The notes under the pieces: model-generated
The model's input: only the letters and a program-made list of their open reading frames with translations
Database searches by the model: none
What the model was told of the DNA's origin: nothing
Position numbers and translations under genes: made by a program
Source of the DNA: Flavobacteriales bacterium
GTDB taxonomy: Bacteria > Bacteroidota > Bacteroidia > Flavobacteriales_F > PHOS-HE28
DNA length: 64,000 nucleotides
NCBI GenBank assembly: GCA_013360395.1
Contig: JABWBQ010000001.1
Location: 1-64,000, forward strand
Direction of reading: 5' to 3'
In this document: positions 1 through 64,000 of the stretch, one piece after another
Layout: each line of letters begins with the position of its first letter
Numbering within the stretch: the first letter of the stretch is position 1

Positions 1-760
1 GGGCGAGGGCCATCCAGGCGAGCAGCGGCCAGCCGTCCCAGACGGGAGCACCCGGGAAGCCACGCTGACACCGGCGCCGGCGCCCGTGTGACTGTTCGCC
101 CAGGGGGGCGGTACCTCCCGGTGGGCCCCGCCCGGCAACAGCCCGCCATTCCGTGCCTCTCTGCCTGCGTCTCCGGACAGGCGCGTCGTTGCGCCGCTGG
201 AACGCCTGGCGCGCCCGTTGCTTCTCCTTTCCACAGGCGTTCTTTCCGACAACGGCAAACCCGTCGCGAGACGGGGACGCAAAGCCACGGACCAGGCAAC
301 GGGCCTGGTGGCCGGGTTACCGAAGAAAGGAGCCGCAGTCATGGTCCGCAGCCGTGCCGGGTCCCGGGTGGTCCTCCTCACCGTCGTGGCCCTCCTCCTC
401 GCCGTGACGGGCGGCTCCGCCGCCGGGCAGACCGCCAAGGGGCCCTTCGCCTTCCACTACGCCAGCACGCTGAGCGACGCCGAGCTGCAGTGGCTCAGCC
501 GGTTCGAGGTCGTGGTCCCGGGGGACATCCTGCCCGCGGCCCAGGTCAGCGCCCTCCGGGCGGCCGGCGCCAAGCTCTTCTTCTACGAGTGGGCCACGGG
601 GCTGTACATCGACGACCCGACCCGGCTCGCCCCGGGCTCGTGGGAGGCCACGGTCTGGGCCAATCGTGCCCGATGGCTGCTGAATCCCGACGCTCCGGAC
701 GCGGGCCCGGATGGCCGCTGGCGCACCTACTACTACGACCCGGCCCCCGCCGACCTCCGC
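1..760. other. Probable foreign or chimeric left-edge segment
   Basis: Positions 1 to about 760 do not behave like the rest of the window. They hold a cyclic-di-GMP-I riboswitch, a Shine-Dalgarno-led gene start and a secreted beta/alpha protein, while neighbouring genes use Bacteroidota -7 boxes and weak or no Shine-Dalgarno sequences. The segment ends inside an open frame, where a TIM-barrel-like sequence turns abruptly into the C-terminal half of MiaA. In positions 1-217 I see no gene I can support. The most economical reading is a metagenome assembly misjoin; a genuine recombination is possible. Confidence 0.6.
246..326 (+). promoter_or_regulatory. Cyclic-di-GMP-I (GEMM) riboswitch
   Basis: The aptamer hallmarks occur in order. 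GGCAAACC is at 254-261. A stem CCCGTC/GACGGG closes a GNRA-type GCGA loop. The core GGGACGCAAAGCCACGG follows, then a P3 hairpin built on CCAGG/CCTGG, and finally the GGGTTACCGA segment that docks back. The start codon at 341 lies just downstream, with AAAGGAG at 326-332. Sequence CTCCTTTC at 224-231 is exactly complementary to GAAAGGAG at 325-332, so a Shine-Dalgarno-sequestering alternative fold is possible. Class I c-di-GMP aptamers are typical of Clostridia, Deltaproteobacteria and relatives, and I know of none in Bacteroidota. Confidence 0.85.
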
Positions 761-1216
761 GCCGCCCGGATCGACCGGCACAACCCGCAACGTGTGCTGC
801 GCGCCCTGGAGGTGTGCCTGGTGACCGGCAGGCCCTTCAGCGCGCAACACCACGCCCCTCGCGACCGGACCGACCTGCGCATCGTGCGCCTGGCGATCGG
901 GCTGCCACGACCGCACCTCTACGCCCGCATCGACCACCGTGTGGACGCCATGATGGACGCCGGGCTGCTCGAGGAGGCGCGTGGCCTCCTGCCCCACCGC
1001 CACCGCAACGCCCTGAACACCGTGGGCTACAAGGAACTGTTCCGGCACTTCGACGGCGCGCTCACCCTGGCGCAGGCGGTGGACCTGATCAAGCAGCACA
1101 CGCGGAACTACGCCAAGCGCCAGCTCACCTGGTTGCGCCGCGAACCCGCCTGGCGCTTCCTCCACGGTGAGGGTCCGCCCCCCTTGCTGGAGCAAGCCCT
1201 GCACGCCCTGGGTTGA
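341..1216 (+). CDS. Chimeric ORF: secreted beta/alpha protein N-terminus fused to MiaA C-terminus
   Basis: The 291-residue frame starts at ATG 341, chosen for its Shine-Dalgarno sequence. Residues 1-29 are a signal peptide. Residues about 34-136 resemble the first strands and helices of a TIM-barrel glycoside-hydrolase-like protein (FAFHYAS, VVVPGDI, LFFYEWATG). From about residue 141 the sequence is the C-terminal half of tRNA dimethylallyltransferase: RIDRHNPQRVLRALEV at 143-158, NTVGYKE near 227 and the RQLTW segment near 260. MiaA's P-loop half is absent, so this ORF cannot make active MiaA. A signal peptide on a tRNA enzyme makes no biological sense. The junction falls between about nt 737 and 766. 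Probably an assembly chimera; a truncated miaA is the native part. Confidence 0.75.
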   Translation: MVRSRAGSRVVLLTVVALLLAVTGGSAAGQTAKGPFAFHYASTLSDAELQWLSRFEVVVPGDILPAAQVSALRAAGAKLFFYEWATGLYIDDPTRLAPGSWEATVWANRARWLLNPDAPDAGPDGRWRTYYYDPAPADLRAARIDRHNPQRVLRALEVCLVTGRPFSAQHHAPRDRTDLRIVRLAIGLPRPHLYARIDHRVDAMMDAGLLEEARGLLPHRHRNALNTVGYKELFRHFDGALTLAQAVDLIKQHTRNYAKRQLTWLRREPAWRFLHGEGPPPLLEQALHALG

Positions 1217-1232
1217 ACGGGCTCCGCCGGCG

Positions 1233-1394
1233 TCACCGCCCGCAGGCCCGCAACGCCATCACCACCAGGCAGCCCACGAAGAGCAGGATGCTGATCCGGT
1301 TGATGCCGTGCATGAAGCGCAGGTTGATGTTGGCCTCGCTGCGTCCGAACAGGGTGGCCGGGTTGAGGTAGTGGACGATGCGCTTCCAGAACAT
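1233..1394 (-). CDS. Small membrane protein, 53 aa (DUF6728-like)
   Basis: This 53-residue frame starts at ATG 1394 and stops at 1233, converging on the miaA remnant. The N-terminal half is basic and aromatic (MFWKRIVHYLNP). A conserved-looking MHGINRISI segment is followed by one hydrophobic helix (about residues 36-48) and a basic tail. From memory this matches short single-helix proteins of Bacteroidota grouped as DUF6728; the role is unknown. The frame is intact, and the uvrB promoter lies on the opposite strand 55 bp away. Confidence 0.6.
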   Translation of the reverse strand: MFWKRIVHYLNPATLFGRSEANINLRFMHGINRISILLFVGCLVVMALRACGR

Positions 1395-1448
1395 GGCGTG
1401 AAGGTACGGCCGATCGCGCCCGCCCGCACCGGCAAGGCTGAACGGGCC

Positions 1449-1456
1449 TACTTTTG
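1449..1456 (+). promoter_or_regulatory. Bacteroidota -7 box of uvrB
   Basis: TACTTTTG fits the Bacteroidota TAnnTTTG element and lies 11 bp before the TTG start of uvrB. Transcription would begin about 1462-1464, leaving a leader of only a few bases. Confidence 0.55.
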
Positions 1457-1467
1457 CATGCTTCCCC

Positions 1468-3513
1468 TTGCCCTACCAGCTCGTCTCCGACTTCAAGCCC
1501 ACGGGCGACCAGCCCGAGGCCATCCGCCAGTTGGTGGCCGGGGCCCGGGAGGGCGTGCCCTTCCAGACCCTGCTGGGCGTCACCGGGTCCGGCAAGACCT
1601 TCACCGTGGCCAACGTGATCGCCGAACTGGACCGGCCGGCCCTGGTGTTGAGCCACAACAAAACGCTGGCCGCACAACTGTACGGGGAGTTCAAGCACTT
1701 CTTCCCGCACGACCGGGTGGAGTACTTCGTGAGCTACTACGACTACTACCAGCCCGAGGCCTACCTGCCCACGACCAACACGTACATCGAGAAGGACCTC
1801 AGCATCAACCAGGAGATCGAGAAGCTGCGGCTGAGCGCCACCAGCGCCCTGCTGAGCGGCCGGCGCAATGTGATCGTGGTGGCCAGCGTGAGCTGCATCT
1901 ACGGCATCGGCAACCCCGCCGAGTTCCACCGTAGCGTGGTGGAGGTGCGCGCCGGCCAGAAGGTGAGCCGCAACAAGCTGCTGCTGCAGCTGGTGGAAGC
2001 GCTGTACAGCCGCAGGGACACCGAGCCCGTGCGCGGGCAGTTCCGTGTGCGCGGCGACGTGGTGGAGGTGTACCTGGCCTATGCCGATGAAGGGTTGCGC
2101 ATCCACTTCTGGGGCGACGAGATCGAACGGCTGGAGCGCTTCGACATCCAGGGCGGCCGCACCATCGAGGCGGTGGACCGCACCACCATCTATCCGGCCA
2201 ACATCTTCGTGACCAGCCGCGACACCATGACGGCCGCGCTGCGGTCCATCCAGGAGGACTGCGAACGGCAGACCGGATTCTTCAAGGACCAGGGCCGGCA
2301 CTTGGAGGCCAAGCGGCTGGAGGAACGCACCCTGTACGACCTGGAGATGATGCGCGAGCTGGGCTACTGTTCAGGCATCGAGAACTACAGCCGCTACTTC
2401 GACCGGCGCCAGCCGGGGCAGCGCCCCTTCTGCCTGATCGACTACTTCCCGGAGGACTTCCTGCTGGTGATCGACGAGAGCCACGCCACCGTGGGCCAGG
2501 TGCGGGCCATGTACGGCGGCGACCGCAGCCGCAAGCGCAACCTCGTGGAATACGGCTTCCGCCTGCCCAGCGCGATGGACAACCGGCCGCTGACCTTCGA
2601 GGAGTTCGAAGGCATGATGGGCCAGGTCATCTTCGTGAGCGCCACCCCCGCCGACTACGAGCTTCAGCGCAGCGAGGGCGTGGTGGTGGAGCAGGTGGTG
2701 CGCCCCACCGGCCTGCTGGACCCCCCCATCGAGGTGCGCCCCAGCAGGGACCAGATCGACGACCTGCTGCGCGAGGTGCGGCTGCGCGAGCAGCGTGGCG
2801 AGCGGGTGCTGGTGACCACCCTCACCAAGCGCATGGCCGAGGAACTGAGCACCTTCCTGGCCCGCCACGGCGTGAAGTGCAAGTACATCCACAGCGAGGT
2901 GGAGACCCTGGAGCGCATCGAGATCCTGCGGCAGCTGCGCCTGGGCCTCTTCGACGTGCTGGTGGGCGTGAACCTGCTGCGCGAAGGCCTCGACCTGCCC
3001 GAGGTGAGCCTGGTGGCCGTGATCGACGCCGACAAGGAAGGATTCCTGCGCAGCGACCGCAGCCTGACGCAGACCGCCGGCCGCGCCGCGCGCAATGTCA
3101 ACGGCCTGGTGATCTTCTACGCCGACACCGTGACCGAGAGCATGCGGCGCACCATGGAGGAGACCGAGCGCCGCCGCGCCAAGCAGATGGCCTACAACGC
3201 CGAGCACGGCATCACCCCGCGTCCCATCAAGCGCGACCGGCACGACGTGATCCAACAGACCGGTGTGCTGGAGGCCAGCGAGCGTGTCCCCGCCAGGGCC
3301 TATGTGGAGCCCGAGGCCCTCAGCCTGGCCGCCGACCCCGTGGTGGCCTATATGACCGCCGACCAGCTCGATGCGAACTGCCGCATCCTGGAACAGGAGA
3401 TGCGCAAGGCCGCCAAGCAGCACGACTTCATCCAGGCCGCACAACTGCGCGACGAGCTCTTCGCGATGCGCAAACTGCTGGAGGAACGCCAGCAGGCATC
3501 CAACCCCGGCTGA
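1468..3513 (+). CDS. uvrB: Excinuclease ABC subunit UvrB
   Basis: UvrB is the damage-verification helicase of nucleotide excision repair; it is loaded by UvrA and recruits UvrC. The 681-residue protein is full length for the family. It shows Walker A GVTGSGKT at about 37-44, the aromatic damage-probing hairpin YYDYYQPEAYLP near 90-101, the DESH helicase box, the TAGRAARN motif VI, and a C-terminal UVR coiled coil that contacts UvrC. The start is TTG 1468, because translation from there gives the canonical MPYQLVSDF opening; the nearby ATG at 1458 is out of frame. It stands alone, with the next gene 60 bp downstream having its own promoter-like box. Confidence 0.97.
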   Translation: MPYQLVSDFKPTGDQPEAIRQLVAGAREGVPFQTLLGVTGSGKTFTVANVIAELDRPALVLSHNKTLAAQLYGEFKHFFPHDRVEYFVSYYDYYQPEAYLPTTNTYIEKDLSINQEIEKLRLSATSALLSGRRNVIVVASVSCIYGIGNPAEFHRSVVEVRAGQKVSRNKLLLQLVEALYSRRDTEPVRGQFRVRGDVVEVYLAYADEGLRIHFWGDEIERLERFDIQGGRTIEAVDRTTIYPANIFVTSRDTMTAALRSIQEDCERQTGFFKDQGRHLEAKRLEERTLYDLEMMRELGYCSGIENYSRYFDRRQPGQRPFCLIDYFPEDFLLVIDESHATVGQVRAMYGGDRSRKRNLVEYGFRLPSAMDNRPLTFEEFEGMMGQVIFVSATPADYELQRSEGVVVEQVVRPTGLLDPPIEVRPSRDQIDDLLREVRLREQRGERVLVTTLTKRMAEELSTFLARHGVKCKYIHSEVETLERIEILRQLRLGLFDVLVGVNLLREGLDLPEVSLVAVIDADKEGFLRSDRSLTQTAGRAARNVNGLVIFYADTVTESMRRTMEETERRRAKQMAYNAEHGITPRPIKRDRHDVIQQTGVLEASERVPARAYVEPEALSLAADPVVAYMTADQLDANCRILEQEMRKAAKQHDFIQAAQLRDELFAMRKLLEERQQASNPG

Positions 3514-3573
3514 GATCCGGCGGGGGCGGCAACCTTCCGGGTGCTACTTTGCGCCTCCAGTTGCGCACCCACC

Positions 3574-5148
3574 ATGAAACATCCTTTACAGAGCACCTTC
3601 GCACTCCTCGCTTTCCTGACCACCGCGCCGCTGGCCGCCCAGCTCGAGTTCGGCGGCCATCCCTACGGACTTGACCGCGCGCTCCATGGCCTGCCCGAGC
3701 CGCCGGTGGTGGTGATGGGCCTGGTGGACCCCGCCCCGCTGCTGGCCGAGGACGCGGCCCGTCTGGCCGCCGGCATGAAAGGCCCCTGGCGCTACGGCGT
3801 GAACCACCCCACCGACCTGCGCCTGGACAACAGCGGCGTGTGGACCGCGCTGCCCAACGGCGACCAGGTGTGGCAGCTGGCCATCGAATGCCCCGGTGCG
3901 CTGAACGTGAGCTTCGTGTTCGACGAATACATCGTCCCCGAAGGGGCCCGCGTGTTCGTGCATGTGCCCTCGGGCGAGCAGCTCGGCGCTTTCACGGCGG
4001 CGAGCAACGGCGGGCGGCACGTGATGGGCGTTGCGCCCATGCCCGGCGACCGGATCGTCATCGAGTACATCGAACCGGCCGCCGTGGCCGGCCAGGGCCA
4101 CCTGCACATCGGCGAGGTGACCCACGGCTACCGCGACATCCTGAACGTGACCAAGGACCTGGGCGACAGCGGTGCCTGCAACAACAACGTGATCTGCCCC
4201 ATCGGCGACCCCTGGCGCAAGCAGATCCGTTCCGTGGCCCGGATCTTCGGCAGCGGCTTCCTGTGCACCGGCCAGTTGCTGAACAACTGCAACCAGAACG
4301 GCACCCCCTACTTCCTTACGGCGAACCACTGCACCCAGGGCGGCATCAACCCGGCCTCCGCCGTGTTCCGCTTCCGCTGGGAGAGCCCCACCTGCACCCC
4401 CACGCAGAACGGCCCCACGAACATGAGCCTGAGCGGCGCCCAGCAACTCGCCAACAACGCGGGTTCGGACATGGCGCTCCTGGAGCTCAACACCACCCCG
4501 CCCGACGCCTGGGATGTGTACTACTCGGGCTGGAACAAGACCAACACCCCGGCCACCAGCGTGACGGCCATCCACCATCCCTCGGGCGACATCAAGAAGA
4601 TCTCCATTGAACAGCAGCCCGTATCGGCGCAACCCTTCAGCGGCGCCCAGTGCTGGCACATCGCGGCCTGGGACGACGGGACCACCGAGGGCGGTTCCTC
4701 CGGCAGCGGGCTGTGGGACCAGCACGGCCTGCTCGTGGGCCAGCTCTACGGAGGGCAGGCCAGCTGCAGCTACAACTTCAATGACTACTACGGCCGCTTC
4801 GACGTCAGCTTCCCGCATATCGACCAGTTCCTGGGCAACTGCGGCGACACCTTGACCGGCTTCGATCCGGGCGCCACCGGGCTGTCCGAGCAGGAAGGGA
4901 CCTTCACCTTCGGGCTGGTGCCCAACCCCACCACGGGCGCCGTGCTGGTGACCCTGCCCGAGCGTGGTGCGGGTGTGGCCGTGCTGCGCGTCACCGACGC
5001 CCTGGGCCGCGTGGTGGCCGAACGGAACCTGGTCGCCGGCACGGTGCGGACCACGCTGGACCTCGACGGCCAGGCCGACGGGCTCTACCTCGTGGAGCTC
5101 CGGCAGGACGGGCACCGCGTGGTGCAACGTCTGGTGCTGGAACGCTGA
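3574..5148 (+). CDS. Secreted trypsin-like (lysyl endopeptidase-type) protease with T9SS tail
   Basis: This 524-residue exported serine protease starts at ATG 3574, 23 bp after a TACTTTG box. A signal peptide (ending near LAAQ) precedes a propeptide-like region. The chymotrypsin-fold catalytic domain begins near DSGACNNNVICP. The triad is visible: His252 in TANHC, Asp299 in GSDMALLEL and Ser376 in GGSSGSGLW, the arrangement of Achromobacter lysyl endopeptidase (family S1). The last ~80 residues (from VPNPTTGA) are a type A T9SS sorting domain, so the enzyme should cross the outer membrane by type IX secretion. The neighbour downstream is a clear paralogue. Substrate preference cannot be read with confidence. 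Confidence 0.9.
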   Translation: MKHPLQSTFALLAFLTTAPLAAQLEFGGHPYGLDRALHGLPEPPVVVMGLVDPAPLLAEDAARLAAGMKGPWRYGVNHPTDLRLDNSGVWTALPNGDQVWQLAIECPGALNVSFVFDEYIVPEGARVFVHVPSGEQLGAFTAASNGGRHVMGVAPMPGDRIVIEYIEPAAVAGQGHLHIGEVTHGYRDILNVTKDLGDSGACNNNVICPIGDPWRKQIRSVARIFGSGFLCTGQLLNNCNQNGTPYFLTANHCTQGGINPASAVFRFRWESPTCTPTQNGPTNMSLSGAQQLANNAGSDMALLELNTTPPDAWDVYYSGWNKTNTPATSVTAIHHPSGDIKKISIEQQPVSAQPFSGAQCWHIAAWDDGTTEGGSSGSGLWDQHGLLVGQLYGGQASCSYNFNDYYGRFDVSFPHIDQFLGNCGDTLTGFDPGATGLSEQEGTFTFGLVPNPTTGAVLVTLPERGAGVAVLRVTDALGRVVAERNLVAGTVRTTLDLDGQADGLYLVELRQDGHRVVQRLVLER

Positions 5149-5170
5149 ACCACCACCGCATCCATCATCC

Positions 5171-5196
5171 GGAAGGCGACCGCGGGGTCGCCTTCC
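5171..5196 (+). terminator. Hairpin terminator between the protease genes
   Basis: A perfect 11-bp inverted repeat, GGAAGGCGACC and its complement, encloses a four-base loop and is followed by a short pyrimidine run. It lies 23 bp after the first protease stop and before the promoter of the second, so it should insulate the two paralogues. Confidence 0.75.
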
Positions 5197-5214
5197 GCCT
5201 TTCCGGGCCGCCCG

Positions 5215-5222
5215 TACCTTTC
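5215..5222 (+). promoter_or_regulatory. -7 box of the second protease gene
   Basis: TACCTTTC, one base off TAnnTTTG, lies 47 bp before ATG 5270 and just after the terminator hairpin. Confidence 0.4.
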
Positions 5223-5269
5223 GGCAACGCCGCGACCGTTCCGCTCGTCCTTCCATCGAACCCCGCAGC

Positions 5270-7480
5270 ATGCACCGGACCACGACCCTGCTCGGCCTGC
5301 TGGCCGCCCCCCTGCTCGCTCACGCCCAACCCGCCTTCGGAGGCCGGCCCTACGGGCTCTCGGCCCCCAAGCACGGACTGCCCGCGCCGGCATTGGTGAC
5401 CCTTCCTGCGGTGGACGTGGCCGCACGCCAGGCCGAGGATGCGCTCCACGCCCAGCAGGGCCGGCCGGGGCCGGCGCGGTTCGGCGTCGTCCATCCCACG
5501 GCCTTCGACCTGCAGCACCACGGCAGCTGGCACACCGTCCCCGACGGCACGCGCGTCTGGCAACTGTCCCTGCACTGCCCGGGCGCCGTGGCCGTCGGTG
5601 TCACCTTCACGGAGTTCCGCATCCCGGAAGGGGTGCGGGTCTTCGTGTACGACCCGCAGGGGCCGTACCGCGGCGGCTTCACGGCGGCCAGCGCCCCCGG
5701 GATGACCAGCATGGGCACCCTGCCCCTGGCGGGCAACACCGTGGTGGTGGAAGTGCAGGGACCCGCATCGGTGGCCGGCCTCACCCGGCTCACCATCGGC
5801 GAAGTGGTCCATGCCTATCGCGATCCCTTCGGTGGCGCCAAGGGCTTCGGCGACAGCGGCGCATGCAACATCAACGTGATCTGCCCGGACGGCGACCCCT
5901 GGCGCGACCAGATCCGCAGCGTGGCGCTGATCATGGCCGGCGGCGGAAGCTGCACGGGCCAGCTGCTGAACAACTGTGCCGAGGACGGCACACCCTATTT
6001 CCTCACCGCCAACCATTGCGTGAGCGGCAGCACGGCCAACTGGGTCTTCGTCTTCAACTGGGACAGCCCCACGTGCACGCCCACCAACAACGCGCCCGAC
6101 AACCAGACCGTGGCCGGCAGCACCCTGCTGGTGAACGATCCGGGCACCGACGTGGCCCTGCTGGAACTGAGCGCGGCTCCACCGGACAGCTTCAACGTCT
6201 TCTATTCCGGCTGGGACAACAGCGGCGCGGTGCCGGACAGCCTGGTGGGCATCCACCACCCGCGTGGCGACATCAAGAAGATCAGCTGCGAGCTGGACCC
6301 GCCGGTGCAGGCCACCTTCGGCAACCCGCCCGCGCAGTGCTGGCAGGTGCAGACCTGGGAGCACGGCACCACCGAACCCGGCTCCAGCGGCAGCGGCATC
6401 TGGGACCAGAACAAGCGGTTGGTGGGCCAGCTCTTCGGCGGCCAGGCCGATTGCAGCAACAGCGTGAACGATTACTACGGCCGCTTCGACCTCAGCTGGC
6501 CCCTGCTGGAACCCCATCTGGGCAACTGCGGCCCCACCCTGGACGGCTGGGACCCCAACGGCACGGTGCCCACCACCAACGATGCGGCGGTGACCGCCAT
6601 CTTCGACCTGCCCGAACAGCTCTGCGGCCTGGACAGCATCACGCCCTACGTGACGTTGAAGAACAACGGCACCGCCGTGCTCACCGCCGCCACCCTGCTG
6701 GTGGCGCTCGACGGGGGCACGCCCGCCCAGCTGCCCTGGAGCGGCACCTTGCAGCCGGGGCAGACGATGAACGTTCCCGTCGGCACCATCCCCGTCGGCA
6801 ACGGCACGCACACGCTCACCGTGGCCAGCAGCATGCCCAACGGCCTGCCGGACGGCAACCCCGCCAACGATGCCAGCAGCAAGGAGTTCCTCGTGGCCTT
6901 CCCCGCGCAGGACGTCACCATCCTCCTGACACTGGACGCCTGGGGCAGCGAGACCACCTGGGAGCTCACCACGGACCAGGGCGCGGTCCTCGATGCCGGC
7001 GGCCCGTACGCGAACGGCGTGCCCGGCCAGGAGGTGGACCTCACCTACTGCCTGGGGGATGGCTGCTACGTGCTGTGGATCGCGGACGTGGCCGGCGATG
7101 GCATGTGCTGCGCGTATGGCAACGGTGGTGCCGAGGTGCTGGACGAGGACGGTGCGCTGCTCGGGGAGAGCGACGGCACCTTCACTGACCTGGAGGAGAT
7201 CACCTTCTGCATCACGGGCACCGGGATCGCCGACCGGGAAGCCGCCCCGGCCATGCGCCTCTGGCCCAACCCGGCCGACCGATGGATCACCGTGCATTGC
7301 CCCTGGGCCGAACGGATCAGCGTGCTGGACCTGACGGGCCGCCCGGTGACGGACCTGGCCGTGCGCGCCGGCGACGTGCAGCACGAACTGGACCTCGGCA
7401 CTTTGGCCTCCGGTGGATATCTGGTGGCGTGCGCGGGCGGCGGCCTCCGGCGTACGCTTCCGCTGCTCGTGCAGCGCTGA
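5270..7480 (+). CDS. Secreted trypsin-like protease paralogue with CARDB-like extension and T9SS tail
   Basis: A 736-residue paralogue of the preceding protease, with the same opening (FGGRPYGLSAPKHGLPAP), propeptide and catalytic domain. The triad is His249 (TANHC), Asp294 (GTDVALLEL) and Ser373 (GSSGSGIW). After the catalytic domain come two extra modules. Residues about 437-545 form a CARDB-like beta-sandwich (DAAVTAIFDLPEQLCG to NDASSKEF). Residues about 546-650 form a cysteine-containing beta module (ILLTLDAWGSETTWEL, GDGMCCAYGNGG). A T9SS sorting tail follows (MRLWPNPADRW onward). The tandem arrangement and matching signal peptides indicate gene duplication followed by domain gain. It should act outside the cell or on its surface. 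Confidence 0.88.
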   Translation: MHRTTTLLGLLAAPLLAHAQPAFGGRPYGLSAPKHGLPAPALVTLPAVDVAARQAEDALHAQQGRPGPARFGVVHPTAFDLQHHGSWHTVPDGTRVWQLSLHCPGAVAVGVTFTEFRIPEGVRVFVYDPQGPYRGGFTAASAPGMTSMGTLPLAGNTVVVEVQGPASVAGLTRLTIGEVVHAYRDPFGGAKGFGDSGACNINVICPDGDPWRDQIRSVALIMAGGGSCTGQLLNNCAEDGTPYFLTANHCVSGSTANWVFVFNWDSPTCTPTNNAPDNQTVAGSTLLVNDPGTDVALLELSAAPPDSFNVFYSGWDNSGAVPDSLVGIHHPRGDIKKISCELDPPVQATFGNPPAQCWQVQTWEHGTTEPGSSGSGIWDQNKRLVGQLFGGQADCSNSVNDYYGRFDLSWPLLEPHLGNCGPTLDGWDPNGTVPTTNDAAVTAIFDLPEQLCGLDSITPYVTLKNNGTAVLTAATLLVALDGGTPAQLPWSGTLQPGQTMNVPVGTIPVGNGTHTLTVASSMPNGLPDGNPANDASSKEFLVAFPAQDVTILLTLDAWGSETTWELTTDQGAVLDAGGPYANGVPGQEVDLTYCLGDGCYVLWIADVAGDGMCCAYGNGGAEVLDEDGALLGESDGTFTDLEEITFCITGTGIADREAAPAMRLWPNPADRWITVHCPWAERISVLDLTGRPVTDLAVRAGDVQHELDLGTLASGGYLVACAGGGLRRTLPLLVQR

Positions 7481-7483
7481 CCA

Positions 7484-8113
7484 TCAATACCGCCAGGCGT
7501 AGTACACCAGCTTGAGGTATTCGTTGGCCAGCATCACCAGTCCATCCTCGTAGCGCCACCAGGCCTCCTCGCGGAACAGCACCGCGGGGGCTCCGTGCAG
7601 CAGCACCGTGATGCCGCGGGCCTGCGGATGGCGGGCGAACACCCCGTGGATCCGCCGGAGGTGGAACTTGGAGGACAGCACGACGATGGTGTCGAACCCG
7701 GCGCGTTGCGCATGGACCAGGATGGCGTCCGCCTCCTCGGCCGTGCTGGTGCCGTAGCGAAGCACGGAGCCCTTCCCCCGGGGGAGGCCGGCCCGCACGG
7801 CGGCCTGCAGGGACACCTCGGCCTCGGGCAACGGCAGGCCCATCGACTCCAGCACGGTGGGGATGTTGGCGCCCAGGAACCAGGCGTGGTCGCACCAGCC
7901 GGCCTGCATCACGCGCGCCGCTTCACGACCGCGGTCCAGCGAGGCGCCGCCCAGCACGTACAGGGCATCGGCATGGCGCAGGGGATCCTCGCGGGTGAGA
8001 AAGCCGCCCAAGGCGCGCAACAGGGGCACACGCCCGTACCAGAGCCCACCGGCGAGCAGGATCGACACCAACAGCAGGACGAGGGAACGACGCGGCCCGG
8101 AGCGTTCGGCCAT
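7484..8113 (-). CDS. DUF218 (YdcF/ElyC/SanA-type) membrane protein
   Basis: A 209-residue protein with one N-terminal membrane helix (about residues 10-27). A DUF218 domain follows: ADALYVLGGASLDRGREAARV, then TSTAEEADAIL and VVLSSKFHLRR, the pattern of the YdcF/SanA family. These proteins have been linked to envelope integrity and lipid-carrier metabolism, but the reaction is not settled. The ATG at 8113 lies 10 bp after the stop of the upstream membrane-protein gene, so the two are probably co-transcribed. It converges with the protease gene, three bases from that stop. Confidence 0.75.
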   Translation of the reverse strand: MAERSGPRRSLVLLLVSILLAGGLWYGRVPLLRALGGFLTREDPLRHADALYVLGGASLDRGREAARVMQAGWCDHAWFLGANIPTVLESMGLPLPEAEVSLQAAVRAGLPRGKGSVLRYGTSTAEEADAILVHAQRAGFDTIVVLSSKFHLRRIHGVFARHPQARGITVLLHGAPAVLFREEAWWRYEDGLVMLANEYLKLVYYAWRY

Positions 8114-8123
8114 GGCTGCGGGA

Positions 8124-10223
8124 TCAATAGCTGCCGCTGCGCCGACGCAGGGTCCATTCCAACGTGAGCAGCAGCAGGAAGAGCAGGAAGGGCCAGCCCA
8201 GGGCGATGAGGTCGGTGGTGCGGGCGTAGGCGTGGCTGCGCGGCGCGTACCGCGGATCGGTGAGCAGGGCCTCGCGCAGTTCGTCCAGGCCGCCGGGCCG
8301 CACCATGCGTCCGCCGGTGCCCGCCGCCAGATCGGCCAGCAGTCCGTGGTCCGCCACGGTGCGCACCTGCTCCACCTGCACGGGCTGCACGACGAACTCG
8401 CCGCTGGCCTTGAGGGGCGTGCCGTCGTACGTGGTGCTGGCCGTGTAGGTGTACCGGCCCGGTGCGGCCCCGTTGATCACCAGGCGATGACCGCGCCCGC
8501 TGCGGCTGAAGGCGTAGTTGCGCTCCAGGCCCTGCGCATCGCGCAGCACCAGGTCCACTTCCGCATCGTGCACCAGTTCGAAGGCTGCATCGTACAGTTC
8601 GGCCTGCAGCTCCACCGGCTCCTGGTCGTCGAACACATCGGCGTGCTGCACCCGGAAGCGGTCCGTGGCCGACCGGTTGGCCAGCAGTTGCACGAGCTTG
8701 CGGAAGAAGCCGTCGAAGCGGTCGGTGCCGCCGTTCTGCTGTTGATCCGCCAGACGCCAGCGCCAGAGGCCCTCGCCCGTGATCACGGCCGCACGCGGTC
8801 CGGTCTGCGGCCGCTGCACCAGCAACAGGGGTTGTTCGGTGCGTACCAGGCCGATGCGTTGGTGGAAGCACACCGCCGCGCCGGGACCGGCCCGGTATTG
8901 CGCGAAGGGCACCTGCAGGGGCGGGAACCGCTCGAAGGCCTGCGCGGTGGCGGGATCCACCTGGAAGAGGGCGAAGGAGGGCTCGAACAGCGGCTGCGCA
9001 TCGGTGACCGCCGCACGTTGCGCGCCCTCGATGCGCAGGCCGAGGCCCAGGGCGTTCACCGCCTCGGGATCCACATCGGTGCCCAGGATGAACAGCAGGG
9101 GCACGTGGCGCTCCCGGCAGCGTGCGATCACCGCCTTCCCGTCGTGGCGCGTGCCGGGCAGCCGGTGCAGCACCACCAGGTCGAAGTCGGCCAGCTCGGC
9201 CGGTGCCTTGTCCAGGGTGGTGGCCGTGATGGAATAGGCCTCCGAGCCGGAAAGCGCGCGGGCCAGCGCCCCGATGTCGGGATGCGGTGCCTCGGCCAGC
9301 AGCAGGACGCGCTGGCGGTCGTCCAGCACCTGCACGGTGATCTCCGCCACGTTGTTGCGCTCGGTGTGTTCACCGGCCACGGGACGGAGCACCACGCGAT
9401 AGCGCTGCATGCCCGTGGCGGTGGCCTTCACCAGCATGGGCACCTGCACCAGGAAGGGGTCGCCCTGCACCTCCATGTCCCGTTCGGCGAGCACCTGCCC
9501 ACCCAGCTCCACCGCAAGCTTGGTGCGCCGGCCCCGGAGGTGGCGTGCCTCGATGCGGACCAGCAGCGGCAGCTCGTTGCCCAGGTAGGCCACGCGGTTG
9601 GCCTCCACGCCATGCACCAACAGATCGGGCCGCACGGTGGTGTCGCCCAGGGCGATGGTATGCACCGGCACGCCCAGGCGGGCGGCCTCGTGGCGCGGAT
9701 CGCGCCCGCGGTTGATGATCCCATCGCCGTCGAGCACCACGGCGCAGAGGTCGGGCCCGGCGAAACGATCGTGCACCTGGCGCAGCAGTTCGGCCATGTC
9801 GGTGCGATTGGCCTGCTGGTCGTGGTGGATGCCTTCCTGCACCTCGCGTCCGTAGGTGAAGGTGCGCACGTCGAAGCGATCGGCGAGGGCCTGGGCGAGG
9901 GCATCGAACTCCCCCGCATAGGACCCGCGGAGGGCGGCGGTGTCGCCGGCCAGCAGCAGGGAGGCACTGCCGTCGTGTGCCAGGACGACGACCGGCTTGC
10001 GCACCTCGCGCACCCAGGCCCGCACCAGGGGGCCCAGCAGCAGGAAGGCGAGCAGGGCCACCACCAGGGCGCGCGCGGTGGCCAGGGTCCAGCGCAAGGA
10101 GCGGCCCCAGCCATGGCGGTCGCCGGTACCTCGGTAAAGCAGCCAGGCGTAGGCGATGCCCAGCGCAAGGCAGGCCGGGATCAGCCAGGGGCTGTGGGTG
10201 AAGGTCAGGTCCACGGGGTGCAA
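8124..10223 (-). CDS. Large membrane-anchored protein with von Willebrand-like/glutaminase-like fold
   Basis: A 699-residue protein with two membrane helices at the N-terminus (about residues 13-30 and 46-68) and one at the extreme C-terminus (LIALGWPFLLFLLLLTLEW). The body shows VVLAHDGSASLLLA, FDVRTFTYG and VVLDGDGIINRGRDP, consistent with a VWA-like Rossmann domain. The central part (VLLLAEAPHPDIGAL, FDLVVLHRLPGT) looks like the class I glutamine-amidotransferase-like region of BatA-type proteins. The start is uncertain: TTG 10223 lies inside a promoter-like GACCTTTG, so GTG 10214 may be the real start. It precedes the DUF218 gene by 10 bp. The function is not known. Confidence 0.65.
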   Translation of the reverse strand: MHPVDLTFTHSPWLIPACLALGIAYAWLLYRGTGDRHGWGRSLRWTLATARALVVALLAFLLLGPLVRAWVREVRKPVVVLAHDGSASLLLAGDTAALRGSYAGEFDALAQALADRFDVRTFTYGREVQEGIHHDQQANRTDMAELLRQVHDRFAGPDLCAVVLDGDGIINRGRDPRHEAARLGVPVHTIALGDTTVRPDLLVHGVEANRVAYLGNELPLLVRIEARHLRGRRTKLAVELGGQVLAERDMEVQGDPFLVQVPMLVKATATGMQRYRVVLRPVAGEHTERNNVAEITVQVLDDRQRVLLLAEAPHPDIGALARALSGSEAYSITATTLDKAPAELADFDLVVLHRLPGTRHDGKAVIARCRERHVPLLFILGTDVDPEAVNALGLGLRIEGAQRAAVTDAQPLFEPSFALFQVDPATAQAFERFPPLQVPFAQYRAGPGAAVCFHQRIGLVRTEQPLLLVQRPQTGPRAAVITGEGLWRWRLADQQQNGGTDRFDGFFRKLVQLLANRSATDRFRVQHADVFDDQEPVELQAELYDAAFELVHDAEVDLVLRDAQGLERNYAFSRSGRGHRLVINGAAPGRYTYTASTTYDGTPLKASGEFVVQPVQVEQVRTVADHGLLADLAAGTGGRMVRPGGLDELREALLTDPRYAPRSHAYARTTDLIALGWPFLLFLLLLTLEWTLRRRSGSY

Positions 10224-10294
10224 AGGTCAGGGTTCCGCCACCGCGCCGGGGTGTGGTGCCGGCCGGTGCGGGCCACCGGGGTGGTGCCGCGGCT

Positions 10295-11044
10295 TCAGGT
10301 GAGCATGCCCCCGCACACGTGCAGGGTCTGGCCGGTGACGTAGGCGCTGAGGTCGCTGGCCAGGAAGACGCAGGCGTTGGCCACATCGGTGGGCGTGCCG
10401 CCGCGCTTCAGGGGGATGCCCTCGCGCCACTGTTCCACCACCTTGGGGTCGAGCGCCCCGGTCATCTCCGTCTCGATGAAGCCCGGGGCGATGGCGTTGC
10501 TGCGGATGTTGCGGCTTCCGAGCTCCAAGGCCACGCTCTTGGTGAAACCGATGATGCCCGCCTTGCTGGCCGCGTAGTTGGCCTGCCCGGCGTTGCCCTT
10601 CACCCCCACCACGCTGCTCATGTTGATGATGCTGCCGCTGCGCTGTTTGAGCATGGTGCGCAGCACGGCCTTGGTCATGTTGAAGACGCTCTTGAGGTTG
10701 GTCTCCATCACCGCATCCCATTCGGCCTCGCCCATGCGCATCAGCAGCTGGTCCTTGGTGATGCCGGCGTTGTTCACCAGCACGTCCAGGCGGCCCCAGG
10801 CACCCACCACCTGGTCCACGGCGGCCTGGGCGGCCTCGCTTTTGGCCGCATCGCTGCGGATGGCCATCACCTTGCGGCCCGTGCGTGCGGCCAGATCGGC
10901 GGCCAGTGCATCGGCCCGCTCCGGGCTGCTCACGTAGGTGAACGCCGCGTCGGCCCCCTCCTCCAGGAAACGCTCCACGATGCCGCGGCCGATGCCGCGT
11001 GTTCCGCCGGTGATCAGGGCGGTCTTACCGTCCAACAATCCCAT
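10295..11044 (-). CDS. fabG: 3-oxoacyl-[acyl-carrier-protein] reductase
   Basis: FabG reduces 3-oxoacyl-ACP to 3-hydroxyacyl-ACP with NADPH in type II fatty acid synthesis. The 249-residue protein is the usual length. It has the nucleotide loop TGGTRGIG near residues 12-19, NNAG near 90, the catalytic Ser in INMSSVVG, and the YxxxK pair in QANYAASKAG. The C-terminal VTGQTLHVCGGM strand is also typical. The start is ATG 11044, since the family opens with a short lead to the first beta strand, and a TACCTTAG box lies 37 bp upstream. It could serve general fatty acid synthesis rather than a neighbouring pathway. Confidence 0.92.
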   Translation of the reverse strand: MGLLDGKTALITGGTRGIGRGIVERFLEEGADAAFTYVSSPERADALAADLAARTGRKVMAIRSDAAKSEAAQAAVDQVVGAWGRLDVLVNNAGITKDQLLMRMGEAEWDAVMETNLKSVFNMTKAVLRTMLKQRSGSIINMSSVVGVKGNAGQANYAASKAGIIGFTKSVALELGSRNIRSNAIAPGFIETEMTGALDPKVVEQWREGIPLKRGGTPTDVANACVFLASDLSAYVTGQTLHVCGGMLT

Positions 11045-11081
11045 GTGTGGTTGTGCCCGCCCCCGGTGGGACCGGCGGTGG

Positions 11082-11089
11082 CTAAGGTA
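11082..11089 (-). promoter_or_regulatory. -7 box of fabG
   Basis: Read on the minus strand this is TACCTTAG, two bases off TAnnTTTG, 37 bp upstream of the fabG ATG. Confidence 0.35.
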
Positions 11090-11264
11090 GCGGCGCGGGC
11101 GATCGGCCGTGCATCCGCCGGGGCATGGTGGGCTGACGGTGGTCGGTGCGGCCGCGTCCCCGCTGCCACGGACCCGGTGCCGGCACACCCCGAAGATCCG
11201 GGATGCCGTCCATGCCGGACGATCCGACGAACCGTCGTATTTTCACGGCACAAAGCCCCGAACG

Positions 11265-13178
11265 ATGCATCGAACAAGACCCATGCGCCCCTTGGGAGGC
11301 CTTCTTTCCCTGGCCACCTTCCTGGCCTGGGGCATGCCCGGCACCGCCCAGGAGGTGGGCCGCAGCCTCCCCGCCCCCACCGCCGAAGTGAACGGAACGG
11401 CGCATGCCGCCGACCGCTCGCCGTTGATGACCGCCGCCCGCACCGGTGAAGCGCGGATCGACATGAGCACCACCCGTTGGGCCAACCGGGTGAGCCGGAT
11501 GTCGCCCCGCAACCCGAGCCTGCCGGAAGTGGATGCCATCAAGCGTGCCAAGTGGCCCGCCAAGGTGGCGAGCTACCGCGGCGGGCCCGTGGAACAGGGA
11601 CAGCCCAAGAGCGTGACACCCGCCATCGGCGTGGATTTCGAGGCCAACTGGAGCCAGGTGAGCACACCACCGGACAACACGGTGGCCATCTCCAACGGCG
11701 GGAAGATCGTGACCTGCAACAACGACGGCATCGAGCTGTACAACGCCAGCGGCCAGTTCCTGTCGTCCACCTTCTGGCCCGATTTCTTCAACGACCCCCA
11801 GCTGAACGCCAACATCTACGACCCCAAGGTGCTCTACGATCCGCAGGCGGACCGGTTCTTCCTGACGGTGCTGCACGGTACCACGTCGAGCACGAGCAAG
11901 CTCCTGCTCTGCTTCAGCAAGACCAACGACCCGCAGGCCGGATGGTGGACCTACCAACTGCCCGGCAACCCGTTGGGCAACGGCACCTGGTTCGACTATC
12001 CGAGCATCGGCGTGTCGAACAACGAGGTGTACGTGTCGGGCAACCTGTTCACCGACGGCAACAACCAGTTCCAACAGGCGATCCTGTTCCAGATCACCAA
12101 GAGCGGCGGGTACAACGGCGATGCGAACCTGAACTGGATCTACTGGTACAACCTGAGCAACCAGCCCTACGCGGCCTTCACGGTGGTGCCGGTGAGCGGC
12201 GGGCAGGCGAACTACGGCCCGGGGATCCTGCTGCTGAGCGGCAACAGCCCCGGCGCGAGCAGCCTGCGGCTGTGGGACCTCACCGACGACCTCACGGGCA
12301 GCCCCGCGTTGAACACGTACGACGTCAGCACCCAGCAATACGCCCCCGCCGCACCGGCGCAGATGCCCGGCTCGAGCGATCCGCTGAGCAACGGAGACTG
12401 CCGCATGCTGAGCACCTTCTTCATGAACGGCCTGGTGCACTACACCTTCTGCACCGACATCGGCGGCGGTTGGAACGGCCTGCGCTACGGCCGCATCGCC
12501 ATCAACAACCTAAGCGACCAGCGCACCAACCTGGGCCAGCAGGGCAACGCGGACCTGTGCTATCCCGCCCTGGCCTCCTACTCCACCAGCAGCAGCGACC
12601 CCAGCGTGATGATCGTGTTCACACGCAGTTCGGCGCAAGTGTACCCCGAGGTGCGCGTGGTGAACGTGGATGCCACCATGCAGTGGTCCAACAGCACCCT
12701 GGTGAAGCAGGGCGAGACCTTCGTGAACTTCCTGCAGCAGGGGGATGAGCGCTGGGGCGACTACTCCGGCATGGCGCGCCGCCACAACGCCAACCCACCG
12801 CGCGTGTGGCTGGCTGCCTGCTATGGCTCCAACATCCAGGGCGGCCTGTCGAACACCTGGAAGACCTGGGTGGCCGAAGTGGGCGACACGGGCTCCTCCA
12901 CCATTACGGAGACGCCCACCGGCATGCAGGTAACGGTGGCCCCCAACCCCACGGTGGACCTGTTCCGGCTGAGCTTCCACGTCGATGCCTTCGCCATCTA
13001 CACGATCGAGGTGCTCGACATGAACGGACGTCTGGTGAAGACCCTGTACCACGACGGGCTCACCGCAGGGGACCACCAGCTGAGCTTCAACCGGAACGCC
13101 CTGAGCGCCGGTCAGTACGTCATTGCCATCCGCAACGGATCCAACCGCATCGCGCATGAACCCCTCGTCATCCATTAG
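11265..13178 (+). CDS. Secreted T9SS protein of unknown function
   Basis: A 637-residue protein with a signal peptide ending near MPGTAQ. ATG 11265 was chosen because it lies just after a TATTTTCA -7-like box; ATG 11283 is an in-frame alternative. The body has beta-rich, aromatic sequence with motifs such as SQVSTPPDNTVAIS, NIYDPKVLYDPQADRFFL and PSIGVSNNEVYVSGN. These read like repeated blades of a propeller-type extracellular domain. The tail from VAPNPTVDLFRLSF is a T9SS sorting domain. I do not recognise an enzyme family. The downstream lipoprotein gene overlaps its end by 23 bp. Confidence 0.75.
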   Translation: MHRTRPMRPLGGLLSLATFLAWGMPGTAQEVGRSLPAPTAEVNGTAHAADRSPLMTAARTGEARIDMSTTRWANRVSRMSPRNPSLPEVDAIKRAKWPAKVASYRGGPVEQGQPKSVTPAIGVDFEANWSQVSTPPDNTVAISNGGKIVTCNNDGIELYNASGQFLSSTFWPDFFNDPQLNANIYDPKVLYDPQADRFFLTVLHGTTSSTSKLLLCFSKTNDPQAGWWTYQLPGNPLGNGTWFDYPSIGVSNNEVYVSGNLFTDGNNQFQQAILFQITKSGGYNGDANLNWIYWYNLSNQPYAAFTVVPVSGGQANYGPGILLLSGNSPGASSLRLWDLTDDLTGSPALNTYDVSTQQYAPAAPAQMPGSSDPLSNGDCRMLSTFFMNGLVHYTFCTDIGGGWNGLRYGRIAINNLSDQRTNLGQQGNADLCYPALASYSTSSSDPSVMIVFTRSSAQVYPEVRVVNVDATMQWSNSTLVKQGETFVNFLQQGDERWGDYSGMARRHNANPPRVWLAACYGSNIQGGLSNTWKTWVAEVGDTGSSTITETPTGMQVTVAPNPTVDLFRLSFHVDAFAIYTIEVLDMNGRLVKTLYHDGLTAGDHQLSFNRNALSAGQYVIAIRNGSNRIAHEPLVIH

Positions 13179-13383
13179 TGTGCTCCTGGCCGCGCTGCTC
13201 ATGGCCTGCTGTGGGCACAAAGGCAGTGCCGGCGGAGGTGCCACGCAAGGCGGGTCCGACAACCCCGGGAAGGTGGTGATCAAGGATGGTGAGCGCACCG
13301 AAGCGCCCGTTCCCGGCAGCAACGACCCGGCGAAGCTGGACAGCATCAAGCAAGAGAAGGCCCGCGAGAAGAACAAGCCTTGA
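13156..13383 (+). CDS. Small lipoprotein, 75 aa
   Basis: The start at ATG 13156 gives a short signal peptide with lipobox LLMAC, so lipidation is expected at Cys18. The mature part is Gly/Ser/Asp-rich and ends in a charged helix (KLDSIKQEKAREKNK). It begins inside the last codons of the preceding T9SS gene in another frame, implying translational coupling, and is followed by a strong terminator. The function is unknown. The longer frame from 13123 lacks a better signal. Confidence 0.6.
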   Translation: MNPSSSISVLLAALLMACCGHKGSAGGGATQGGSDNPGKVVIKDGERTEAPVPGSNDPAKLDSIKQEKAREKNKP

Positions 13384-13400
13384 CGGCATCCCCCGGACAG

Positions 13401-13433
13401 GCGAAGACCCCGCTCGGCGAGCGGGGTCTTCGC
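13401..13433 (+). terminator. Strong intrinsic-type hairpin
   Basis: A perfect 15-bp stem (GCGAAGACCCCGCTC and its complement) with a GGC loop lies 17 bp after the lipoprotein stop. It should end the T9SS-protein/lipoprotein transcript before the C10 peptidase promoter. Confidence 0.85.
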
Positions 13434-13531
13434 GTTCCGGGCCTGCTGCAACCGCGACCAAAGCGTGGACAGGCCACAACGCCCCATCACGCATATTCGT
13501 GAGCGTGACCCGACCGGCCTGCGGTGCCCCC

Positions 13532-13539
13532 TACATTTG
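13532..13539 (+). promoter_or_regulatory. -7 box of the C10 peptidase gene
   Basis: TACATTTG matches TAnnTTTG exactly and lies 37 bp before ATG 13577. Confidence 0.55.
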
Positions 13540-13576
13540 AAGGACAGTCGATCCGAACACGCACAACACCAGCCTC

Positions 13577-16204
13577 ATGGGACACACATACGCCTTCCCG
13601 ACGACCCGGATCTTCCGCACGACCCTGGCCACGGTGGCCCTGTTCGCGGCCACCATCGTCCTGCACGCGGCCCAGGTGCCCGAAGCCGTGACGCGCACGG
13701 TGGCCAGGCATGTGCTCACGGGCCGCACGGCGGGGTTGGACGGGCTGCGGTCCGAGGATCTCGTGCTGGCCCGGACCTGGAGCGAACCCGCCCCCGACGG
13801 GTCGGCGATGATCGACCTGATCCGGGTGTACAACGTGCCCGGGCAGGGCTTCGCGGTGGTGGCGGCGGACGACGTGGTGACGCCGGTGCTGGGCTATTCC
13901 ACCGAAGGGACCTTCCCCACCGGCCAGCTGTTGATCAACGTGGCCAAGTGGTTCGAAGGCTATCTGGCCGAGGTGCGCGGCACCCTGGCCGACGGGCTTG
14001 CCGTGCCGTTGGAGGTGAGCCAGGCCTGGCAGGCGTGGATCGCAGGGCAGCCGCAGGCGCGCTCGGCGGACCGTGCCGTGAATCCCCTGCTCGCCACCAA
14101 CTGGAACCAGTCGCCGCACGAGAACGCGCTGTGCCCGGGCGGCTCGGTGACCGGATGTGTGGCCACGGCCATGGCCCAGGTGATGAAGTACCACGCCCAC
14201 CCGGTGACGGGCACGGGCTTCCACAGCTACAACGAGGACGACTACGGCACCCTTTCGGCCAACTTCGGCGCCACCACCTACGACTGGGCCGGCATGCCCA
14301 ACAACGTCAACGCGCCGAACACCGCGGTGGCCACGCTGATGTTCCATTGCGGGGTGGGCGTGGACATGAACTACAGCCCCCAGGTGAGCGGCGCGTGGAT
14401 GATCCAGTCCCACAGCCCGGGCACGAACCACAACTCGGAGTATGCCCTGAAGACCTATTTCGGCTACGACGCCTCCATGCAGGGCGTGGCGCGGGCGGCC
14501 TACCCCCAGCAGCAGTGGATCGGGATGCTCAAGGCCGACCTGGACGCCTCGCGGCCGGTGCTCTACGCCGGATTCGGGCAGGGGGGCGGCCACTGCTTCG
14601 TGGCCGATGGCTACGACAACAACGACTTCTTCCACTTCAACTGGGGCTGGGGCGGCATGGCCAACGGCTACTTCGAGATCAACGCGCTGAACCCCGGCTC
14701 CACCGGCACGGGCGGTGGATCGGGCGGCTACAACAGCGGCCAGGAGGCCATCTTCGGCATCCGGCCCTCCACCGGCGGGGGCGGCACACCGACCAGCAAC
14801 GACATCCAGCTCTCCGACTACGTGATGCCCAGCGCCTCCATGCTCTACTATGGCCAGGGCTTCAGCGTGACCGCCAACGTGGTGAACAACGGCAGCAACA
14901 CCTTCAACGGGGACTATTGCGTGGGTGTGTTCGATGCCAACAGCAATTTCTACGGCTTCGTTCAGACCCTCACGGGCTACAACCTCCCCGCAGGGAACAC
15001 CTACACCAACGGGCTCACCTTCACCACGGCCGGGCTCTTCAGCATGCTGCCGGGCACCTATTACCTGGGGGTGTGCTACCGGCCCACCGGTGGTGAATGG
15101 GTCGCCGCCGCGAACGCGGGGCCGTACACCAACTTCCCGCAGGTGACGGTGATCAACCCCAACGACATGGAGTTGAACTCGAACATGACGGTGACCCCGG
15201 GCACGAGCCTCGTCCAGGGCGGTCAGGTCTCGGTGAACCTGGACATCGCCAACCTGGGCTTCAGCACCTTCGTGGGCGACTACGGGGTGGCGCTCTACAA
15301 CCTGGACGGCACCTGGGCGCAGGACATCGGCGTGCTCACCGAATCCAACGGCCTGCCGAGCGGCTATTCGTACAGCCCGCCGTACCTCACCTTCGGTCCG
15401 GTACCGGTCACGGTGCCGCCGGGCACCTACCTGCTCGCCCTGCAGCACAACCCCGGCGGCACCGGCTGGCAGCTCACCGGCTCCACCTACTACACGAACC
15501 CCATCTTCGTGACGGTGACGGGCGCCACCCTTTCGCCGGACATGTACGAGGTCAACGACAACATCGGCCAGGCGTACACCCTGCCGGTGAACTTCAGCGG
15601 CAACACGGCCAGCGTGGCCACCACGGGCGCCAACCTGCACGTGACCTCGGACGGCGACCATTACAAGGTGGTGCTGCCTGCGGGGTACAACTACAGCATC
15701 TCGGCCCGGGCGCACGATGCCTACGACAGCGGCAATGGCAACCCCTACACGGCGGACGTGCTCTGGTCGTACAGCACCGACGGTTCGACCTGGAGCGCGG
15801 CCTACGATGCGGTGATGCCCGGCGCCATCAACCTGGCGGGCGGTGGCACGGTGAACTTCCAGGTCGCCCCCTACTTCGTCGGCGTGGTCGGCACCTATCT
15901 GCTGCAGCTGGACATCACGCGCAGCGCCGGTTCGGGCATCGCCGGGGAGGCGGGCACGACGCTCCGCGCGCTTCCCGTGCCGGCCAAGGACCTGCTGACC
16001 CTGGACCTCTCCGCCATGCCCGGCCCCGTGCGCAACGTGGACGTGCTCGACATGCGCGGGGCGCTGGTGCGTGAGGTGCCGCTGACGACCGGGGGCACCA
16101 GCGTGATCACGGTGAACGTCGCCGACCTCGCCGAAGGGCCCTACGTGGTGCGGGCGCGCACGGAGGCGGCCGTGTACACGACCCCGATCGTGATCGCACG
16201 ATGA
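13577..16204 (+). CDS. Secreted C10 family (streptopain-like) cysteine peptidase with T9SS tail
   Basis: An 875-residue exported cysteine protease. After a signal peptide comes a Spi-like propeptide region (residues about 35-160, including GFAVVAADDVVTPVLGYS). The catalytic domain has Cys194 in TGCVATAMAQVMKYH and His339 in GGGHCFVADGYD, the papain-like dyad of SpeB-type C10 peptidases. The HFNWGWGG segment supplies the conserved Trp. Two beta-sandwich modules follow (about 410-520 and 525-655), then a PPC-like domain (MYEVNDNIGQAY onward) and a T9SS-type C-terminus (LPVPAKDLLTLDLS onward). The stop codon overlaps the start of the next gene (ATGATG at 16201), so the two are translationally coupled. 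Confidence 0.9.
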   Translation: MGHTYAFPTTRIFRTTLATVALFAATIVLHAAQVPEAVTRTVARHVLTGRTAGLDGLRSEDLVLARTWSEPAPDGSAMIDLIRVYNVPGQGFAVVAADDVVTPVLGYSTEGTFPTGQLLINVAKWFEGYLAEVRGTLADGLAVPLEVSQAWQAWIAGQPQARSADRAVNPLLATNWNQSPHENALCPGGSVTGCVATAMAQVMKYHAHPVTGTGFHSYNEDDYGTLSANFGATTYDWAGMPNNVNAPNTAVATLMFHCGVGVDMNYSPQVSGAWMIQSHSPGTNHNSEYALKTYFGYDASMQGVARAAYPQQQWIGMLKADLDASRPVLYAGFGQGGGHCFVADGYDNNDFFHFNWGWGGMANGYFEINALNPGSTGTGGGSGGYNSGQEAIFGIRPSTGGGGTPTSNDIQLSDYVMPSASMLYYGQGFSVTANVVNNGSNTFNGDYCVGVFDANSNFYGFVQTLTGYNLPAGNTYTNGLTFTTAGLFSMLPGTYYLGVCYRPTGGEWVAAANAGPYTNFPQVTVINPNDMELNSNMTVTPGTSLVQGGQVSVNLDIANLGFSTFVGDYGVALYNLDGTWAQDIGVLTESNGLPSGYSYSPPYLTFGPVPVTVPPGTYLLALQHNPGGTGWQLTGSTYYTNPIFVTVTGATLSPDMYEVNDNIGQAYTLPVNFSGNTASVATTGANLHVTSDGDHYKVVLPAGYNYSISARAHDAYDSGNGNPYTADVLWSYSTDGSTWSAAYDAVMPGAINLAGGGTVNFQVAPYFVGVVGTYLLQLDITRSAGSGIAGEAGTTLRALPVPAKDLLTLDLSAMPGPVRNVDVLDMRGALVREVPLTTGGTSVITVNVADLAEGPYVVRARTEAAVYTTPIVIAR

Positions 16205-16701
16205 TGCGCCGCGGATCCCTTGGCCTGTGCATCCTGCTGATGGGCTGCCATTGCAGGCAACAGGGCACCGCCGGCACGGCTGCGACCACCGTGCAGGACG
16301 TGCAGGATGTGCCGCACGTGCTGGTGTACAGGACCCGCAGCGACACGCGCGGCCTGGTCCCCGTGACCCTCTCGGAGGACCGCAGCCGCATCGTGGCCTA
16401 TCCGCACCCGGGGGACATCGACCCCGTGCGGAGCGCGCCCGTGGAGCTGGCGGGCGGATGGCTGCTGGACCGGCGGGGCATCACCGCGCAGGTGGCCTTC
16501 CTGGGGACCACGTACGCGGCGTATGCCAAGTTGGAACAGGCACCGTCGTTGGAAGAAATGATGGCGGGGATCGCCGACCGCGACCCGTTGATGGACCTGT
16601 GCGATTGTGGCCCCCGCACGGCCTTCAAGGACGTGGAGGCCGAGGTGGGCGCCTACGCCGCGCGCAACGAGATCCATCGCCGCTGCAAGCGGATCCGCTG
16701 A
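16201..16701 (+). CDS. Lipoprotein coupled to the C10 peptidase
   Basis: A 166-residue protein with lipobox LLMGC, so probably lipidated at Cys16. The mature region is compact and alpha/beta-like, with LVPVTLSEDRSRIVAYPHP, GGWLLDRRGI and APSLEEMMAGI. From memory similar uncharacterised proteins occur in Bacteroides-type genomes. Its ATG overlaps the peptidase stop by four bases, making co-translation near certain. In streptococci the gene after speB encodes an inhibitor, so a protective inhibitor role is conceivable here, but nothing in this sequence shows homology to that inhibitor. Confidence 0.65.
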   Translation: MMRRGSLGLCILLMGCHCRQQGTAGTAATTVQDVQDVPHVLVYRTRSDTRGLVPVTLSEDRSRIVAYPHPGDIDPVRSAPVELAGGWLLDRRGITAQVAFLGTTYAAYAKLEQAPSLEEMMAGIADRDPLMDLCDCGPRTAFKDVEAEVGAYAARNEIHRRCKRIR

Positions 16702-16726
16702 GGAACGGATCGGCGGCGGCGACCGC

Positions 16727-17596
16727 TCAGGCCAGCACCTCCTTCACCTTGGCGCCGATGCCGGCCGGGCTGTCCACCACGTGGATGCCGCACTCCCGCA
16801 TCACGGCCTTCTTCGCCGCGGCGCTCTCGTCGGCCCCGCTGACGATGGCCCCCGCATGGCCCATGGTGCGCCCCTTGGGCGCGGTCTCGCCGGCGATGAA
16901 GCCCACCACGGGCTTCTTGCAATGCGCCTTGATCCAACGCGCGGCCTGGATCTCCAGGTCGCCGCCGATCTCGCCGATCATCACGATGGCCTTGGTGTCC
17001 GGGTCGTTGGCGAACAGCTGGACCGCCTCCAGCGTGGTGGTGCCGATGATCGGGTCCCCGCCGATGCCGATGGCCGTGGTGATGCCCATGCCCGCCTTCA
17101 CCACCTGGTCCGCCGCTTCGTAAGTGAGCGTGCCGCTCTTGGAGACGATGCCCACGGGCCCCTTGCGGAAGACGAAGCCCGGCATGATGCCCACCTTGCA
17201 CTCGTCGGCGGTGATCACCCCGGGGCAGTTGGGGCCGATCAGGGTGCAGTCCTTCCCGCGGATGTACTCGCGGGCCATCACCATATCCTTCACCGGAATG
17301 CCTTCGGTGATGCACACGATCACCTTGATGCCGCCCTCGGCCGCCTCCATGATCGCGTCGGCCGCGAAGGCGGGCGGCACGAAGATGATGCTCACATCCG
17401 CCCCGGTGGCCTTCACCGCCTGGCTCACGGTCTCGAACACCGGGCGGTCCAGGTGCTGCTGCCCGCCTTTGCCGGGGGTGACGCCGCCTACGACGTTGGT
17501 CCCGTACTCGATCATCTGGGTGGCGTGGAACGTGCCTTCGCTGCCGGTGAAGCCCTGCACGATGACCTTGCTCTGCTTGTTGACCAGGACGCTCAT
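16727..17596 (-). CDS. sucD: Succinate-CoA ligase (ADP-forming) subunit alpha
   Basis: SucD binds CoA and carries the phosphohistidine in the TCA-cycle step succinyl-CoA to succinate with ATP or GTP formation. The 289-residue length matches the family. The CoA-binding Rossmann start ([14 protein letters not shown]) and the phosphohistidine loop ([13 protein letters not shown]) are intact. GGVTPGKGG and GPNCPGVI are also canonical. The start is ATG 17596, since the frame extending upstream to 17989 is not part of the family. A TACCTTCG box lies 26 bp upstream. SucC is not adjacent, as is common in Bacteroidota. Confidence 0.96.
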
Positions 17597-17622
17597 GGGT
17601 GTGGTTGCGGTGTTCGGGGCGC

Positions 17623-17630
17623 CGAAGGTA
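17623..17630 (-). promoter_or_regulatory. -7 box of sucD
   Basis: Minus-strand TACCTTCG, one base off TAnnTTTG, 26 bp before the sucD ATG. Confidence 0.45.
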
Positions 17631-17646
17631 AGGGCCCCGCGCAAGA

Positions 17647-18858
17647 TCAAGCCCCGGCGTCCCGCACACCCCTTCCGGACCGCAGGTGGAGGACCACGGC
17701 CAGCATGATCGCACCGGCGGTGACATAAGGCAGGGCATGGCCCAGCGTGTAGAGCCTTCCCCCCAGGGCCGGGCCCGCCACGCGCGCCAGCGAGCCGAAG
17801 CTCTGGTTGACCCCCAGCACCTCGCCCTGCTCGTGCTGCCCTGCATTGCGGCTCAACAGGCTCAGCAGCGTGGGGTTCAGGCAGCCGCTGCCCAGGGCCA
17901 GCAGCGCGATGGACACCGCACTGAGCGGGATGAACCAGGCCCAGGCCGGGGGAATGAAAGGGATCATCGCCAGGCCCACGACCATGCACGCACTGCCGTA
18001 CAGCAGCAGTTTCCGTTCCCCGAAGGTGCGCTGCAGCCAGCCGATCAACCCGCCCTGCACAATGGCCGAGGCGACCCCCACCGCCGCGAACATCAACCCC
18101 ACCTGCTCGTCCGACAGCCCGTAATCATCGATCCACAGCAGGGCGATGGTCATCTGCATCATGCTGAAGGCCGTGATGAACACGAAGCTCATCACATACA
18201 GGTCGCGGAAGCGCACATCCTTCAGGGCGCGCAGCACACCGGAGACGGGCATGAGGCGGACCTTGCGCCCCCGGTCGCGCCGGGCGATGGACTCGGGCAG
18301 CCAGACCCACACCGCCCACAAATTCAGCAGGCAGATCGCGGCCGCCAGATAGCCCACCCACTCCACGCCGTACCGGGCGTAGATGAAGCCGCCCAGCGGC
18401 GGCCCGAAGATGAAGCCCAGCCCGAAGGCCGCGCCGATCAGGCCCATGGCCTTGGCGCGTCCCTCGGGCGGCGTGATGTCCGTGACGTAGGCCTGCGCCG
18501 CCGTGATATTGCCCGACCCAAGCCCGGTGAGCATGCGGCTCACCACCAGCAGCACCAGGGTGGTGGAGTGCGCGAAGAGCACATAGCTGGCGGCGGAGAT
18601 GGCGATGGCCAGCAGGATCACCGGGCGCCGGCCGTATCGGTCGCTCAGGCTGCCCCACACCGGCGTGGCGATGAACATCATCAGCGAGAACAGGGCACCC
18701 AGGTCGCCCACCAACGCGTCGCTGGCGTGCAGCGCACGGGCATAGACCGGGATCACGGGAATGAAGATCCCGAACCCCATCAGGTCGATGAAGATGGTGA
18801 GGAACAGGACAAGCAGGCGCTTGTCCGCCCAGGCGGATCCGGAGGTCGGGAGGGCCAT
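17647..18858 (-). CDS. MFS transporter, TetA-like
   Basis: A 403-residue major facilitator with about 12 predicted membrane helices. The first helix carries [18 protein letters not shown], and the loop between helices 2 and 3 carries [13 protein letters not shown], the MFS motif A. Helix 5 has [10 protein letters not shown], the motif C-like antiporter signature of drug/H+ exporters such as TetA. ATG 18858 gives a short cytoplasmic lead; the open frame extends further upstream without transporter-like sequence. The substrate cannot be inferred. Confidence 0.85.
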
Positions 18859-19032
18859 GACGGGAGCGGGGCGCGAAGGTCGCACGGATCGCGCGATCCC
18901 CGAGGACGCGACGGCCCTTTCCATCCCATTCACCAACGTCCCATCCCGGCCAGGCACGGCACCACACGACCCGGCAGGCGTCCCAGTAGGCCCCGCTTCC
19001 CCGGCCGGATCGCCGTCCGTTCGGATCGCCCT

Positions 19033-20355
19033 TCAGGCGCGTGGCGCATCAGCACCCGATCCATCCGCATGCCGCACGTACGGCCGGATGATCAGCCGGA
19101 TGCTGTTCTTCCAACTGAGGTACTTCCAGGCCCAGTGGGTGAGCACCATCACGCGGCTGCGGAAGCCCACGATGCTCATCAGGTGCACGAACAGCCACAT
19201 GAACCAGGCGATGGCGCCGCCGAACTTCACGCGGCCGATGTCGACCACGGCCATGTGGCGACCCACCGTGGCCATGGAACCCTTGTCCTTGTACCGGAAG
19301 GGCTGCCACGCACCGCCCGGGGGGCGCAGCAGGTTGGCGGCCAACTGCCGGGCCTGCTGGATGGCCACCGGAGCCACCTGCGGATGACCCTTGGGCCACG
19401 CCGGGTCCGAGCTGTCCAGGGCGACGTCGCCCAAGGCATACACGTTGGGGATGCCCTGGACGCGGTTGCAACTGTCCACCCGGATCCGGCCCGACCGCGG
19501 CTCGGTGGCGGGCTCGAGCCCGGGGAGCGGATCGCCCTTGACCCCGGCGGTCCAGATCACCGTGCGGCTCTCCATCGAGGTCCCGTCCTTGAAGGTGACG
19601 GTACGACCGTCGTAACCGGTGACCATCACCCCGAGCTTCACCTCCACGCCCAATTCGCGCAGGTAGCGCAGCGCCAACGCACGCACCTTGGGCGAGAAAT
19701 TGCCAAGGACCTCATCGTTGGAGTCCACCAGGTGGATCCGCATGCGCGCCGGTTCCACCTCGCGGTACTCGTGGCGCACGATGGTCCTGCGGATCTCGGC
19801 CAGCGCGCCGGCCATCTCCACCCCGGAAGGCCCCCCGCCGACGATCACGAAGTTGAGCAGGGCGCGCTGCTCCTTTTCATCGGGGGTATACAGCGCCGCC
19901 TCCAATTCCTGTAACAGATCGCTGCGGATGTCCAAGGCCTGGCCGATGCTCTTGAGCTGCATGGCCTCCTGCTCCACCTGCCGGTTGCCGAAGAAGTTGG
20001 TCACCGTGCCCGTGGCGATCACCAGATGGTCGTAGGGCACGATGCCCCGGTCGGTGACCACACATTGTTCCGCCGGCATCACCTGCAGCACACGGCCCAT
20101 GCGGAACATCACATTGGGCATGGGGCCCACGGTGCGGCGGAAAGGGTGTGCGATGTTGTCCGCGCCCAGGCTGCCGGTGGCCACCTGGTAGAGCAGCGGC
20201 TGGAAACAGTGGTAGTTGTTGCGGTCCAGCAGCACCACCTTGTAGCGCTTGCCGGCAAGGCGCTTCACCAGTTCCAGCCCGGCGAAACCACCGCCCACCA
20301 CCACCACCACCGGATGGGTGAGGGCATCGAAGGCTTCACGGTCGGGCGTCGGCAT
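19033..20355 (-). CDS. ndh: Type II NADH:quinone dehydrogenase (NDH-2)
   Basis: A 440-residue peripheral membrane flavoprotein that oxidises NADH and reduces quinone without proton pumping. FAD-binding GGGFAGLE lies at about residues 21-28. NYHCFQPLLYQVATG is the family signature. The NADH-binding GGGPSGVEMAGAL follows near 173, and the second FAD segment is VYALGDVA. The C-terminal part (WFMWLFVHLMSIVGF, HWAWKYLSWKNS) is the usual membrane-associating region. Minus-strand GATCTTTG sits 8-15 bp before the ATG and resembles a -7 box. It is divergent from mnmE, sharing a 74-bp intergenic region. Confidence 0.92.
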   Translation of the reverse strand: MPTPDREAFDALTHPVVVVVGGGFAGLELVKRLAGKRYKVVLLDRNNYHCFQPLLYQVATGSLGADNIAHPFRRTVGPMPNVMFRMGRVLQVMPAEQCVVTDRGIVPYDHLVIATGTVTNFFGNRQVEQEAMQLKSIGQALDIRSDLLQELEAALYTPDEKEQRALLNFVIVGGGPSGVEMAGALAEIRRTIVRHEYREVEPARMRIHLVDSNDEVLGNFSPKVRALALRYLRELGVEVKLGVMVTGYDGRTVTFKDGTSMESRTVIWTAGVKGDPLPGLEPATEPRSGRIRVDSCNRVQGIPNVYALGDVALDSSDPAWPKGHPQVAPVAIQQARQLAANLLRPPGGAWQPFRYKDKGSMATVGRHMAVVDIGRVKFGGAIAWFMWLFVHLMSIVGFRSRVMVLTHWAWKYLSWKNSIRLIIRPYVRHADGSGADAPRA

Positions 20356-20429
20356 GGGCGCAAAGATCGGTCAGGCGGCACGGTCCGGCGCCGGTGCCCG
20401 GCAACGAGCCGGTGCGCACCTTTGCGGCC

Positions 20430-21776
20430 ATGGAGCCTGCGGACACCATTTGCGCACCGGCCACGGCGGCAGGGGTCGGGGCCGTGGCGCTGGTGCGCCT
20501 CAGCGGGCCGTCGGCCGTGAACGTGCTGGAGCGCCTGGCCGGCGGTGCGCGTGCCTGGCCGGACCGGCGGGCGATGCGGGTGGTCCTGACCGATGGCGAC
20601 GGGGTCGTGGACGATGCCCTGGCCACGGTGTTCAGGGCCCCGGCCAGCTACACCGGCGAGGATGTGGTGGAGCTCGGTCTGCACGGATCGCCGTACATCG
20701 TGCAGCGCGTCCTGGAGGCGGCCGTGGCCGCGGGCGCCCGGCTGGCCAGGCCCGGCGAATTCACCCTGCGGGCCTACCTCAACCGCAAGCTCGACCTGAG
20801 CCAGGCCGAGGCCGTGGCCGACCTTATCGCCAGCCGGGGTGCGGCCGCCCACCGGCTCGCCATGCAACAACTGCGCGGCGGCTACGGCAGGCGGATCGAG
20901 GAGCTGCGCCAGAGGCTCATCGACTTCAGCGCCCTCATCGAGCTGGAGCTCGACTTCAGCGAGGAGGACGTGGAATTCGCCCGCCGCCCCGCGCTGCTGG
21001 CCCTGCTGGATGAAGTGCTGCGCACCACCACGCACCTCATCGAGAGCTTCCGCTACGGCAATGCGATGCGGATGGGCGTCCCCGTGGCGATCGTCGGTGC
21101 GCCCAACAGCGGCAAAAGCACCCTGTTGAACGCGCTGCTGCAGGAGGACCGTGCGATCGTGAGCGACATCCCCGGCACCACGCGGGACACCGTGGAGGAG
21201 ACGATCACCCTGGATGGGATCCAGTTCCGGTTCATCGACACCGCAGGCCTTCGCGAGACCGGCGACACCATCGAACAGCTCGGCATCGCGCGCAGCTACC
21301 GCAAGGCGGCCGCTGCGGACATCGTCGTGCTCCTTGGCGATGCCTTGTCCATGGACGAAGAGGCCCTGCTCGCCGAAGCGGACCGGCTCGCCGTGCGCAT
21401 CGGCAACGGCCCGGCGATCATACCAGTGCTGAACAAGGCCGATCTGACGCCCCGGAAGCCGTCACACATGCTCACCATCTCGGCGAAGCACAACGAGGGG
21501 CTCGGGCCGCTCAAGGACCGTTTCTTGGCGCATGTGAAGGACCTGAACACGACGGCGGGCGACATCGTGGTGACCAACGCCCGCCATGTGGAGGCCCTGA
21601 CCCATGCCCGGGAGGCCCTGATCGCCGCGAAGTCCGGCCTCGAACAGGGCCTGGGCGGCGAACTCGTGGCCAGCGACCTGCGGCGCGCTCAGCAACAGCT
21701 GGGTGAGATCACCGGGCGCATCACACCGGATGACCTGCTGGGAAGCATCTTCGGTAGGTTCTGCATCGGCAAGTGA
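20430..21776 (+). CDS. mnmE: tRNA modification GTPase MnmE (TrmE)
   Basis: MnmE works with MnmG to build the cmnm5 group on U34 of certain tRNAs. The 448-residue protein has the formyl-THF-binding N-domain (DTICAPATAAGVGAVALVRLSG). The G domain follows, with G1 GAPNSGKS near 220-227, G2/G3 IPGTTRDTVEE and DTAG, and G4 NKAD. The invariant C-terminus is FCIGK. Codon 1 is ATG 20430 because the family starts right at the DTI segment, and CACCTTTG lies just upstream. The next gene converges with directly abutting stop codons at 21776/21777. Confidence 0.97.
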   Translation: MEPADTICAPATAAGVGAVALVRLSGPSAVNVLERLAGGARAWPDRRAMRVVLTDGDGVVDDALATVFRAPASYTGEDVVELGLHGSPYIVQRVLEAAVAAGARLARPGEFTLRAYLNRKLDLSQAEAVADLIASRGAAAHRLAMQQLRGGYGRRIEELRQRLIDFSALIELELDFSEEDVEFARRPALLALLDEVLRTTTHLIESFRYGNAMRMGVPVAIVGAPNSGKSTLLNALLQEDRAIVSDIPGTTRDTVEETITLDGIQFRFIDTAGLRETGDTIEQLGIARSYRKAAAADIVVLLGDALSMDEEALLAEADRLAVRIGNGPAIIPVLNKADLTPRKPSHMLTISAKHNEGLGPLKDRFLAHVKDLNTTAGDIVVTNARHVEALTHAREALIAAKSGLEQGLGGELVASDLRRAQQQLGEITGRITPDDLLGSIFGRFCIGK

Positions 21777-22529
21777 TCACGGACAACGTCCGGCCGTGCG
21801 AAGCACCTGCTCGATGTACACGTACTCATCCGCACCGTCGCCTTCTGCGGCCGGTCCCATGCCCATGGTGCAGATGGCCTCCACCACCCACGGATCACCC
21901 GCGTTCTTCACGGCCTCGCGATAGGCTTTCTGCAGGTCGGCGTTCGTGAAGGCGATGATCGGTTCACCCTCCTCCTCCCCCATGTCCATGCCGGCGGCAC
22001 ACGGCCAGCTGAACTTCGCGCCGCAGGGCTGGAAGCTCTGCGCATCGGCCATGTAGGTGAAGGTGCCTGGAAGGCGCATCCGCGGTATGGCATCGCCGAT
22101 CTCGTCGGCCAGCTTGTCGAGCGAATAGTCCAACTCGCTCTCGGCGTCTTCGCCCATCTCGTCCACCAGCAGCAGCCCATCCTTGACGTACCGGTAGAAA
22201 TACGGCTTGTCCCCCGTGTAGCCGATGGTGATCAGCCCGTTCACCACGTGCCACTGGCCGATGGTGCCGTACGGTACCGAGTCACGCCCGAGGTAACGTT
22301 CCTGAAGGATGAACGTGCTGTCGCTGCGCACCCAGAGGTCGGTGAGGATGCCGGGGCAGTCCGCGCAGGGCAGCGTATCGGTGTAGTAGCCCGCCCAGCT
22401 GGCGGGCACTTCCGGGGGAGCGACCACTTTGACAGTGGTATCGGAGGTGGTTGATGGATCCTTCGGCGACGGACCCGAACATGCGGCGAGCAGCAACAGG
22501 CCGGACAAAGCGAGCGGGTTCCTTTCCAT
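21777..22529 (-). CDS. NlpE-like lipoprotein
   Basis: A 250-residue lipoprotein with lipobox LLAAC (lipidated near Cys17). Residues about 46-130 match the NlpE N-terminal pattern: WAGYYTDTLPCADCPGI, with the CxxC pair, followed by LTDLWVRSDSTFILQERY. This beta-barrel domain occurs in copper-homeostasis and stress-sensing outer membrane lipoproteins. The second half (residues about 140-250) is unassigned and has scattered cysteines. The start is ATG 22529. No copper gene is nearby, so a stress-sensor or metal role is only a family inference. Confidence 0.7.
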   Translation of the reverse strand: MERNPLALSGLLLLAACSGPSPKDPSTTSDTTVKVVAPPEVPASWAGYYTDTLPCADCPGILTDLWVRSDSTFILQERYLGRDSVPYGTIGQWHVVNGLITIGYTGDKPYFYRYVKDGLLLVDEMGEDAESELDYSLDKLADEIGDAIPRMRLPGTFTYMADAQSFQPCGAKFSWPCAAGMDMGEEEGEPIIAFTNADLQKAYREAVKNAGDPWVVEAICTMGMGPAAEGDGADEYVYIEQVLRTAGRCP

Positions 22530-22583
22530 GTCCGCGAAACTATCCGGTTCCTCAGTTCGCCACATCGCATCTTCGTGCTCCCG

Positions 22584-23267
22584 ATGGTCCCGCTCCTCTC
22601 CGCCTTCTACTTCGGAAGTGCCGAACACTACCGCCTGCTCGCCGAACACCCACGGGTGATCATCGATATCGGCGAGCATTACGAACGGCAGAGCTACCGC
22701 ACGCGCACCGGCATCGTGGGCCCCAACGGACGGCAGGACCTGAGCGTGCAGGTAGTGCACGACCATGGCCACAAAATGCCGATGCGCGCAGTACGCCTCT
22801 CCTACGCTGAAACGTGGTCGCAGCAGCACCTGCACGCCATCCGCAGCGCGTACGGGCAAACGCCCTGGTTCATCCACTACATCGACGACATCGAGGCGGT
22901 ACTGCTGAACAAGTACGAGCGCTTGGTGGACCTGCAGCTCGCCACCATCCACCTGGCCATGGGCTGGCTCAAGCTCACCACGGAGATCTTTGTGTCCGAG
23001 CGCTATGTCGAAGGCACGGAGATCCGCATGGGCAAGGGCGGCGTAGGGCCCGTGGACTACCTGACTCCGGCCGAAGAACGTTTCCCCATCGTCGATCTGC
23101 GCGCGGGCTTCCACCCCAAGAGACCGCTTCCGCCGGAGGTCACGCCCGTGCCGCCGTACACCCAGATCTTCGCGGACCGGCACGGCTTCCAGCCCCGCCT
23201 GAGCGTGATCGACCTGGTGTGCAACCTCGGACCACGCGCCCAAGAGCAACTTCGTGCCGGAACATGA
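22584..23267 (+). CDS. WbqC family protein
   Basis: A 227-residue WbqC-like protein. Diagnostic stretches are FYFGSAEHYRLL, HYERQSYRTRTGIVGPNG, and the later HAIRSAYGQTPWFIHY. WbqC-type proteins occur near O-antigen genes in some proteobacteria and widely in Bacteroidota; the reaction is unknown. ATG 22584 was chosen over GTG 22575 because homologues begin with the first beta strand. Its stop overlaps the ATG of the Crp-like gene by four bases, so the pair is an operon. Confidence 0.85.
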   Translation: MVPLLSAFYFGSAEHYRLLAEHPRVIIDIGEHYERQSYRTRTGIVGPNGRQDLSVQVVHDHGHKMPMRAVRLSYAETWSQQHLHAIRSAYGQTPWFIHYIDDIEAVLLNKYERLVDLQLATIHLAMGWLKLTTEIFVSERYVEGTEIRMGKGGVGPVDYLTPAEERFPIVDLRAGFHPKRPLPPEVTPVPPYTQIFADRHGFQPRLSVIDLVCNLGPRAQEQLRAGT

Positions 23268-23851
23268 GCATGCCCGGGGATCACCTTCGCTTACGGACCT
23301 GCCTTGATGGCATTCATCCCATGGCCGAAAGCGCCTGGCAGGACCTCACCGCACGCCTGCGGGAGCGGCGCTGGCCCAAGGGTGCGGTGATCACGGGCGT
23401 GGGCGATGTGCAGCGCGATCTGTTCTTCGTGCTCGAAGGGGTTCAGTACAGCTACTTCCTCAAGGACGACAAGCCTTATGTGATGGCCTTCACCTACCCG
23501 GTCGGCATCAGTGGCATCCCGGAGTCCTTCCTGGCTCAGGGGCCAAGCACGTACATCCTGGAGGCCATCAGCGACACGCGCGTGCTGGCCCTCGCCCATG
23601 CGGACCTCCAGCACCTGTACGACGCCCATCCCTCGATCGAACGTCTTTTCCGCAAAGTGGCGGAAGGGATGCTTATCGCCACCGCCCACGGCCGATACCG
23701 CCAGGTGAGCACCAGCGCCGAGGAACGCTTCCGGCAGTTCGCCGCGCAGAGCGCACACCTGTTCCAACTCGTGCCGCACAAGCTCATCGCCAGTTACCTG
23801 GGTATCCACCCGACCAACCTGAGCAAATTGTACAACCGCATTCGGATCTGA
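23264..23851 (+). CDS. Crp/Fnr family transcription regulator
   Basis: A 195-residue regulator with an N-terminal cyclic-nucleotide-binding-type beta roll (KGAVITGVGDVQRDLFFVLEG) and a C-terminal winged helix (LIASYLGIHPTNLSKLYNRIR). The helix-turn-helix is near the very end, as in short Bacteroidota Crp paralogues. It lacks the full cAMP-binding signature of enterobacterial Crp, so the ligand is unknown. It is translationally coupled to the WbqC gene by an ATGA overlap and is followed 52 bp later by the hydrolase gene, which it might regulate. Confidence 0.85.
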   Translation: MSMPGDHLRLRTCLDGIHPMAESAWQDLTARLRERRWPKGAVITGVGDVQRDLFFVLEGVQYSYFLKDDKPYVMAFTYPVGISGIPESFLAQGPSTYILEAISDTRVLALAHADLQHLYDAHPSIERLFRKVAEGMLIATAHGRYRQVSTSAEERFRQFAAQSAHLFQLVPHKLIASYLGIHPTNLSKLYNRIRI

Positions 23852-23903
23852 GAAGTTGGTCCGCACCAAGAACTTCGGATCGGGTCCATAGGAGCTTTGG
23901 GCC

Positions 23904-24785
23904 ATGATCACCCACCCCGCTTGGTTGGACCGGAATGAATACCCCTTCACCGGTCGCACGTTCGTTCACCCCGATGGCCGCATCCATTACGTGGACGAAG
24001 GCGCTGGTCCGGTCATGCTCTTCGTGCACGGCACCCCGGACTGGAGCTTCGGCTTCCGGCACCTGATCAAGGCCTTCCGCTCCACGCACCGCTGCATCGC
24101 CCTCGACCACCTGGGCTTCGGACTGAGCGACAAGCCGGCGAACGCGGACTACACCGTCGAAGCGCATGCCCGGCGGCTCCAAGCCTTCATCGACCATCTT
24201 GGACTGAAGGACCTCACCCTGGTGGCCACCGACTTCGGCGGCGGTATCGGCCTGCCGCACGCCTTGAAACATCCACAGAACGTGAAGGGCCTCGTGCTCT
24301 ACAACACCTGGATGTGGGACCTGATGCCGGACAAGCGCTTCAGCAGTCCAAGCGCGATCATGAACTCATGGCTCGGCAGGCTCCTGTACCTGCGATTCGG
24401 ATTCAGCGTGAACGTGATGATGCCCAGCGCTTACGGCGACCGGTCGAAGCTGACGAAGGCGCTGCACGCGCACTACAAGAACGTCCTGCCCGATGCCGCT
24501 GCACGCACGGCCACCTTCGCCTGTGTGCAGGAGATCGCTGGCGCCGGACCGTTCTGGAACGAGCAATGGCGCATGATCCATCGGCTGCGCGACATCCCCA
24601 CGCTGCTGTGCTGGGGCATGAAGGACCGCTTCTTCCCTGGCGACCTGCTTGAACGATGGAAAGAGGCCCTGCCGCATGCGCAGGTGGAGAAGTTCGCCAG
24701 TGCCGGGCACTTCGTGCACGAAGAAGCGGCCGACGCGCTGGCGCAAACGATCGGACAGCTTCCGGAGCTGATGCAGAGCCGATAA
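23904..24785 (+). CDS. Haloalkane dehalogenase-like alpha/beta hydrolase
   Basis: A 293-residue alpha/beta hydrolase. HGTPDWSFGFRHLI matches the oxyanion/halide loop of haloalkane dehalogenases. The nucleophile is an Asp, Asp110, in TDFGGGIG, as in dehalogenases and epoxide hydrolases. The catalytic His is His269 in SAGHFVHEE. The Trp that follows the nucleophile in proven dehalogenases is Phe here, which weakens the dehalogenase call. The 3' end of this gene and the hairpin beyond it are present again about 1.19 kb downstream as a second copy. Substrate not known. Confidence 0.8.
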   Translation: MITHPAWLDRNEYPFTGRTFVHPDGRIHYVDEGAGPVMLFVHGTPDWSFGFRHLIKAFRSTHRCIALDHLGFGLSDKPANADYTVEAHARRLQAFIDHLGLKDLTLVATDFGGGIGLPHALKHPQNVKGLVLYNTWMWDLMPDKRFSSPSAIMNSWLGRLLYLRFGFSVNVMMPSAYGDRSKLTKALHAHYKNVLPDAAARTATFACVQEIAGAGPFWNEQWRMIHRLRDIPTLLCWGMKDRFFPGDLLERWKEALPHAQVEKFASAGHFVHEEAADALAQTIGQLPELMQSR

Positions 24786-24842
24786 CATCCGTGTTTGTAA
24801 CATCGTTGTTACGAACATTGGTGTCACACAAGGCGCAAGGAT
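24741..24842. repeat. Direct repeat copy A with complex hairpin
   Basis: A 102-bp unit that begins inside the last codons of the hydrolase gene and continues through a two-tier hairpin. It matches copy B at 25932-26033 with eight differences by my alignment. The hairpin (about 24783-24825) has an inner stem TGTTTGTAAC paired with GTTACGAACA, using one G-U pair, plus a weakened outer stem. Confidence 0.85.
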
Positions 24843-24886
24843 GAGCGCGAGCATGCGCTCCCCGACGGACGATCGGGCTTGGAGGG

Positions 24887-25732
24887 CTACCGCAGGAACC
24901 GATGCGTTCGCATGGCAGTGCCCGTGCCCATGCGCACGAAATAACAACCGGGAGACAACTGTCCAAGCAGGTACGTTCCCGGTGCGCTCATGGGCAGGTC
25001 GATCCGACGCCCCAGGCCATCGATGAACCGGATGTTCCCTGCGGCGGTCGCATCCGCGATCATCAGCGTCTCCCCGTTCGACACGATCACCGCATCCTTG
25101 CTTCCGTCACCGAACGCGTTGATGCCGGTGCTGAGCGGCACTTCGACGGTGGTCGTGTCCGTGATCACCTGGCCGCATGTCGGATCGTACAACCGGACCT
25201 GATAAGTATGCCCGCCCGGCACGTTCCAGAACACGAAGGTGGTGCCCGAACAGGTCACCATGTCGCAATTGATGCATGGCGCGGTGCTCATCTCCGTCAC
25301 GCCGTCCTGCACCAACCGCACGTATGTGAGCGCCGGATCGGGAATGCAGCAGGGCGTGTTGAAGGCGGAGGTGTTGCACCAGGGCACCTGCGCCCAACCG
25401 GATATGACGTATGCCCCGCCCTGCGGATAGGCCATCACGGAGACGATCGACCATTCAAGCTGCTGCACCTGCAGCGTGTCGGCCGCCACCACCAGCCCAT
25501 TGTCATAGGCCTGGTAGGAATGGTCGCCTATGGGCAGGTCTTGCGCCCACATCCCCTGCCATCCGCTGGACCAGACGACGGAATCAATGCCGGGCGGGCA
25601 GGTCGACAAGACGATGTTGCCGAGGGCACAGGACCCGAACGGATGGCCTGTAAAGCTCAGACATGTCGTTTGTGATAGCGTTCGGTGACCCACAAGGCAG
25701 GCAAGAAATACGAAAAGGTTCGAGCGTACCAT
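24887..25732 (-). CDS. Secreted protein with probable T9SS-like tail, between direct repeats
   Basis: A 281-residue secreted protein. The start is ATG 25732, which has AAGGGG nine bases upstream and gives a clean signal peptide (MVRSNLFVFLACLVGH); ATG 25756 is the in-frame alternative. The mature part is cysteine-rich (WCNTSAFNTPCCIP, CINCDMVTCSG) with beta-sandwich character. The last ~70 residues (NIRFIDGLGRRIDLP to CYFVRMG) resemble a degenerate T9SS sorting domain. It lies inverted between the two copies of a 102-bp repeat, suggesting it arrived with, or is framed by, a local duplication. I do not recognise a function. Confidence 0.65.
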   Translation of the reverse strand: MVRSNLFVFLACLVGHRTLSQTTCLSFTGHPFGSCALGNIVLSTCPPGIDSVVWSSGWQGMWAQDLPIGDHSYQAYDNGLVVAADTLQVQQLEWSIVSVMAYPQGGAYVISGWAQVPWCNTSAFNTPCCIPDPALTYVRLVQDGVTEMSTAPCINCDMVTCSGTTFVFWNVPGGHTYQVRLYDPTCGQVITDTTTVEVPLSTGINAFGDGSKDAVIVSNGETLMIADATAAGNIRFIDGLGRRIDLPMSAPGTYLLGQLSPGCYFVRMGTGTAMRTHRFLR

Positions 25733-25931
25733 CCGATATTTCCCCTTCGTACCCATGACGATGGTGGTGTTCGTCGGTTGCTTTCGGAAACCGTTGGAGC
25801 GGTATCCGACTTTGTCCCGGGCGCGGTATGCGGCAGATCCTTGGCTGCGGGGCAGGAAAGCAGAATGCAATGGCCTCTCCGGAAATGGAGAAGACCATGA
25901 ACGGCCCTGCACCGCAAGCCAGAGTCCATCC

Positions 25932-26033
25932 GCGCAAACGATCGGACAGCTTCCGGGACTGATGCAGAACCGATAACATCCGTGTTTGTAACATCGTCGT
26001 TACAAACATTGATGTTACACAAGGCGTAAGGAT
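25932..26033. repeat. Direct repeat copy B with complex hairpin
   Basis: Second copy of the 102-bp unit at 24741-24842. It contains a remnant of the hydrolase 3' end (reading AQTIGQLPGLMQNR, then a stop) followed by the hairpin. Here the inner stem TGTTTGTAAC/GTTACAAACA is a perfect 10 bp around a six-base loop. An outer 7-bp stem TAACATC/GATGTTA is also perfect, separated by a 2x2 internal loop. Confidence 0.85.
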
Positions 26034-26114
26034 CGAGCCCAGGATCGTTCGCTGATCCCCACGAACATGGACAGCCGCACCGACGGCCACTCGATCGCGC
26101 AGCGGTACCGCGCC

Positions 26115-26122
26115 TACATTTA
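26115..26122 (+). promoter_or_regulatory. -7 box of the DUF4126 gene
   Basis: TACATTTA, one base off TAnnTTTG, 18 bp before ATG 26141. Confidence 0.45.
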
Positions 26123-26140
26123 CCCGCAAGACCCACTGCC

Positions 26141-26713
26141 ATGACCGCCGACCTCGGCCCCACGGTCCTTTCCATCCTGCTGGGGATCGCCTTGGCAGCG
26201 GCCTGCGGTTTCCGCGTCTTCCTGCCGTTGTTCATCGCCGCCCTGTTCACCAGGTATGATGTGGGCGGCATCGGCCTGAACGAAAGCTTCGCTTGGATGG
26301 GCGAATGGCCCGCCGTGATCGCCTTGGGTGTGGCCACTGTGGTGGAACTGCTGGCGTACTACATCCCCTTCGTGGACCACGCGCTGGACGTGGCCGCGGT
26401 ACCGCTGTCCACGGTCGCCGGAGCCATCATCGCCCTCGGCAGCTTCGTGGACCTGCCACCCTACGCCGCGTGGGGCTTGGCCATCGTGGCGGGCGGCGGC
26501 CTGGCCGGTCTGGTGAGCGCCGGTACCGCCACCACGCGCGTGGCAAGCACCACCACTACCGCCGGCCTGGGCAATCCGGTGCTGGCCACCGCCGAGACGG
26601 GCGGCGCGGTCGGCCTCAGCCTGCTCGCCTGGTTCCTGCCCTTGGTCGCCGGCGTCTTTCTGCTCCTGCTGGTCGTGCTGGCCGTACGGCGGCTGGCCCG
26701 TGGAAAAGGCTGA
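26141..26713 (+). CDS. DUF4126 family membrane protein
   Basis: A 190-residue integral membrane protein with about five hydrophobic helices. It has the DUF4126 pattern: ACGFRVFLPLFIAAL, then WPAVIALGVATVVELLAYYIPFVDHALD and AGTATTRVASTTTTAGLGNP. The family is widespread and uncharacterised. The gene is monocistronic with its own -7 box. The 233 bp downstream, to the HNH gene, hold no gene I can support. Confidence 0.85.
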   Translation: MTADLGPTVLSILLGIALAAACGFRVFLPLFIAALFTRYDVGGIGLNESFAWMGEWPAVIALGVATVVELLAYYIPFVDHALDVAAVPLSTVAGAIIALGSFVDLPPYAAWGLAIVAGGGLAGLVSAGTATTRVASTTTTAGLGNPVLATAETGGAVGLSLLAWFLPLVAGVFLLLLVVLAVRRLARGKG

Positions 26714-26946
26714 AACGACCTTGGACCGGCGCTGGATCAAGTTCGGCAGGTGGCCATGATCTGGCTGAATTGTATTGAAGTAACATGCTCAGGCGCAGCG
26801 TAGATGAAGCAGGCGGCGGTGATGCCGTTCGCGACCGCGGTTACAAAGAAGCAAATGCACTGAACCGCTACGACGGGACGGACGCGTCGTGATCACAACG
26901 TGGACTTCTTGTTGTGGTGATAAATCGCGCAGTACTTTCGCCTTTG

Positions 26947-28101
26947 ATGGAAAAGAGGATCGATCCGAACGCCTTCGAGGATGAGTACGCTGACTTCATT
27001 GATCGTGCGGTGCGATACGCGGACGGAAAACCATTTACAGGCTTCGACCATCCCTTGGTATCTCCTTCAGAGAGCTACAAGAAAGAGGTCCATTCGGTCG
27101 CTCGGGGAAAACTGCTGATCCAATTCTGGAAGCCAACCGACATCGGCACCGGTCGCATCCATCGGGAGGTGCTTTCAGCGCTCAAGACCCAGGTCCGGCA
27201 TAGGGGTCTGCATGTCGTCAACAACCTGTTGGATTGGCGCCTGAAGGATGATTTCGCGAAAGGCGCTAACACTAAAGCAATGGAGCAGGTTTTGTTCGAA
27301 CTATTCAAGAGCAAGGCGAGTGACCAAGACCTGTTTGAGAAATTGCAGGTCATGGGTCATCAATATCAGTTCATCGCATACCTCTTCTTCTTAAAGGACA
27401 AGCAACGCTATCTTCCCATAAGTCAGCAGGGATTCGATCGGGCATTCGACTTCCTCGGTGTGGAGGACTTCAAGACTTCCGGCAACACATCGTGGTCCAA
27501 CTACACGACGTTCATCGACCTAATTAAACAGGTACAAGCTCTGTTGATGACCAAGCTCAGCAAGCCCGTCGACCTCCTCGATGCCCATTCGTTCACATGG
27601 ACCATCGGACACACCTTTCCGAAATGGGCTGGTGAAAGTAATGAGGACGAAGAAGAAAAGGAACAAGAAGGTGCGAATCCGACTGCGGCCTCTATGGGTG
27701 CGGATGCACCTTCGTCTGCCGCACCAATAGCCATCCAACCTGAGTTCGAAGCCGCCCTTTACCCAGAAGGGAGAGAGCGCTTCATCGAACACAGAAAAGC
27801 GGAACACATCCGCAACCCTGAACTTGTACGAGCGGCGAAAGAACAGTTCTTAGCCCGAGACCCCAACATGTGCTGCGAGGTTTGCGGCTACTCCTTCTTC
27901 CTGACTTTCGGAGCGGCTGGAGCCGGGTACATCGAAGCGCACCACACGGTTCCGGTCCACACCATGCAGCCCGGGCATAAGAGCCGCGTGGAAGACCTTG
28001 CCATGGTCTGCTCCAATTGCCATGTCATGCTTCACCGGATAGATCCTTTGCCAACGATAGAAGAACTCAGGCAGCGATTGCTCGACCAACGGCAGGAGTA
28101 A
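26947..28101 (+). CDS. HNH endonuclease with a large N-terminal domain
   Basis: A 384-residue protein with a C-terminal HNH/McrA-type nuclease: Cys310-x2-Cys313, His332-His333 in EAHHTVPVH, then Cys355-x2-Cys358-His359 and a final His363. The zinc-knuckle cysteines and HNH histidines are all present. Residues 1-220 are helical and unassigned, and a Glu/Asp-rich then Ala/Ser-rich linker (232-262) joins the halves. ATG 26947 was chosen over GTG 26914 because the upstream stretch holds a TACTTTC-like box. The gene is more A/T-rich than its flanks, suggesting transfer. A modification-dependent restriction role is plausible but not shown. Confidence 0.75.
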   Translation: MEKRIDPNAFEDEYADFIDRAVRYADGKPFTGFDHPLVSPSESYKKEVHSVARGKLLIQFWKPTDIGTGRIHREVLSALKTQVRHRGLHVVNNLLDWRLKDDFAKGANTKAMEQVLFELFKSKASDQDLFEKLQVMGHQYQFIAYLFFLKDKQRYLPISQQGFDRAFDFLGVEDFKTSGNTSWSNYTTFIDLIKQVQALLMTKLSKPVDLLDAHSFTWTIGHTFPKWAGESNEDEEEKEQEGANPTAASMGADAPSSAAPIAIQPEFEAALYPEGRERFIEHRKAEHIRNPELVRAAKEQFLARDPNMCCEVCGYSFFLTFGAAGAGYIEAHHTVPVHTMQPGHKSRVEDLAMVCSNCHVMLHRIDPLPTIEELRQRLLDQRQE

Positions 28102-28413
28102 CCGACTTGACGGGATTTATACTCCGCGTGAGGGGCCGAAGCGGCAGCCTGGCGCGGGCAGGGCCTTGCGGATGCGTGCAGCGAGGAGGCGACCGAAGGA
28201 AGCCACCGCAGCGCCGCAGCCGCTGGCCCTGACAAGTCCGGCTACAGCGCAGGACCCGACGGTGTGCTCCCGAGCGGAGGCGCTGCGAAGTGAAGGGCGC
28301 ATACCGGCACGCCCGAACACATATCACGCTCACGGACAATTGAAGTTCACGTCCGATCTTCGCACCACAGCCCATCAGCGGATCCGCTCATCGGCTGATC
28401 AGCTGACCCTATC
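28102..28413. other. 312-bp gene-free spacer
   Basis: No protein-like frame here. The spacer contains a 12-bp perfect palindrome, AGCGGATCCGCT, at 28377-28388, followed by overlapping short palindromes up to the carboxylase start. It separates the low-GC HNH gene from a GC-rich core-type gene and may mark the edge of an insertion. Confidence 0.4.
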
Positions 28414-30054
28414 ATGGCCGAGAAACAAGACATCGATTTCAACAAGAACGAAGACTTCAACAAACTGAAGCTGGGTGACCTCAACACCCGCCTCAGGAAG
28501 ATCCACCTCGGCGGCGGCGAGAAACGCATCGCCGACCACAAGGCCAAGGGCAAATTGACGGCCCGCGAGCGCATCGACGCGCTGCTGGACCCCAAGAGCC
28601 CGCGCATCGAGATCGGTGCCTTCGCCGCCGACGGCATGTACAAGGAACATGGCGGCTGCCCCAGCGCGGGCGTGGTGGTGGTGATCGGCTACGTGAGCAA
28701 GCGCCAGTGCATCGTGGTGGCCAACGACGCCACGGTGAAGGCCGGTGCGTGGTTCCCCATGACGGGCAAGAAGAACCTGCGCGCGCAGGAGATCGCCATG
28801 GAGAACCGCCTGCCCATCATCTACCTGGTGGACAGCGCCGGCGTGTACCTGCCCATGCAGGACGAGATCTTCCCCGACAAGGAGCACTTCGGAAGGATCT
28901 TCCGCAACAACGCCGTGATGAGCTCCATGGGCATCACGCAGATCGCCGCGGTGATGGGCAGCTGCGTGGCCGGTGGCGCCTACCTGCCCATCATGAGCGA
29001 TGAGGCCCTGATCGTGGAGAAGACCGGCAGCATCTTCCTCGCCGGCAGCTACCTGGTGAAAGCCGCCATCGGCGAGGACATCGACAACGAGACCCTCGGC
29101 GGCGCCACCACACACAGCGAGATCAGCGGTGTTACCGACTACAAGTGCAAGGACGATGCGGACTGCATCCAGAAGATCCGCGCGCTGATGGACAAACTGG
29201 GCAAACCCAAGGATGCGGGCTTCAGCCGCGAGAAGCCCGCCCCGCCCAAGAGCGAGCCGAAGGACCTCTACGGCATCATCCCCATCGAGCGCGCCAAGCC
29301 GTACGACATGCGCGAGGTGATCGCGCGGCTGGTGGACGGCAGCGAGTGGACCGAATACAAGGAGGGCTACGGCCAGAGCATCCTCACCTGCTACGCGCGC
29401 ATCGACGGCTGGGCCGTGGGCATCGTGGCCAACCAGCGCAAGGTGGTGAAGAGCAAGAAGGGCGAGATGCAGTTCGGCGGCGTGATCTACAGCGACAGCG
29501 CCGACAAGGCCACACGCTTCATCGCCAACTGCAACCAGAAGAACATCCCGCTGGTCTTTTTGCAGGACGTCACCGGCTTCATGGTGGGCAGCCGCAGCGA
29601 GCACGGCGGCATCATCAAGGACGGCGCGAAAATGGTGAACGCCGTGAGCAACAGCGTGGTGCCCAAGTTCACCGTGGTGGTGGGCAACAGTTACGGCGCC
29701 GGCAACTACGCCATGTGCGGCAAGGCCTACGACCCGCGCCTGATCGTGGGCTGGCCAAGCGCCAACGTGGCCGTGATGGGCGGCGACCAGGCCGCCAAGG
29801 TGCTGCTGCAGATCGAAGTGGCCGCGCTGAAAGGCCGGGGAGAAGAGATCACCAAGGAGCGCGAAGAAGAGATCCTCGGCAAGATCCGCGCGAAGTACGA
29901 GGAGAGTACCAGCCCGTACTACGCGGCGGCCCGGCTGTGGCTGGATGCGATCATTGACCCGCTGGAGACAAGGACCTGGATCTCCATGGGGATCGAGGCG
30001 GCGAACCAGGCCCCGGCGACGCGGGAGTTCAACATGGGGGTGTTGCAGACGTAG
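28414..30054 (+). CDS. Acyl-CoA carboxylase carboxyltransferase (beta) subunit
   Basis: A 546-residue biotin-dependent carboxyltransferase subunit, with both crotonase-fold halves complete. It shows GGGEKRIADHKAKGKLTARERI, the first-half oxyanion region GSCVAGGAYLP near 190, the second-half VTGFMVGSRSEHGGIIKDGA, and GNSYGAGNYAMCGKAYDP. This is the methylcrotonyl-CoA/propionyl-CoA carboxylase beta family, closest in feel to the methylcrotonyl (MccB) type. The biotin carboxylase partner is not adjacent. It looks like core chromosome sitting between two accessory insertions. Confidence 0.9.
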   Translation: MAEKQDIDFNKNEDFNKLKLGDLNTRLRKIHLGGGEKRIADHKAKGKLTARERIDALLDPKSPRIEIGAFAADGMYKEHGGCPSAGVVVVIGYVSKRQCIVVANDATVKAGAWFPMTGKKNLRAQEIAMENRLPIIYLVDSAGVYLPMQDEIFPDKEHFGRIFRNNAVMSSMGITQIAAVMGSCVAGGAYLPIMSDEALIVEKTGSIFLAGSYLVKAAIGEDIDNETLGGATTHSEISGVTDYKCKDDADCIQKIRALMDKLGKPKDAGFSREKPAPPKSEPKDLYGIIPIERAKPYDMREVIARLVDGSEWTEYKEGYGQSILTCYARIDGWAVGIVANQRKVVKSKKGEMQFGGVIYSDSADKATRFIANCNQKNIPLVFLQDVTGFMVGSRSEHGGIIKDGAKMVNAVSNSVVPKFTVVVGNSYGAGNYAMCGKAYDPRLIVGWPSANVAVMGGDQAAKVLLQIEVAALKGRGEEITKEREEEILGKIRAKYEESTSPYYAAARLWLDAIIDPLETRTWISMGIEAANQAPATREFNMGVLQT

Positions 30055-30179
30055 GTCATTAGGTCGTTACTGCGCCAAATGCGCGCCGTCGGGCCATTCG
30101 CTCGTAGTCCTCGTCGGCTTCGTTCCTCAGCCGCCTGTGGGCTACCCGCTGCGATTGCTCACGCGAAAGATCGCAATAC

Positions 30180-31472
30180 TCAGAGGTTCGTCATTGGCAC
30201 GGTAGCATTAGTCCATACCCTCCGTGCAACCGAATAGGACAGAGTTTGCTGCGCAGTGGCCACACAACGATTCGCTGGATCTGGAATCCAATAAACCGTG
30301 TTCATCCCTGTTGTATTGAAATTCTCCAAAACCGCCAAGATGTAACCGTCATTGTAGACAAGAGCCTGTTGCCATTCAAGAGCAGTCAAAATCGGAGAAC
30401 AAAGACCCAATGAGCTTTTCACCTCGACGAAAATCGTCCGAAGACCCTTTTGAGCGATGATGTCATAGCCCCGTCCAAACCTGCTTACCACATTGGCATT
30501 CCATCCTGCCGCATCCAAAGCAGACTTTACATACTGCTCCGCATCCCAGCCAGTGTTGACCGCGGGCGGTGGAACTGAAGTCGGCATCAACAACTCTTCC
30601 GTGCTCAATTCTCGAAGGGCACGAGTGCGAGGCTGGGGAGCTAGAACATGAGGGCCACTGCGCGGCACTGCCACCGGGGCATTACGAGCAATCCCGAGAA
30701 CTACCGCATTCCGTTCGTTGTCCACGCTATCATCGAAGTAAGCATCGAACTCTAAATCAGATAGATTGAAATCCGCCATGAACTCTGCTCTACCCACTTG
30801 ATCCCTCGCGCCAGTTACAAGCCCCGGATATGCGTCATGGTATATCGCAACGGCGAATGCCCAGAATGGAATTCTCACGCCATCAGGTGCCACATACTGC
30901 TGGAAGTTGGTCAGGTTCTGTAGGTCCACGACTGCAAGCCCTAACTGGTCTTGACCAATCTGCAGCCACTTTGGATGTTCTTCATTGCGATACTCTGCAC
31001 CTGAACCAAGGGCGCATTTCGCACCGCTCAAGGTGCCAGCCGTAGTCGGCCGCAAGTGACGACAGGCCAATCGTGATTGGCTGAGAAACGTAGGACTTTC
31101 GAGGTCTGATTTAGGAGCATAGCATCCAATTCCTTTTTGAAGGTGAAAGTGATTGCGCCAAGTATTCGTGGGGTAACTGTTTCCAGGCTTGGTTAGCCCG
31201 GTTCGTGCCAAGTAACGGCCTTCAAAGGGCATCAGAACACAATCATTCGCAGCTCGCGATGCCTTGGAGTATAGTTCATCAAGCATAGACTCCAAGACTT
31301 CAGACGGAAAGTAGGTGCCCGAAAAAATGCTCGACAACCGGTTCTGGTTGAACTTCATTCCAAAGTAAAGGAGGGTGAAGCGGCCCTTGAACTTCTGCCC
31401 CACATCGCTCTTGTGTCCGCGAAGCTGAACCAAGCTTTCGTCGAATAGTGCTGGATTACAGACGTCAATCAT
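30180..31472 (-). CDS. Putative type II restriction endonuclease, PD-(D/E)XK fold
   Basis: A 430-residue protein ending in a PD-(D/E)XK nuclease: Asp337 in RGYDIIA and Glu350-x-Lys352 in FVEVKSS, preceded by the helix DAEQYVKSALDAAGW. This C-terminal module looks like the NO VEIN/DUF3883-type nuclease domain. The N-terminal ~300 residues are unassigned and are the likely DNA-recognition part. ATG 31472 overlaps the stop of the cytosine methyltransferase gene by 8 bp. Order and overlap (m6A methyltransferase, m5C methyltransferase, this gene) mark it as the cognate nuclease. It is A/T-rich compared with core genes. The recognition sequence cannot be read. Confidence 0.7.
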   Translation of the reverse strand: MIDVCNPALFDESLVQLRGHKSDVGQKFKGRFTLLYFGMKFNQNRLSSIFSGTYFPSEVLESMLDELYSKASRAANDCVLMPFEGRYLARTGLTKPGNSYPTNTWRNHFHLQKGIGCYAPKSDLESPTFLSQSRLACRHLRPTTAGTLSGAKCALGSGAEYRNEEHPKWLQIGQDQLGLAVVDLQNLTNFQQYVAPDGVRIPFWAFAVAIYHDAYPGLVTGARDQVGRAEFMADFNLSDLEFDAYFDDSVDNERNAVVLGIARNAPVAVPRSGPHVLAPQPRTRALRELSTEELLMPTSVPPPAVNTGWDAEQYVKSALDAAGWNANVVSRFGRGYDIIAQKGLRTIFVEVKSSLGLCSPILTALEWQQALVYNDGYILAVLENFNTTGMNTVYWIPDPANRCVATAQQTLSYSVARRVWTNATVPMTNL

Positions 31473-32688
31473 TCTCAACCAGTTCTTGTTGGCGAAGAAG
31501 AGCTAGATAGTCCGCAGGCGAAATCAGACCTCGCATGAGCCTCTGGTAGTTCGTCAGAGGTTCTGAACAGTAGCCGAGCCCGGACCCATCTTGGCCTTGA
31601 CTCAATGCTGGAAGATCGGACAACGCTTCCTTAACCGAAATCGCATTCGGCAATGACAACGGGATGTCGTCGCGCTTAAGCAGTTCAGTTCCTTTTCCCG
31701 GTGATTCAAGCGTCCCCCAGCGTTTCGGCGTGCTGAGTAATATCAAACGCGTTCTTCGTTGTGGTATGCCATACTCTTCGGACCTCAACAGCCACTTCGT
31801 AAGTGATCGTCCAGGAGTTACAAGTCTGCGATGAATGTGTTGGAACACTGCCCCACCCTCCATGTTGAGAAGCCCAGGGACATTCTCGAAGACAAAGCCA
31901 TCTGGCTTCACCGCACTGACAAATGCTCTATACTCATTGAACAAGTGGTTCCTTTCATCATCCTGAGTCCGCCGATTACCCGCTGTGGAAAAACCCTGGC
32001 ATGGTGGCCCTCCGAGTACGAACAAGGGCTCATCCGCCTTTCGTGAATCCTTTACAGCTTCCACCAATCGCTTGAACACAGACTTGTCTCGTATGTCGCC
32101 CACGATTGTATTGGAATGGATATTCGAAGCATAGGTCTTAAGGAAGCTGGGATCTATGTCGTTTGCGACAATGGGAGTCCAGCCCGCCCATTTGAACCCT
32201 AGTGCAAATCCACCGGCACCACTGAAAAGATCCACATACGCTCCTGTATGGGGCAACTGACCAGCAATCTGATATGCCAGCAACGGAGGGACCGCATTAC
32301 CAATCTGCTTTTGAATCGAACCATGGTTCCCGTGAAAGACAAAGCTGTCTGGAAATGACTGCAAGCGAGCCGCCTCTCTTTCGGATAGCACCCGATGTTG
32401 ACCGCCTTCAAAGTCATAGTGCAGATGGCAACCGTTACCCGGACGATTGAAGTATGTGTTGATGGTGTATGCGGGGAAGTCCGGATGCAGTCTCCCATAG
32501 TACGTCGATCTACTGCCGGATCCTGCAGCGTAGCTCGCTCGAATCGATTCGAGGCGTTTGGAAGGAATATGATGTGGAACGTTCTTCCAATTGCCTCCTG
32601 GTGGCACACTAACACCAATGGCCATGTCCAACTCACTCAGCTTTGCAGAGTAGTGGTTCGGAATCAGAAGACGCGGTCGCTGTGCCAT
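31465..32688 (-). CDS. Circularly permuted C5-cytosine DNA methyltransferase
   Basis: A 407-residue C5-cytosine methyltransferase with motifs in a permuted order. An N-terminal block holds what is normally the C-terminal end: a target-recognition-like part, then motif IX-like RVLSEREAARLQSFP (99-113) and motif X-like QKQIGNAVPPLLAYQI (126-141). Only then comes motif I DLFSGAGG (153-160), motif IV GGPPCQGFS with catalytic Cys230, motif VI FENVPGLL (268-274) and motif VIII PQRRTR. All catalytic motifs are intact. M.BssHII is a known permuted example. ATG 32688 is 17 bp after the m6A methyltransferase stop. Together the two methyltransferases suggest an asymmetric target, each protecting one strand. 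Confidence 0.9.
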   Translation of the reverse strand: MAQRPRLLIPNHYSAKLSELDMAIGVSVPPGGNWKNVPHHIPSKRLESIRASYAAGSGSRSTYYGRLHPDFPAYTINTYFNRPGNGCHLHYDFEGGQHRVLSEREAARLQSFPDSFVFHGNHGSIQKQIGNAVPPLLAYQIAGQLPHTGAYVDLFSGAGGFALGFKWAGWTPIVANDIDPSFLKTYASNIHSNTIVGDIRDKSVFKRLVEAVKDSRKADEPLFVLGGPPCQGFSTAGNRRTQDDERNHLFNEYRAFVSAVKPDGFVFENVPGLLNMEGGAVFQHIHRRLVTPGRSLTKWLLRSEEYGIPQRRTRLILLSTPKRWGTLESPGKGTELLKRDDIPLSLPNAISVKEALSDLPALSQGQDGSGLGYCSEPLTNYQRLMRGLISPADYLALLRQQELVEND

Positions 32689-32705
32689 TCGTACAGTCAG
32701 GGGCT

Positions 32706-34331
32706 TTACTTGGCCCTCTGAAGCTTGCAAAGTACGGCAGCTTTGTAGTCACTCGAAACGCCAGTGAAAGTGTCAGCTATCCCCCTGTACTTCTTTACCG
32801 AAAGTCCATAGGCCTTCGCTAGCAGGACATCAAGGTCTACTTCAGCCGTCGCATCCCCGTTTAGAAGACGATCGACGATGGCCACAGTGCGCTTCACGAA
32901 ACCCTGATCATTCAAGTCTGGAACACAAACGGAACGCACCGTCCCCAAAGAAACATGGCCGGTGCCGAGTTTATTCCGAAGCTGGAACTCGAAAACCATA
33001 GAACTGATAACGCCCAGCAGGGACTTTGTTTTTTGTACATCCCCGTCAGTGTAGTAGGCGACCTGAAGCGAGTTGCCCGTTACAACCCCAGATGGTATCA
33101 GGGAGGCAATGACCCGGCGGACTTGAGAACGGCGTGACACATCCCTCCATGCAACTCTTGCATAACGATGTGATTCAGGGATCGTGAGCGACCCCGGGAC
33201 AATGAACTGCCCTGACTCTGTGTGCCGAAATCGTTCGACATGCCTGCCCTTCATAAAGGGAACGATTCCGCTATCACAAACGAACTTCTTGTATCCGGTT
33301 TCATCTAACTCACGGCCCATCCAGAGTTTCCCACCACGGGAGACATCAAAGTCCTGAAGAAGCGGAAGACGCCGGAATCCAATGAGTAGATCCGCCTCGG
33401 ATTGATTGAGCTCAATCGGAAGACGATGGTTCAATGCAGCCAAGTCATCCTTCGTAAGAGCAAGTCGCCCAGCAGAGACGATGCTTCTATTGCGATCATG
33501 CCGCACTACCAGAGGTGAAAATCTCTTGCCTGCAGGTCGGGTCAACTGGATGGATACGCATGGCTGGTCAACCGAGTCAAACGGCTTTGCCTCTGCCGGA
33601 TAGTAGTCGATCTGAACCAACTGCGCAGCGTCGAAGAGCCAATGTCTAAGGCGTGCACTTGCTTCGTCCGACAGGATGCTTGACGGAAGTATCACGCCCA
33701 GAACACCGTCTGAGGAACAGACATTGACAGCGAGTTCAAGTCCACAACGGGACAAGTTTGTTCCCCAGCCATAAGTCTTAGTCGATGGCTGCGAATGCGG
33801 AAGCACCATCTTTAAATTGCGATCGTACTCCTTCAGCTGTGCTTCATATTCGACCCGAGCAGACTTTGACATCTGATTCAGTTCTCGTGAATCCGGCTTC
33901 AACGCTTCCCACGGTGGATTGGTGAAGACCAAATCAAAGACCCCACGTTCATCGGTGGCAAGAAACGTGTCGCGTTGATGCACCAACACGACACCCTTAA
34001 GGCCGGCTTTTGACAGAGCGCTACGCACATTGCTCATTGCATCGACCAGCGCAGCACCATCATTATCCCAAAGGTGGAATTCCCATTTTCGGGACCTGAG
34101 CGCTTTGCTCTCACCAATGCTCTCAACTAGCGCAGCCAGCAATCGGCCATCGCCGGCGAACGGGTCAAGTGCTTTGTACGCCCTTTTCTCCGGTAGTCGT
34201 GCTACGAGTTGAACCGCGAGCTCTCGAGCCATCCAGTGAGGAGTGTAGAAACGACCTGCCGCACGGCGCACAAGGCCCTTTTTGTCCAAGACTGGTTTGT
34301 CGAACAGATCCAACGCCTCGAGGTGTAGCAT
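32706..34331 (-). CDS. N6-adenine DNA methyltransferase (type II)
   Basis: A 541-residue amino-methyltransferase. The order is motif X-like RRAAGRFYTPHWMA (22-35), motif I DPFAGDG (56-62) and motif IV NPPW (138-141), the gamma-class order of adenine methyltransferases. The C-terminal half (about 270-500) is a long target-recognition region. ATG 34331 was chosen; TTG 34373 would add 14 residues of non-conserved lead. It heads a three-gene operon with the permuted C5 methyltransferase and the nuclease. NPPW and the length recall the adenine methyltransferases of type IIS systems, but the target is unknown. Confidence 0.85.
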   Translation of the reverse strand: MLHLEALDLFDKPVLDKKGLVRRAAGRFYTPHWMARELAVQLVARLPEKRAYKALDPFAGDGRLLAALVESIGESKALRSRKWEFHLWDNDGAALVDAMSNVRSALSKAGLKGVVLVHQRDTFLATDERGVFDLVFTNPPWEALKPDSRELNQMSKSARVEYEAQLKEYDRNLKMVLPHSQPSTKTYGWGTNLSRCGLELAVNVCSSDGVLGVILPSSILSDEASARLRHWLFDAAQLVQIDYYPAEAKPFDSVDQPCVSIQLTRPAGKRFSPLVVRHDRNRSIVSAGRLALTKDDLAALNHRLPIELNQSEADLLIGFRRLPLLQDFDVSRGGKLWMGRELDETGYKKFVCDSGIVPFMKGRHVERFRHTESGQFIVPGSLTIPESHRYARVAWRDVSRRSQVRRVIASLIPSGVVTGNSLQVAYYTDGDVQKTKSLLGVISSMVFEFQLRNKLGTGHVSLGTVRSVCVPDLNDQGFVKRTVAIVDRLLNGDATAEVDLDVLLAKAYGLSVKKYRGIADTFTGVSSDYKAAVLCKLQRAK

Positions 34332-34697
34332 TTCATGTCCTGACGAAAAAGTCGTCAGTGCTCTTGCGCGCAAGGTATGCCCATGAGAACTTCACTCAAC
34401 TGGTTGTTCATACTTCTCCTAACAACTTGATGGTGATGACTAGATTCACTCATGCACCTCTCACATGCGCGCAACGCTCATGCGCCGGAATCCCTCTGAC
34501 CGGTCAACCCCGCATTTCGCGTGACTCTTTACTCGCACCTCGGTGAGTTACTTACCGGTGCTACTGATCCCCGAAGGGAACTGGGCGGAGTGACAGGTGA
34601 ACCAATTCGCGTGATAGGCTTCAGACCTAAATCCCTTATCGGTACCTGTCCCACCCTCGGACCCGTTGCTCAGATAGAATATGAGTCACCACCCTCA
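34332..34697. other. Spacer between the R-M operon and the RAYT element
   Basis: About 366 bp with no frame I can support, including no recognisable controller-protein gene. It must contain the R-M promoter on the minus strand. It ends at the first REP-like hairpin. Confidence 0.4.
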
Positions 34698-34716
34698 CCC
34701 GCGTTTGCAACGCGGG
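34698..34716. repeat. REP-like hairpin 1 (outer half of a REPIN-like pair)
   Basis: A perfect 8-bp stem, CCCGCGTT/AACGCGGG, around a TGC loop, just beyond the transposase stop codon. It is the reverse complement of hairpin 2 at 34790-34808. Confidence 0.75.
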
Positions 34717-34727
34717 CGCCACCACGG

Positions 34728-35414
34728 TCACACTTGTACTTCAACCCATTGGCTACAGGTCCGGTATGGACCGTCCGAGTTGCAAACCATCCGCGTTGCA
34801 AACGCGGACGAAGGGAAATTGTCCTTGATGTATTTCGCGATGCGCGCCCATTCACCGCCATCGCGGATGATGCGTTCGTAATAATTGCGTTGCCAGATGG
34901 GTGTGCCATGCGGCACTAACCCATCGCGGTACGCCATGCGTGTAACGGCGGATTTGAACGTTTGCATGATGTGGCCCAATGAATTTTTGGGCATGATGGC
35001 GATCGGCGGGCGGCGGGGCGTGTCGGCGTCATTCGATTTCGGTACATCAATGGGATCATCAACCGGGTCGGGGATCCGTAGGGTCGGCGATTTCGCCGAC
35101 CCTACCCCGCCGTCCGACGATGACCCGTGTGGAACCGATGGTCCCGACACCGGATCCGTGATCACCACGATCCCGTGCACATGGTCAGGCATCACCACGA
35201 ACGCATCGCATACCACCATGGGCATGTGTTCCGGTATCGCGTACCAACACCGTTGCACGATGTCGCCCATGGGCGAATTGCGCATGGCGCCATCCGTGAC
35301 CTGTCCGAACAAATGCACGCGTTCATGCGTGCACACCGTCACGTAATACGCGCCGACCTGTCGGTAATCGTATCCGCGCAACCGGATGGATCGACGATGG
35401 AAACGTTCGGACAT
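34728..35414 (-). CDS. REP-associated tyrosine transposase (RAYT, Y1 HUH family)
   Basis: A 228-residue IS200-like transposase that would act on REP hairpins as a single-strand nicking enzyme. The opening RLRGYDYRQVGAYYVTVCTH is typical. The HUH metal site is His78-x-His80 in MPDHVHGIVV, and the catalytic Tyr is Tyr178 in WQRNYYERIIRD. Two oddities stand out. Residues about 103-112 are encoded by a 13-bp perfect palindrome inside a Ser/Gly/Pro-rich insert. Residues 203-208 (SAFATR) are encoded by one of two inverted REP-like hairpins that frame the gene's 3' end, so the C-terminus after about residue 200 looks overwritten by the repeat. Confidence 0.85.
   Translation of the reverse strand: MSERFHRRSIRLRGYDYRQVGAYYVTVCTHERVHLFGQVTDGAMRNSPMGDIVQRCWYAIPEHMPMVVCDAFVVMPDHVHGIVVITDPVSGPSVPHGSSSDGGVGSAKSPTLRIPDPVDDPIDVPKSNDADTPRRPPIAIMPKNSLGHIMQTFKSAVTRMAYRDGLVPHGTPIWQRNYYERIIRDGGEWARIAKYIKDNFPSSAFATRMVCNSDGPYRTCSQWVEVQV
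34790..34808. repeat. REP-like hairpin 2 inside the transposase 3' end
   Basis: An 8-bp stem, TCCGCGTT/AACGCGGA, around a GCA loop. It is inverted relative to hairpin 1 and 73 bp away from it, the geometry of a REPIN. It is translated as part of the transposase. Confidence 0.75.
35078..35105. repeat. Large palindrome inside the transposase gene
   Basis: A perfect 13-bp stem, GTAGGGTCGGCGA and its complement, with a two-base loop. It is in frame in the variable stretch between the HUH and Tyr halves, and its sequence class is unrelated to the CCGCGTT hairpins. Confidence 0.8.
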
Positions 35415-35455
35415 GGTGTACCGAATATCGGCACCGCCCGAATATCATCACGCAT

Positions 35456-35500
35456 TGCGGAGAATACCGTCCATATTCTCCGCAAATTCTGCGGAGAATA
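35456..35500. repeat. Three copies of TGCGGAGAATA around the Fic remnant
   Basis: TGCGGAGAATA occurs at 35456-35466, inverted at 35474-35484 (forming an 11-bp stem with a seven-base loop), and again directly at 35490-35500. The arrangement resembles an operator or a small palindromic mobile unit. Confidence 0.6.
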
Positions 35501-35650
35501 ACGCGCCTCACCTACGGCAACAACGCCAAACTGGCCGAGACCTCGCAGGACACGGCCGCCCGCGACCTCACCGACCTCGTAGCGAAGAAGGTCCTGAAGA
35601 AGGGCAAGGCCGGTGGGCGGAGCACGCATTACGTGCTGGGGTGCTCAGCG
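35486..35650 (+). pseudogene. Remnant of a Fic-family protein C-terminus (winged helix)
   Basis: A frame without a start reads ILRRITRLTYG, KLAETSQDTAARDLTDLV and GGRSTHYVLG. This is the pattern of the C-terminal winged-helix end of Fic/DUF4172 proteins, in which SQDTA(T)RDL and GGRSTxY are characteristic. The Fic catalytic domain with HxFxDGN is absent upstream, where the RAYT element now stands, so the gene was probably destroyed by that insertion. The frame runs without a stop into the converging DUF1801 gene. Confidence 0.5.
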
Positions 35651-35653
35651 CAT

Positions 35654-36076
35654 TCACCGCACCCGCATCTCCTCCAGCCCCTTCACCCCTTTCACGATCA
35701 ACTCCTCCAGCACCTTCACATCCACATCGCCCAGGCGCTTGATGTAGAGGCAGCCCTTGCCGGTGCTGTGCTTGCCCAGCTTCTTCAACTGCGCCGTCGA
35801 CTTGTCAAGCCCGGTGAGGATATACAACGAGAGGTTGGCTTTGCGCGGGCTGAAGCCGGTGAGCATCCATTCGCCTTCGCGACCGCTGGCGCCCTTGTAC
35901 CGGTATTTGCCGAAGCCCACGATGCTCGCGCCCCACATCCGCGCCTCCTCGCCGGTGGCCTTGCGCATCAGTTGCATGATCGCCCGGCAGTCGGTGGCCA
36001 CGGCGTCGGGCTGAGCCGCAAGGAAGGCTTCCACGCTGGCGTCGTTCTCCTTGGTCTTGAGTTCGGCTTTGGCCAT
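35654..36076 (-). CDS. DUF1801 domain protein
   Basis: A 140-residue soluble protein with the DUF1801 signature: RAIMQLMRKATGEEARMWGASIVGFGKYRYKG, and later LYIKRLGDVDVKVLEELI. It is related to the YdeI and frataxin-fold families; the function is unknown. ATG 36076 follows the PepSY gene by 78 bp on the same strand, so it may be the last gene of the two-component operon, or independent. Confidence 0.85.
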   Translation of the reverse strand: MAKAELKTKENDASVEAFLAAQPDAVATDCRAIMQLMRKATGEEARMWGASIVGFGKYRYKGASGREGEWMLTGFSPRKANLSLYILTGLDKSTAQLKKLGKHSTGKGCLYIKRLGDVDVKVLEELIVKGVKGLEEMRVR

Positions 36077-36154
36077 GAGGTAGCAATGGCATCACAAAGA
36101 TGCTCACCCAGCCGTATTCGCCGTATCCTGTACGTTATGTTCGCCTGAGCCCCC

Positions 36155-36622
36155 TCAGTCCTGCGTCTTCTGCACTTGTTTCCCGGCGGCATCGTACGCC
36201 ACCTTCCAGTCGGGCTGGCCCTTCAGTTCCAGCTCCACCACGTAGGTCACCACACCGTCCACGGTGATCCGCTCCGCGTCGTCGATGGTGTATCCCGGGA
36301 ACTCGGTGCGGACGGCAGTGGTCACCGCTGCGGGCAGGTCGCTCACGGAGATCTCCTCCTCGTGGCGGAGCAGCTTGCCGGTGGCATCGTACCAGGCTTC
36401 ATGATCGGTGAAGAAGACACCGGTCTCGAATTCCACCTTGTACTGGGTACCGCGCTGCTTCCACTCCACGTCCATGGCGTTGGGGAAGGCCTTGTTGAAG
36501 GCGGCGGTGACGGCCTCGGGCGGGCCGACCGGTTGCATACCCTGCGCCTGAGCGGCCGTCAACAGGGTCCCGGTGGCGATGATGAGCCCGCAGGCCCGTG
36601 CGATGATGCTGGTGTGTTCCAT
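36155..36622 (-). CDS. Secreted PepSY-like protein
   Basis: A 155-residue periplasmic protein. The start is ATG 36622, giving a signal peptide that ends near LTAAQAQ. Two PepSY-like beta-lactamase-inhibitor-type repeats follow (AVTAAFNKAFPNAMDVEWKQRG onward, and AAVTTAVRTEFPGYTIDDAERI onward). Such proteins often sit beside OmpR/histidine kinase pairs in Bacteroidota. The gene is 68 bp downstream of the kinase on the same strand, suggesting co-expression and a role in the signal pathway or its envelope target. Confidence 0.8.
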   Translation of the reverse strand: MEHTSIIARACGLIIATGTLLTAAQAQGMQPVGPPEAVTAAFNKAFPNAMDVEWKQRGTQYKVEFETGVFFTDHEAWYDATGKLLRHEEEISVSDLPAAVTTAVRTEFPGYTIDDAERITVDGVVTYVVELELKGQPDWKVAYDAAGKQVQKTQD

Positions 36623-36690
36623 GGTGCGTTGTGTTTTGATGCACCAAAGGGAAGCCCCTGATCTGGAAAGAATTGGGAACGGACCGAAGC

Positions 36691-37944
36691 TCACGCCCGG
36701 TTCAGCCGCATCACATGCGCACCCTCGTACGCGTAGTTCAGTTGCAGCCCGTACATCTCCGCTATGGCCTTCGCGATCGCCAGCCCCAGGCCGGTGCCAC
36801 CATCCGCCGTGGTCTCCTTGTGGAAGCGGTTGAAGATGAGCGCGGGGTCCAGCGGCTTCTCCGCGCCGCTGTTCCGGACCGTGATGCCGCTGGTGTCCAC
36901 CTGCACCTGCACCGAACCGCCGCGCACGTTGTGAACGATGGCGTTCTTCACCAGGTTGTTGGCCAGGCTGCGCGCAAGCCCGGGGTCCATGGTATGTTCG
37001 AACGCCGCGTCCACACGCAGATCCAAGGAGACCCCGCGATGCCCGGCAAGGTCACCGAACTCCTCCACCACCTCCTGCATCAACGGCCCGAAGACGATGG
37101 ACCGTTCATCCGGGAACTGGCGGTTCTCGATGCGCGCCAACAACAGCAGCGACCGGTTCAGGCGGGTGAGCCGCTCCAGCGATGTGATCACCTCGCCGAT
37201 CGCCTGCATGCGTTCCTCCTCCCCGACCGGTCGCTCGGCAAGCAACTCGAGTTTGTTGATCGCGATGGCCAGCGGCGTCTGCAGTTCGTGCGCGGCATTC
37301 TCCGTGAAGGCGCGCTGGCGGTCGTAAGTGGACGAAGCGTGAAGGACCATGGCATCCACGGCGGTCTTCAGGTCCTTGAACTCCTGGATGTCGGTGCGCA
37401 CCGCCGGCAGGGACCGGTCGCGACCGAGGCGGAAGCCCTTCACCTGGACCAGAATATTGTGGAAAGGCCGCCACACACGGCGCAGCACCACGTTGTTCAC
37501 CACCACGATGGTGATCACCAGGGTGAGGTAGAGCCCCACCAAAGCGAACAGGATGGCCTCGATCAGGTCGTCCTCCTCCACCGTGCTGGTGTAGATCCTT
37601 AGTTGCTGGTATCCGTCCCTGTACTTGAAGGTCCTGGTGAGCAGCCGCACGGGTTCCACCTCCCCCTCGCTGGGCACGAACAGCATCGTGTCGATGTAGC
37701 TCTTCTTCACTTTATCCGGCACGGGTGCGAAGGCGAATCCGTACAGGCCGAGGTCGTGCACGTGCAGCAGGGTGCTGTCCTGCTCCAACCGGTAGCGGAT
37801 GATCTCCTCCTGGTCATCCAGGCCTTCGTCGATGCTCTTCACCACGGCATGGCGCACGATGAAGAAGAACAGCACCGCCCATGCGGCCAGCACCAGCAAC
37901 AGCACCAGGGAGAGCTGCAGGAGCGATCGGTTCAGCAGCCTCAT
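36691..37944 (-). CDS. Sensor histidine kinase
   Basis: A 417-residue membrane kinase. Transmembrane helices lie at about 13-32 and 128-150, with a ~95-residue periplasmic sensor region between them. A HAMP-like segment follows. The H-box has His219 in AAHELQTPLA. The N-box is NNLVKNAIVHN, and the G-boxes end in GGTGLGLAIAKAI. Its ATG overlaps the regulator stop by four bases, a classic coupled pair. The PepSY gene downstream and the PepSY/propeller gene divergent from the regulator are likely pathway partners or targets. Confidence 0.93.
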   Translation of the reverse strand: MRLLNRSLLQLSLVLLLVLAAWAVLFFFIVRHAVVKSIDEGLDDQEEIIRYRLEQDSTLLHVHDLGLYGFAFAPVPDKVKKSYIDTMLFVPSEGEVEPVRLLTRTFKYRDGYQQLRIYTSTVEEDDLIEAILFALVGLYLTLVITIVVVNNVVLRRVWRPFHNILVQVKGFRLGRDRSLPAVRTDIQEFKDLKTAVDAMVLHASSTYDRQRAFTENAAHELQTPLAIAINKLELLAERPVGEEERMQAIGEVITSLERLTRLNRSLLLLARIENRQFPDERSIVFGPLMQEVVEEFGDLAGHRGVSLDLRVDAAFEHTMDPGLARSLANNLVKNAIVHNVRGGSVQVQVDTSGITVRNSGAEKPLDPALIFNRFHKETTADGGTGLGLAIAKAIAEMYGLQLNYAYEGAHVMRLNRA

Positions 37945-38618
37945 GGCTCCACCAGCTTGTACCCGATGCCGTACACGGCCTGGATCTCCAAGGTTGCTCC
38001 CGCCTGCTTCAGCTTCCGACGCAGGTTCTTGATCTGCGAGTAGATGAAATCCAGGTCGTCGCCACCATCGGCGTGGTCGCCCCACACGTGTTCGGCCAAT
38101 GCCCCGCGCGTCACCAGGCGGTCCTTGTTCAGCAAAAGGTGCTGCAACGTGTCGAACTCCTTGCGGTTCAGCGCGACCTCGGCACCATCCACCTGCACAC
38201 TGCGGCCGTCCACATCCATGCGCAGGTTGCCCGCCGAGATGCCGTTGCCGCCGCCCAGCGCCTTGCGCCGCAGCACGGACCGTACACGGGCGTTCAGCTC
38301 GGCGAGGTGGAAGGGCTTGGTGAGGTAATCGTCCGCGCCCAGGTCCAGGCCGGTGAGCTTGTCCTCCAGCGAATCCTTGGCGGAGATGATGATCACATTG
38401 CCCGGTGTGCCCTGTTGCTTCAGCGCCCGCAGCACGTCCAGCCCGCTGCCACCGGGCAGCATGATGTCCAGCAGGATCACATCATAGGCATGGTCGGCGA
38501 TCTTCAGCAGGGCCGAGCGGTGGTCGCGCGCCAGTTCCACCACGTAGTGCTCGCGCTCCAGCGAGCGTGTGATCACGTCGGCCAGGCCCGCTTCGTCCTC
38601 CACCACCAGGATCTTCAT
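37941..38618 (-). CDS. OmpR family response regulator
   Basis: A 225-residue regulator with a receiver domain (phospho-acceptor Asp51 in LLDIMLPG, Lys101 in YLTKPF) and an OmpR-type winged helix (residues about 125-225, with RKEFDTLQHLLLNK and YSQIKNLRRKL). It is the first gene of the operon with the histidine kinase. It probably controls its own operon and the divergent gene at 38707, whose start is 88 bp away. Confidence 0.94.
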   Translation of the reverse strand: MKILVVEDEAGLADVITRSLEREHYVVELARDHRSALLKIADHAYDVILLDIMLPGGSGLDVLRALKQQGTPGNVIIISAKDSLEDKLTGLDLGADDYLTKPFHLAELNARVRSVLRRKALGGGNGISAGNLRMDVDGRSVQVDGAEVALNRKEFDTLQHLLLNKDRLVTRGALAEHVWGDHADGGDDLDFIYSQIKNLRRKLKQAGATLEIQAVYGIGYKLVEP

Positions 38619-38706
38619 GGCTTCAAAGCTATCGGCCGGAATTGGGAAGGATCCGGGATGGATGGCGATCCGGATCTTTCCAAGATCTCATTCGTCTCTT
38701 TGCACC

Positions 38707-39972
38707 ATGCCACACTTCATCCCGCACCGCACCCTCCCTCTCCTGCTGCTCGCCTGCATCCTTCCGTCATGGAGCCACGGCCAGGCGACCGACGACCGCA
38801 CCATCGCCGACCTGGTGCGCGAGCGCTGCCCCAGCGCCGACATCCTGCGCATCGAACGCTCGGGGTCCGGACTGGTCGAGGTGGAATACCTCTGCGGTGC
38901 GGAACTGGTGGAGGCGGGCATCCACAACGGTCGCGTGAGCTATGAGGAGCGCGAGGTGAGCCCGGAGGCCGACGTGATGGAACGGATCGACAGGGCCCTG
39001 GCCAAGCAATACGCCGGCTGGTCGTTGGACGAGATCGCGTTGGTGACCACCGCCGACACCAGCTTCCTGAAGGTGGAGGTCCTGCAGGACGGTGTGGAAC
39101 AGAACCTGTACTTCACCACCACGGGCCGCAAGTACAAGCCGGTGGACCTGCTGGCCTCGGACAAATGGACCCTGGCCACCCTGCACGGTCTGGAACTGCC
39201 GCGACTCGGCTACGACCTGCTTGATCCGGACACCGTGTTCGAGATGCCCGATCTGCTCCGCGAGATCTCCGGTATCGCGCTGGTCGACGAGGGCCGTGTG
39301 CTCTGTGTACAGGACGAACTGGGGGCCGTGTTCACTTACGACCTGAGCGAAGGGCGGATCACCGATGTGCTGCGTTTCACCGACATCGGCGATTTCGAGG
39401 ACATCGCCGTTCATGGCGACACCATCACGGTGCTGCGCAGCGATGGCCACTTGGTGCATCTGGACCGCCGGCGCCGCATCCGGATCAATGCGCAGATGCC
39501 GGCCCTGGCCTCACTGAACCAGGAAGGCCTCTTCCTCGACCCATCCACCGGGGACCATGTGATCGTGAGCAAGGATGCGCCCGTGACCGGATCTGCGGAC
39601 GAGCGGCAGGTGCAGCGCATCGGTCGGGACGGGAACGTGACGGTCCAGCGCGTGCTCAGCAATGCGGCCGTGTCGCAGGCCCTCGCGCGCGACCTGCCCA
39701 CCTTGGCGACCGGCGGGGTGCTCTTCCAGCCCTCGGCCGCGGAAATACACCCGGTCACCAAGGCGCTGTACGTGCTTTCCGCCAGCGACCGCCTGCTGGT
39801 GGTGCTCCATGGCGGGACCATCAAGGTGCATCCCCTTCCGTCCGAGATCTTCTTCAAACCCGAGGGCCTCGCTTTCCTGCCGAACGGCGACATGCTCATC
39901 TCCTCCGAGGGGGACAAGAAGGGTATTGCCAAGGGGAGCATCATGCGGTTCCGGTACGCGGCGGGGAAGTGA
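38707..39972 (+). CDS. Secreted protein: PepSY-like repeats plus SdiA-regulated (YjiK) propeller
   Basis: A 421-residue exported protein. The start is ATG 38707, after a TCTCTTTG box; the signal peptide ends near WSHGQ. Residues about 25-130 carry two PepSY-like repeats (LVRERCPSADILRIER, ALAKQYAGWSLDEIALV). Residues about 150-418 are a YjiK/SdiA-regulated-type beta-propeller (EISGIALVDEGRVLCVQDE, FEDIAVHGDTITVLRSDG, FKPEGLAFLPNGDMLISSE). The fusion of these two modules next to a two-component system that also has a PepSY protein is unusual. It faces the regulator gene and is probably controlled by it. Confidence 0.75.
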   Translation: MPHFIPHRTLPLLLLACILPSWSHGQATDDRTIADLVRERCPSADILRIERSGSGLVEVEYLCGAELVEAGIHNGRVSYEEREVSPEADVMERIDRALAKQYAGWSLDEIALVTTADTSFLKVEVLQDGVEQNLYFTTTGRKYKPVDLLASDKWTLATLHGLELPRLGYDLLDPDTVFEMPDLLREISGIALVDEGRVLCVQDELGAVFTYDLSEGRITDVLRFTDIGDFEDIAVHGDTITVLRSDGHLVHLDRRRRIRINAQMPALASLNQEGLFLDPSTGDHVIVSKDAPVTGSADERQVQRIGRDGNVTVQRVLSNAAVSQALARDLPTLATGGVLFQPSAAEIHPVTKALYVLSASDRLLVVLHGGTIKVHPLPSEIFFKPEGLAFLPNGDMLISSEGDKKGIAKGSIMRFRYAAGK

Positions 39973-40026
39973 GGCGTGAGTGTGGTGGTGTGATGAAGGA
40001 GGAGGCGCAACACCTTCACCATCACC

Positions 40027-40083
40027 TCGTTGGGAAAAGTGCTGGCCAAGGGAAAGAGGTTGATGGAGATGTACTTTGTGCAA
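40027..40083 (+). repeat. Scar of the adenylate cyclase 3' end
   Basis: Just upstream of the cyclase, a frame reads GKVLAKGKRLMEMYFVQ, nearly the same as the cyclase C-terminus GKVQAKGKGEMEMYFVE (about 42174-42224), and the DNA matches over some 50 bases. It is best explained as the leftover 3' end of a former tandem copy. Confidence 0.75.
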
Positions 40084-40101
40084 CATCCTTGTACTCTTTC
40101 C

Positions 40102-42231
40102 ATGCACAAGATCCTGGTCTTCTTTCTGATCGGCACGGCATCGCCCGTTCTTGCACAGGACCAGCACGTCATCGATAGCCTGCGCCATGTACTGGCCACG
40201 GCGACACAGGACACCATCCGCATTAAAGCACATCTGGACCTGGCGGGCGAATGGCTGGGTAACAAGCCCGACTCCGCCCTGCGATACGCCTTGGCCCTGG
40301 AGCGCGTGGCCAACAGCAACGGCTCGGAGCACTACCTCGCGGAGGCATGGCATCTCCAAGGTATGGCGCAAGAAGAGCTGGGCCGAATGGAGAAGGCCAT
40401 CGCGCTGCTCGAGCGAAGCCTTGAGTCATACACAGCCTTGGGCGATCAGCGCGCCACGTGGACGGTGCTCATCGATCTGGCCAAGGCCCATTGGTCCAAA
40501 GGCGACTTGGAGCAAATGGTCATCTACACCGAAAGGGCTTTGGCCATTGCAGAAAGAATGAAGGATCGGAAGCGGACCGCTGAATCATTGGTCATGCTTT
40601 GGACCATTTCCTTCAGCCGCGGTGACTACGCGCAAGCGCTGACCTACGCCACACGCAGCCTACGCGTGAACAAGGGATGGGGAGATGCGGCAGCGATCGC
40701 CATTTCGCACGAATGTATCGCAATCGTCCACCACGAATCGGGCAACTACGAAGAAGCCGCTTCACATTATGCGAAGAGCTTGAGCATCATGAAGGAGCTA
40801 GGCAACCAGCGCGAGATGGCCAGGATCCTGTGCAATATCGGCGACCTTCGGGAACGACAGGGTCACCTACAGGATGCCATGGACCACTACACCCGCAGTC
40901 TGGCCATTCAACGGGAACTGGGCGTTACCGAGGAGGATGACCAGCCGCATGTGGGCATTGCGAGCGTGGCACACAAACTGGGTGATCTCGACCGGTCCCT
41001 CACGGAGTACCGGCTGGCATTGGACATACTCGGACCCTCGGGCCCACCAAGGAACCGCGCCGATGCACTGAATGGATTGGCGGAGACCTATTTGGCAATG
41101 GGTGACGCGGCACGGGCCATCGAGGTCGGTGAGCGGGGATTGGCATTGGCCCGGCAAGTGGAATGGACATTGATCATCCGCGACGTGTCCCGGACCCTCT
41201 ATGCCGCGTACAAGGAGCAAGGCCGAACAGGGCGTGCCATGGAGATGTTGGAATTGCATACCACCTTGAGGGACAGCCTGAAGAATGAAGAGGTCCGACG
41301 CGAAGCCCTTGATCAACGATTCCAAGCGGATTTCGAGAAAAAGGAGGCGCTCCTGCAGGCTGAACAAGAGAAGAAGGACGCGGTGGCTGCGGAAGAACTG
41401 CGGCGGAAGAATGTGCAGCGCAATGCCTTCATCGGCGGCTTCGCGCTCACGCTACTGCTGGCGGGTACCTTCTTCATCCAGCGCAACCGCATCAGCAAGG
41501 CCCGAAAGCGCAGCGATGAGCTCCTCCTGAACATCCTGCCGGAGGAAGTGGCCGGTGAGCTGAAAGTGAAAGGCGAGGCCGAAGCGAAGCACTTCGACAA
41601 CGTCACCATCCTCTTCACCGATTTCAAGGGGTTCACCGAGGCCAGCGAGAAGCTTTCACCCAAAGAACTGGTCGAGGAACTCAACATCTGCTTCAAGGCT
41701 TTCGACCACATCATCACCGCGCACGGCATCGAGAAGATCAAGACCATCGGCGACGCCTACATGTGCGCGGGAGGTTTGCCGGACCCTACTTCCTCATCCC
41801 CCGCTGACGTCGTTCACGCCGCACTGGAGATGCAGACCTTCATGAAGAAGCGCAAAGCGGAACGGGATGCAATGGGCAAGCCGGCCTTCGAAATGCGTGT
41901 CGGCATTCACACAGGGCCGGTCGTCGCCGGCATCGTGGGCGTGAAGAAGTTCCAATACGACATCTGGGGCGATACGGTGAACACAGCCAGCCGCATGGAG
42001 AGCAGTGGCGAGGTGGGCCAGGTGAACATCAGTGAGGCGACCTACCGGTTGGTGAAAGATGCGGAAAAGGTGAGTAGTAGTTGGCGAATGGCGAATGGTG
42101 ATGATGACGCGGGCCATTCACCAACTCCCATTCACCATTCACCCTCCCCGGCATTCAAATTCACTCCCCGCGGAAAAGTGCAGGCGAAGGGCAAGGGGGA
42201 GATGGAGATGTACTTCGTGGAGCGCTGCTGA
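40102..42231 (+). CDS. TPR-domain adenylate cyclase (class III)
   Basis: A 709-residue membrane-anchored cyclase. A signal peptide (1-19) is followed by a periplasmic array of TPR helices (about 30-400), then a coiled coil, a membrane helix at about 441-460, and a class III cyclase domain (about 495-670). The metal-binding Asp507 is in TDFKGF and Asp551 in GDAYM. The EKIK lysine and the YDIWGDTVN aspartate are the pair typical of ATP specificity. The C-terminal tail has a low-complexity Ser/His/Pro insert before the conserved GKGEMEMYFV end. The start is ATG 40102. A scar of a former tandem copy lies upstream. Confidence 0.88.
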   Translation: MHKILVFFLIGTASPVLAQDQHVIDSLRHVLATATQDTIRIKAHLDLAGEWLGNKPDSALRYALALERVANSNGSEHYLAEAWHLQGMAQEELGRMEKAIALLERSLESYTALGDQRATWTVLIDLAKAHWSKGDLEQMVIYTERALAIAERMKDRKRTAESLVMLWTISFSRGDYAQALTYATRSLRVNKGWGDAAAIAISHECIAIVHHESGNYEEAASHYAKSLSIMKELGNQREMARILCNIGDLRERQGHLQDAMDHYTRSLAIQRELGVTEEDDQPHVGIASVAHKLGDLDRSLTEYRLALDILGPSGPPRNRADALNGLAETYLAMGDAARAIEVGERGLALARQVEWTLIIRDVSRTLYAAYKEQGRTGRAMEMLELHTTLRDSLKNEEVRREALDQRFQADFEKKEALLQAEQEKKDAVAAEELRRKNVQRNAFIGGFALTLLLAGTFFIQRNRISKARKRSDELLLNILPEEVAGELKVKGEAEAKHFDNVTILFTDFKGFTEASEKLSPKELVEELNICFKAFDHIITAHGIEKIKTIGDAYMCAGGLPDPTSSSPADVVHAALEMQTFMKKRKAERDAMGKPAFEMRVGIHTGPVVAGIVGVKKFQYDIWGDTVNTASRMESSGEVGQVNISEATYRLVKDAEKVSSSWRMANGDDDAGHSPTPIHHSPSPAFKFTPRGKVQAKGKGEMEMYFVERC

Positions 42232-42295
42232 TCGGACCATTCCGATTGAAAATGAACCGATGTACAGTGCAACTTTGTGGCAACATCCCGGCACG

Positions 42296-42754
42296 ATGCC
42301 AGCCCGCACCACCATGCCAAAAAAGCAACCGACAAAGCCCGGTCCCAGTGGAAAGATCAAGCTGCTTTCCGGCGGCAACCCGCAGATCGCCCTTGGCCAT
42401 GGCGATGAAACCGTACAGGCCTACATCGCGGCCATGCCCGGTTGGAAGCGTGCGGTGGGCGAACAATTGGACCGCCTGATCACCCGCGCCGTGCCCAAAG
42501 TGACCAAGGCCGTGAAGTGGAACACCCCGCTCTACGGGCTCGACCGTGACACCCGCTTCATGGGCTTCCACTGCACCACCAAGTACGTGAAGGTGGGATT
42601 TTACAGAGGCGGTCTCCTGGACCCCATGCCTCCCGAGGCAAGTACGGTGAAAGAGGTGCGCTACCTGCACATCCACGAGAACGACAAGCTGGACGAGAAG
42701 CAGTTCACGCGCTGGGTGAAGGAGGCGGCGCAGCTGCCTGGAGTGAAGATGTGA
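42296..42754 (+). CDS. DUF1801 domain protein
   Basis: A 152-residue protein with a basic lead and a DUF1801 domain (VQAYIAAMPGWKRAVGEQLD, AVKWNTPLYGLD, TKYVKVGFYRGGLL). ATG 42296 follows a CAACTTTG box by 17 bp; ATG 42260 and ATG 42314 are alternatives. It is the first of three small cytosolic genes in a row and is distinct from the DUF1801 protein at 35654. Confidence 0.8.
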   Translation: MPARTTMPKKQPTKPGPSGKIKLLSGGNPQIALGHGDETVQAYIAAMPGWKRAVGEQLDRLITRAVPKVTKAVKWNTPLYGLDRDTRFMGFHCTTKYVKVGFYRGGLLDPMPPEASTVKEVRYLHIHENDKLDEKQFTRWVKEAAQLPGVKM

Positions 42755-42788
42755 GCCACCTGTCCTACCTGAGCCACGGTATAACACC

Positions 42789-43367
42789 ATGAACCCCGCG
42801 GTCGACTGGTTCTTCAACAAGAAAACCCCGTGGCAGGAAGCATACGGCCTTTTGCGCGACATCGCATTGGACAGCGGCCTCGCCGAAGAGTTGAAATGGG
42901 GCCATCCCTGCTACACGCTCAACGGGAAGAACATCTTCTTGATCCATGGCTTCAAGGAGTATTGCGCATTGCTCTTCCACAAAGGCGCGCTGCTGAAGGA
43001 TGCGAGAGGACTCCTGGTTCAGCAGACCAAGAACGTGCAGAGCGCCCGGCAGATCCGCTTCGCCAGCGTGAAGGCGATCGAAGAACTGACGCCTTTGCTG
43101 AAGCGCTACATCCGCGAGGCGATCGCCTTGGAGAAAGCGGGCAAGCAGGTGGTGCTGAAGAAGACGGCCGAGTACGATATGCCCGAGGAATTCGCCACGG
43201 CGATGAAGCAGATGCCCGCGTTGAAAAAGGCCTTCCACGCGCTGACACCGGGCCGGCAACGGGGCTACCTGCTGTACTTCGGCGGTGCCAAGCAGAGCAC
43301 GACGCGGATGGCACGCATCGAGAAGAACGTGGACCGCATCATGGCCGGTAATGGGCTGGATGATTGA
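42789..43367 (+). CDS. YdeI/OmpD-associated family protein
   Basis: A 192-residue protein with an N-terminal DUF1801 domain (ELKWGHPCYTLNGKNIFLIHGF) and a C-terminal OmdA-type helical part (PGRQRGYLLYFGGAKQSTTRMARIEK). YdeI-family proteins have been linked to peptide or stress resistance, without a defined activity. The gene is 34 bp after the preceding DUF1801 gene and 14 bp before the VOC fusion, so the three may form an operon. Confidence 0.85.
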   Translation: MNPAVDWFFNKKTPWQEAYGLLRDIALDSGLAEELKWGHPCYTLNGKNIFLIHGFKEYCALLFHKGALLKDARGLLVQQTKNVQSARQIRFASVKAIEELTPLLKRYIREAIALEKAGKQVVLKKTAEYDMPEEFATAMKQMPALKKAFHALTPGRQRGYLLYFGGAKQSTTRMARIEKNVDRIMAGNGLDD

Positions 43368-43381
43368 ACCCTGGTCCGCCC

Positions 43382-44464
43382 ATGCTCACCTCCGTTCACC
43401 CCAAGCTGCCGATGCGCGATCAAGTCGTGACCCGCACCTATTACTCCGAAGCCCTGGGGTTCACCATTGCCGGCGAGTACGACAACTACCTCATCCTTCG
43501 CCGCGAAGGCATCGAACTGCACTTCTTCCTTTCCAAAGACCTTGATCCGCTGACCAACGATGGGCAGGTGTACATCCGCACGACGGATATCGATCGCCTG
43601 TACCGCACATTGCAGGAGCGCGGCGTGGCCATTCACCCGAACGGTGGGCTCAGTGCCAAACCATGGGGGCAGCGGGAGTTCGCCCTTCTGGACCCGGACC
43701 ACAACCTGTTGACCTTCGGGGAGGCGGTCCAACGGAACGGTCCGAAGGTCGCACGACCTTTGTCACCGACCATGAGCACCTCCCATGGCGCCATTGACCG
43801 CGCCACCCTCCGCTTCCTCGCCGACCTGAAGAAGAACAACGACCGTGACTGGTTCACCGCCCACAAGGACCGGTACGAGGCCGCAATGGCGGACATGCGC
43901 GCCTTCGCCGACGCCCTGATCGAGCGGATGCGGCGACACGACAAGATCGCCACGGCCGACGGCAAGGAGGCGATGTACCGCATCTACAACGACCTGCGCT
44001 TCCACAAGGACAAGCCGCCGTACAAGGAGCATCTGGCGGGCAGCTTGGCGCGCGTGAAGCCCGCCCTGCGCGGTGGTTACTACTTCCACATCGCACCGGG
44101 CGCCAGCTTCATCGCCTGCGGCTTCTGGGCGCCGGAGCCGGACGACCTGAAGAAGATCCGCACGGACATCCTGTACGATCACCCGGTCTGGCGGAAACTG
44201 CTCGGCGCGAAACGCCTGCGTGACCACTGGGGCGAACTGGAGGGCGAACAACTGAAGACGGCGCCGCAGGGCTTCCACAAGGACCATCCGGCGGTGGACC
44301 TGCTCCGCTACAAACAGTTCATCTTCAGCCATGCCTTCTCCGACAAGGAAGTGCTGGCGCCGGATCTCGCCGACCGCGTGGATGCGCACTACCGCGCCAT
44401 CCGCCCCTGGCTGGACCACCTGAGCGAGGTGCTCACCACGGACGGGAACGGCAACCCGCTCTAA
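43382..44464 (+). CDS. VOC domain fused to DUF2461
   Basis: A 360-residue fusion. Residues 1-~115 are a vicinal-oxygen-chelate/bleomycin-resistance-like domain (TYYSEALGFTIAGEYDNYLILRR, FALLDPDHNLLTFGE). Residues ~131-355 are a DUF2461 domain (LRFLADLKKNNDRDWF, YNDLRFHKDKPPYKEH, GGYYFHIAPG). The joint contains ACCTTTG followed by ATG at 43772, exactly where a separate DUF2461 gene would begin. This suggests the fusion arose by loss of the VOC stop codon, with an internal promoter or start possibly retained. Function of both parts unknown; the VOC part may bind a small ligand. Confidence 0.8.
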   Translation: MLTSVHPKLPMRDQVVTRTYYSEALGFTIAGEYDNYLILRREGIELHFFLSKDLDPLTNDGQVYIRTTDIDRLYRTLQERGVAIHPNGGLSAKPWGQREFALLDPDHNLLTFGEAVQRNGPKVARPLSPTMSTSHGAIDRATLRFLADLKKNNDRDWFTAHKDRYEAAMADMRAFADALIERMRRHDKIATADGKEAMYRIYNDLRFHKDKPPYKEHLAGSLARVKPALRGGYYFHIAPGASFIACGFWAPEPDDLKKIRTDILYDHPVWRKLLGAKRLRDHWGELEGEQLKTAPQGFHKDHPAVDLLRYKQFIFSHAFSDKEVLAPDLADRVDAHYRAIRPWLDHLSEVLTTDGNGNPL

Positions 44465-44675
44465 GCCGGAGAAGGCGGATCAGAGAAGCACTCGAGGGGA
44501 AAAGCGGCGGCCGGAGAACGCACTACCTGCCAGTGGCCTGAACCCCGCCGCCTTGCCGGGAGGCCTCCGTCGGTGGCATCCTCGTCGTCCCGGCCAACGG
44601 TCCGCCGCCGGCGGCGGTCATGCGCCGTTCACATCCAGCAGGGCTCCCCGATGAATGGTCGAACAACGAACTCCC

Positions 44676-45839
44676 ATGCGCACCCGACCGACCCTGCCCC
44701 TCGTGCTTCCCCTGGTCCTGATCGCCTGCGGACAGGCTGGAGAGGACGAACGCCACGACGCCAGCGGAGCCGACGAGCTGGCCACACGCGTTTCGACGAT
44801 CACGGGCCGCGACGGCTACGCCACGAGCGGGCCGGATGGCGATGATGCCGCCATGCTGCACGGGAGCGACGATGCGGACGGCTATCGCACCCTCACGGTG
44901 AACAATCCCCAGTTCAACGTGCCGATGTTCCACCTGGACCTGCCCACCCGCTGGCCCGTGCGCACGGCGGCTTCCGGCGATTGGGAGGTGGATGGTGAGG
45001 GGCTGCGCGTGAAGCACATGGCCGGATCGAACTTCACCTATGCCTCCGGCCAGATGGCGGGTTTCTACCAGCAGTCGGGCATGCAGCTGCGCCCGGCCAT
45101 CCCCGCCGGCCAGGTGGTGATGGAGGACCTGGTGCCCCTGATGCGGCAGCAGGGCTTCGAGCTGGCAGGCCACCAGGACGCCCCCGCCGTGGCCCAGGCG
45201 GACCAGCGCGGGCTGGAGGGGCTCTACAGCGTGGGCCGCACGCGCAAGGTCTGCCAGGCGAACATCAGCGACTGGCGACGCGGGGAGGAACGCCTCGGCC
45301 TGGTGATGCACTGGTTCGCGATGGACGGCGGCGACCTGATGAACTGGGGCTACTACTTCACCGTGCTGGAAGCGGACCCCGCCCGCTACGAACGGGAGAA
45401 GGTGGCCCTGCTGCACGCGCTCGCCTCGGTCCGCTACGACCCGGCCTACTTCGCCGCCTATGCCCGCAGCGAGCAGCAGAAGGAGCAGCAGAGCTGGGCC
45501 GCGCACAACAGCCGGATGCAGGCCAACCAGGCCGCCTTCGACGCGCAACAGGCCGCGCACCGCGACCGCGTGAACAGCGTGAACGACGCGATCATGGGCA
45601 CCTGGCGCAACACCAGTTCCACCATGGACCGCATGCAGGAGGCGACCATCAACGGCATCCGCGGCGAGCAGAACGCGGTCGACCCCTACACCGGGGCCGC
45701 CATGAAGCTCCAGAGCGGCTACGACCGGTACTGGATCAACAGCAACGGCGAATACTTCGGCACCAACGACCCGACATACGACCCGAACGTGAACGCCGAC
45801 CACGTGGACCAGTGGCGCCAGGTGCCGACCGGACCGTAG
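44676..45839 (+). CDS. Lipoprotein of unknown function, 387 aa
   Basis: The start at ATG 44676 gives a lipobox VLIAC with the lipidated Cys near 18. The mature N-terminus is Asp/Gly-rich. A mixed alpha/beta region (MFHLDLPTRWPVRTAASGDW to YDPAYFAAYAR, about 90-265) is followed by a Gln/Ala-rich helix (about 270-320). The protein ends in a Tyr-rich part (YDRYWINSNGEYFGT). I recognise no family. It would sit in the outer membrane or periplasm. Confidence 0.6.
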   Translation: MRTRPTLPLVLPLVLIACGQAGEDERHDASGADELATRVSTITGRDGYATSGPDGDDAAMLHGSDDADGYRTLTVNNPQFNVPMFHLDLPTRWPVRTAASGDWEVDGEGLRVKHMAGSNFTYASGQMAGFYQQSGMQLRPAIPAGQVVMEDLVPLMRQQGFELAGHQDAPAVAQADQRGLEGLYSVGRTRKVCQANISDWRRGEERLGLVMHWFAMDGGDLMNWGYYFTVLEADPARYEREKVALLHALASVRYDPAYFAAYARSEQQKEQQSWAAHNSRMQANQAAFDAQQAAHRDRVNSVNDAIMGTWRNTSSTMDRMQEATINGIRGEQNAVDPYTGAAMKLQSGYDRYWINSNGEYFGTNDPTYDPNVNADHVDQWRQVPTGP

Positions 45840-45885
45840 GGCACCGACCGCGCGCTCGCTTCCAACAGCAATGTTGAGATAGCCT

Positions 45886-46227
45886 CTACGCCTTGCGTAC
45901 GTAGATGCTCTTCAACCCCATGGCCCCGAAGCCGTCGATCTTGCAATCGATGTCGTGCCCCGCGTTGCCCGCGCCGTCCACCAGCCGGATGTTCTTCACC
46001 TTGGTGCCCGCCTTCACCGGCTTGGGCATGCCCTTCACCGGCAGGTCCTTGATCACCACCACGTCGTCACCGTCCTGCAGCACGTTGCCGTTGGCATCCC
46101 GCACCTGCGCCGCCGCCTCCAGCTCCTCCGGGTTCCACTCATGGCCGCACGCACCGCACATCTGTGAGGTGCCGGTGGGATAGGTGATCGTCGACGCGCA
46201 CTCGGGGCACTTGGGGTTCTCGCTCAT
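45886..46227 (-). CDS. phnA: PhnA/YjdM family zinc-ribbon protein
   Basis: A 113-residue protein with an N-terminal zinc ribbon (PKCPECAST, MCGACGHEW) and the PhnA fold (DGDDVVVIKDLPVKG, GFGAMGLKSIYVRK). Despite its name in phosphonate loci, the family's role is not established. The ATG lies just after a perfect minus-strand TACCTTTG box. Confidence 0.93.
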   Translation of the reverse strand: MSENPKCPECASTITYPTGTSQMCGACGHEWNPEELEAAAQVRDANGNVLQDGDDVVVIKDLPVKGMPKPVKAGTKVKNIRLVDGAGNAGHDIDCKIDGFGAMGLKSIYVRKA

Positions 46228-46235
46228 GATGCGGG

Positions 46236-46243
46236 CAAAGGTA
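46236..46243 (-). promoter_or_regulatory. -7 box of the PhnA gene
   Basis: Minus-strand TACCTTTG, an exact TAnnTTTG, 8 bp before the ATG at 46227. Confidence 0.6.
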
Positions 46244-46311
46244 GCCGGGCCGGCCGGGCCGACGCGCTCCGCGACCGGCACCACCTGTTGTGCAGGTCCA
46301 GGCCCCCGGCC

Positions 46312-46319
46312 TACCTTTC
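46312..46319 (+). promoter_or_regulatory. -7 box of the membrane-protein gene
   Basis: TACCTTTC, one base off TAnnTTTG, 16 bp before ATG 46336. Confidence 0.4.
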
Positions 46320-46335
46320 CCGGAAAGACCACCGC

Positions 46336-46767
46336 ATGCATCCCCTTCTCCGCAACAGCCTGGCCGTGGTCGCCGGCATCCTCCTGGGCAGCCTGGTCAA
46401 CATGGGCCTGATCCTGCTGGGCGGTACGCTGCTGCCCCCACCACCCGGTGTGGATGTGAACGATGTGGCCAGCATCAACGCCCATATCGGCGAATACAGC
46501 GTCGCCCAGATGATGGTCCCCTTCCTGGCCCATGCCCTCGGCACGTTGATCGGCGCGTTCACCACCGCCCGGATCGCCGCCTCCTGGAAGCTGACGCTGG
46601 CCCTGACGATCGGCGTGTTCTTCCTGCTCGGCGGCGTCATGGCGGCCCGGATGATCCCGGATGGTCCGCTCTGGTTCACCGCGCTCGACCTGGGCGTGGC
46701 CTACCTGCCCATGGCCTGGCTGGGGCACCGGCTGGCGACCGGAAAGAGCGGCATCCATCGAACATGA
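46336..46767 (+). CDS. Four-helix membrane protein, 143 aa
   Basis: A small integral membrane protein with four hydrophobic helices (about 8-30, 60-78, 85-103 and 108-130). The first loop contains PPPPGVDVNDVASINAHIG. I know similar uncharacterised proteins in Bacteroidota but no function. It shares a short intergenic region with the divergent PhnA gene. Confidence 0.7.
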   Translation: MHPLLRNSLAVVAGILLGSLVNMGLILLGGTLLPPPPGVDVNDVASINAHIGEYSVAQMMVPFLAHALGTLIGAFTTARIAASWKLTLALTIGVFFLLGGVMAARMIPDGPLWFTALDLGVAYLPMAWLGHRLATGKSGIHRT

Positions 46768-46822
46768 CCACTTCCGTCGCATCTTCGCGGTGGGCCGACC
46801 CACCGCCCTCCCACGCAGCACG

Positions 46823-47203
46823 ATGAAAAACACGATACACCTCGACGAGAAGCTGGAAGGATCCAGCCCCTTCACGGCCGCCGTGGAGGCCAATGGCTTT
46901 GTCTTCATCAGCGGCCAGATCGCGTCCGTGAAGGGCACCCGCACGGTGCTCACGGACAACATCACCAAGGAGGCCGAGCAGGTGATGGCCAACATCGGCG
47001 AGATCCTCGCCGCCGCCGGCCTCGGGTTCGACGACCTGGTGAAGTGCACCATCTACCTCACCAACCTGCAGTACTACACGGCCGTGAGCGCCGTGTACCA
47101 GGCCTGCTTCAAGGGCAAGCCGCCCGCCCGCGAAACCGTGGGTGTGAAGGAGCTGCCCCGGGGCGCCAATGTGGAGATCAGCGGCATCGCCGTGAAGCGA
47201 TGA
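46823..47203 (+). CDS. ridA: RidA family imine/enamine deaminase
   Basis: A 126-residue RidA/YjgF protein, the usual length. It shows GFVFISGQIA, AEQVMANIGEILAAAG, KCTIYLTN and the catalytic-arginine region PPARETVGVKELPRGANVEI. RidA hydrolyses reactive 2-aminoacrylate-type enamines made by PLP enzymes. The start is ATG 46823. Confidence 0.92.
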   Translation: MKNTIHLDEKLEGSSPFTAAVEANGFVFISGQIASVKGTRTVLTDNITKEAEQVMANIGEILAAAGLGFDDLVKCTIYLTNLQYYTAVSAVYQACFKGKPPARETVGVKELPRGANVEISGIAVKR

Positions 47204-47278
47204 CCCCGTCCGGTCCGCGCCACCCGTAGCCGGTGACGCTTTGCCTTGCCGATATTCACGGTCCGAGGAATACGCACC

Positions 47279-48952
47279 ATGCCCCGTGCCCCGAAGCGCA
47301 CACGCCTGCTTTGGTCCCTCCTGGTGACGGCCGGACTGCTCGCCCTGGCGGTCTGGGCGGTCCATCGTTGGGCGCGCCAGGCCTTGGAGATCGTGGCCGA
47401 GCGGGCCGCGCACCAGCGCTATGAAGTGGCCTTCAGCGATGTGGACATCACCTTGTTCCCGCAGGGGATCCGGATCGATGGCCTCCGGATCAAGCCTGGT
47501 GCGGCCGCGTTGGCCAATGGCTCGTCGACGGTCGCGGTGAGCGCCAGCCGGGTCGAGCTGGATGATGTGGACCTCCTCGCCTTGATCCGGTCGAAGGCGT
47601 TGAAGGTCGGCACCGTGCGCATCGTCGCTCCGGAGGTGGACCACGCCCACGGCACGCGGGCAAAGCACCGACCGGAAGCCAAGGACACCACCGATGCCGC
47701 CCAGCTGCCGGAGAAGCTCGCCTTCCTGCGTGTGGACACCCTGTTGATCATCAACGCCAAGGGCAGCACACGGGACCTGAGCGGCGTGCACCCGAATGCC
47801 TCCGTGGCCGGTCTGGACATCCGGCTCACCGGCATCCGCATGGCGCCGGGACAGGAAGGACGGCCCTCGGTGCATCTGTCCTCGGGCGAACTCGCCATCC
47901 GCGGCGCGGAAGCCCGCATGGCTCCGTTCTACACCGCGCACATCGACTCGGCCCGGGCCCGCTATCCGCAGAACACCATGCGGATCCACGGCTTCAAGCT
48001 CACGGCCGATGTGGGACCGGACCGCTACCACCAGGTGAAGGACGCGCCGCGCGAGCTTTACGGGGTGCGCGTGGACAGCATCCGCGTGGACGGTTCCGAC
48101 CTGGGCGCCCGGTTGGAGCACGGCATGGTCACCGCCCATGAATGCATCGTCTCCGGGTTGCGGCTGGACATCCACCATGACCGGTCCGTGCCGGACAGAC
48201 ACCGGCCGCGGTCCCCCCTGCCTGCCGAACGGATCCACCACGCACGGGTGCCGATCGACATCGGCAAGGTGCAGGTCCGCGATGGGCGGGTCACCTACCA
48301 TGAACGGCTGAAACAGGGGGATGCCTACGGTTCGGTGAGCTTCACGGGGATCAATGTTGTGATGGCCGGCCTGGGGAACATGCGCGCCGACAGCGTCACC
48401 GACCTGCTCGTCACCGGTCGGCTGCGCTTGTGGGATGCGGCACCCACCGAGGTCGAAGTGCGGCAGTCGCACGCCACCGCCGGCGCACGGATCTCCGCAC
48501 GCGTGCATCTCCGCGACCTGCCCGCACCGCGGATGGACCGCCTCACGGGCGAACTGATCAAGGTGAGCGCCACCGAAGGCCGCATCCATTCGGTCGACAT
48601 GCACATGGAGGGCAATGACGTCTCCGCGAAGGGCACCGTCCACATGAACTACGAGGGTCTGAAGCTCAAGCTGGAGCCCACGATGCGGCACGCCAAGATC
48701 CTCTCCGCGGTGGCGAACGTCGTGGTGCACAACAACAACATCCCGGGGCACCGGAACTACCGCACCGGGGAGGCCCGGGTGATGCGCAAGCAGGAGGCCT
48801 CGGTGTTCAACTACCTGTGGACCGTGTTGCGCGAGGGCATGCTTGACATCCTGCTGCCCGACATGGTGCTGAAGCGCATCCATCGGCAGCGCGAGCGGCT
48901 GCACCACGAACACGCCATGGAGGCCGCCAAGGCCGCGAAACGTTCCAAGTGA
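47279..48952 (+). CDS. AsmA-like/DUF748-type envelope protein
   Basis: A 557-residue protein with one N-terminal membrane helix (about 10-28). A long periplasmic region follows with AsmA-like beta-groove repeats (EVAFSDVDITLFPQGIRIDGL, KVGTVRIVAPEVD, GRVTYHERL, SARVHLRDLP). The C-terminus is basic and helical. AsmA-like proteins bridge the inner and outer membranes and are linked to lipid transport. ATG 47279 is preferred to 47246, which adds a non-hydrophobic lead. The gene is monocistronic, 75 bp after ridA. Confidence 0.7.
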   Translation: MPRAPKRTRLLWSLLVTAGLLALAVWAVHRWARQALEIVAERAAHQRYEVAFSDVDITLFPQGIRIDGLRIKPGAAALANGSSTVAVSASRVELDDVDLLALIRSKALKVGTVRIVAPEVDHAHGTRAKHRPEAKDTTDAAQLPEKLAFLRVDTLLIINAKGSTRDLSGVHPNASVAGLDIRLTGIRMAPGQEGRPSVHLSSGELAIRGAEARMAPFYTAHIDSARARYPQNTMRIHGFKLTADVGPDRYHQVKDAPRELYGVRVDSIRVDGSDLGARLEHGMVTAHECIVSGLRLDIHHDRSVPDRHRPRSPLPAERIHHARVPIDIGKVQVRDGRVTYHERLKQGDAYGSVSFTGINVVMAGLGNMRADSVTDLLVTGRLRLWDAAPTEVEVRQSHATAGARISARVHLRDLPAPRMDRLTGELIKVSATEGRIHSVDMHMEGNDVSAKGTVHMNYEGLKLKLEPTMRHAKILSAVANVVVHNNNIPGHRNYRTGEARVMRKQEASVFNYLWTVLREGMLDILLPDMVLKRIHRQRERLHHEHAMEAAKAAKRSK

Positions 48953-49288
48953 CGGGCCTCGCCAGCGGCGCGTACGCGCTGGTGTTCGCGAAGGCATCCT
49001 CCGCCTGGGAAGGGCTCATCGTGACCCGATGGGGCGCCCACCGTTCGTCCCGGTGACAGGACGTGTGTCACCTACGGGCAGCGTGGTGCGTCCCATGGGC
49101 GTCCTCATGCGGATGCCCCGAACTCGATCGTTCTCCGCCGTCCGCTTCGCATCCCGGGGAAACCCGGAGCACCTTGCCATCGCCACCGTCGCACGGCAGG
49201 TGTTGTGCGCCGCGGATGAGCGGAAGTACGGCCGAACCTCGCCGAAGGGGCCTTCCAGGAATGACCTCCGGACCCTCATCGCTCCACC
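48953..49288. other. 336-bp gene-free spacer
   Basis: No protein-like frame on either strand that I can support, and no hairpin of note. It presumably carries the promoter of the following T9SS gene, but I see no clear TAnnTTTG. Confidence 0.35.
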
Positions 49289-50329
49289 ATGCGCACCACA
49301 CTGACCCTTGCCGCTTCGATCGCACTGCTGTCCCTCCGGGCGCAATGTCCCTTCGATCCCACCATCCAACCCGACCCCGTGATCCTGTGCCCGGGCGGGA
49401 TCGAGGTGTTGACCACGCAGACCTATGCCAGCTACCAGTGGTACAAGGACGGACAGCCGGTCCCGGGCGCCGTCCAGCAGGGCCACGTGGTGAACGCCAA
49501 CACCGACGGCGGCTCCAGCTTCACCGTGGAATGCACCTTGGACGGATGCACCGAGATGTCGCCACCCGTACTGGTGGACGGCTGGGTCTTCCTGCTCCCG
49601 TTCGTGATGCATGAAGGCGATCCCTCCTACGGCATGGGGCCGAACGGCGAACTGCTGTTCTGCGAAGGCGACACCCTGATCCTGCGGCTCATGCCGCCCT
49701 ACGACACCAACATCCAGTGGACCGACGGCGGCATCCCGATCCCGGGCGCCACGGGACCCACCCTGGTGGTGACGGCGAACGGGTCGTATTCGGTGAGCGG
49801 CGCGCCGGCCATCTGTCCGAACTTCATCCAGCAACTGGGCGTCACCATCGCCACGGCATTCACCGTCCCCGCACAACCGGTCATCACGCTCAACGGCACC
49901 GACCTGTGCGCCAGCCCGCAGGGCCTCAGCTACCAATGGTATCTGGACGGACAGCCGGTCGGGGGCAACACCGTGTGCATCACCCCGACGCTCCCCGGCG
50001 ATTACACGGTGTTCGTGGACCAGGGCCTGCCCTGCCAGGTGCTTTCCGACCCTTACGGGATGAGCACCGGTGTCCCTGAACAGGATGATCGCGCGGAGGT
50101 GGTGATCTCGCCGAACCCGGCCAGCCACTCGGTGCGCTTCGCCTGGCCGGGCACAAGACCCGCCACATGGACCGTGGTCGATGCGGCCGGTCGGGCCGTC
50201 GTTTGGGGCGAGGTGAAGACGGTCCGGACCCAGGACATCGACGTGAGCCGCTGGCCCGTCGGCACCTACCTGCTGCGCACCGTGGACGCGAAGCAGGTGG
50301 ACGAACGGCCCTTCGTCGTGCATCGGTGA
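49289..50329 (+). CDS. Secreted Ig-like repeat protein with T9SS tail
   Basis: A 346-residue exported protein with a short signal peptide (MRTTLTLAASIALLSLRA). Three Ig-like modules are marked by repeated YQWYKDGQPVPGA, IQWTDGGIPIPGA and YQWYLDGQPVGG. The T9SS sorting domain starts at VVISPNPASHSVRF. Such proteins are usually surface adhesin-type or of unknown function in gliding Bacteroidota. Confidence 0.8.
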   Translation: MRTTLTLAASIALLSLRAQCPFDPTIQPDPVILCPGGIEVLTTQTYASYQWYKDGQPVPGAVQQGHVVNANTDGGSSFTVECTLDGCTEMSPPVLVDGWVFLLPFVMHEGDPSYGMGPNGELLFCEGDTLILRLMPPYDTNIQWTDGGIPIPGATGPTLVVTANGSYSVSGAPAICPNFIQQLGVTIATAFTVPAQPVITLNGTDLCASPQGLSYQWYLDGQPVGGNTVCITPTLPGDYTVFVDQGLPCQVLSDPYGMSTGVPEQDDRAEVVISPNPASHSVRFAWPGTRPATWTVVDAAGRAVVWGEVKTVRTQDIDVSRWPVGTYLLRTVDAKQVDERPFVVHR

Positions 50330-50417
50330 TCGCCCCATCCCGGGGCGGCAGCGCGGTGGACGCCAACGCGTTGCGGACAAGGCCCGGCACGTCGGCCGCC
50401 CTGCGTACGGGCGACCG

Positions 50418-51485
50418 TCAGGCGGCGGGCACTTCCAGCAACACCAGGCTGTGGTCCGTCCGCTGGAAATGATCCACCAGCAGGCCCCGCCGTAACGGGC
50501 CGGCCGGCCGCTCCCGCAACAGGGCCTCGGGCGGCAGATGCCCGGTGCGCATGCCCGACCAAAGCAGCCAGAGGCCGAAGGCGTTGGCGGTGAAGTATTC
50601 GCCGCAGAGATGCTTGAAGGCCGCGTGCCCGGCGTGCGGCAGCGCCTCCTCGACCGGCTTGTACGCGGCATCCTGGGGCCCATCGCCGTTGCGGCCGACC
50701 ATCAGCAGGTCGATGTCGCCCGCGGCGAGCCCGTTGCGGTCCAGGAAGGCCAGCACCCGGTCGCGCAGCGAGCCGGGACCTCCGCGAAAGCTGATGTCCA
50801 CATCCACCACGCGCACCGCGGACCCCGGGCCCGGGGTGTCGCCAAGCACGAAGAAGGCGGCGCCCTCCCCGCAGAGCGCCCCGCCATCGGTGGCCCGCAG
50901 CACTTCCAGGTTGGGCACGTCGTGCTGCTTCCAGATGCCGCTGCGGCGCTGCACCAGGTAGTAATCGGGGGTGATCGATTCGGCGCCGCCCACCAGCACC
51001 GTGCCCCTGCCCTCCAGCCCCACCTGGACCCAACCGTCGAGCAGGGCGCTGGTGAAGGAGATGCCGCGGTGCAGGTACGTGAAGTTGTAGCCGGTGCAGC
51101 GGGTCGCCAGGGCGATCTGCCCGGCGACGTTGTTGTGCGTGCTCTGGATGAAGGCCGTGGGGTTGGGCACGTCCTCGTTGTTGTGGAGCAGGGGCACGAA
51201 GAAGCGTTCGGTGCTCTCCATGCAACCCAGGCCGGTGCCCACGATGATGGCCTCCGGTGCGGCCCCGCCGGCCCGGTCCAGGGCGTTCAGCGCGGAGGCC
51301 AGCCCGATGCGGGCCACCTTCTCCATGCGCCGCCCGCGCACGGGGTCCACATACCGGCGCAGCTCGGGCACCACGGCTTTCAGCGGATGCCCGGCGTAGG
51401 CCGCCACGCGTTCCAGCCGGTCGGTGTCGAACACCGGCTGCGGCCCGATGGCCGAGGCTTCGCGGATGTACACCGGCCGCTTCAT
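50418..51485 (-). CDS. Ketosynthase-like chain-length factor (no active-site Cys)
   Basis: A 355-residue beta-ketoacyl-synthase-fold protein (ASALNALDRAGGAAPEAIIVG, AFIQSTHNNVAGQIAL, VLVGGAES). Where true ketosynthases have the nucleophilic Cys, this protein reads YLHRGISFTSAL with no Cys. That points to the chain-length-factor partner of a KS/CLF pair, as in type II PKS and aryl polyene loci. Its ATG overlaps the stop of the active ketosynthase gene by four bases. It is the last gene of the locus. Confidence 0.75.
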   Translation of the reverse strand: MKRPVYIREASAIGPQPVFDTDRLERVAAYAGHPLKAVVPELRRYVDPVRGRRMEKVARIGLASALNALDRAGGAAPEAIIVGTGLGCMESTERFFVPLLHNNEDVPNPTAFIQSTHNNVAGQIALATRCTGYNFTYLHRGISFTSALLDGWVQVGLEGRGTVLVGGAESITPDYYLVQRRSGIWKQHDVPNLEVLRATDGGALCGEGAAFFVLGDTPGPGSAVRVVDVDISFRGGPGSLRDRVLAFLDRNGLAAGDIDLLMVGRNGDGPQDAAYKPVEEALPHAGHAAFKHLCGEYFTANAFGLWLLWSGMRTGHLPPEALLRERPAGPLRRGLLVDHFQRTDHSLVLLEVPAA

Positions 51486-52699
51486 GGCATCGAGGCCGGT
51501 GCGCTCAGCACCAGGCTGGTGTTGTTGCCGCCGAAGCCGAAGGAACTGCTGAGCACATGGCGCACCGGCACGCCCCGCTCCGTGCGGGTCACGGGCACCA
51601 GCGCCGCTTCCTCCAGGGGCGTGCGCCAGCGCAGGTTGGCGAAGTGCACCCCATGGCGGATGGCCAGCACCGAATACACGGCCTCCACCGCACCCGCGGC
51701 CCCCAGGGTGTGACCGGTGAACGACTTGGTGCTGCTGAACGGCGGCACGGCACCGCCGAAGAGGCGGGCGAGGGCAATGCCCTCGGAGGCATCGTTGTTC
51801 AGGGTGCCTGTGCCGTGCACGTTGACGTAGCTGATGTCCTGCGGTGCGAGCCCCGCCATGGCCAGGGCCTGCCGCATGGCCTCGTAGGCACCCGTGCCGT
51901 CGGGGGACGAGGCCGTGGCGTGGAAGGCCTCGTTGGTGTTGGCATGGCCCCGCACCACGGCGAGCACCTCGGCACCGCGCGCCCGGGCATGGGCCTCGGT
52001 CTCCAGCACCAGGTAGGCGGCGGCCTCGCCCAGGTTGAGCCCGGCGCGGTCGCGGTCGAAGGGGCGGCAGGGCTCGTGGTCCAGGATCAACAGCGAGTTG
52101 AAGCCGTTGACGGTGAACTTGCACAGGGCATCCGTGCCCCCCACCACGGCCACGTCGGCCAGGCCGTGCCGCAACAGGCGATCGCCCAGCATCAGGGCGT
52201 TGGCGCTGCTGGAGCAGGCGGTGCTGAGGGTGGTCACCAGGTCGCGGAAGCCCAGCTCGGCGGCGATGCGCTGCGCGTGGTCACCGGGGTCGTGCGTGCC
52301 CAGGTACTGGGCCACCTCCTCGGGGATCTCCGGCAGGTAGAACCGGTCGTACACAGGCTCCGTCTTGTCGATGCCGCCGGCGGTGGTGGCCGATAGGAAG
52401 GCGGTGCGTTCCGCGGCGGGGTCGATGCCGGCCTGGGCCAGGGCCTCCTTGACGGCGCACAGGCCGAGCAGGGCGGTGCGGGTCCAGCTGCGCAGGCTCC
52501 GCGGCGCGGCCAGGGCACCGAGGGCCTCGTCGTCCAACGCCACCTCGGCCACGGGAATGGCGCCCCGATGGCGCGTGGGCAGGATGGTGATGGGGCCGAT
52601 GCCGGAGCGCTCCTCAAGCAGCGCGCGGAGGTTCTCCGCCACGTTGGTACCCAGGGCGCTGACCACGCCCATGCCGGTGATCGCCACGCGGTCGCTCAT
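51482..52699 (-). CDS. Beta-ketoacyl-ACP synthase (FabF-like) of the pigment locus
   Basis: A 405-residue condensing enzyme with a complete triad: Cys162 in STACSSSANAL, His295 in NVHGTGTLNND and His330 in KSFTGHTLGAAG. It also has the GFGGNN C-terminal loop. It would extend an ACP-bound polyene or acyl chain together with the Cys-less partner encoded next. ATG 52699 lies 2 bp from the stop of the ABC permease gene. ACP genes are not in this window. Confidence 0.92.
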   Translation of the reverse strand: MSDRVAITGMGVVSALGTNVAENLRALLEERSGIGPITILPTRHRGAIPVAEVALDDEALGALAAPRSLRSWTRTALLGLCAVKEALAQAGIDPAAERTAFLSATTAGGIDKTEPVYDRFYLPEIPEEVAQYLGTHDPGDHAQRIAAELGFRDLVTTLSTACSSSANALMLGDRLLRHGLADVAVVGGTDALCKFTVNGFNSLLILDHEPCRPFDRDRAGLNLGEAAAYLVLETEAHARARGAEVLAVVRGHANTNEAFHATASSPDGTGAYEAMRQALAMAGLAPQDISYVNVHGTGTLNNDASEGIALARLFGGAVPPFSSTKSFTGHTLGAAGAVEAVYSVLAIRHGVHFANLRWRTPLEEAALVPVTRTERGVPVRHVLSSSFGFGGNNTSLVLSAPASMP

Positions 52700-52701
52700 G
52701 T

Positions 52702-53988
52702 TCAACGCGAAGAAACGACCCGTTCGGCCACGACCGACAAAAGGAGGCACACCCCGGCGAAGAGGAGCAGCGGCACGAGGTGCACCGCCAGCTCCGCCAG
52801 GTCGCCCCGCCGCAGCAGCACGGTGTTGAAGGCCTCCATGCTCCAGTGCAGCGGCGAGAGGCGACCGACGGCCTGCATGGCCTGCGGCATGATGTACAGC
52901 GGCACCCAGATGCCGCCGATGGCGCTGAGGAGCACCACGGTGGTGCTGCCCAGGATGGCGGACTGCTGCTGGGTGCGGCACACCGAACCGATGAAGGTCC
53001 CGAAGGCGGTGGCCGCCAGACCGACGGTGAGCGCGGCGGCCAGCAGCAGCGGCAGCATCGCCGGTGGTCCGGGATCGAGGGCCTGCAGGCCCAACAGCGG
53101 GAGCAGCGCGAGCCCGGCGCCGAGCAACAGGACCAGCTGGGCCAGGCAGACGAGCAGGTAGGCCGCGATGCGGCCCACGATCCGTTCGGCCGCGCCACCG
53201 GGCATGGTGAGCAGGCGCACCATGCACCCCGAGGTCCGCTCCTTCACCATGTTGCCCGCCAGCAGCACCACGGTGAAGAACATGGCGAAGATGGTCCAGG
53301 CCGGTACGTTGTGGGCCGTGGAATCAGCCGCCACCCGGCCGCCGTGCAGCTCGCCCGCCGCCAGCTCCTGCGCCACCCCCACCAGCGGGCGTCGCAGGTC
53401 GAGGGCCGGCAGGGTGTCGCCGGTGAGGGCTTCGATCCGCGCGCGCATGTCGGCGAGCAACCGTTCGGAACCGATGCCGGCCAGGATGCGCTGCAGGCTG
53501 CCGCGCACGAGGTCGCGGAACATGTGCTTCACCGTGGGGTCCACCACCATGCGCACGCGGGCGCTGTCCGGCACGTTCGCCGCCGTGCTGTCCCCGGTGA
53601 GGGGGTCGAACAGCAGGGCCATGGCATGGGCCGAGCCTGCGGCGACCACTTCGCTGGCATTGGCGGGCACCACCACGCCCACCTGATGCCGCCCGCTGCG
53701 CACCCGGTCGCGGAGCTCCGCTTCGGAAAGCGATCGCCCGTCGGTGATGGTGAAGCTGCCGGTGGCCTCCAGCCCCTGGCGGATGGCCGCACCCACGGGC
53801 CCGTCGTCGAGGTCCTGGAACAGCACGCGCACCTGCCGGTCGCTGAAGTCCCTGAACGGGGCGTCCTGCACCACGGCCATCACGGTCACCAGCAGCAGGG
53901 GCATGGCGAACACGAGCAGCAGGCCCGTGCGGTCGCGCAGCAGCAGGAGCAGCTCCTTGTGGGCGTGTGCACGGATGCGCTGCAGCAT
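52702..53988 (-). CDS. ABC-2 type transporter permease
   Basis: A 428-residue permease with one N-terminal helix (about 22-40), a large external domain (about 45-230) and five further C-terminal helices, the NatB/YhaP topology. The VKERTSGCMVRLLTMPGG coupling segment is typical. It partners with the ATPase encoded 3 bp upstream. In the dialkylresorcinol locus such a pair is likely to move the pigment or its lipid precursor across the inner membrane; that is inference from context. Confidence 0.88.
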   Translation of the reverse strand: MLQRIRAHAHKELLLLLRDRTGLLLVFAMPLLLVTVMAVVQDAPFRDFSDRQVRVLFQDLDDGPVGAAIRQGLEATGSFTITDGRSLSEAELRDRVRSGRHQVGVVVPANASEVVAAGSAHAMALLFDPLTGDSTAANVPDSARVRMVVDPTVKHMFRDLVRGSLQRILAGIGSERLLADMRARIEALTGDTLPALDLRRPLVGVAQELAAGELHGGRVAADSTAHNVPAWTIFAMFFTVVLLAGNMVKERTSGCMVRLLTMPGGAAERIVGRIAAYLLVCLAQLVLLLGAGLALLPLLGLQALDPGPPAMLPLLLAAALTVGLAATAFGTFIGSVCRTQQQSAILGSTTVVLLSAIGGIWVPLYIMPQAMQAVGRLSPLHWSMEAFNTVLLRRGDLAELAVHLVPLLLFAGVCLLLSVVAERVVSSR

Positions 53989-53991
53989 GGG

Positions 53992-54732
53992 TCAGTCGCG
54001 CAGGGCGTGTCCGGTGAGGCGCAGGAACAGGTCCTCCAACCGCTCGCGGTCCTCGCCGCGCTGCATGTCGGCCACCTCGCCCACCCGGCGGCCATGGTCC
54101 ATCACCACCACGCGGGTGCACAGCAGCTCGGCCTCCTCCAGGTGGTGGCCGGTGTACAGCACGGTGGTGCCGGCGGCGTTGATCTCGCGCAGCAGTTCGC
54201 GGATGGCGGCCCGGCTCTGGACGTCGATGCCCACGGTGGGTTCGTCCAGGAAGATGATCGGCGGGGCGTGCAGCAGGGCGGCCACGATGTTGAGGCGCCG
54301 CTGCATGCCGCCGCTCCAGCCGCGCACCTGCTCGTCGGCACGCTCCCGCAGCCCGGTGCGTTCCAGCAGGGCCTCGGCGCGCTCGTTCAGCACCTCGTGC
54401 CGCAGGCCGTGCAACCGGCCGAAGTAGCGCAGGTTCTCACGTGCGGTGAGCGTGTCGTAGAGGGCGATGTCCTGCGGCACCAGGCCGATGAGGCGGTGCA
54501 CCCGTTCGCGGTCCTTCACCACGTCCAGCCCACGCACCAGCGCCGTTCCCGCCGTGGGGGCCAGCACGCCGGTGAGGATGCCGATGAGGGTGGTCTTGCC
54601 GGCGCCGTTGGGACCCAGCAGCCCGAGGAACTCACCGGGGCGCACCTCCAGGTCCATGCCGTCCACCGCAGGGCTTCCGCTGCGCCCATAACGTTTCACC
54701 AGGCCCTCCACCCGGATGTCCGGGGCGGTCAT
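53992..54732 (-). CDS. ABC transporter ATP-binding protein
   Basis: A 246-residue ATPase with Walker A GPNGAGKTT near 40-48, a Q-loop, the signature WSGGMQRRLN (in place of LSGGQ), Walker B IIFLDEP and the switch TGHHLEEAE. It is a DrrA/CcmA-like exporter subunit. The ATG overlaps the stop of the BtrH-like gene by four bases. Confidence 0.93.
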   Translation of the reverse strand: MTAPDIRVEGLVKRYGRSGSPAVDGMDLEVRPGEFLGLLGPNGAGKTTLIGILTGVLAPTAGTALVRGLDVVKDRERVHRLIGLVPQDIALYDTLTARENLRYFGRLHGLRHEVLNERAEALLERTGLRERADEQVRGWSGGMQRRLNIVAALLHAPPIIFLDEPTVGIDVQSRAAIRELLREINAAGTTVLYTGHHLEEAELLCTRVVVMDHGRRVGEVADMQRGEDRERLEDLFLRLTGHALRD

Positions 54733-55751
54733 AGCTGCCTGGCGAGCTGGTGGAGCTGCTTGAAGAAGGCGGTCTCCTGGCGACCGATGGCGCTGAGCTT
54801 GTCGGCCAGGTGATCGTAGGTGATGTGGGTCGCAGCGCGGCCCTTGCACAGGCGGCCGGCCTCGTAGGCGAAGTCGCGCCACTGGTCGCCGATGCGGGAC
54901 ATCTCCAGCGCCTTCTCACGCAGCACGGGGGCCTGCAGCAGCTTGGCGGCCTCCATCAGGAAGGCGGCGAAGATGAAGCGGAAGCCGGCGCCGCCGGTGC
55001 CGATCTCCTCCTGCATGCGGATCAGGTTGCCCAGGGCCAGCCGGGCCTCCTTCTCCCCCATCTTGCGCTCGTAGTGGCGCAGCTTGCCGGCCAGGTAGCC
55101 GATGCCCTTGCTGCCGAACATGGGCAGCGGCGTGGTGCTCATGTCGCGGGCCGTGCGCCGCAGGCCCTTGAGCGCGGCCGCACGCAGGTCGGCATCGGTG
55201 GGCACCCGGGTGGGGAAGTACATGCGGCCGCTGGTGTTGGGCATGCCCTTGGCGAAACGGGCGCGCATCAGCGCGGAACGGTGGATGCGCGTGGTGCCGT
55301 CCATCACCGGGTCGCTCACCAGGTACTCGTCGCCTTCGCGGCCGAAGACCACGATGTTGTGCGCGTTGAAGTGGAAGCGGAAGGCCTTGGGCAGGTAGGG
55401 CAGGTAGAACACGCTGGTGAGCATGCCCACCGGAAGGCCCTGGTCCAGCACCCGGTCCATCTCGGCCATGGCGGCCAGCGGTTCGCGGAACTTCATGCGC
55501 TTGATGCCCACGCCCACGTTGCGGGCGAAGCGCTTGAAGATGTGCCCCGGCAGGATGCGGTAGCTGGTCACCGGGATGCCGTTCAGCTTCAGGAAGGGCA
55601 TGTGGCTGTAAAACAGCCCCGAGCCGATGCCGAAGGCCATGGGCTCGCTCACCGGCAGGCCGTGGAAGCGCATCAGGTTGCTGATGACCCCCGTTTCGCA
55701 GTGGGCGCTCTGCTGGTGGTCGAACGGGATCACGAGGTCGCGCTGGCTCAT
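54729..55751 (-). CDS. BtrH N-terminal domain/DUF4872 protein
   Basis: A 340-residue protein with a BtrH_N-type papain-like acyltransferase domain: QQSAHCETGVISNLMRFHG, with the candidate nucleophile Cys19, and FHFNAHNIVVFGREGDEYLVSDP, with the His and Asp. A helical DUF4872-like C-terminal half follows. BtrH-type enzymes transfer acyl groups between carrier proteins and acceptors. Here it would move an acyl chain, but the acceptor is unknown. It overlaps both neighbouring genes by four bases. Confidence 0.82.
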   Translation of the reverse strand: MSQRDLVIPFDHQQSAHCETGVISNLMRFHGLPVSEPMAFGIGSGLFYSHMPFLKLNGIPVTSYRILPGHIFKRFARNVGVGIKRMKFREPLAAMAEMDRVLDQGLPVGMLTSVFYLPYLPKAFRFHFNAHNIVVFGREGDEYLVSDPVMDGTTRIHRSALMRARFAKGMPNTSGRMYFPTRVPTDADLRAAALKGLRRTARDMSTTPLPMFGSKGIGYLAGKLRHYERKMGEKEARLALGNLIRMQEEIGTGGAGFRFIFAAFLMEAAKLLQAPVLREKALEMSRIGDQWRDFAYEAGRLCKGRAATHITYDHLADKLSAIGRQETAFFKQLHQLARQL

Positions 55752-56149
55752 CGGGGCACCTGCTTCAGCTCATCGACGGTCACCAGCAGGGCCTCGGCAT
55801 AACGTTCCAGCAGGGCCTGGTCGAGCTCCCCGAAGCCGGCGGGCTCCAGGTGGCGCTTCACCCGGCGGGCGGGAAGGTCCACGTGCCGGGCCAGCAGGTC
55901 GGCGTCCATCATGTTCTTCTCCATGTGGTAGGCCAGCGGGCTGCGCTCGCCCCGCAGCACCTGCTGCCGCGCGGCCTCCACACGCTCGTGGATCACGTCC
56001 CAGGCCTGGCTCAGGGCCACGTTCTCGGGCTCCCAGCCCACGCTGGGCACCTTCTCGAACTCACCCTCGTCGTTCAGGGCGTATTTCACCACCCTGAACT
56101 TGCCTTCCAGCATGTTGGCGTCGTCCTGGGGCACGTCCTGCTTCTTCAT
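55748..56149 (-). CDS. Small conserved protein of the dialkylresorcinol locus
   Basis: A 133-residue protein: an N-terminal beta-rich part (FRVVKYALNDEGEFEKVPSVGWEPENVALSQAWDVI) and a helical helix-turn-helix-like C-terminus (DADLLARHVDLPARRVKRHL). From memory a protein like this stands between DarB and the BtrH-like gene in Flavobacteria. The helical end resembles an Xre-type domain, but no DNA-binding role is shown. The start is ATG 56149. TATCTTCG upstream may be a -7 box, and its stop overlaps the next gene by four bases. Confidence 0.65.
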   Translation of the reverse strand: MKKQDVPQDDANMLEGKFRVVKYALNDEGEFEKVPSVGWEPENVALSQAWDVIHERVEAARQQVLRGERSPLAYHMEKNMMDADLLARHVDLPARRVKRHLEPAGFGELDQALLERYAEALLVTVDELKQVPR

Positions 56150-56229
56150 GGCTTCGGGTCCGGAGGTCGTGGCGGGGCCGTTCCGGGGATGGACCGCGAA
56201 GATAGCCAGCCGCTGGCCGAGGGCGGGCC

Positions 56230-57360
56230 TCACACGGCCGTGAGCAGGGCGAAGGCGTAGCTGAACCGGGCGCTCTCGGGCACCATCAGCAGCACCTTCT
56301 GGCCCTTCTTCACGTGGCCTTCGGCCAGCAGGTCGTGGAGCTGCAGGAAGATGGAGGCCGACCCCACGTTGCCCACGCGGGGCAGGTTGATGAACCACTT
56401 GTCCAGGGGCACACCGATGCCCTGAACCACCATTTCGTCGTGCAGCTTGTCGCGGAAGAACATGCTGCTGAGGTGCACGAGCATGTGGTCGATGGCGGCG
56501 GGGTCGAGGCCCTGGCGCTCGAAGGTCTCGCGCAGGAACCGCACGCCAACGGGCACGATGTTGCGGCCCAGCAGCTTCACGTCCTGCTTCATGGTGAAGA
56601 TGGAACGCCCGGCCAGGTCCTGCGGAGGGAAGTGCTTCCAGCCCAGGAAACGGCCTTCCTCGTCCTTGTCGCCCCCGCTGTACATGCACACGTCGAGCTC
56701 GTGGGCGAAGGAGCGGCTCACCACCCATTCCACACGCAGGCTCAACGCCCCGCGGGGCGCGGGTTCCATCAGTACGGCGGCGGCGCCGTCGCTCAGCATC
56801 CAGCGCAGGAACTCCTTCTCGAAGCCGATGATGGGGTCCTGCTCCAGCTGGCGGTAACGCTCGGTCTCGCTTTCGAAGTTGCCGGCCCGCATCATGGGGC
56901 TCACCAGCTCGCTGCCGGTGGCCACGGCATTGCGTGAAAGGCCCGCGGCCACGCTCATGTAGCCGTATTTCAGGGCGTGCATGCCCGTGCAGCAGGCACC
57001 GGCGGTGCTCACGATCTCCAGCGGGTGGCCGAGCGCGCCGTGCACCTGCGACGCGTGGGAGGGCAGGAACTGGTCGGGGCTGCTGGTGCCGCAGGCCAGC
57101 ACCTCCAGGTCGCCCACGGCCAGGCCGTCCCCCGCCAGGCCCTCCACGGCGCGGGCCACCAGCTGGGCGTTGCTGTGGGTGATGCGGCCCTGGCGGTCCA
57201 GCGCGTAGTACCGTTGCACGATGCCGTTGTTGCGCAGCACGATGTGCTGGGCCCGCGACGGTTTCCCGTCCACTTTGCCCAGCAGTTCGGCCATCTCCGC
57301 GTTGGAGACCGGTGCGTTCGGTAGGAACCCGGAGACCCGGGTGATGTAAACGTCGTGCAA
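56230..57360 (-). CDS. darB: Dialkylresorcinol synthase DarB (KAS III-like)
   Basis: A 376-residue KAS III-fold enzyme with Cys124 in TAGACCTGMHAL, His296 in HMLVHLSSMFF and Asn331 in PRVGNVGSAS. The opening HDVYITRVSGFLPNAPVSN is characteristic of DarB from flexirubin producers. DarB joins two acyl chains to a cyclohexanedione that DarA aromatises to a 2,5-dialkylresorcinol. The start is TTG 57360, supported by the homologue-like N-terminus. A TACTTTTG box and an AAGGGG lie upstream. DarA is 94 bp upstream in the same direction. Confidence 0.88.
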   Translation of the reverse strand: MHDVYITRVSGFLPNAPVSNAEMAELLGKVDGKPSRAQHIVLRNNGIVQRYYALDRQGRITHSNAQLVARAVEGLAGDGLAVGDLEVLACGTSSPDQFLPSHASQVHGALGHPLEIVSTAGACCTGMHALKYGYMSVAAGLSRNAVATGSELVSPMMRAGNFESETERYRQLEQDPIIGFEKEFLRWMLSDGAAAVLMEPAPRGALSLRVEWVVSRSFAHELDVCMYSGGDKDEEGRFLGWKHFPPQDLAGRSIFTMKQDVKLLGRNIVPVGVRFLRETFERQGLDPAAIDHMLVHLSSMFFRDKLHDEMVVQGIGVPLDKWFINLPRVGNVGSASIFLQLHDLLAEGHVKKGQKVLLMVPESARFSYAFALLTAV

Positions 57361-57394
57361 AGCCTTGTGCGCTCCCCTTTTTCGATGCGACCGG

Positions 57395-57402
57395 CAAAAG
57401 TA
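57395..57402 (-). promoter_or_regulatory. -7 box of the darB operon
   Basis: Minus-strand TACTTTTG, an exact TAnnTTTG, 34 bp before the TTG start of darB. It would drive darB through the chain-length factor separately from darA. Confidence 0.6.
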
Positions 57403-57454
57403 ACCGGTCGGGGCTCCGGCCCAAAATAACCCGCAACCGCCGGGCCCTGGCGGG

Positions 57455-58360
57455 TCAGTAGGTGGACAGCCGCTCCACCTCCGCCCTGAGCTGGCGCCGC
57501 TTCACCAGCGAGAGCAGCGCGGTGGTGAGGCTGGTGATGGGGCCCAGGATGAAGACGCCCACGGTGAGCACCACGCTGAAGACCTTCACACGGCGCAGGC
57601 GGCTGGCCGGGTCACGGTCGGCCTTGGCCAGGATGTACCGCCGGTACTTGCCGAACAGGAAGGTGGCCCGCTTCTCCAGCATCAGCAGGCTGGGCACGAT
57701 GCGGATGGAGCCTTCGCGGCGCAGCGCCGCGTTCAGCCCGCCGAGGTCGCCGGCCGCCAGATGCCGGGCCAGCACCCTGCCGAAACGGGCCGAGGCCTCC
57801 ATGTCCTCCGCCCGGATCCCCGCGGCGGGAAAGATCAGGAAGGGGTCGCGGCGGCCGCGGAACATCCAGCGGATGATGGTGATGACGCTCACCAGGTTGG
57901 GGCTGCGGTCCACCACGGTGACATGGCCCACCAGGCGCCCGCGCAGGGCCGCCACCGACCGCCGCATGTGCTCCTGGGCCAGCACCCACATGTTGCGCGC
58001 GCCCACCACCGTCACCACCGGCCGGTCCGCCAGGTAACGCGCGGCGTCGGGGTGCTTCAGGAAGCTGGTCATGGGGATGCTGGGGTTGAGGAACCAGATG
58101 GTGTAGCCCAGGACCACCAGATCGTACGGCCCTTCCGGCGCCAGCGCCAGCGGCTCCAACGGCACGGGGTCGTGGCCCACCGCCTCGGGGAAACAGTTGA
58201 AGAAGCTCACCCGCGTCCATGGGAAGGGATAGGGCGTGGCGGGGCGCAGCGGCAGGTGGTCCACGGCGATCCCCGCCTCGCGCAGCGGCGCCACGATGCG
58301 GTCCAACAGCGCGGTGAGCTGGCCGGTCTGCGAATAGTGGATGACGAGCACGCGCTTCAT
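57455..58360 (-). CDS. darA: Dialkylresorcinol condensing enzyme DarA
   Basis: A 301-residue flavodoxin-like protein beginning MKRVLVIHYSQTGQL, the FMN phosphate-loop pattern. It continues with DLVVLGYTIWFLNPSIPMTSFLK, VVTVVGARNMWVLAQEHM and a hydrophobic C-terminal helix, matching DarA proteins of flexirubin loci. DarA completes aromatisation of the DarB product to the dialkylresorcinol that esterifies the aryl polyene. Its ATG overlaps the stop of the upstream glycosyltransferase gene by four bases. Confidence 0.85.
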   Translation of the reverse strand: MKRVLVIHYSQTGQLTALLDRIVAPLREAGIAVDHLPLRPATPYPFPWTRVSFFNCFPEAVGHDPVPLEPLALAPEGPYDLVVLGYTIWFLNPSIPMTSFLKHPDAARYLADRPVVTVVGARNMWVLAQEHMRRSVAALRGRLVGHVTVVDRSPNLVSVITIIRWMFRGRRDPFLIFPAAGIRAEDMEASARFGRVLARHLAAGDLGGLNAALRREGSIRIVPSLLMLEKRATFLFGKYRRYILAKADRDPASRLRRVKVFSVVLTVGVFILGPITSLTTALLSLVKRRQLRAEVERLSTY

Positions 58361-59118
58361 GGGGCGGAAGGCAGGATGTATTGCGCCAGTTTGCGCAGGG
58401 GCTTGCGGAACGCCAGCAGCGGCGGCGGCTTCAGGCCGTTGGCACGCCAGGCCTCCAGCACTTCGCGGTTGGCCTTCCACACGTGGCCGAGGCTCTTGTT
58501 GCTGGCCCCGCCCAGGCGGAAGCGCACGATGGTGAGCGGCACGTACCGGGCCCGCAACCCATGCTTGTACAGGAAGCGGAACATGAGCTCATAGTCCGCG
58601 GCGATGCGGAACCGCAGGTCGAAACCGCCATGCGCACCGTAGGCCGCGCGACGGATGTAGGTGCCGAGGTGCGGCGGCATCCAGCCCTTGCGGAAGTTGT
58701 CGCGGTGGTAGGCACCGCCCTTCCAGAAGCGGCGCACCATGCGGATGTCTTGCGGGTCCACCATGTTGGCATCGCCGTAAAGCACATCGGCATCGCCGTG
58801 CGCGAACTCGGCGGCCAGGGCGGCGATCACCTCCGGCCCCTCCAGCAGGTCGCCGGCGTTCACGAAGCCGACCACCTCGCCGGTGGCGCGGGCCAGGCCC
58901 TTGTTCATCGCGTCGTACACCCCCCGGTCGGGCTCGCTGATCACCAGGGCGCGCCCGTCGTCGATGCGGCGCAACACCTCCTGCGTGGCCGCGTCGGGGC
59001 TGGCCCCGTCCACGATGATGTGCTCGATGTCGGGATGGGTCTGCGCGCGCACGCTGTCCACGGTCTGGGCCAGTTCGTCGCCCGCCTTGTAGCACACGGT
59101 GATGAGCGTGAACTTCAT
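58357..59118 (-). CDS. Glycosyltransferase family 2 (WcaE-like)
   Basis: A 253-residue GT2 enzyme. The GT-A nucleotide fold starts MKFTLITVCYKAGDELAQTV, with IIVDGASPDAAT, the DxD-like LYGDANM and a base-proximal RFRIAADYELMFR. It resembles the colanic acid transferase WcaE. It is translationally coupled to darA, while its logical partners (WcaF-like acetyltransferase and GT4 enzymes) begin 1.5 kb upstream on the same strand beyond a T9SS gene. It may belong to the polysaccharide locus, or less likely glycosylate the pigment. Confidence 0.88.
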   Translation of the reverse strand: MKFTLITVCYKAGDELAQTVDSVRAQTHPDIEHIIVDGASPDAATQEVLRRIDDGRALVISEPDRGVYDAMNKGLARATGEVVGFVNAGDLLEGPEVIAALAAEFAHGDADVLYGDANMVDPQDIRMVRRFWKGGAYHRDNFRKGWMPPHLGTYIRRAAYGAHGGFDLRFRIAADYELMFRFLYKHGLRARYVPLTIVRFRLGGASNKSLGHVWKANREVLEAWRANGLKPPPLLAFRKPLRKLAQYILPSAP

Positions 59119-59364
59119 GCGACCGCGGGTTCGCACGCCTCGGTGCGCTGGCCCGGGGTGGTGCTCCTGATGACCATGTCGATGGCTGCCTTCACGCCGG
59201 CGCATGCGGATGTGCAAGGGCAAAGAACGCAAAGCCGGCGGTACGCCGCTGCAGGCACCCGGTCCACCGGGGAGCGACCACGGGCCACGGCGGGGCCCTG
59301 TAACGAAGGTTCTATTGTGCATGCGGCCCGGGCACAGGTGCTTTGCCCCAACGAACGATCCACC

Positions 59365-60519
59365 ATGCGCCACACCCTGCTCCTGCTCGCCATCACCACC
59401 GCCACCACGGCCATGGGCCAGCCGCCCAACGACCAGTGCTCCGGCATCACCCCGTTCAACCTGCCCGTGGGCACCACCGAGGTGCGTACCGGCACCAGGA
59501 CCGGCGCCACCACGCTGAACGACGGCGTGCCGACGAGCATCCTGATGAACACCCCGAACGTGGCGACCGTGTGGGAGGCCTTCACCACCACCACCTGCAG
59601 CAACGTCACCGCGCTGTTCTGCAACACCCCCTTGCCGGCCACCACCATGTGGACCTTCCTGGCCACCACGTGCCCGGCCGACACGCAGATCCCCTTCAGC
59701 TTTGCCAACTTCGGCATCTTCTGCACCAACGGGCAGTTCGGCATCTCCTGGCACAACCTGCCGCCCGGCACCTACTACCTGCCGATCTACTGCACCACGG
59801 CCGGAGGCGCCTACACCGTGGAGATCACTGCGGCCGCATGCAACCCCGGGCCCGCCAACGACGACTGCACGGGGGCCACGCCCCTGACGGTGCACACCAC
59901 CTGCACGCCCACGGCCGGTTCCGTGGAGAACGGCACCTTCTCCTTCCCGGCCCAGACGTGCAATGGCGCCACCGGCGACCCCAACGACGACGTCTGGTTC
60001 TCCTTCGTGGCCACCGGCGCGGACCATACCATCACCATGGATGCCGATGGCAACGGCTTGGACGCGGTGATCGAGCTGTACGGTGGCGACTGCACGGCCC
60101 CCACCTTCATCGCTTGTGCCGACGCCACGTTGAACGGCGGGACGGAGACCCTGGTGGCCAACGGGCTCTCGCAAGGCGAGACCTACTGGTTCCGGGTGTT
60201 CCATTACTACACGCCCCTGGCCACCGACCCGGGCTTCACCGTGTGCGTCGTCGGTGATGTGGGCACGGCCGTCGAGGACCGGGATGACCGCGTGCTGACC
60301 ATCAGCCCGGCCCTCACCGACGGGCCTGTCGCGGTGACCGGTGGGCCGGCGGGTGGCGTGTTGCGCGTGCTGGACCGGATGGGCCGCACGGTGCGTACCG
60401 ACCGGATCGCCGCGGAACGCCACGTCCTCGACCTGGCCCCGCTGCCGGCGGGCAGTTACGTGATCGAGGTGCGTACGGCCGACGGCGTAGCGGAACGCGC
60501 CACAGTGGTCCGGTATTGA
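59365..60519 (+). CDS. Secreted PPC-like repeat protein with T9SS-like tail
   Basis: A 384-residue exported protein with a signal peptide ending near TTAMGQ. It has two beta-sandwich modules of the bacterial pre-peptidase C-terminal type (PPNDQCSGITPFNLPVGTTEV onward; GPANDDCTGATPLTV with DVWFSFVATG). The T9SS-type C-terminus (residues about 315-384) is VLTISPALTDGPVAV to LPAGSYVIEV. No catalytic domain is visible. It is divergent from the glycosyltransferase/darA unit. Confidence 0.75.
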   Translation: MRHTLLLLAITTATTAMGQPPNDQCSGITPFNLPVGTTEVRTGTRTGATTLNDGVPTSILMNTPNVATVWEAFTTTTCSNVTALFCNTPLPATTMWTFLATTCPADTQIPFSFANFGIFCTNGQFGISWHNLPPGTYYLPIYCTTAGGAYTVEITAAACNPGPANDDCTGATPLTVHTTCTPTAGSVENGTFSFPAQTCNGATGDPNDDVWFSFVATGADHTITMDADGNGLDAVIELYGGDCTAPTFIACADATLNGGTETLVANGLSQGETYWFRVFHYYTPLATDPGFTVCVVGDVGTAVEDRDDRVLTISPALTDGPVAVTGGPAGGVLRVLDRMGRTVRTDRIAAERHVLDLAPLPAGSYVIEVRTADGVAERATVVRY

Positions 60520-60531
60520 ACCTGCACGGTA

Positions 60532-60568
60532 ATGGAACGGCCCTCCGCGCTGCGGGGGGCTTTTCCAT
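60532..60568 (+). terminator. Hairpin terminator after the T9SS gene
   Basis: The inner stem CCCTCCGC/GCGGGGGG (one G-U) and outer ATGGAA/TTCCAT pairs enclose a GCT loop. TTTT lies in the descending arm. Twelve bases after the stop; it could serve both strands. Confidence 0.6.
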
Positions 60569-60619
60569 GCAGTGCGGACCGCAGCGCCCGGTGTTCGCGC
60601 CCGGAGCCCCGGTCGCCGG

Positions 60620-61180
60620 TCATTCCACCACGCGTTCGCGGACGGGCTGCGCGGGGTTCCCCTGGTGGATGGTATAGGCCTCCAGGTCCCTGGTGGCCAC
60701 GCTGCCCGCGGCCAGCACGCTGTGGCTCTTCAGGGTGACACCCAGCATCACCATGGCACCCGCCCCCACCCAGCTGCCTTCCTCCAGCACCACCGGCCCG
60801 CTCATGGTGGGGTAGTCCACCTTCTTGTAGTTGTGACTGCCTTGGATGATCATGGCGCCCTGGCTGATCACCACGTGGTCGTGGATGGTGAGCCGGTCGA
60901 TGTTGTCCAACCAGGCACGCTGGCCGATCCACACGTGGTCGCCGATAATGAGCTTCCAGGGGTACTTGATGTTCACCCCGGGATGGATCACCACCCCCCG
61001 CCCCACCCGCGCCCCGAAGAGCCGCAGCAGCGCAGGCTTGGGCGAACGGAACGGGAACAGGGGGTTTAGGAAGAAGAGCGCGTTGGTGAAGTACCACAAC
61101 GTCATCTTCACCGCACCCGCCCCCTTGGGGAAGTCGGCGTTGGTGAAGCGGCTGAGGTCGACGCGCTTGCGTTCGGTCAT
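60620..61180 (-). CDS. WcaF-like O-acetyltransferase
   Basis: A 186-residue left-handed beta-helix acetyltransferase. Hexapeptide repeats run from residues about 55 to 170 (RVGRGVVIHPGVNIKYPWK, IGDHVWIGQRAWLDNI, GSWVGAGAMVMLGVTL). The opening (VDLSRFTNADFPKGAG, MTLWYFTNALFF) matches putative colanic acid acetyltransferase WcaF. It acetylates a sugar in an extracellular polysaccharide, and is last in a four-gene operon. Confidence 0.9.
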   Translation of the reverse strand: MTERKRVDLSRFTNADFPKGAGAVKMTLWYFTNALFFLNPLFPFRSPKPALLRLFGARVGRGVVIHPGVNIKYPWKLIIGDHVWIGQRAWLDNIDRLTIHDHVVISQGAMIIQGSHNYKKVDYPTMSGPVVLEEGSWVGAGAMVMLGVTLKSHSVLAAGSVATRDLEAYTIHQGNPAQPVRERVVE

Positions 61181-62316
61181 TGCACCAGGAGCTCCAGCGT
61201 GCGTTGGGCGGTCGCGGGATCGTCCAAATATCGCCTGCCCAGCGCGAACGCGCCGCGTGCAAGTGCCTGCAAGGCTTCCGCCTCCATGTGCACCAGCTGC
61301 TGCAGGGCCCGCGTAAAGGCCTCCGGCGTGTCCAGGCTCAGGTCCCAACCCGCTCCCTTTCCTTCCAGGTCCTTCCACGGTGTGCGGTCGCTGATCACCA
61401 GCGGCAGGCCTGCGGCGAGCGCCTCCACCATGGTGTGCCCGAAGTTCTCGCCCTGGCTGGGCATGAAGAGGGCGTGGTAACCGGTGAAGAGCGCGGGCAC
61501 CTCCGGCGGCGCGACCGTGCCCTTGTGCGCGACGACGATGGACGGCGGCAGCTGTGCGATGGCCTCGCGGCATTCCGACCAATACCCTTCGTCGTAGATG
61601 GGTCCGTACAGGTCGAAGGTCACCCGGCCCTGCACATGCTTCAGGCATTCGATGGCGAACAGGGTGTTCTTCTCCACGGCGATGCGCGCCACGCTCACCA
61701 GGCGCAGCGTTCCCTCCTCCTTCGCCCGCACGGCCGGTGATGCCGCAGGCAGCCTGCGGCCCAGGTTGGGCACCAGCCGCACCGTGGCCTTCCGCCCGAT
61801 CCAGCGCTTCACGTCCTCCACCTCCTCGGCGTTGGTGGCCTGGAAGGTGACCTGCCGGTAGCAGCCGAGCAGCCGCATCACGGCCAGGAACGCACGTTTC
61901 TTCAAGGTCCCGTGCTTCATCATGCCTGCGGCAAGCATGCCGCGCACGGCCACCACACGGCGCTGTGCCGATCCCTTGAGCAACCACAGGGGCATCACGC
62001 TGAACCAGCGCGAGTACATGCCGTTGATGTACACCGTGGACCAGCGCTCCTGCGCGAGCAGCTTCCGCCAGGTGGTGGTGTTCACGCCGCGGCGCGAGGC
62101 GTACCACACCTTTTCCCCGCCCGGCATCACGGTCCAGCGGTCGGGCACCACGCCCGTGTAGGGCACGCTTTCGGTGTAGTCCGTGTCCGTGGTGACGATG
62201 TGCAGGTCGATGCGGTCGCGCAGGTGGTCCACCAGGTTGGCCAGGCTGCGCACCGGTCCGCCCGCCTTGTAGCCCGGCAGGTACCAGTCGATGAACACGA
62301 GCACCTTCGGCTTCAT
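61177..62316 (-). CDS. Glycosyltransferase family 4
   Basis: A 379-residue GT-B transferase. The N-terminal donor-loop motif is DWYLPGYKAGGPVRSL. In the C-terminal domain, SQGENFGHTMVEALAAGLP carries the retaining GT4 E-x7-E pair. The start ATG 62316 overlaps the upstream stop and its own stop overlaps the acetyltransferase start, each by four bases. The sugar is unknown. Confidence 0.9.
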   Translation of the reverse strand: MKPKVLVFIDWYLPGYKAGGPVRSLANLVDHLRDRIDLHIVTTDTDYTESVPYTGVVPDRWTVMPGGEKVWYASRRGVNTTTWRKLLAQERWSTVYINGMYSRWFSVMPLWLLKGSAQRRVVAVRGMLAAGMMKHGTLKKRAFLAVMRLLGCYRQVTFQATNAEEVEDVKRWIGRKATVRLVPNLGRRLPAASPAVRAKEEGTLRLVSVARIAVEKNTLFAIECLKHVQGRVTFDLYGPIYDEGYWSECREAIAQLPPSIVVAHKGTVAPPEVPALFTGYHALFMPSQGENFGHTMVEALAAGLPLVISDRTPWKDLEGKGAGWDLSLDTPEAFTRALQQLVHMEAEALQALARGAFALGRRYLDDPATAQRTLELLVQ

Positions 62317-63401
62317 CGCGTGCCGATCAGGTCCATCACCACCCGGGACCAGTCCGCAGGGGTCCAATCCGCACCGAGCGCGCGGCTGTGCCCGCCCATG
62401 GTGAGCAGGGCGGCATCGTCGGTCCGGAGCACACGCAACAGGGCCGCACGCAGCGCCTCCGCATCACCCGCGGTGAACCGGGACCCGTTCCGCCCTTCAC
62501 GCAGGAAGCGTTCGCCGGCGCCCACGGCGCTGCTCAACACCAAGGGCATGCCGGCACAGGCCTGTTCGTGCACCACCACGCCCCAGGGTTCGTAGGTGCT
62601 CGGCAGCACGAAGGCGCCGCACGCCTCCAGCACCTTCGGCATGTCGTCGGCCTGCACGAAACCCAGGTGCCGGATGCGGGCATGCCGGCCGGCGGGCGAA
62701 GCGGCGACCTGCGCGTGCAGTTCGCCCGTGCCGGCGATCCACAGCTCCCAGTCGCCCGCCAGGCCTTCGTCGCAGAGCCGCGCGAACACGTCGCACAGCA
62801 GCTGGTGCCCCTTGGTGGGGATGTAACGCGCCACGCAGAGGAAGCGATGCGGCCAGTGCGCGGCGCGTTCGTGCAGCAGGCGCGCGCCCAGGGGCAGGAA
62901 GCGGTCGGTGTCGGCGCTGTAGAACCCGGTGCGCACCCGGGCCTCGGCGAACCCGAGGTGGCGTGCGTAGCGGGCCTGCGGCGCCCCGGTGACCCAGGCG
63001 TGGCTGAAGGTGCGGTGGAGCCAGAGCCGCGCGGCGACCACGGCGGCCCATTGGCGGGCATCGCCACGCCAAGCGGTGTCGCTGCACATCACCGTGGGCA
63101 ACCCGCGACGCCGCAGCGCCCGGCATGCCTTGAGGTAGCCCTTGTCCACCCAGCCGCTGGCGAAGGCGATGGCGGGGTCGATGTCCTGCACCAGTCGCAG
63201 GAGCCCCGCGTCGTCGAACGCCTCGCGCGCATGGACCTTCACCCGGTCGGCGAAACGCAACGCGAAGGGCGCCTCGCGGTTCACGGGCCAGCGCACGATG
63301 TGCACCTCCACCCCGTGGTCGGCCACCAGCCGTTCCACCCCGGCCAGAAAGTAGGGCGCCAGCTCGGTGTACAGGAAGAGGACCTTGCGGGGAACGCTCA
63401 T
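62313..63401 (-). CDS. Glycosyltransferase family 4
   Basis: A 362-residue GT-B enzyme with FLYTELAPYFLAGVERL at the N-terminus and STYEPWGVVVHEQACAGMP, with the E-x7-E pair, near residue 290. FLCVARYIPTKGHQLL is the typical nucleotide-binding linker. ATG 63401 overlaps the deacetylase stop by four bases. Probably a transferase of the same exopolysaccharide unit. Confidence 0.9.
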   Translation of the reverse strand: MSVPRKVLFLYTELAPYFLAGVERLVADHGVEVHIVRWPVNREAPFALRFADRVKVHAREAFDDAGLLRLVQDIDPAIAFASGWVDKGYLKACRALRRRGLPTVMCSDTAWRGDARQWAAVVAARLWLHRTFSHAWVTGAPQARYARHLGFAEARVRTGFYSADTDRFLPLGARLLHERAAHWPHRFLCVARYIPTKGHQLLCDVFARLCDEGLAGDWELWIAGTGELHAQVAASPAGRHARIRHLGFVQADDMPKVLEACGAFVLPSTYEPWGVVVHEQACAGMPLVLSSAVGAGERFLREGRNGSRFTAGDAEALRAALLRVLRTDDAALLTMGGHSRALGADWTPADWSRVVMDLIGTR

Positions 63402-64000
63402 GCTACCTGTCGCGGGAGGTGGGCCACACCGGCAGCGAGCAGATCGCCGAAGGTGGTCATGGGCAGGTCGTCGAACACCCGCCGCATCTTGGGTTCGGTG
63501 GTGCGCAGGTTCACGTAGGACATGAAGCGGCGCTTGGCGCTCATGGGCAGGCGGGGGTGGTCGGGGTCCACTTCGCGGGGATGGAGGTAGAACACCACGG
63601 GGCGGTCCTCGGCCAGCACGGCACGGGCGCGGTCCCGGATCAACGGGTAGGGGAAGAAACGCAGGTAACCGCCGCCGAAGAAGTACAGGTCGCGGCCCAG
63701 TAGACGGCCCATGCTGATGGGGAACTCCACGAGATCGCCCTGCGCGGTGGGCACCACATGGGGCACGGGCAATGCGCCGGGCCATCCGCCGTGGTTGCGG
63801 TCGCCGGGCCAGATGCTGCTGTCGTAGGCATGGCCCGTGGCCGCGAGGGCCTCGAAGAACCAGGGCGTCTCCCGCGTCACGCTGAAGCCCGGTGCCCGGT
63901 AGCCGCGCACGGGGACCCCGGCCGCATCCTCGATGATCGCCTTCGCCTTGCGCACATCCTCGGTGAAGTGGCGGCGGTCGTGCTTGTACACCAGCTCGTG
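63398..64000 (-). CDS. Polysaccharide deacetylase (XrtA/PEP-CTERM-type, DUF3473), partial
   Basis: The frame runs off the right edge, so only the C-terminal ~200 residues are seen. HELVYK, then AGVPVRGYRAPGFSVTRETPWFFEAL and YDSSIWPGDRNHGG, are the carbohydrate esterase 4 RAPGFS segment of exopolysaccharide-associated deacetylases. FYLHPREVDPDHPR is the catalytic His region, followed by a DUF3473-like end. It de-N-acetylates a growing polysaccharide in systems with a PEP-CTERM or similar sorting locus. It leads the four-gene operon into the window. Confidence 0.88.
   Translation of the reverse strand, partial: HELVYKHDRRHFTEDVRKAKAIIEDAAGVPVRGYRAPGFSVTRETPWFFEALAATGHAYDSSIWPGDRNHGGWPGALPVPHVVPTAQGDLVEFPISMGRLLGRDLYFFGGGYLRFFPYPLIRDRARAVLAEDRPVVFYLHPREVDPDHPRLPMSAKRRFMSYVNLRTTEPKMRRVFDDLPMTTFGDLLAAGVAHLPRQVA

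Follow-up and report, generated by a model that had tools for sequence, protein, structure and literature searches.

The open reading frame at the left end of contig C127 raises the question of whether a secreted protein under c-di-GMP control has been fused to half of a tRNA-modifying enzyme, or whether the assembly has joined two organisms inside a gene. The frame lies on the + strand, with its ATG at 341 and its stop codon ending at 1216, and is continuous across the join. The window (the whole stretch of DNA analyzed, 64 kb) begins at position 1 of C127, a contig of 145,387 nt; C127 and a second contig, C31, belong to a Bacteroidota assembly of 3.68 Mb in 139 contigs. In all likelihood, the first ~760 bases of C127 are a misassembled tip and not a biological fusion, because C31 and C127 have edges that cut one gene ~90 nt apart, and at one of these edges lies a segment with no counterpart in relatives. 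The features on which the argument depends are as follows.

1–760, + strand: segment probably foreign and attached to the edge of C127, judged from its single copy, its absence from relatives and its GC content; the right boundary is uncertain (~755–775)
224–231, + strand: possible anti-Shine-Dalgarno arm CUCCUUUC, complementary to GAAAGGAG at 325–332, which would enclose the aptamer
245–325, + strand: c-di-GMP-I-GGC riboswitch aptamer (RF03167, 70.1 bits, E 1.5e-14)
326–332, + strand: Shine-Dalgarno sequence AAAGGAG of the foreign gene start, 8 nt before ATG 341
341–760, + strand: first ~140 codons of a donor secreted protein, possibly GH114-like, truncated by the join; signal-peptide-like start, judged by eye
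755–775, + strand: probable junction, codons for LRAARID, from alignment with same-genus MiaA
761–1216, + strand: C-terminal half of the host's own miaA (IPPT and TIGR00174 matches; same-genus identity)
1233–1394, − strand: DUF6728 protein, genuine contig body (PF20498, E 9.6e-14)
1468–3513, + strand: uvrB, genuine contig body (UvrB domains)

Two unlike parts in one frame

The first-pass annotation had described a frame of signal-peptide type that turns into the C-terminal part of MiaA, and separate searches of the two parts, which it had proposed, bear this out: the C-terminal part is MiaA, and the N-terminal part matches no family. Residues 140–268 correspond to positions 112–243 of the 243-position IPPT profile of Pfam (E 2.4e-41). 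The model for MiaA, tRNA dimethylallyltransferase (TIGR00174), matches over its positions 146–285 of 288 with 108 bits, a score that stays below the cut-off of 148.65 as expected, since the N-terminal half of the protein is missing. By both profiles residues 140–291 are a normal C-terminal half of MiaA, with 58–73% identity to MiaA of the same genus; unlike a whole MiaA, the protein has its P-loop half encoded on another contig. That the P-loop half is missing had been pointed out earlier, correctly for the frame in the window but not as a loss from the genome, since the half is present on C31.

Downstream of the frame the content of C127 is that of a Bacteroidota contig, including the DUF6728 protein and trypsin-like proteins that carry sorting domains of a secretion system at their C-termini. 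Two adjoining genes at 3541–7480 each encode a large secreted protein of trypsin-like type that ends in a secretion sorting domain (PF18962), the tail match of the second lying just under the Pfam cut-off; the pair looks like a tandem duplication.

Residues 1–140 have no Pfam match at E≤1 and no NCBIfam match, and nothing credible was found for residues 1–135 among PDB sequences. Structure prediction for residues 21–135, made without an alignment, gave a mean pLDDT of 47 and is not usable. Searches for relatives returned only chance-level matches for residues 1–135 in genome contigs and plasmids, and for residues 1–140 in viral contigs, in 49 genomes with similar aptamers, and in the phyla of the genomes labelled Rokubacteria (95 genomes) and Chloroflexi (400 genomes). 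The phylum of the genome labelled Acidobacteria (397 genomes) yielded no close relative of residues 1–140, but it includes a GH114 protein (locus L158) with weak similarity. Since unrelated proteins reach similar scores, GH114 is a lead only; the GH114 family of Pfam (PF03537) is not matched by residues 1–140.

Alignment with same-genus MiaA places the beginning of homology at AARID, with A141 at nt 761, so that the break probably falls at about nt 755–775, within the codons for LRAARID. The two-part frame, as first described, stands, and the break proposed at 737–766 moves slightly downstream. The DPA-coding stretch suggested earlier as the shared motif does not line up with the LDP of real MiaA, being shifted by ~4 residues, and LRAARID is the more likely site of the join.

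The other half of miaA

A search of the same genome with TIGR00174 gave exactly two partial matches and no whole one. Model positions 146–285 lie at C127:758–1168 on the + strand, and positions 2–114 at C31:8–346 on the − strand, reading off the contig edge. The N-terminal half of MiaA on C31 (1–364, − strand) has a clean start and the P-loop GGPTASGKT, and it ends together with the contig, the edge encoding MTGGTLVVVGGPTASGKT up to residue 121. A pRiA4b-like gene lies directly upstream. Because there are only the two partial matches, and the N-terminal half stands at the edge of C31, these are taken as a single native miaA interrupted by an assembly gap, with one half at an edge of C31 and the other at an edge of C127. 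The host's miaA is thus very probably intact, merely split between C31 and C127.

The relatives are in agreement. The window frame is matched in 37 of 39 of them, and only from residue 139 on, the matches starting at residues 139–145 except for two short extra ones. No match reaches into the N-terminal segment, and residues 1–138 have no counterpart in the 39; homologues carrying the same fusion architecture, which the first-pass annotation had named as the observation that would speak against a chimera, were not found among them. The N-terminal and C-terminal halves are adjacent and co-oriented in all 19 same-genus loci examined, and 18 of these were extracted as one open frame consisting of the N-terminal half, ~30 residues and the C-terminal half. 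The nineteenth (L017) was missed by the motif filter, and the search of relatives gives an open frame of 318 aa there. The same alignment of MiaA leaves about 29–31 residues between the end of C31 and residue A141 of the window frame, so that within miaA ~90 nt separate the edge of C31 from the break in C127. A pRiA4b-like gene is found upstream of miaA in 18 of the 19 loci, whereas DUF6728 and uvrB do not occur within 1.5 kb of miaA in the relatives; since only the upstream neighbor is conserved, synteny backs the C31 side alone.

The end of C31 and the start of C127 have no 15-mer in common. They share the 13-mer CTGTACATCGACG (602–614 of C127), which codes for LYID in both and is at about chance level for sequences of these lengths.

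Probable assembly error and its alternatives

The arrangement resembles an interspecies chimeric contig, as produced by metagenome misassembly, in that homology switches abruptly within a gene at the edge of C127, in the position of the missing miaA half at the edge of another contig, and in the presence of a segment that is absent from relatives (no N-terminal segment in the 39 relatives, and no aptamer above the RF03167 cut-off on any other contig of 147 genomes). The assembly very probably broke inside miaA, leaving codons 1–121 at the edge of C31, codons from ~150 on C127, and the ~90 nt between them unassembled. The end of C127 would then have been continued in error with reads from a second organism of high GC content that has a short GC-rich stretch, approximately LRAARID, in common with the host. 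In that organism the added sequence would be an ordinary c-di-GMP-I-GGC riboswitch and the start of the secreted-protein gene under its control. That the join was made at a short shared word, and that the tip is of foreign origin, is inferred. Of the two readings offered by the first-pass annotation, a contig edge joining two organisms at a short motif is the one that the N-terminal half on C31 and the whole miaA of the relatives favor, and they favor it strongly over the recent capture of a c-di-GMP-controlled gene start.

A real and recent rearrangement, in which the riboswitch-controlled start of a secreted gene from another phylum integrated into miaA and disrupted it, would have brought a c-di-GMP-I-GGC aptamer into a Bacteroidota lineage that is otherwise without it. 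The continuous frame over the join would fit such an event, as would a codon usage compatible with that of the host; the codon usage of nt 341–745 cannot be told apart from that of the host, but this comparison is uninformative because host and tip are both GC-rich. The N-terminal half would, however, have to run into a contig edge ~90 nt from this site by coincidence, and an unrelated edge would fall within 100 nt and in the required orientation with a probability of ~0.4%. Relatives have miaA as a single intact gene, and the ~760 nt in question form the outermost part of a contig, a place where misassembly is to be expected. A rearrangement is therefore very unlikely.

A mixture of strains, in which only part of the cells have an insertion in miaA and the assembler broke at the variant site, would account for both contig edges within miaA. 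It is nevertheless slightly less probable still than a rearrangement. The 760 nt show no mobile-element gene, and what would have been inserted is the start of a gene, preceded by an aptamer that is not known from relatives. For a functional bifunctional protein, combining a secreted domain with the C-terminal domain of MiaA under c-di-GMP control, the open frame speaks and nothing else. Such a protein would be missing the P-loop half of MiaA, its architecture is without homologue in the 39 relatives, and a secreted tRNA-modifying enzyme is biochemically implausible; this reading has next to no probability. If the tip is misassembled, as seems by far the best explanation, C127 gives no ground for reporting either a c-di-GMP riboswitch in this Bacteroidota lineage or a secreted MiaA fusion.

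The tip and its riboswitch

Bases 1–760 are present once in the genome, and the GC content of the tip, 0.726, is high for the contig (98.6th percentile among the window's 745-nt stretches). The cyclic-di-GMP-I aptamer that had been recognized in front of the frame is confirmed by a full-length RF03167 match (model positions 1–80 of 80) above the gathering score of 59, the sole Rfam match within the window; in a covariance-model check RF01051 also matches, at 244–324 with 72.2 bits. The class assigned at first reading is thus retained, and the subclass is corrected to GGC.

Just upstream of the aptamer, 224–231 is a perfect 8-nt complement of the Shine-Dalgarno region. In the minimum-free-energy RNA fold of 215–349, which is only moderately better than shuffles (z −1.48), this arm pairs with 325–332, including the Shine-Dalgarno sequence, and encloses the aptamer region. 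The predicted pairing suggests a translational expression platform in the donor.

Among 147 genomes, scanned with stricter filters that lose some weak matches, RF03167 scores above its cut-off on C127 only. A 27.4-bit match in a same-genus genome (L147, G041:C87:8275–8386) lies below the cut-off and is probably due to chance. As an exact pattern, the aptamer core occurs on at least 120 contigs, nearly all of which, among the matches listed, are labelled Actinomycetota, Chloroflexi, Rokubacteria, Bacillota, Acidobacteria, Planctomycetota and others. Among the same matches the next gene often has a signal-peptide-like or pilin-like start, judged by eye. Because the aptamer is widespread in other phyla and often precedes secreted proteins, the tip reads as an ordinary riboswitch-controlled start of a secreted gene from some high-GC bacterium. 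It resembles many of the core-motif loci in having a full-length aptamer followed by a Shine-Dalgarno sequence and a gene start of secreted type. Unlike other RF03167 loci, the window aptamer has its real gene cut off after ~140 codons and sits in a genome bin whose relatives are without the aptamer.

One exact match to the aptamer core is on a contig labelled Ignavibacteria (L111, VBOC01000060.1), whose GC content is 0.606, compared with 0.565 in a second contig from its genome; it may be a misbinned contig or a true case in the wider Bacteroidota group.
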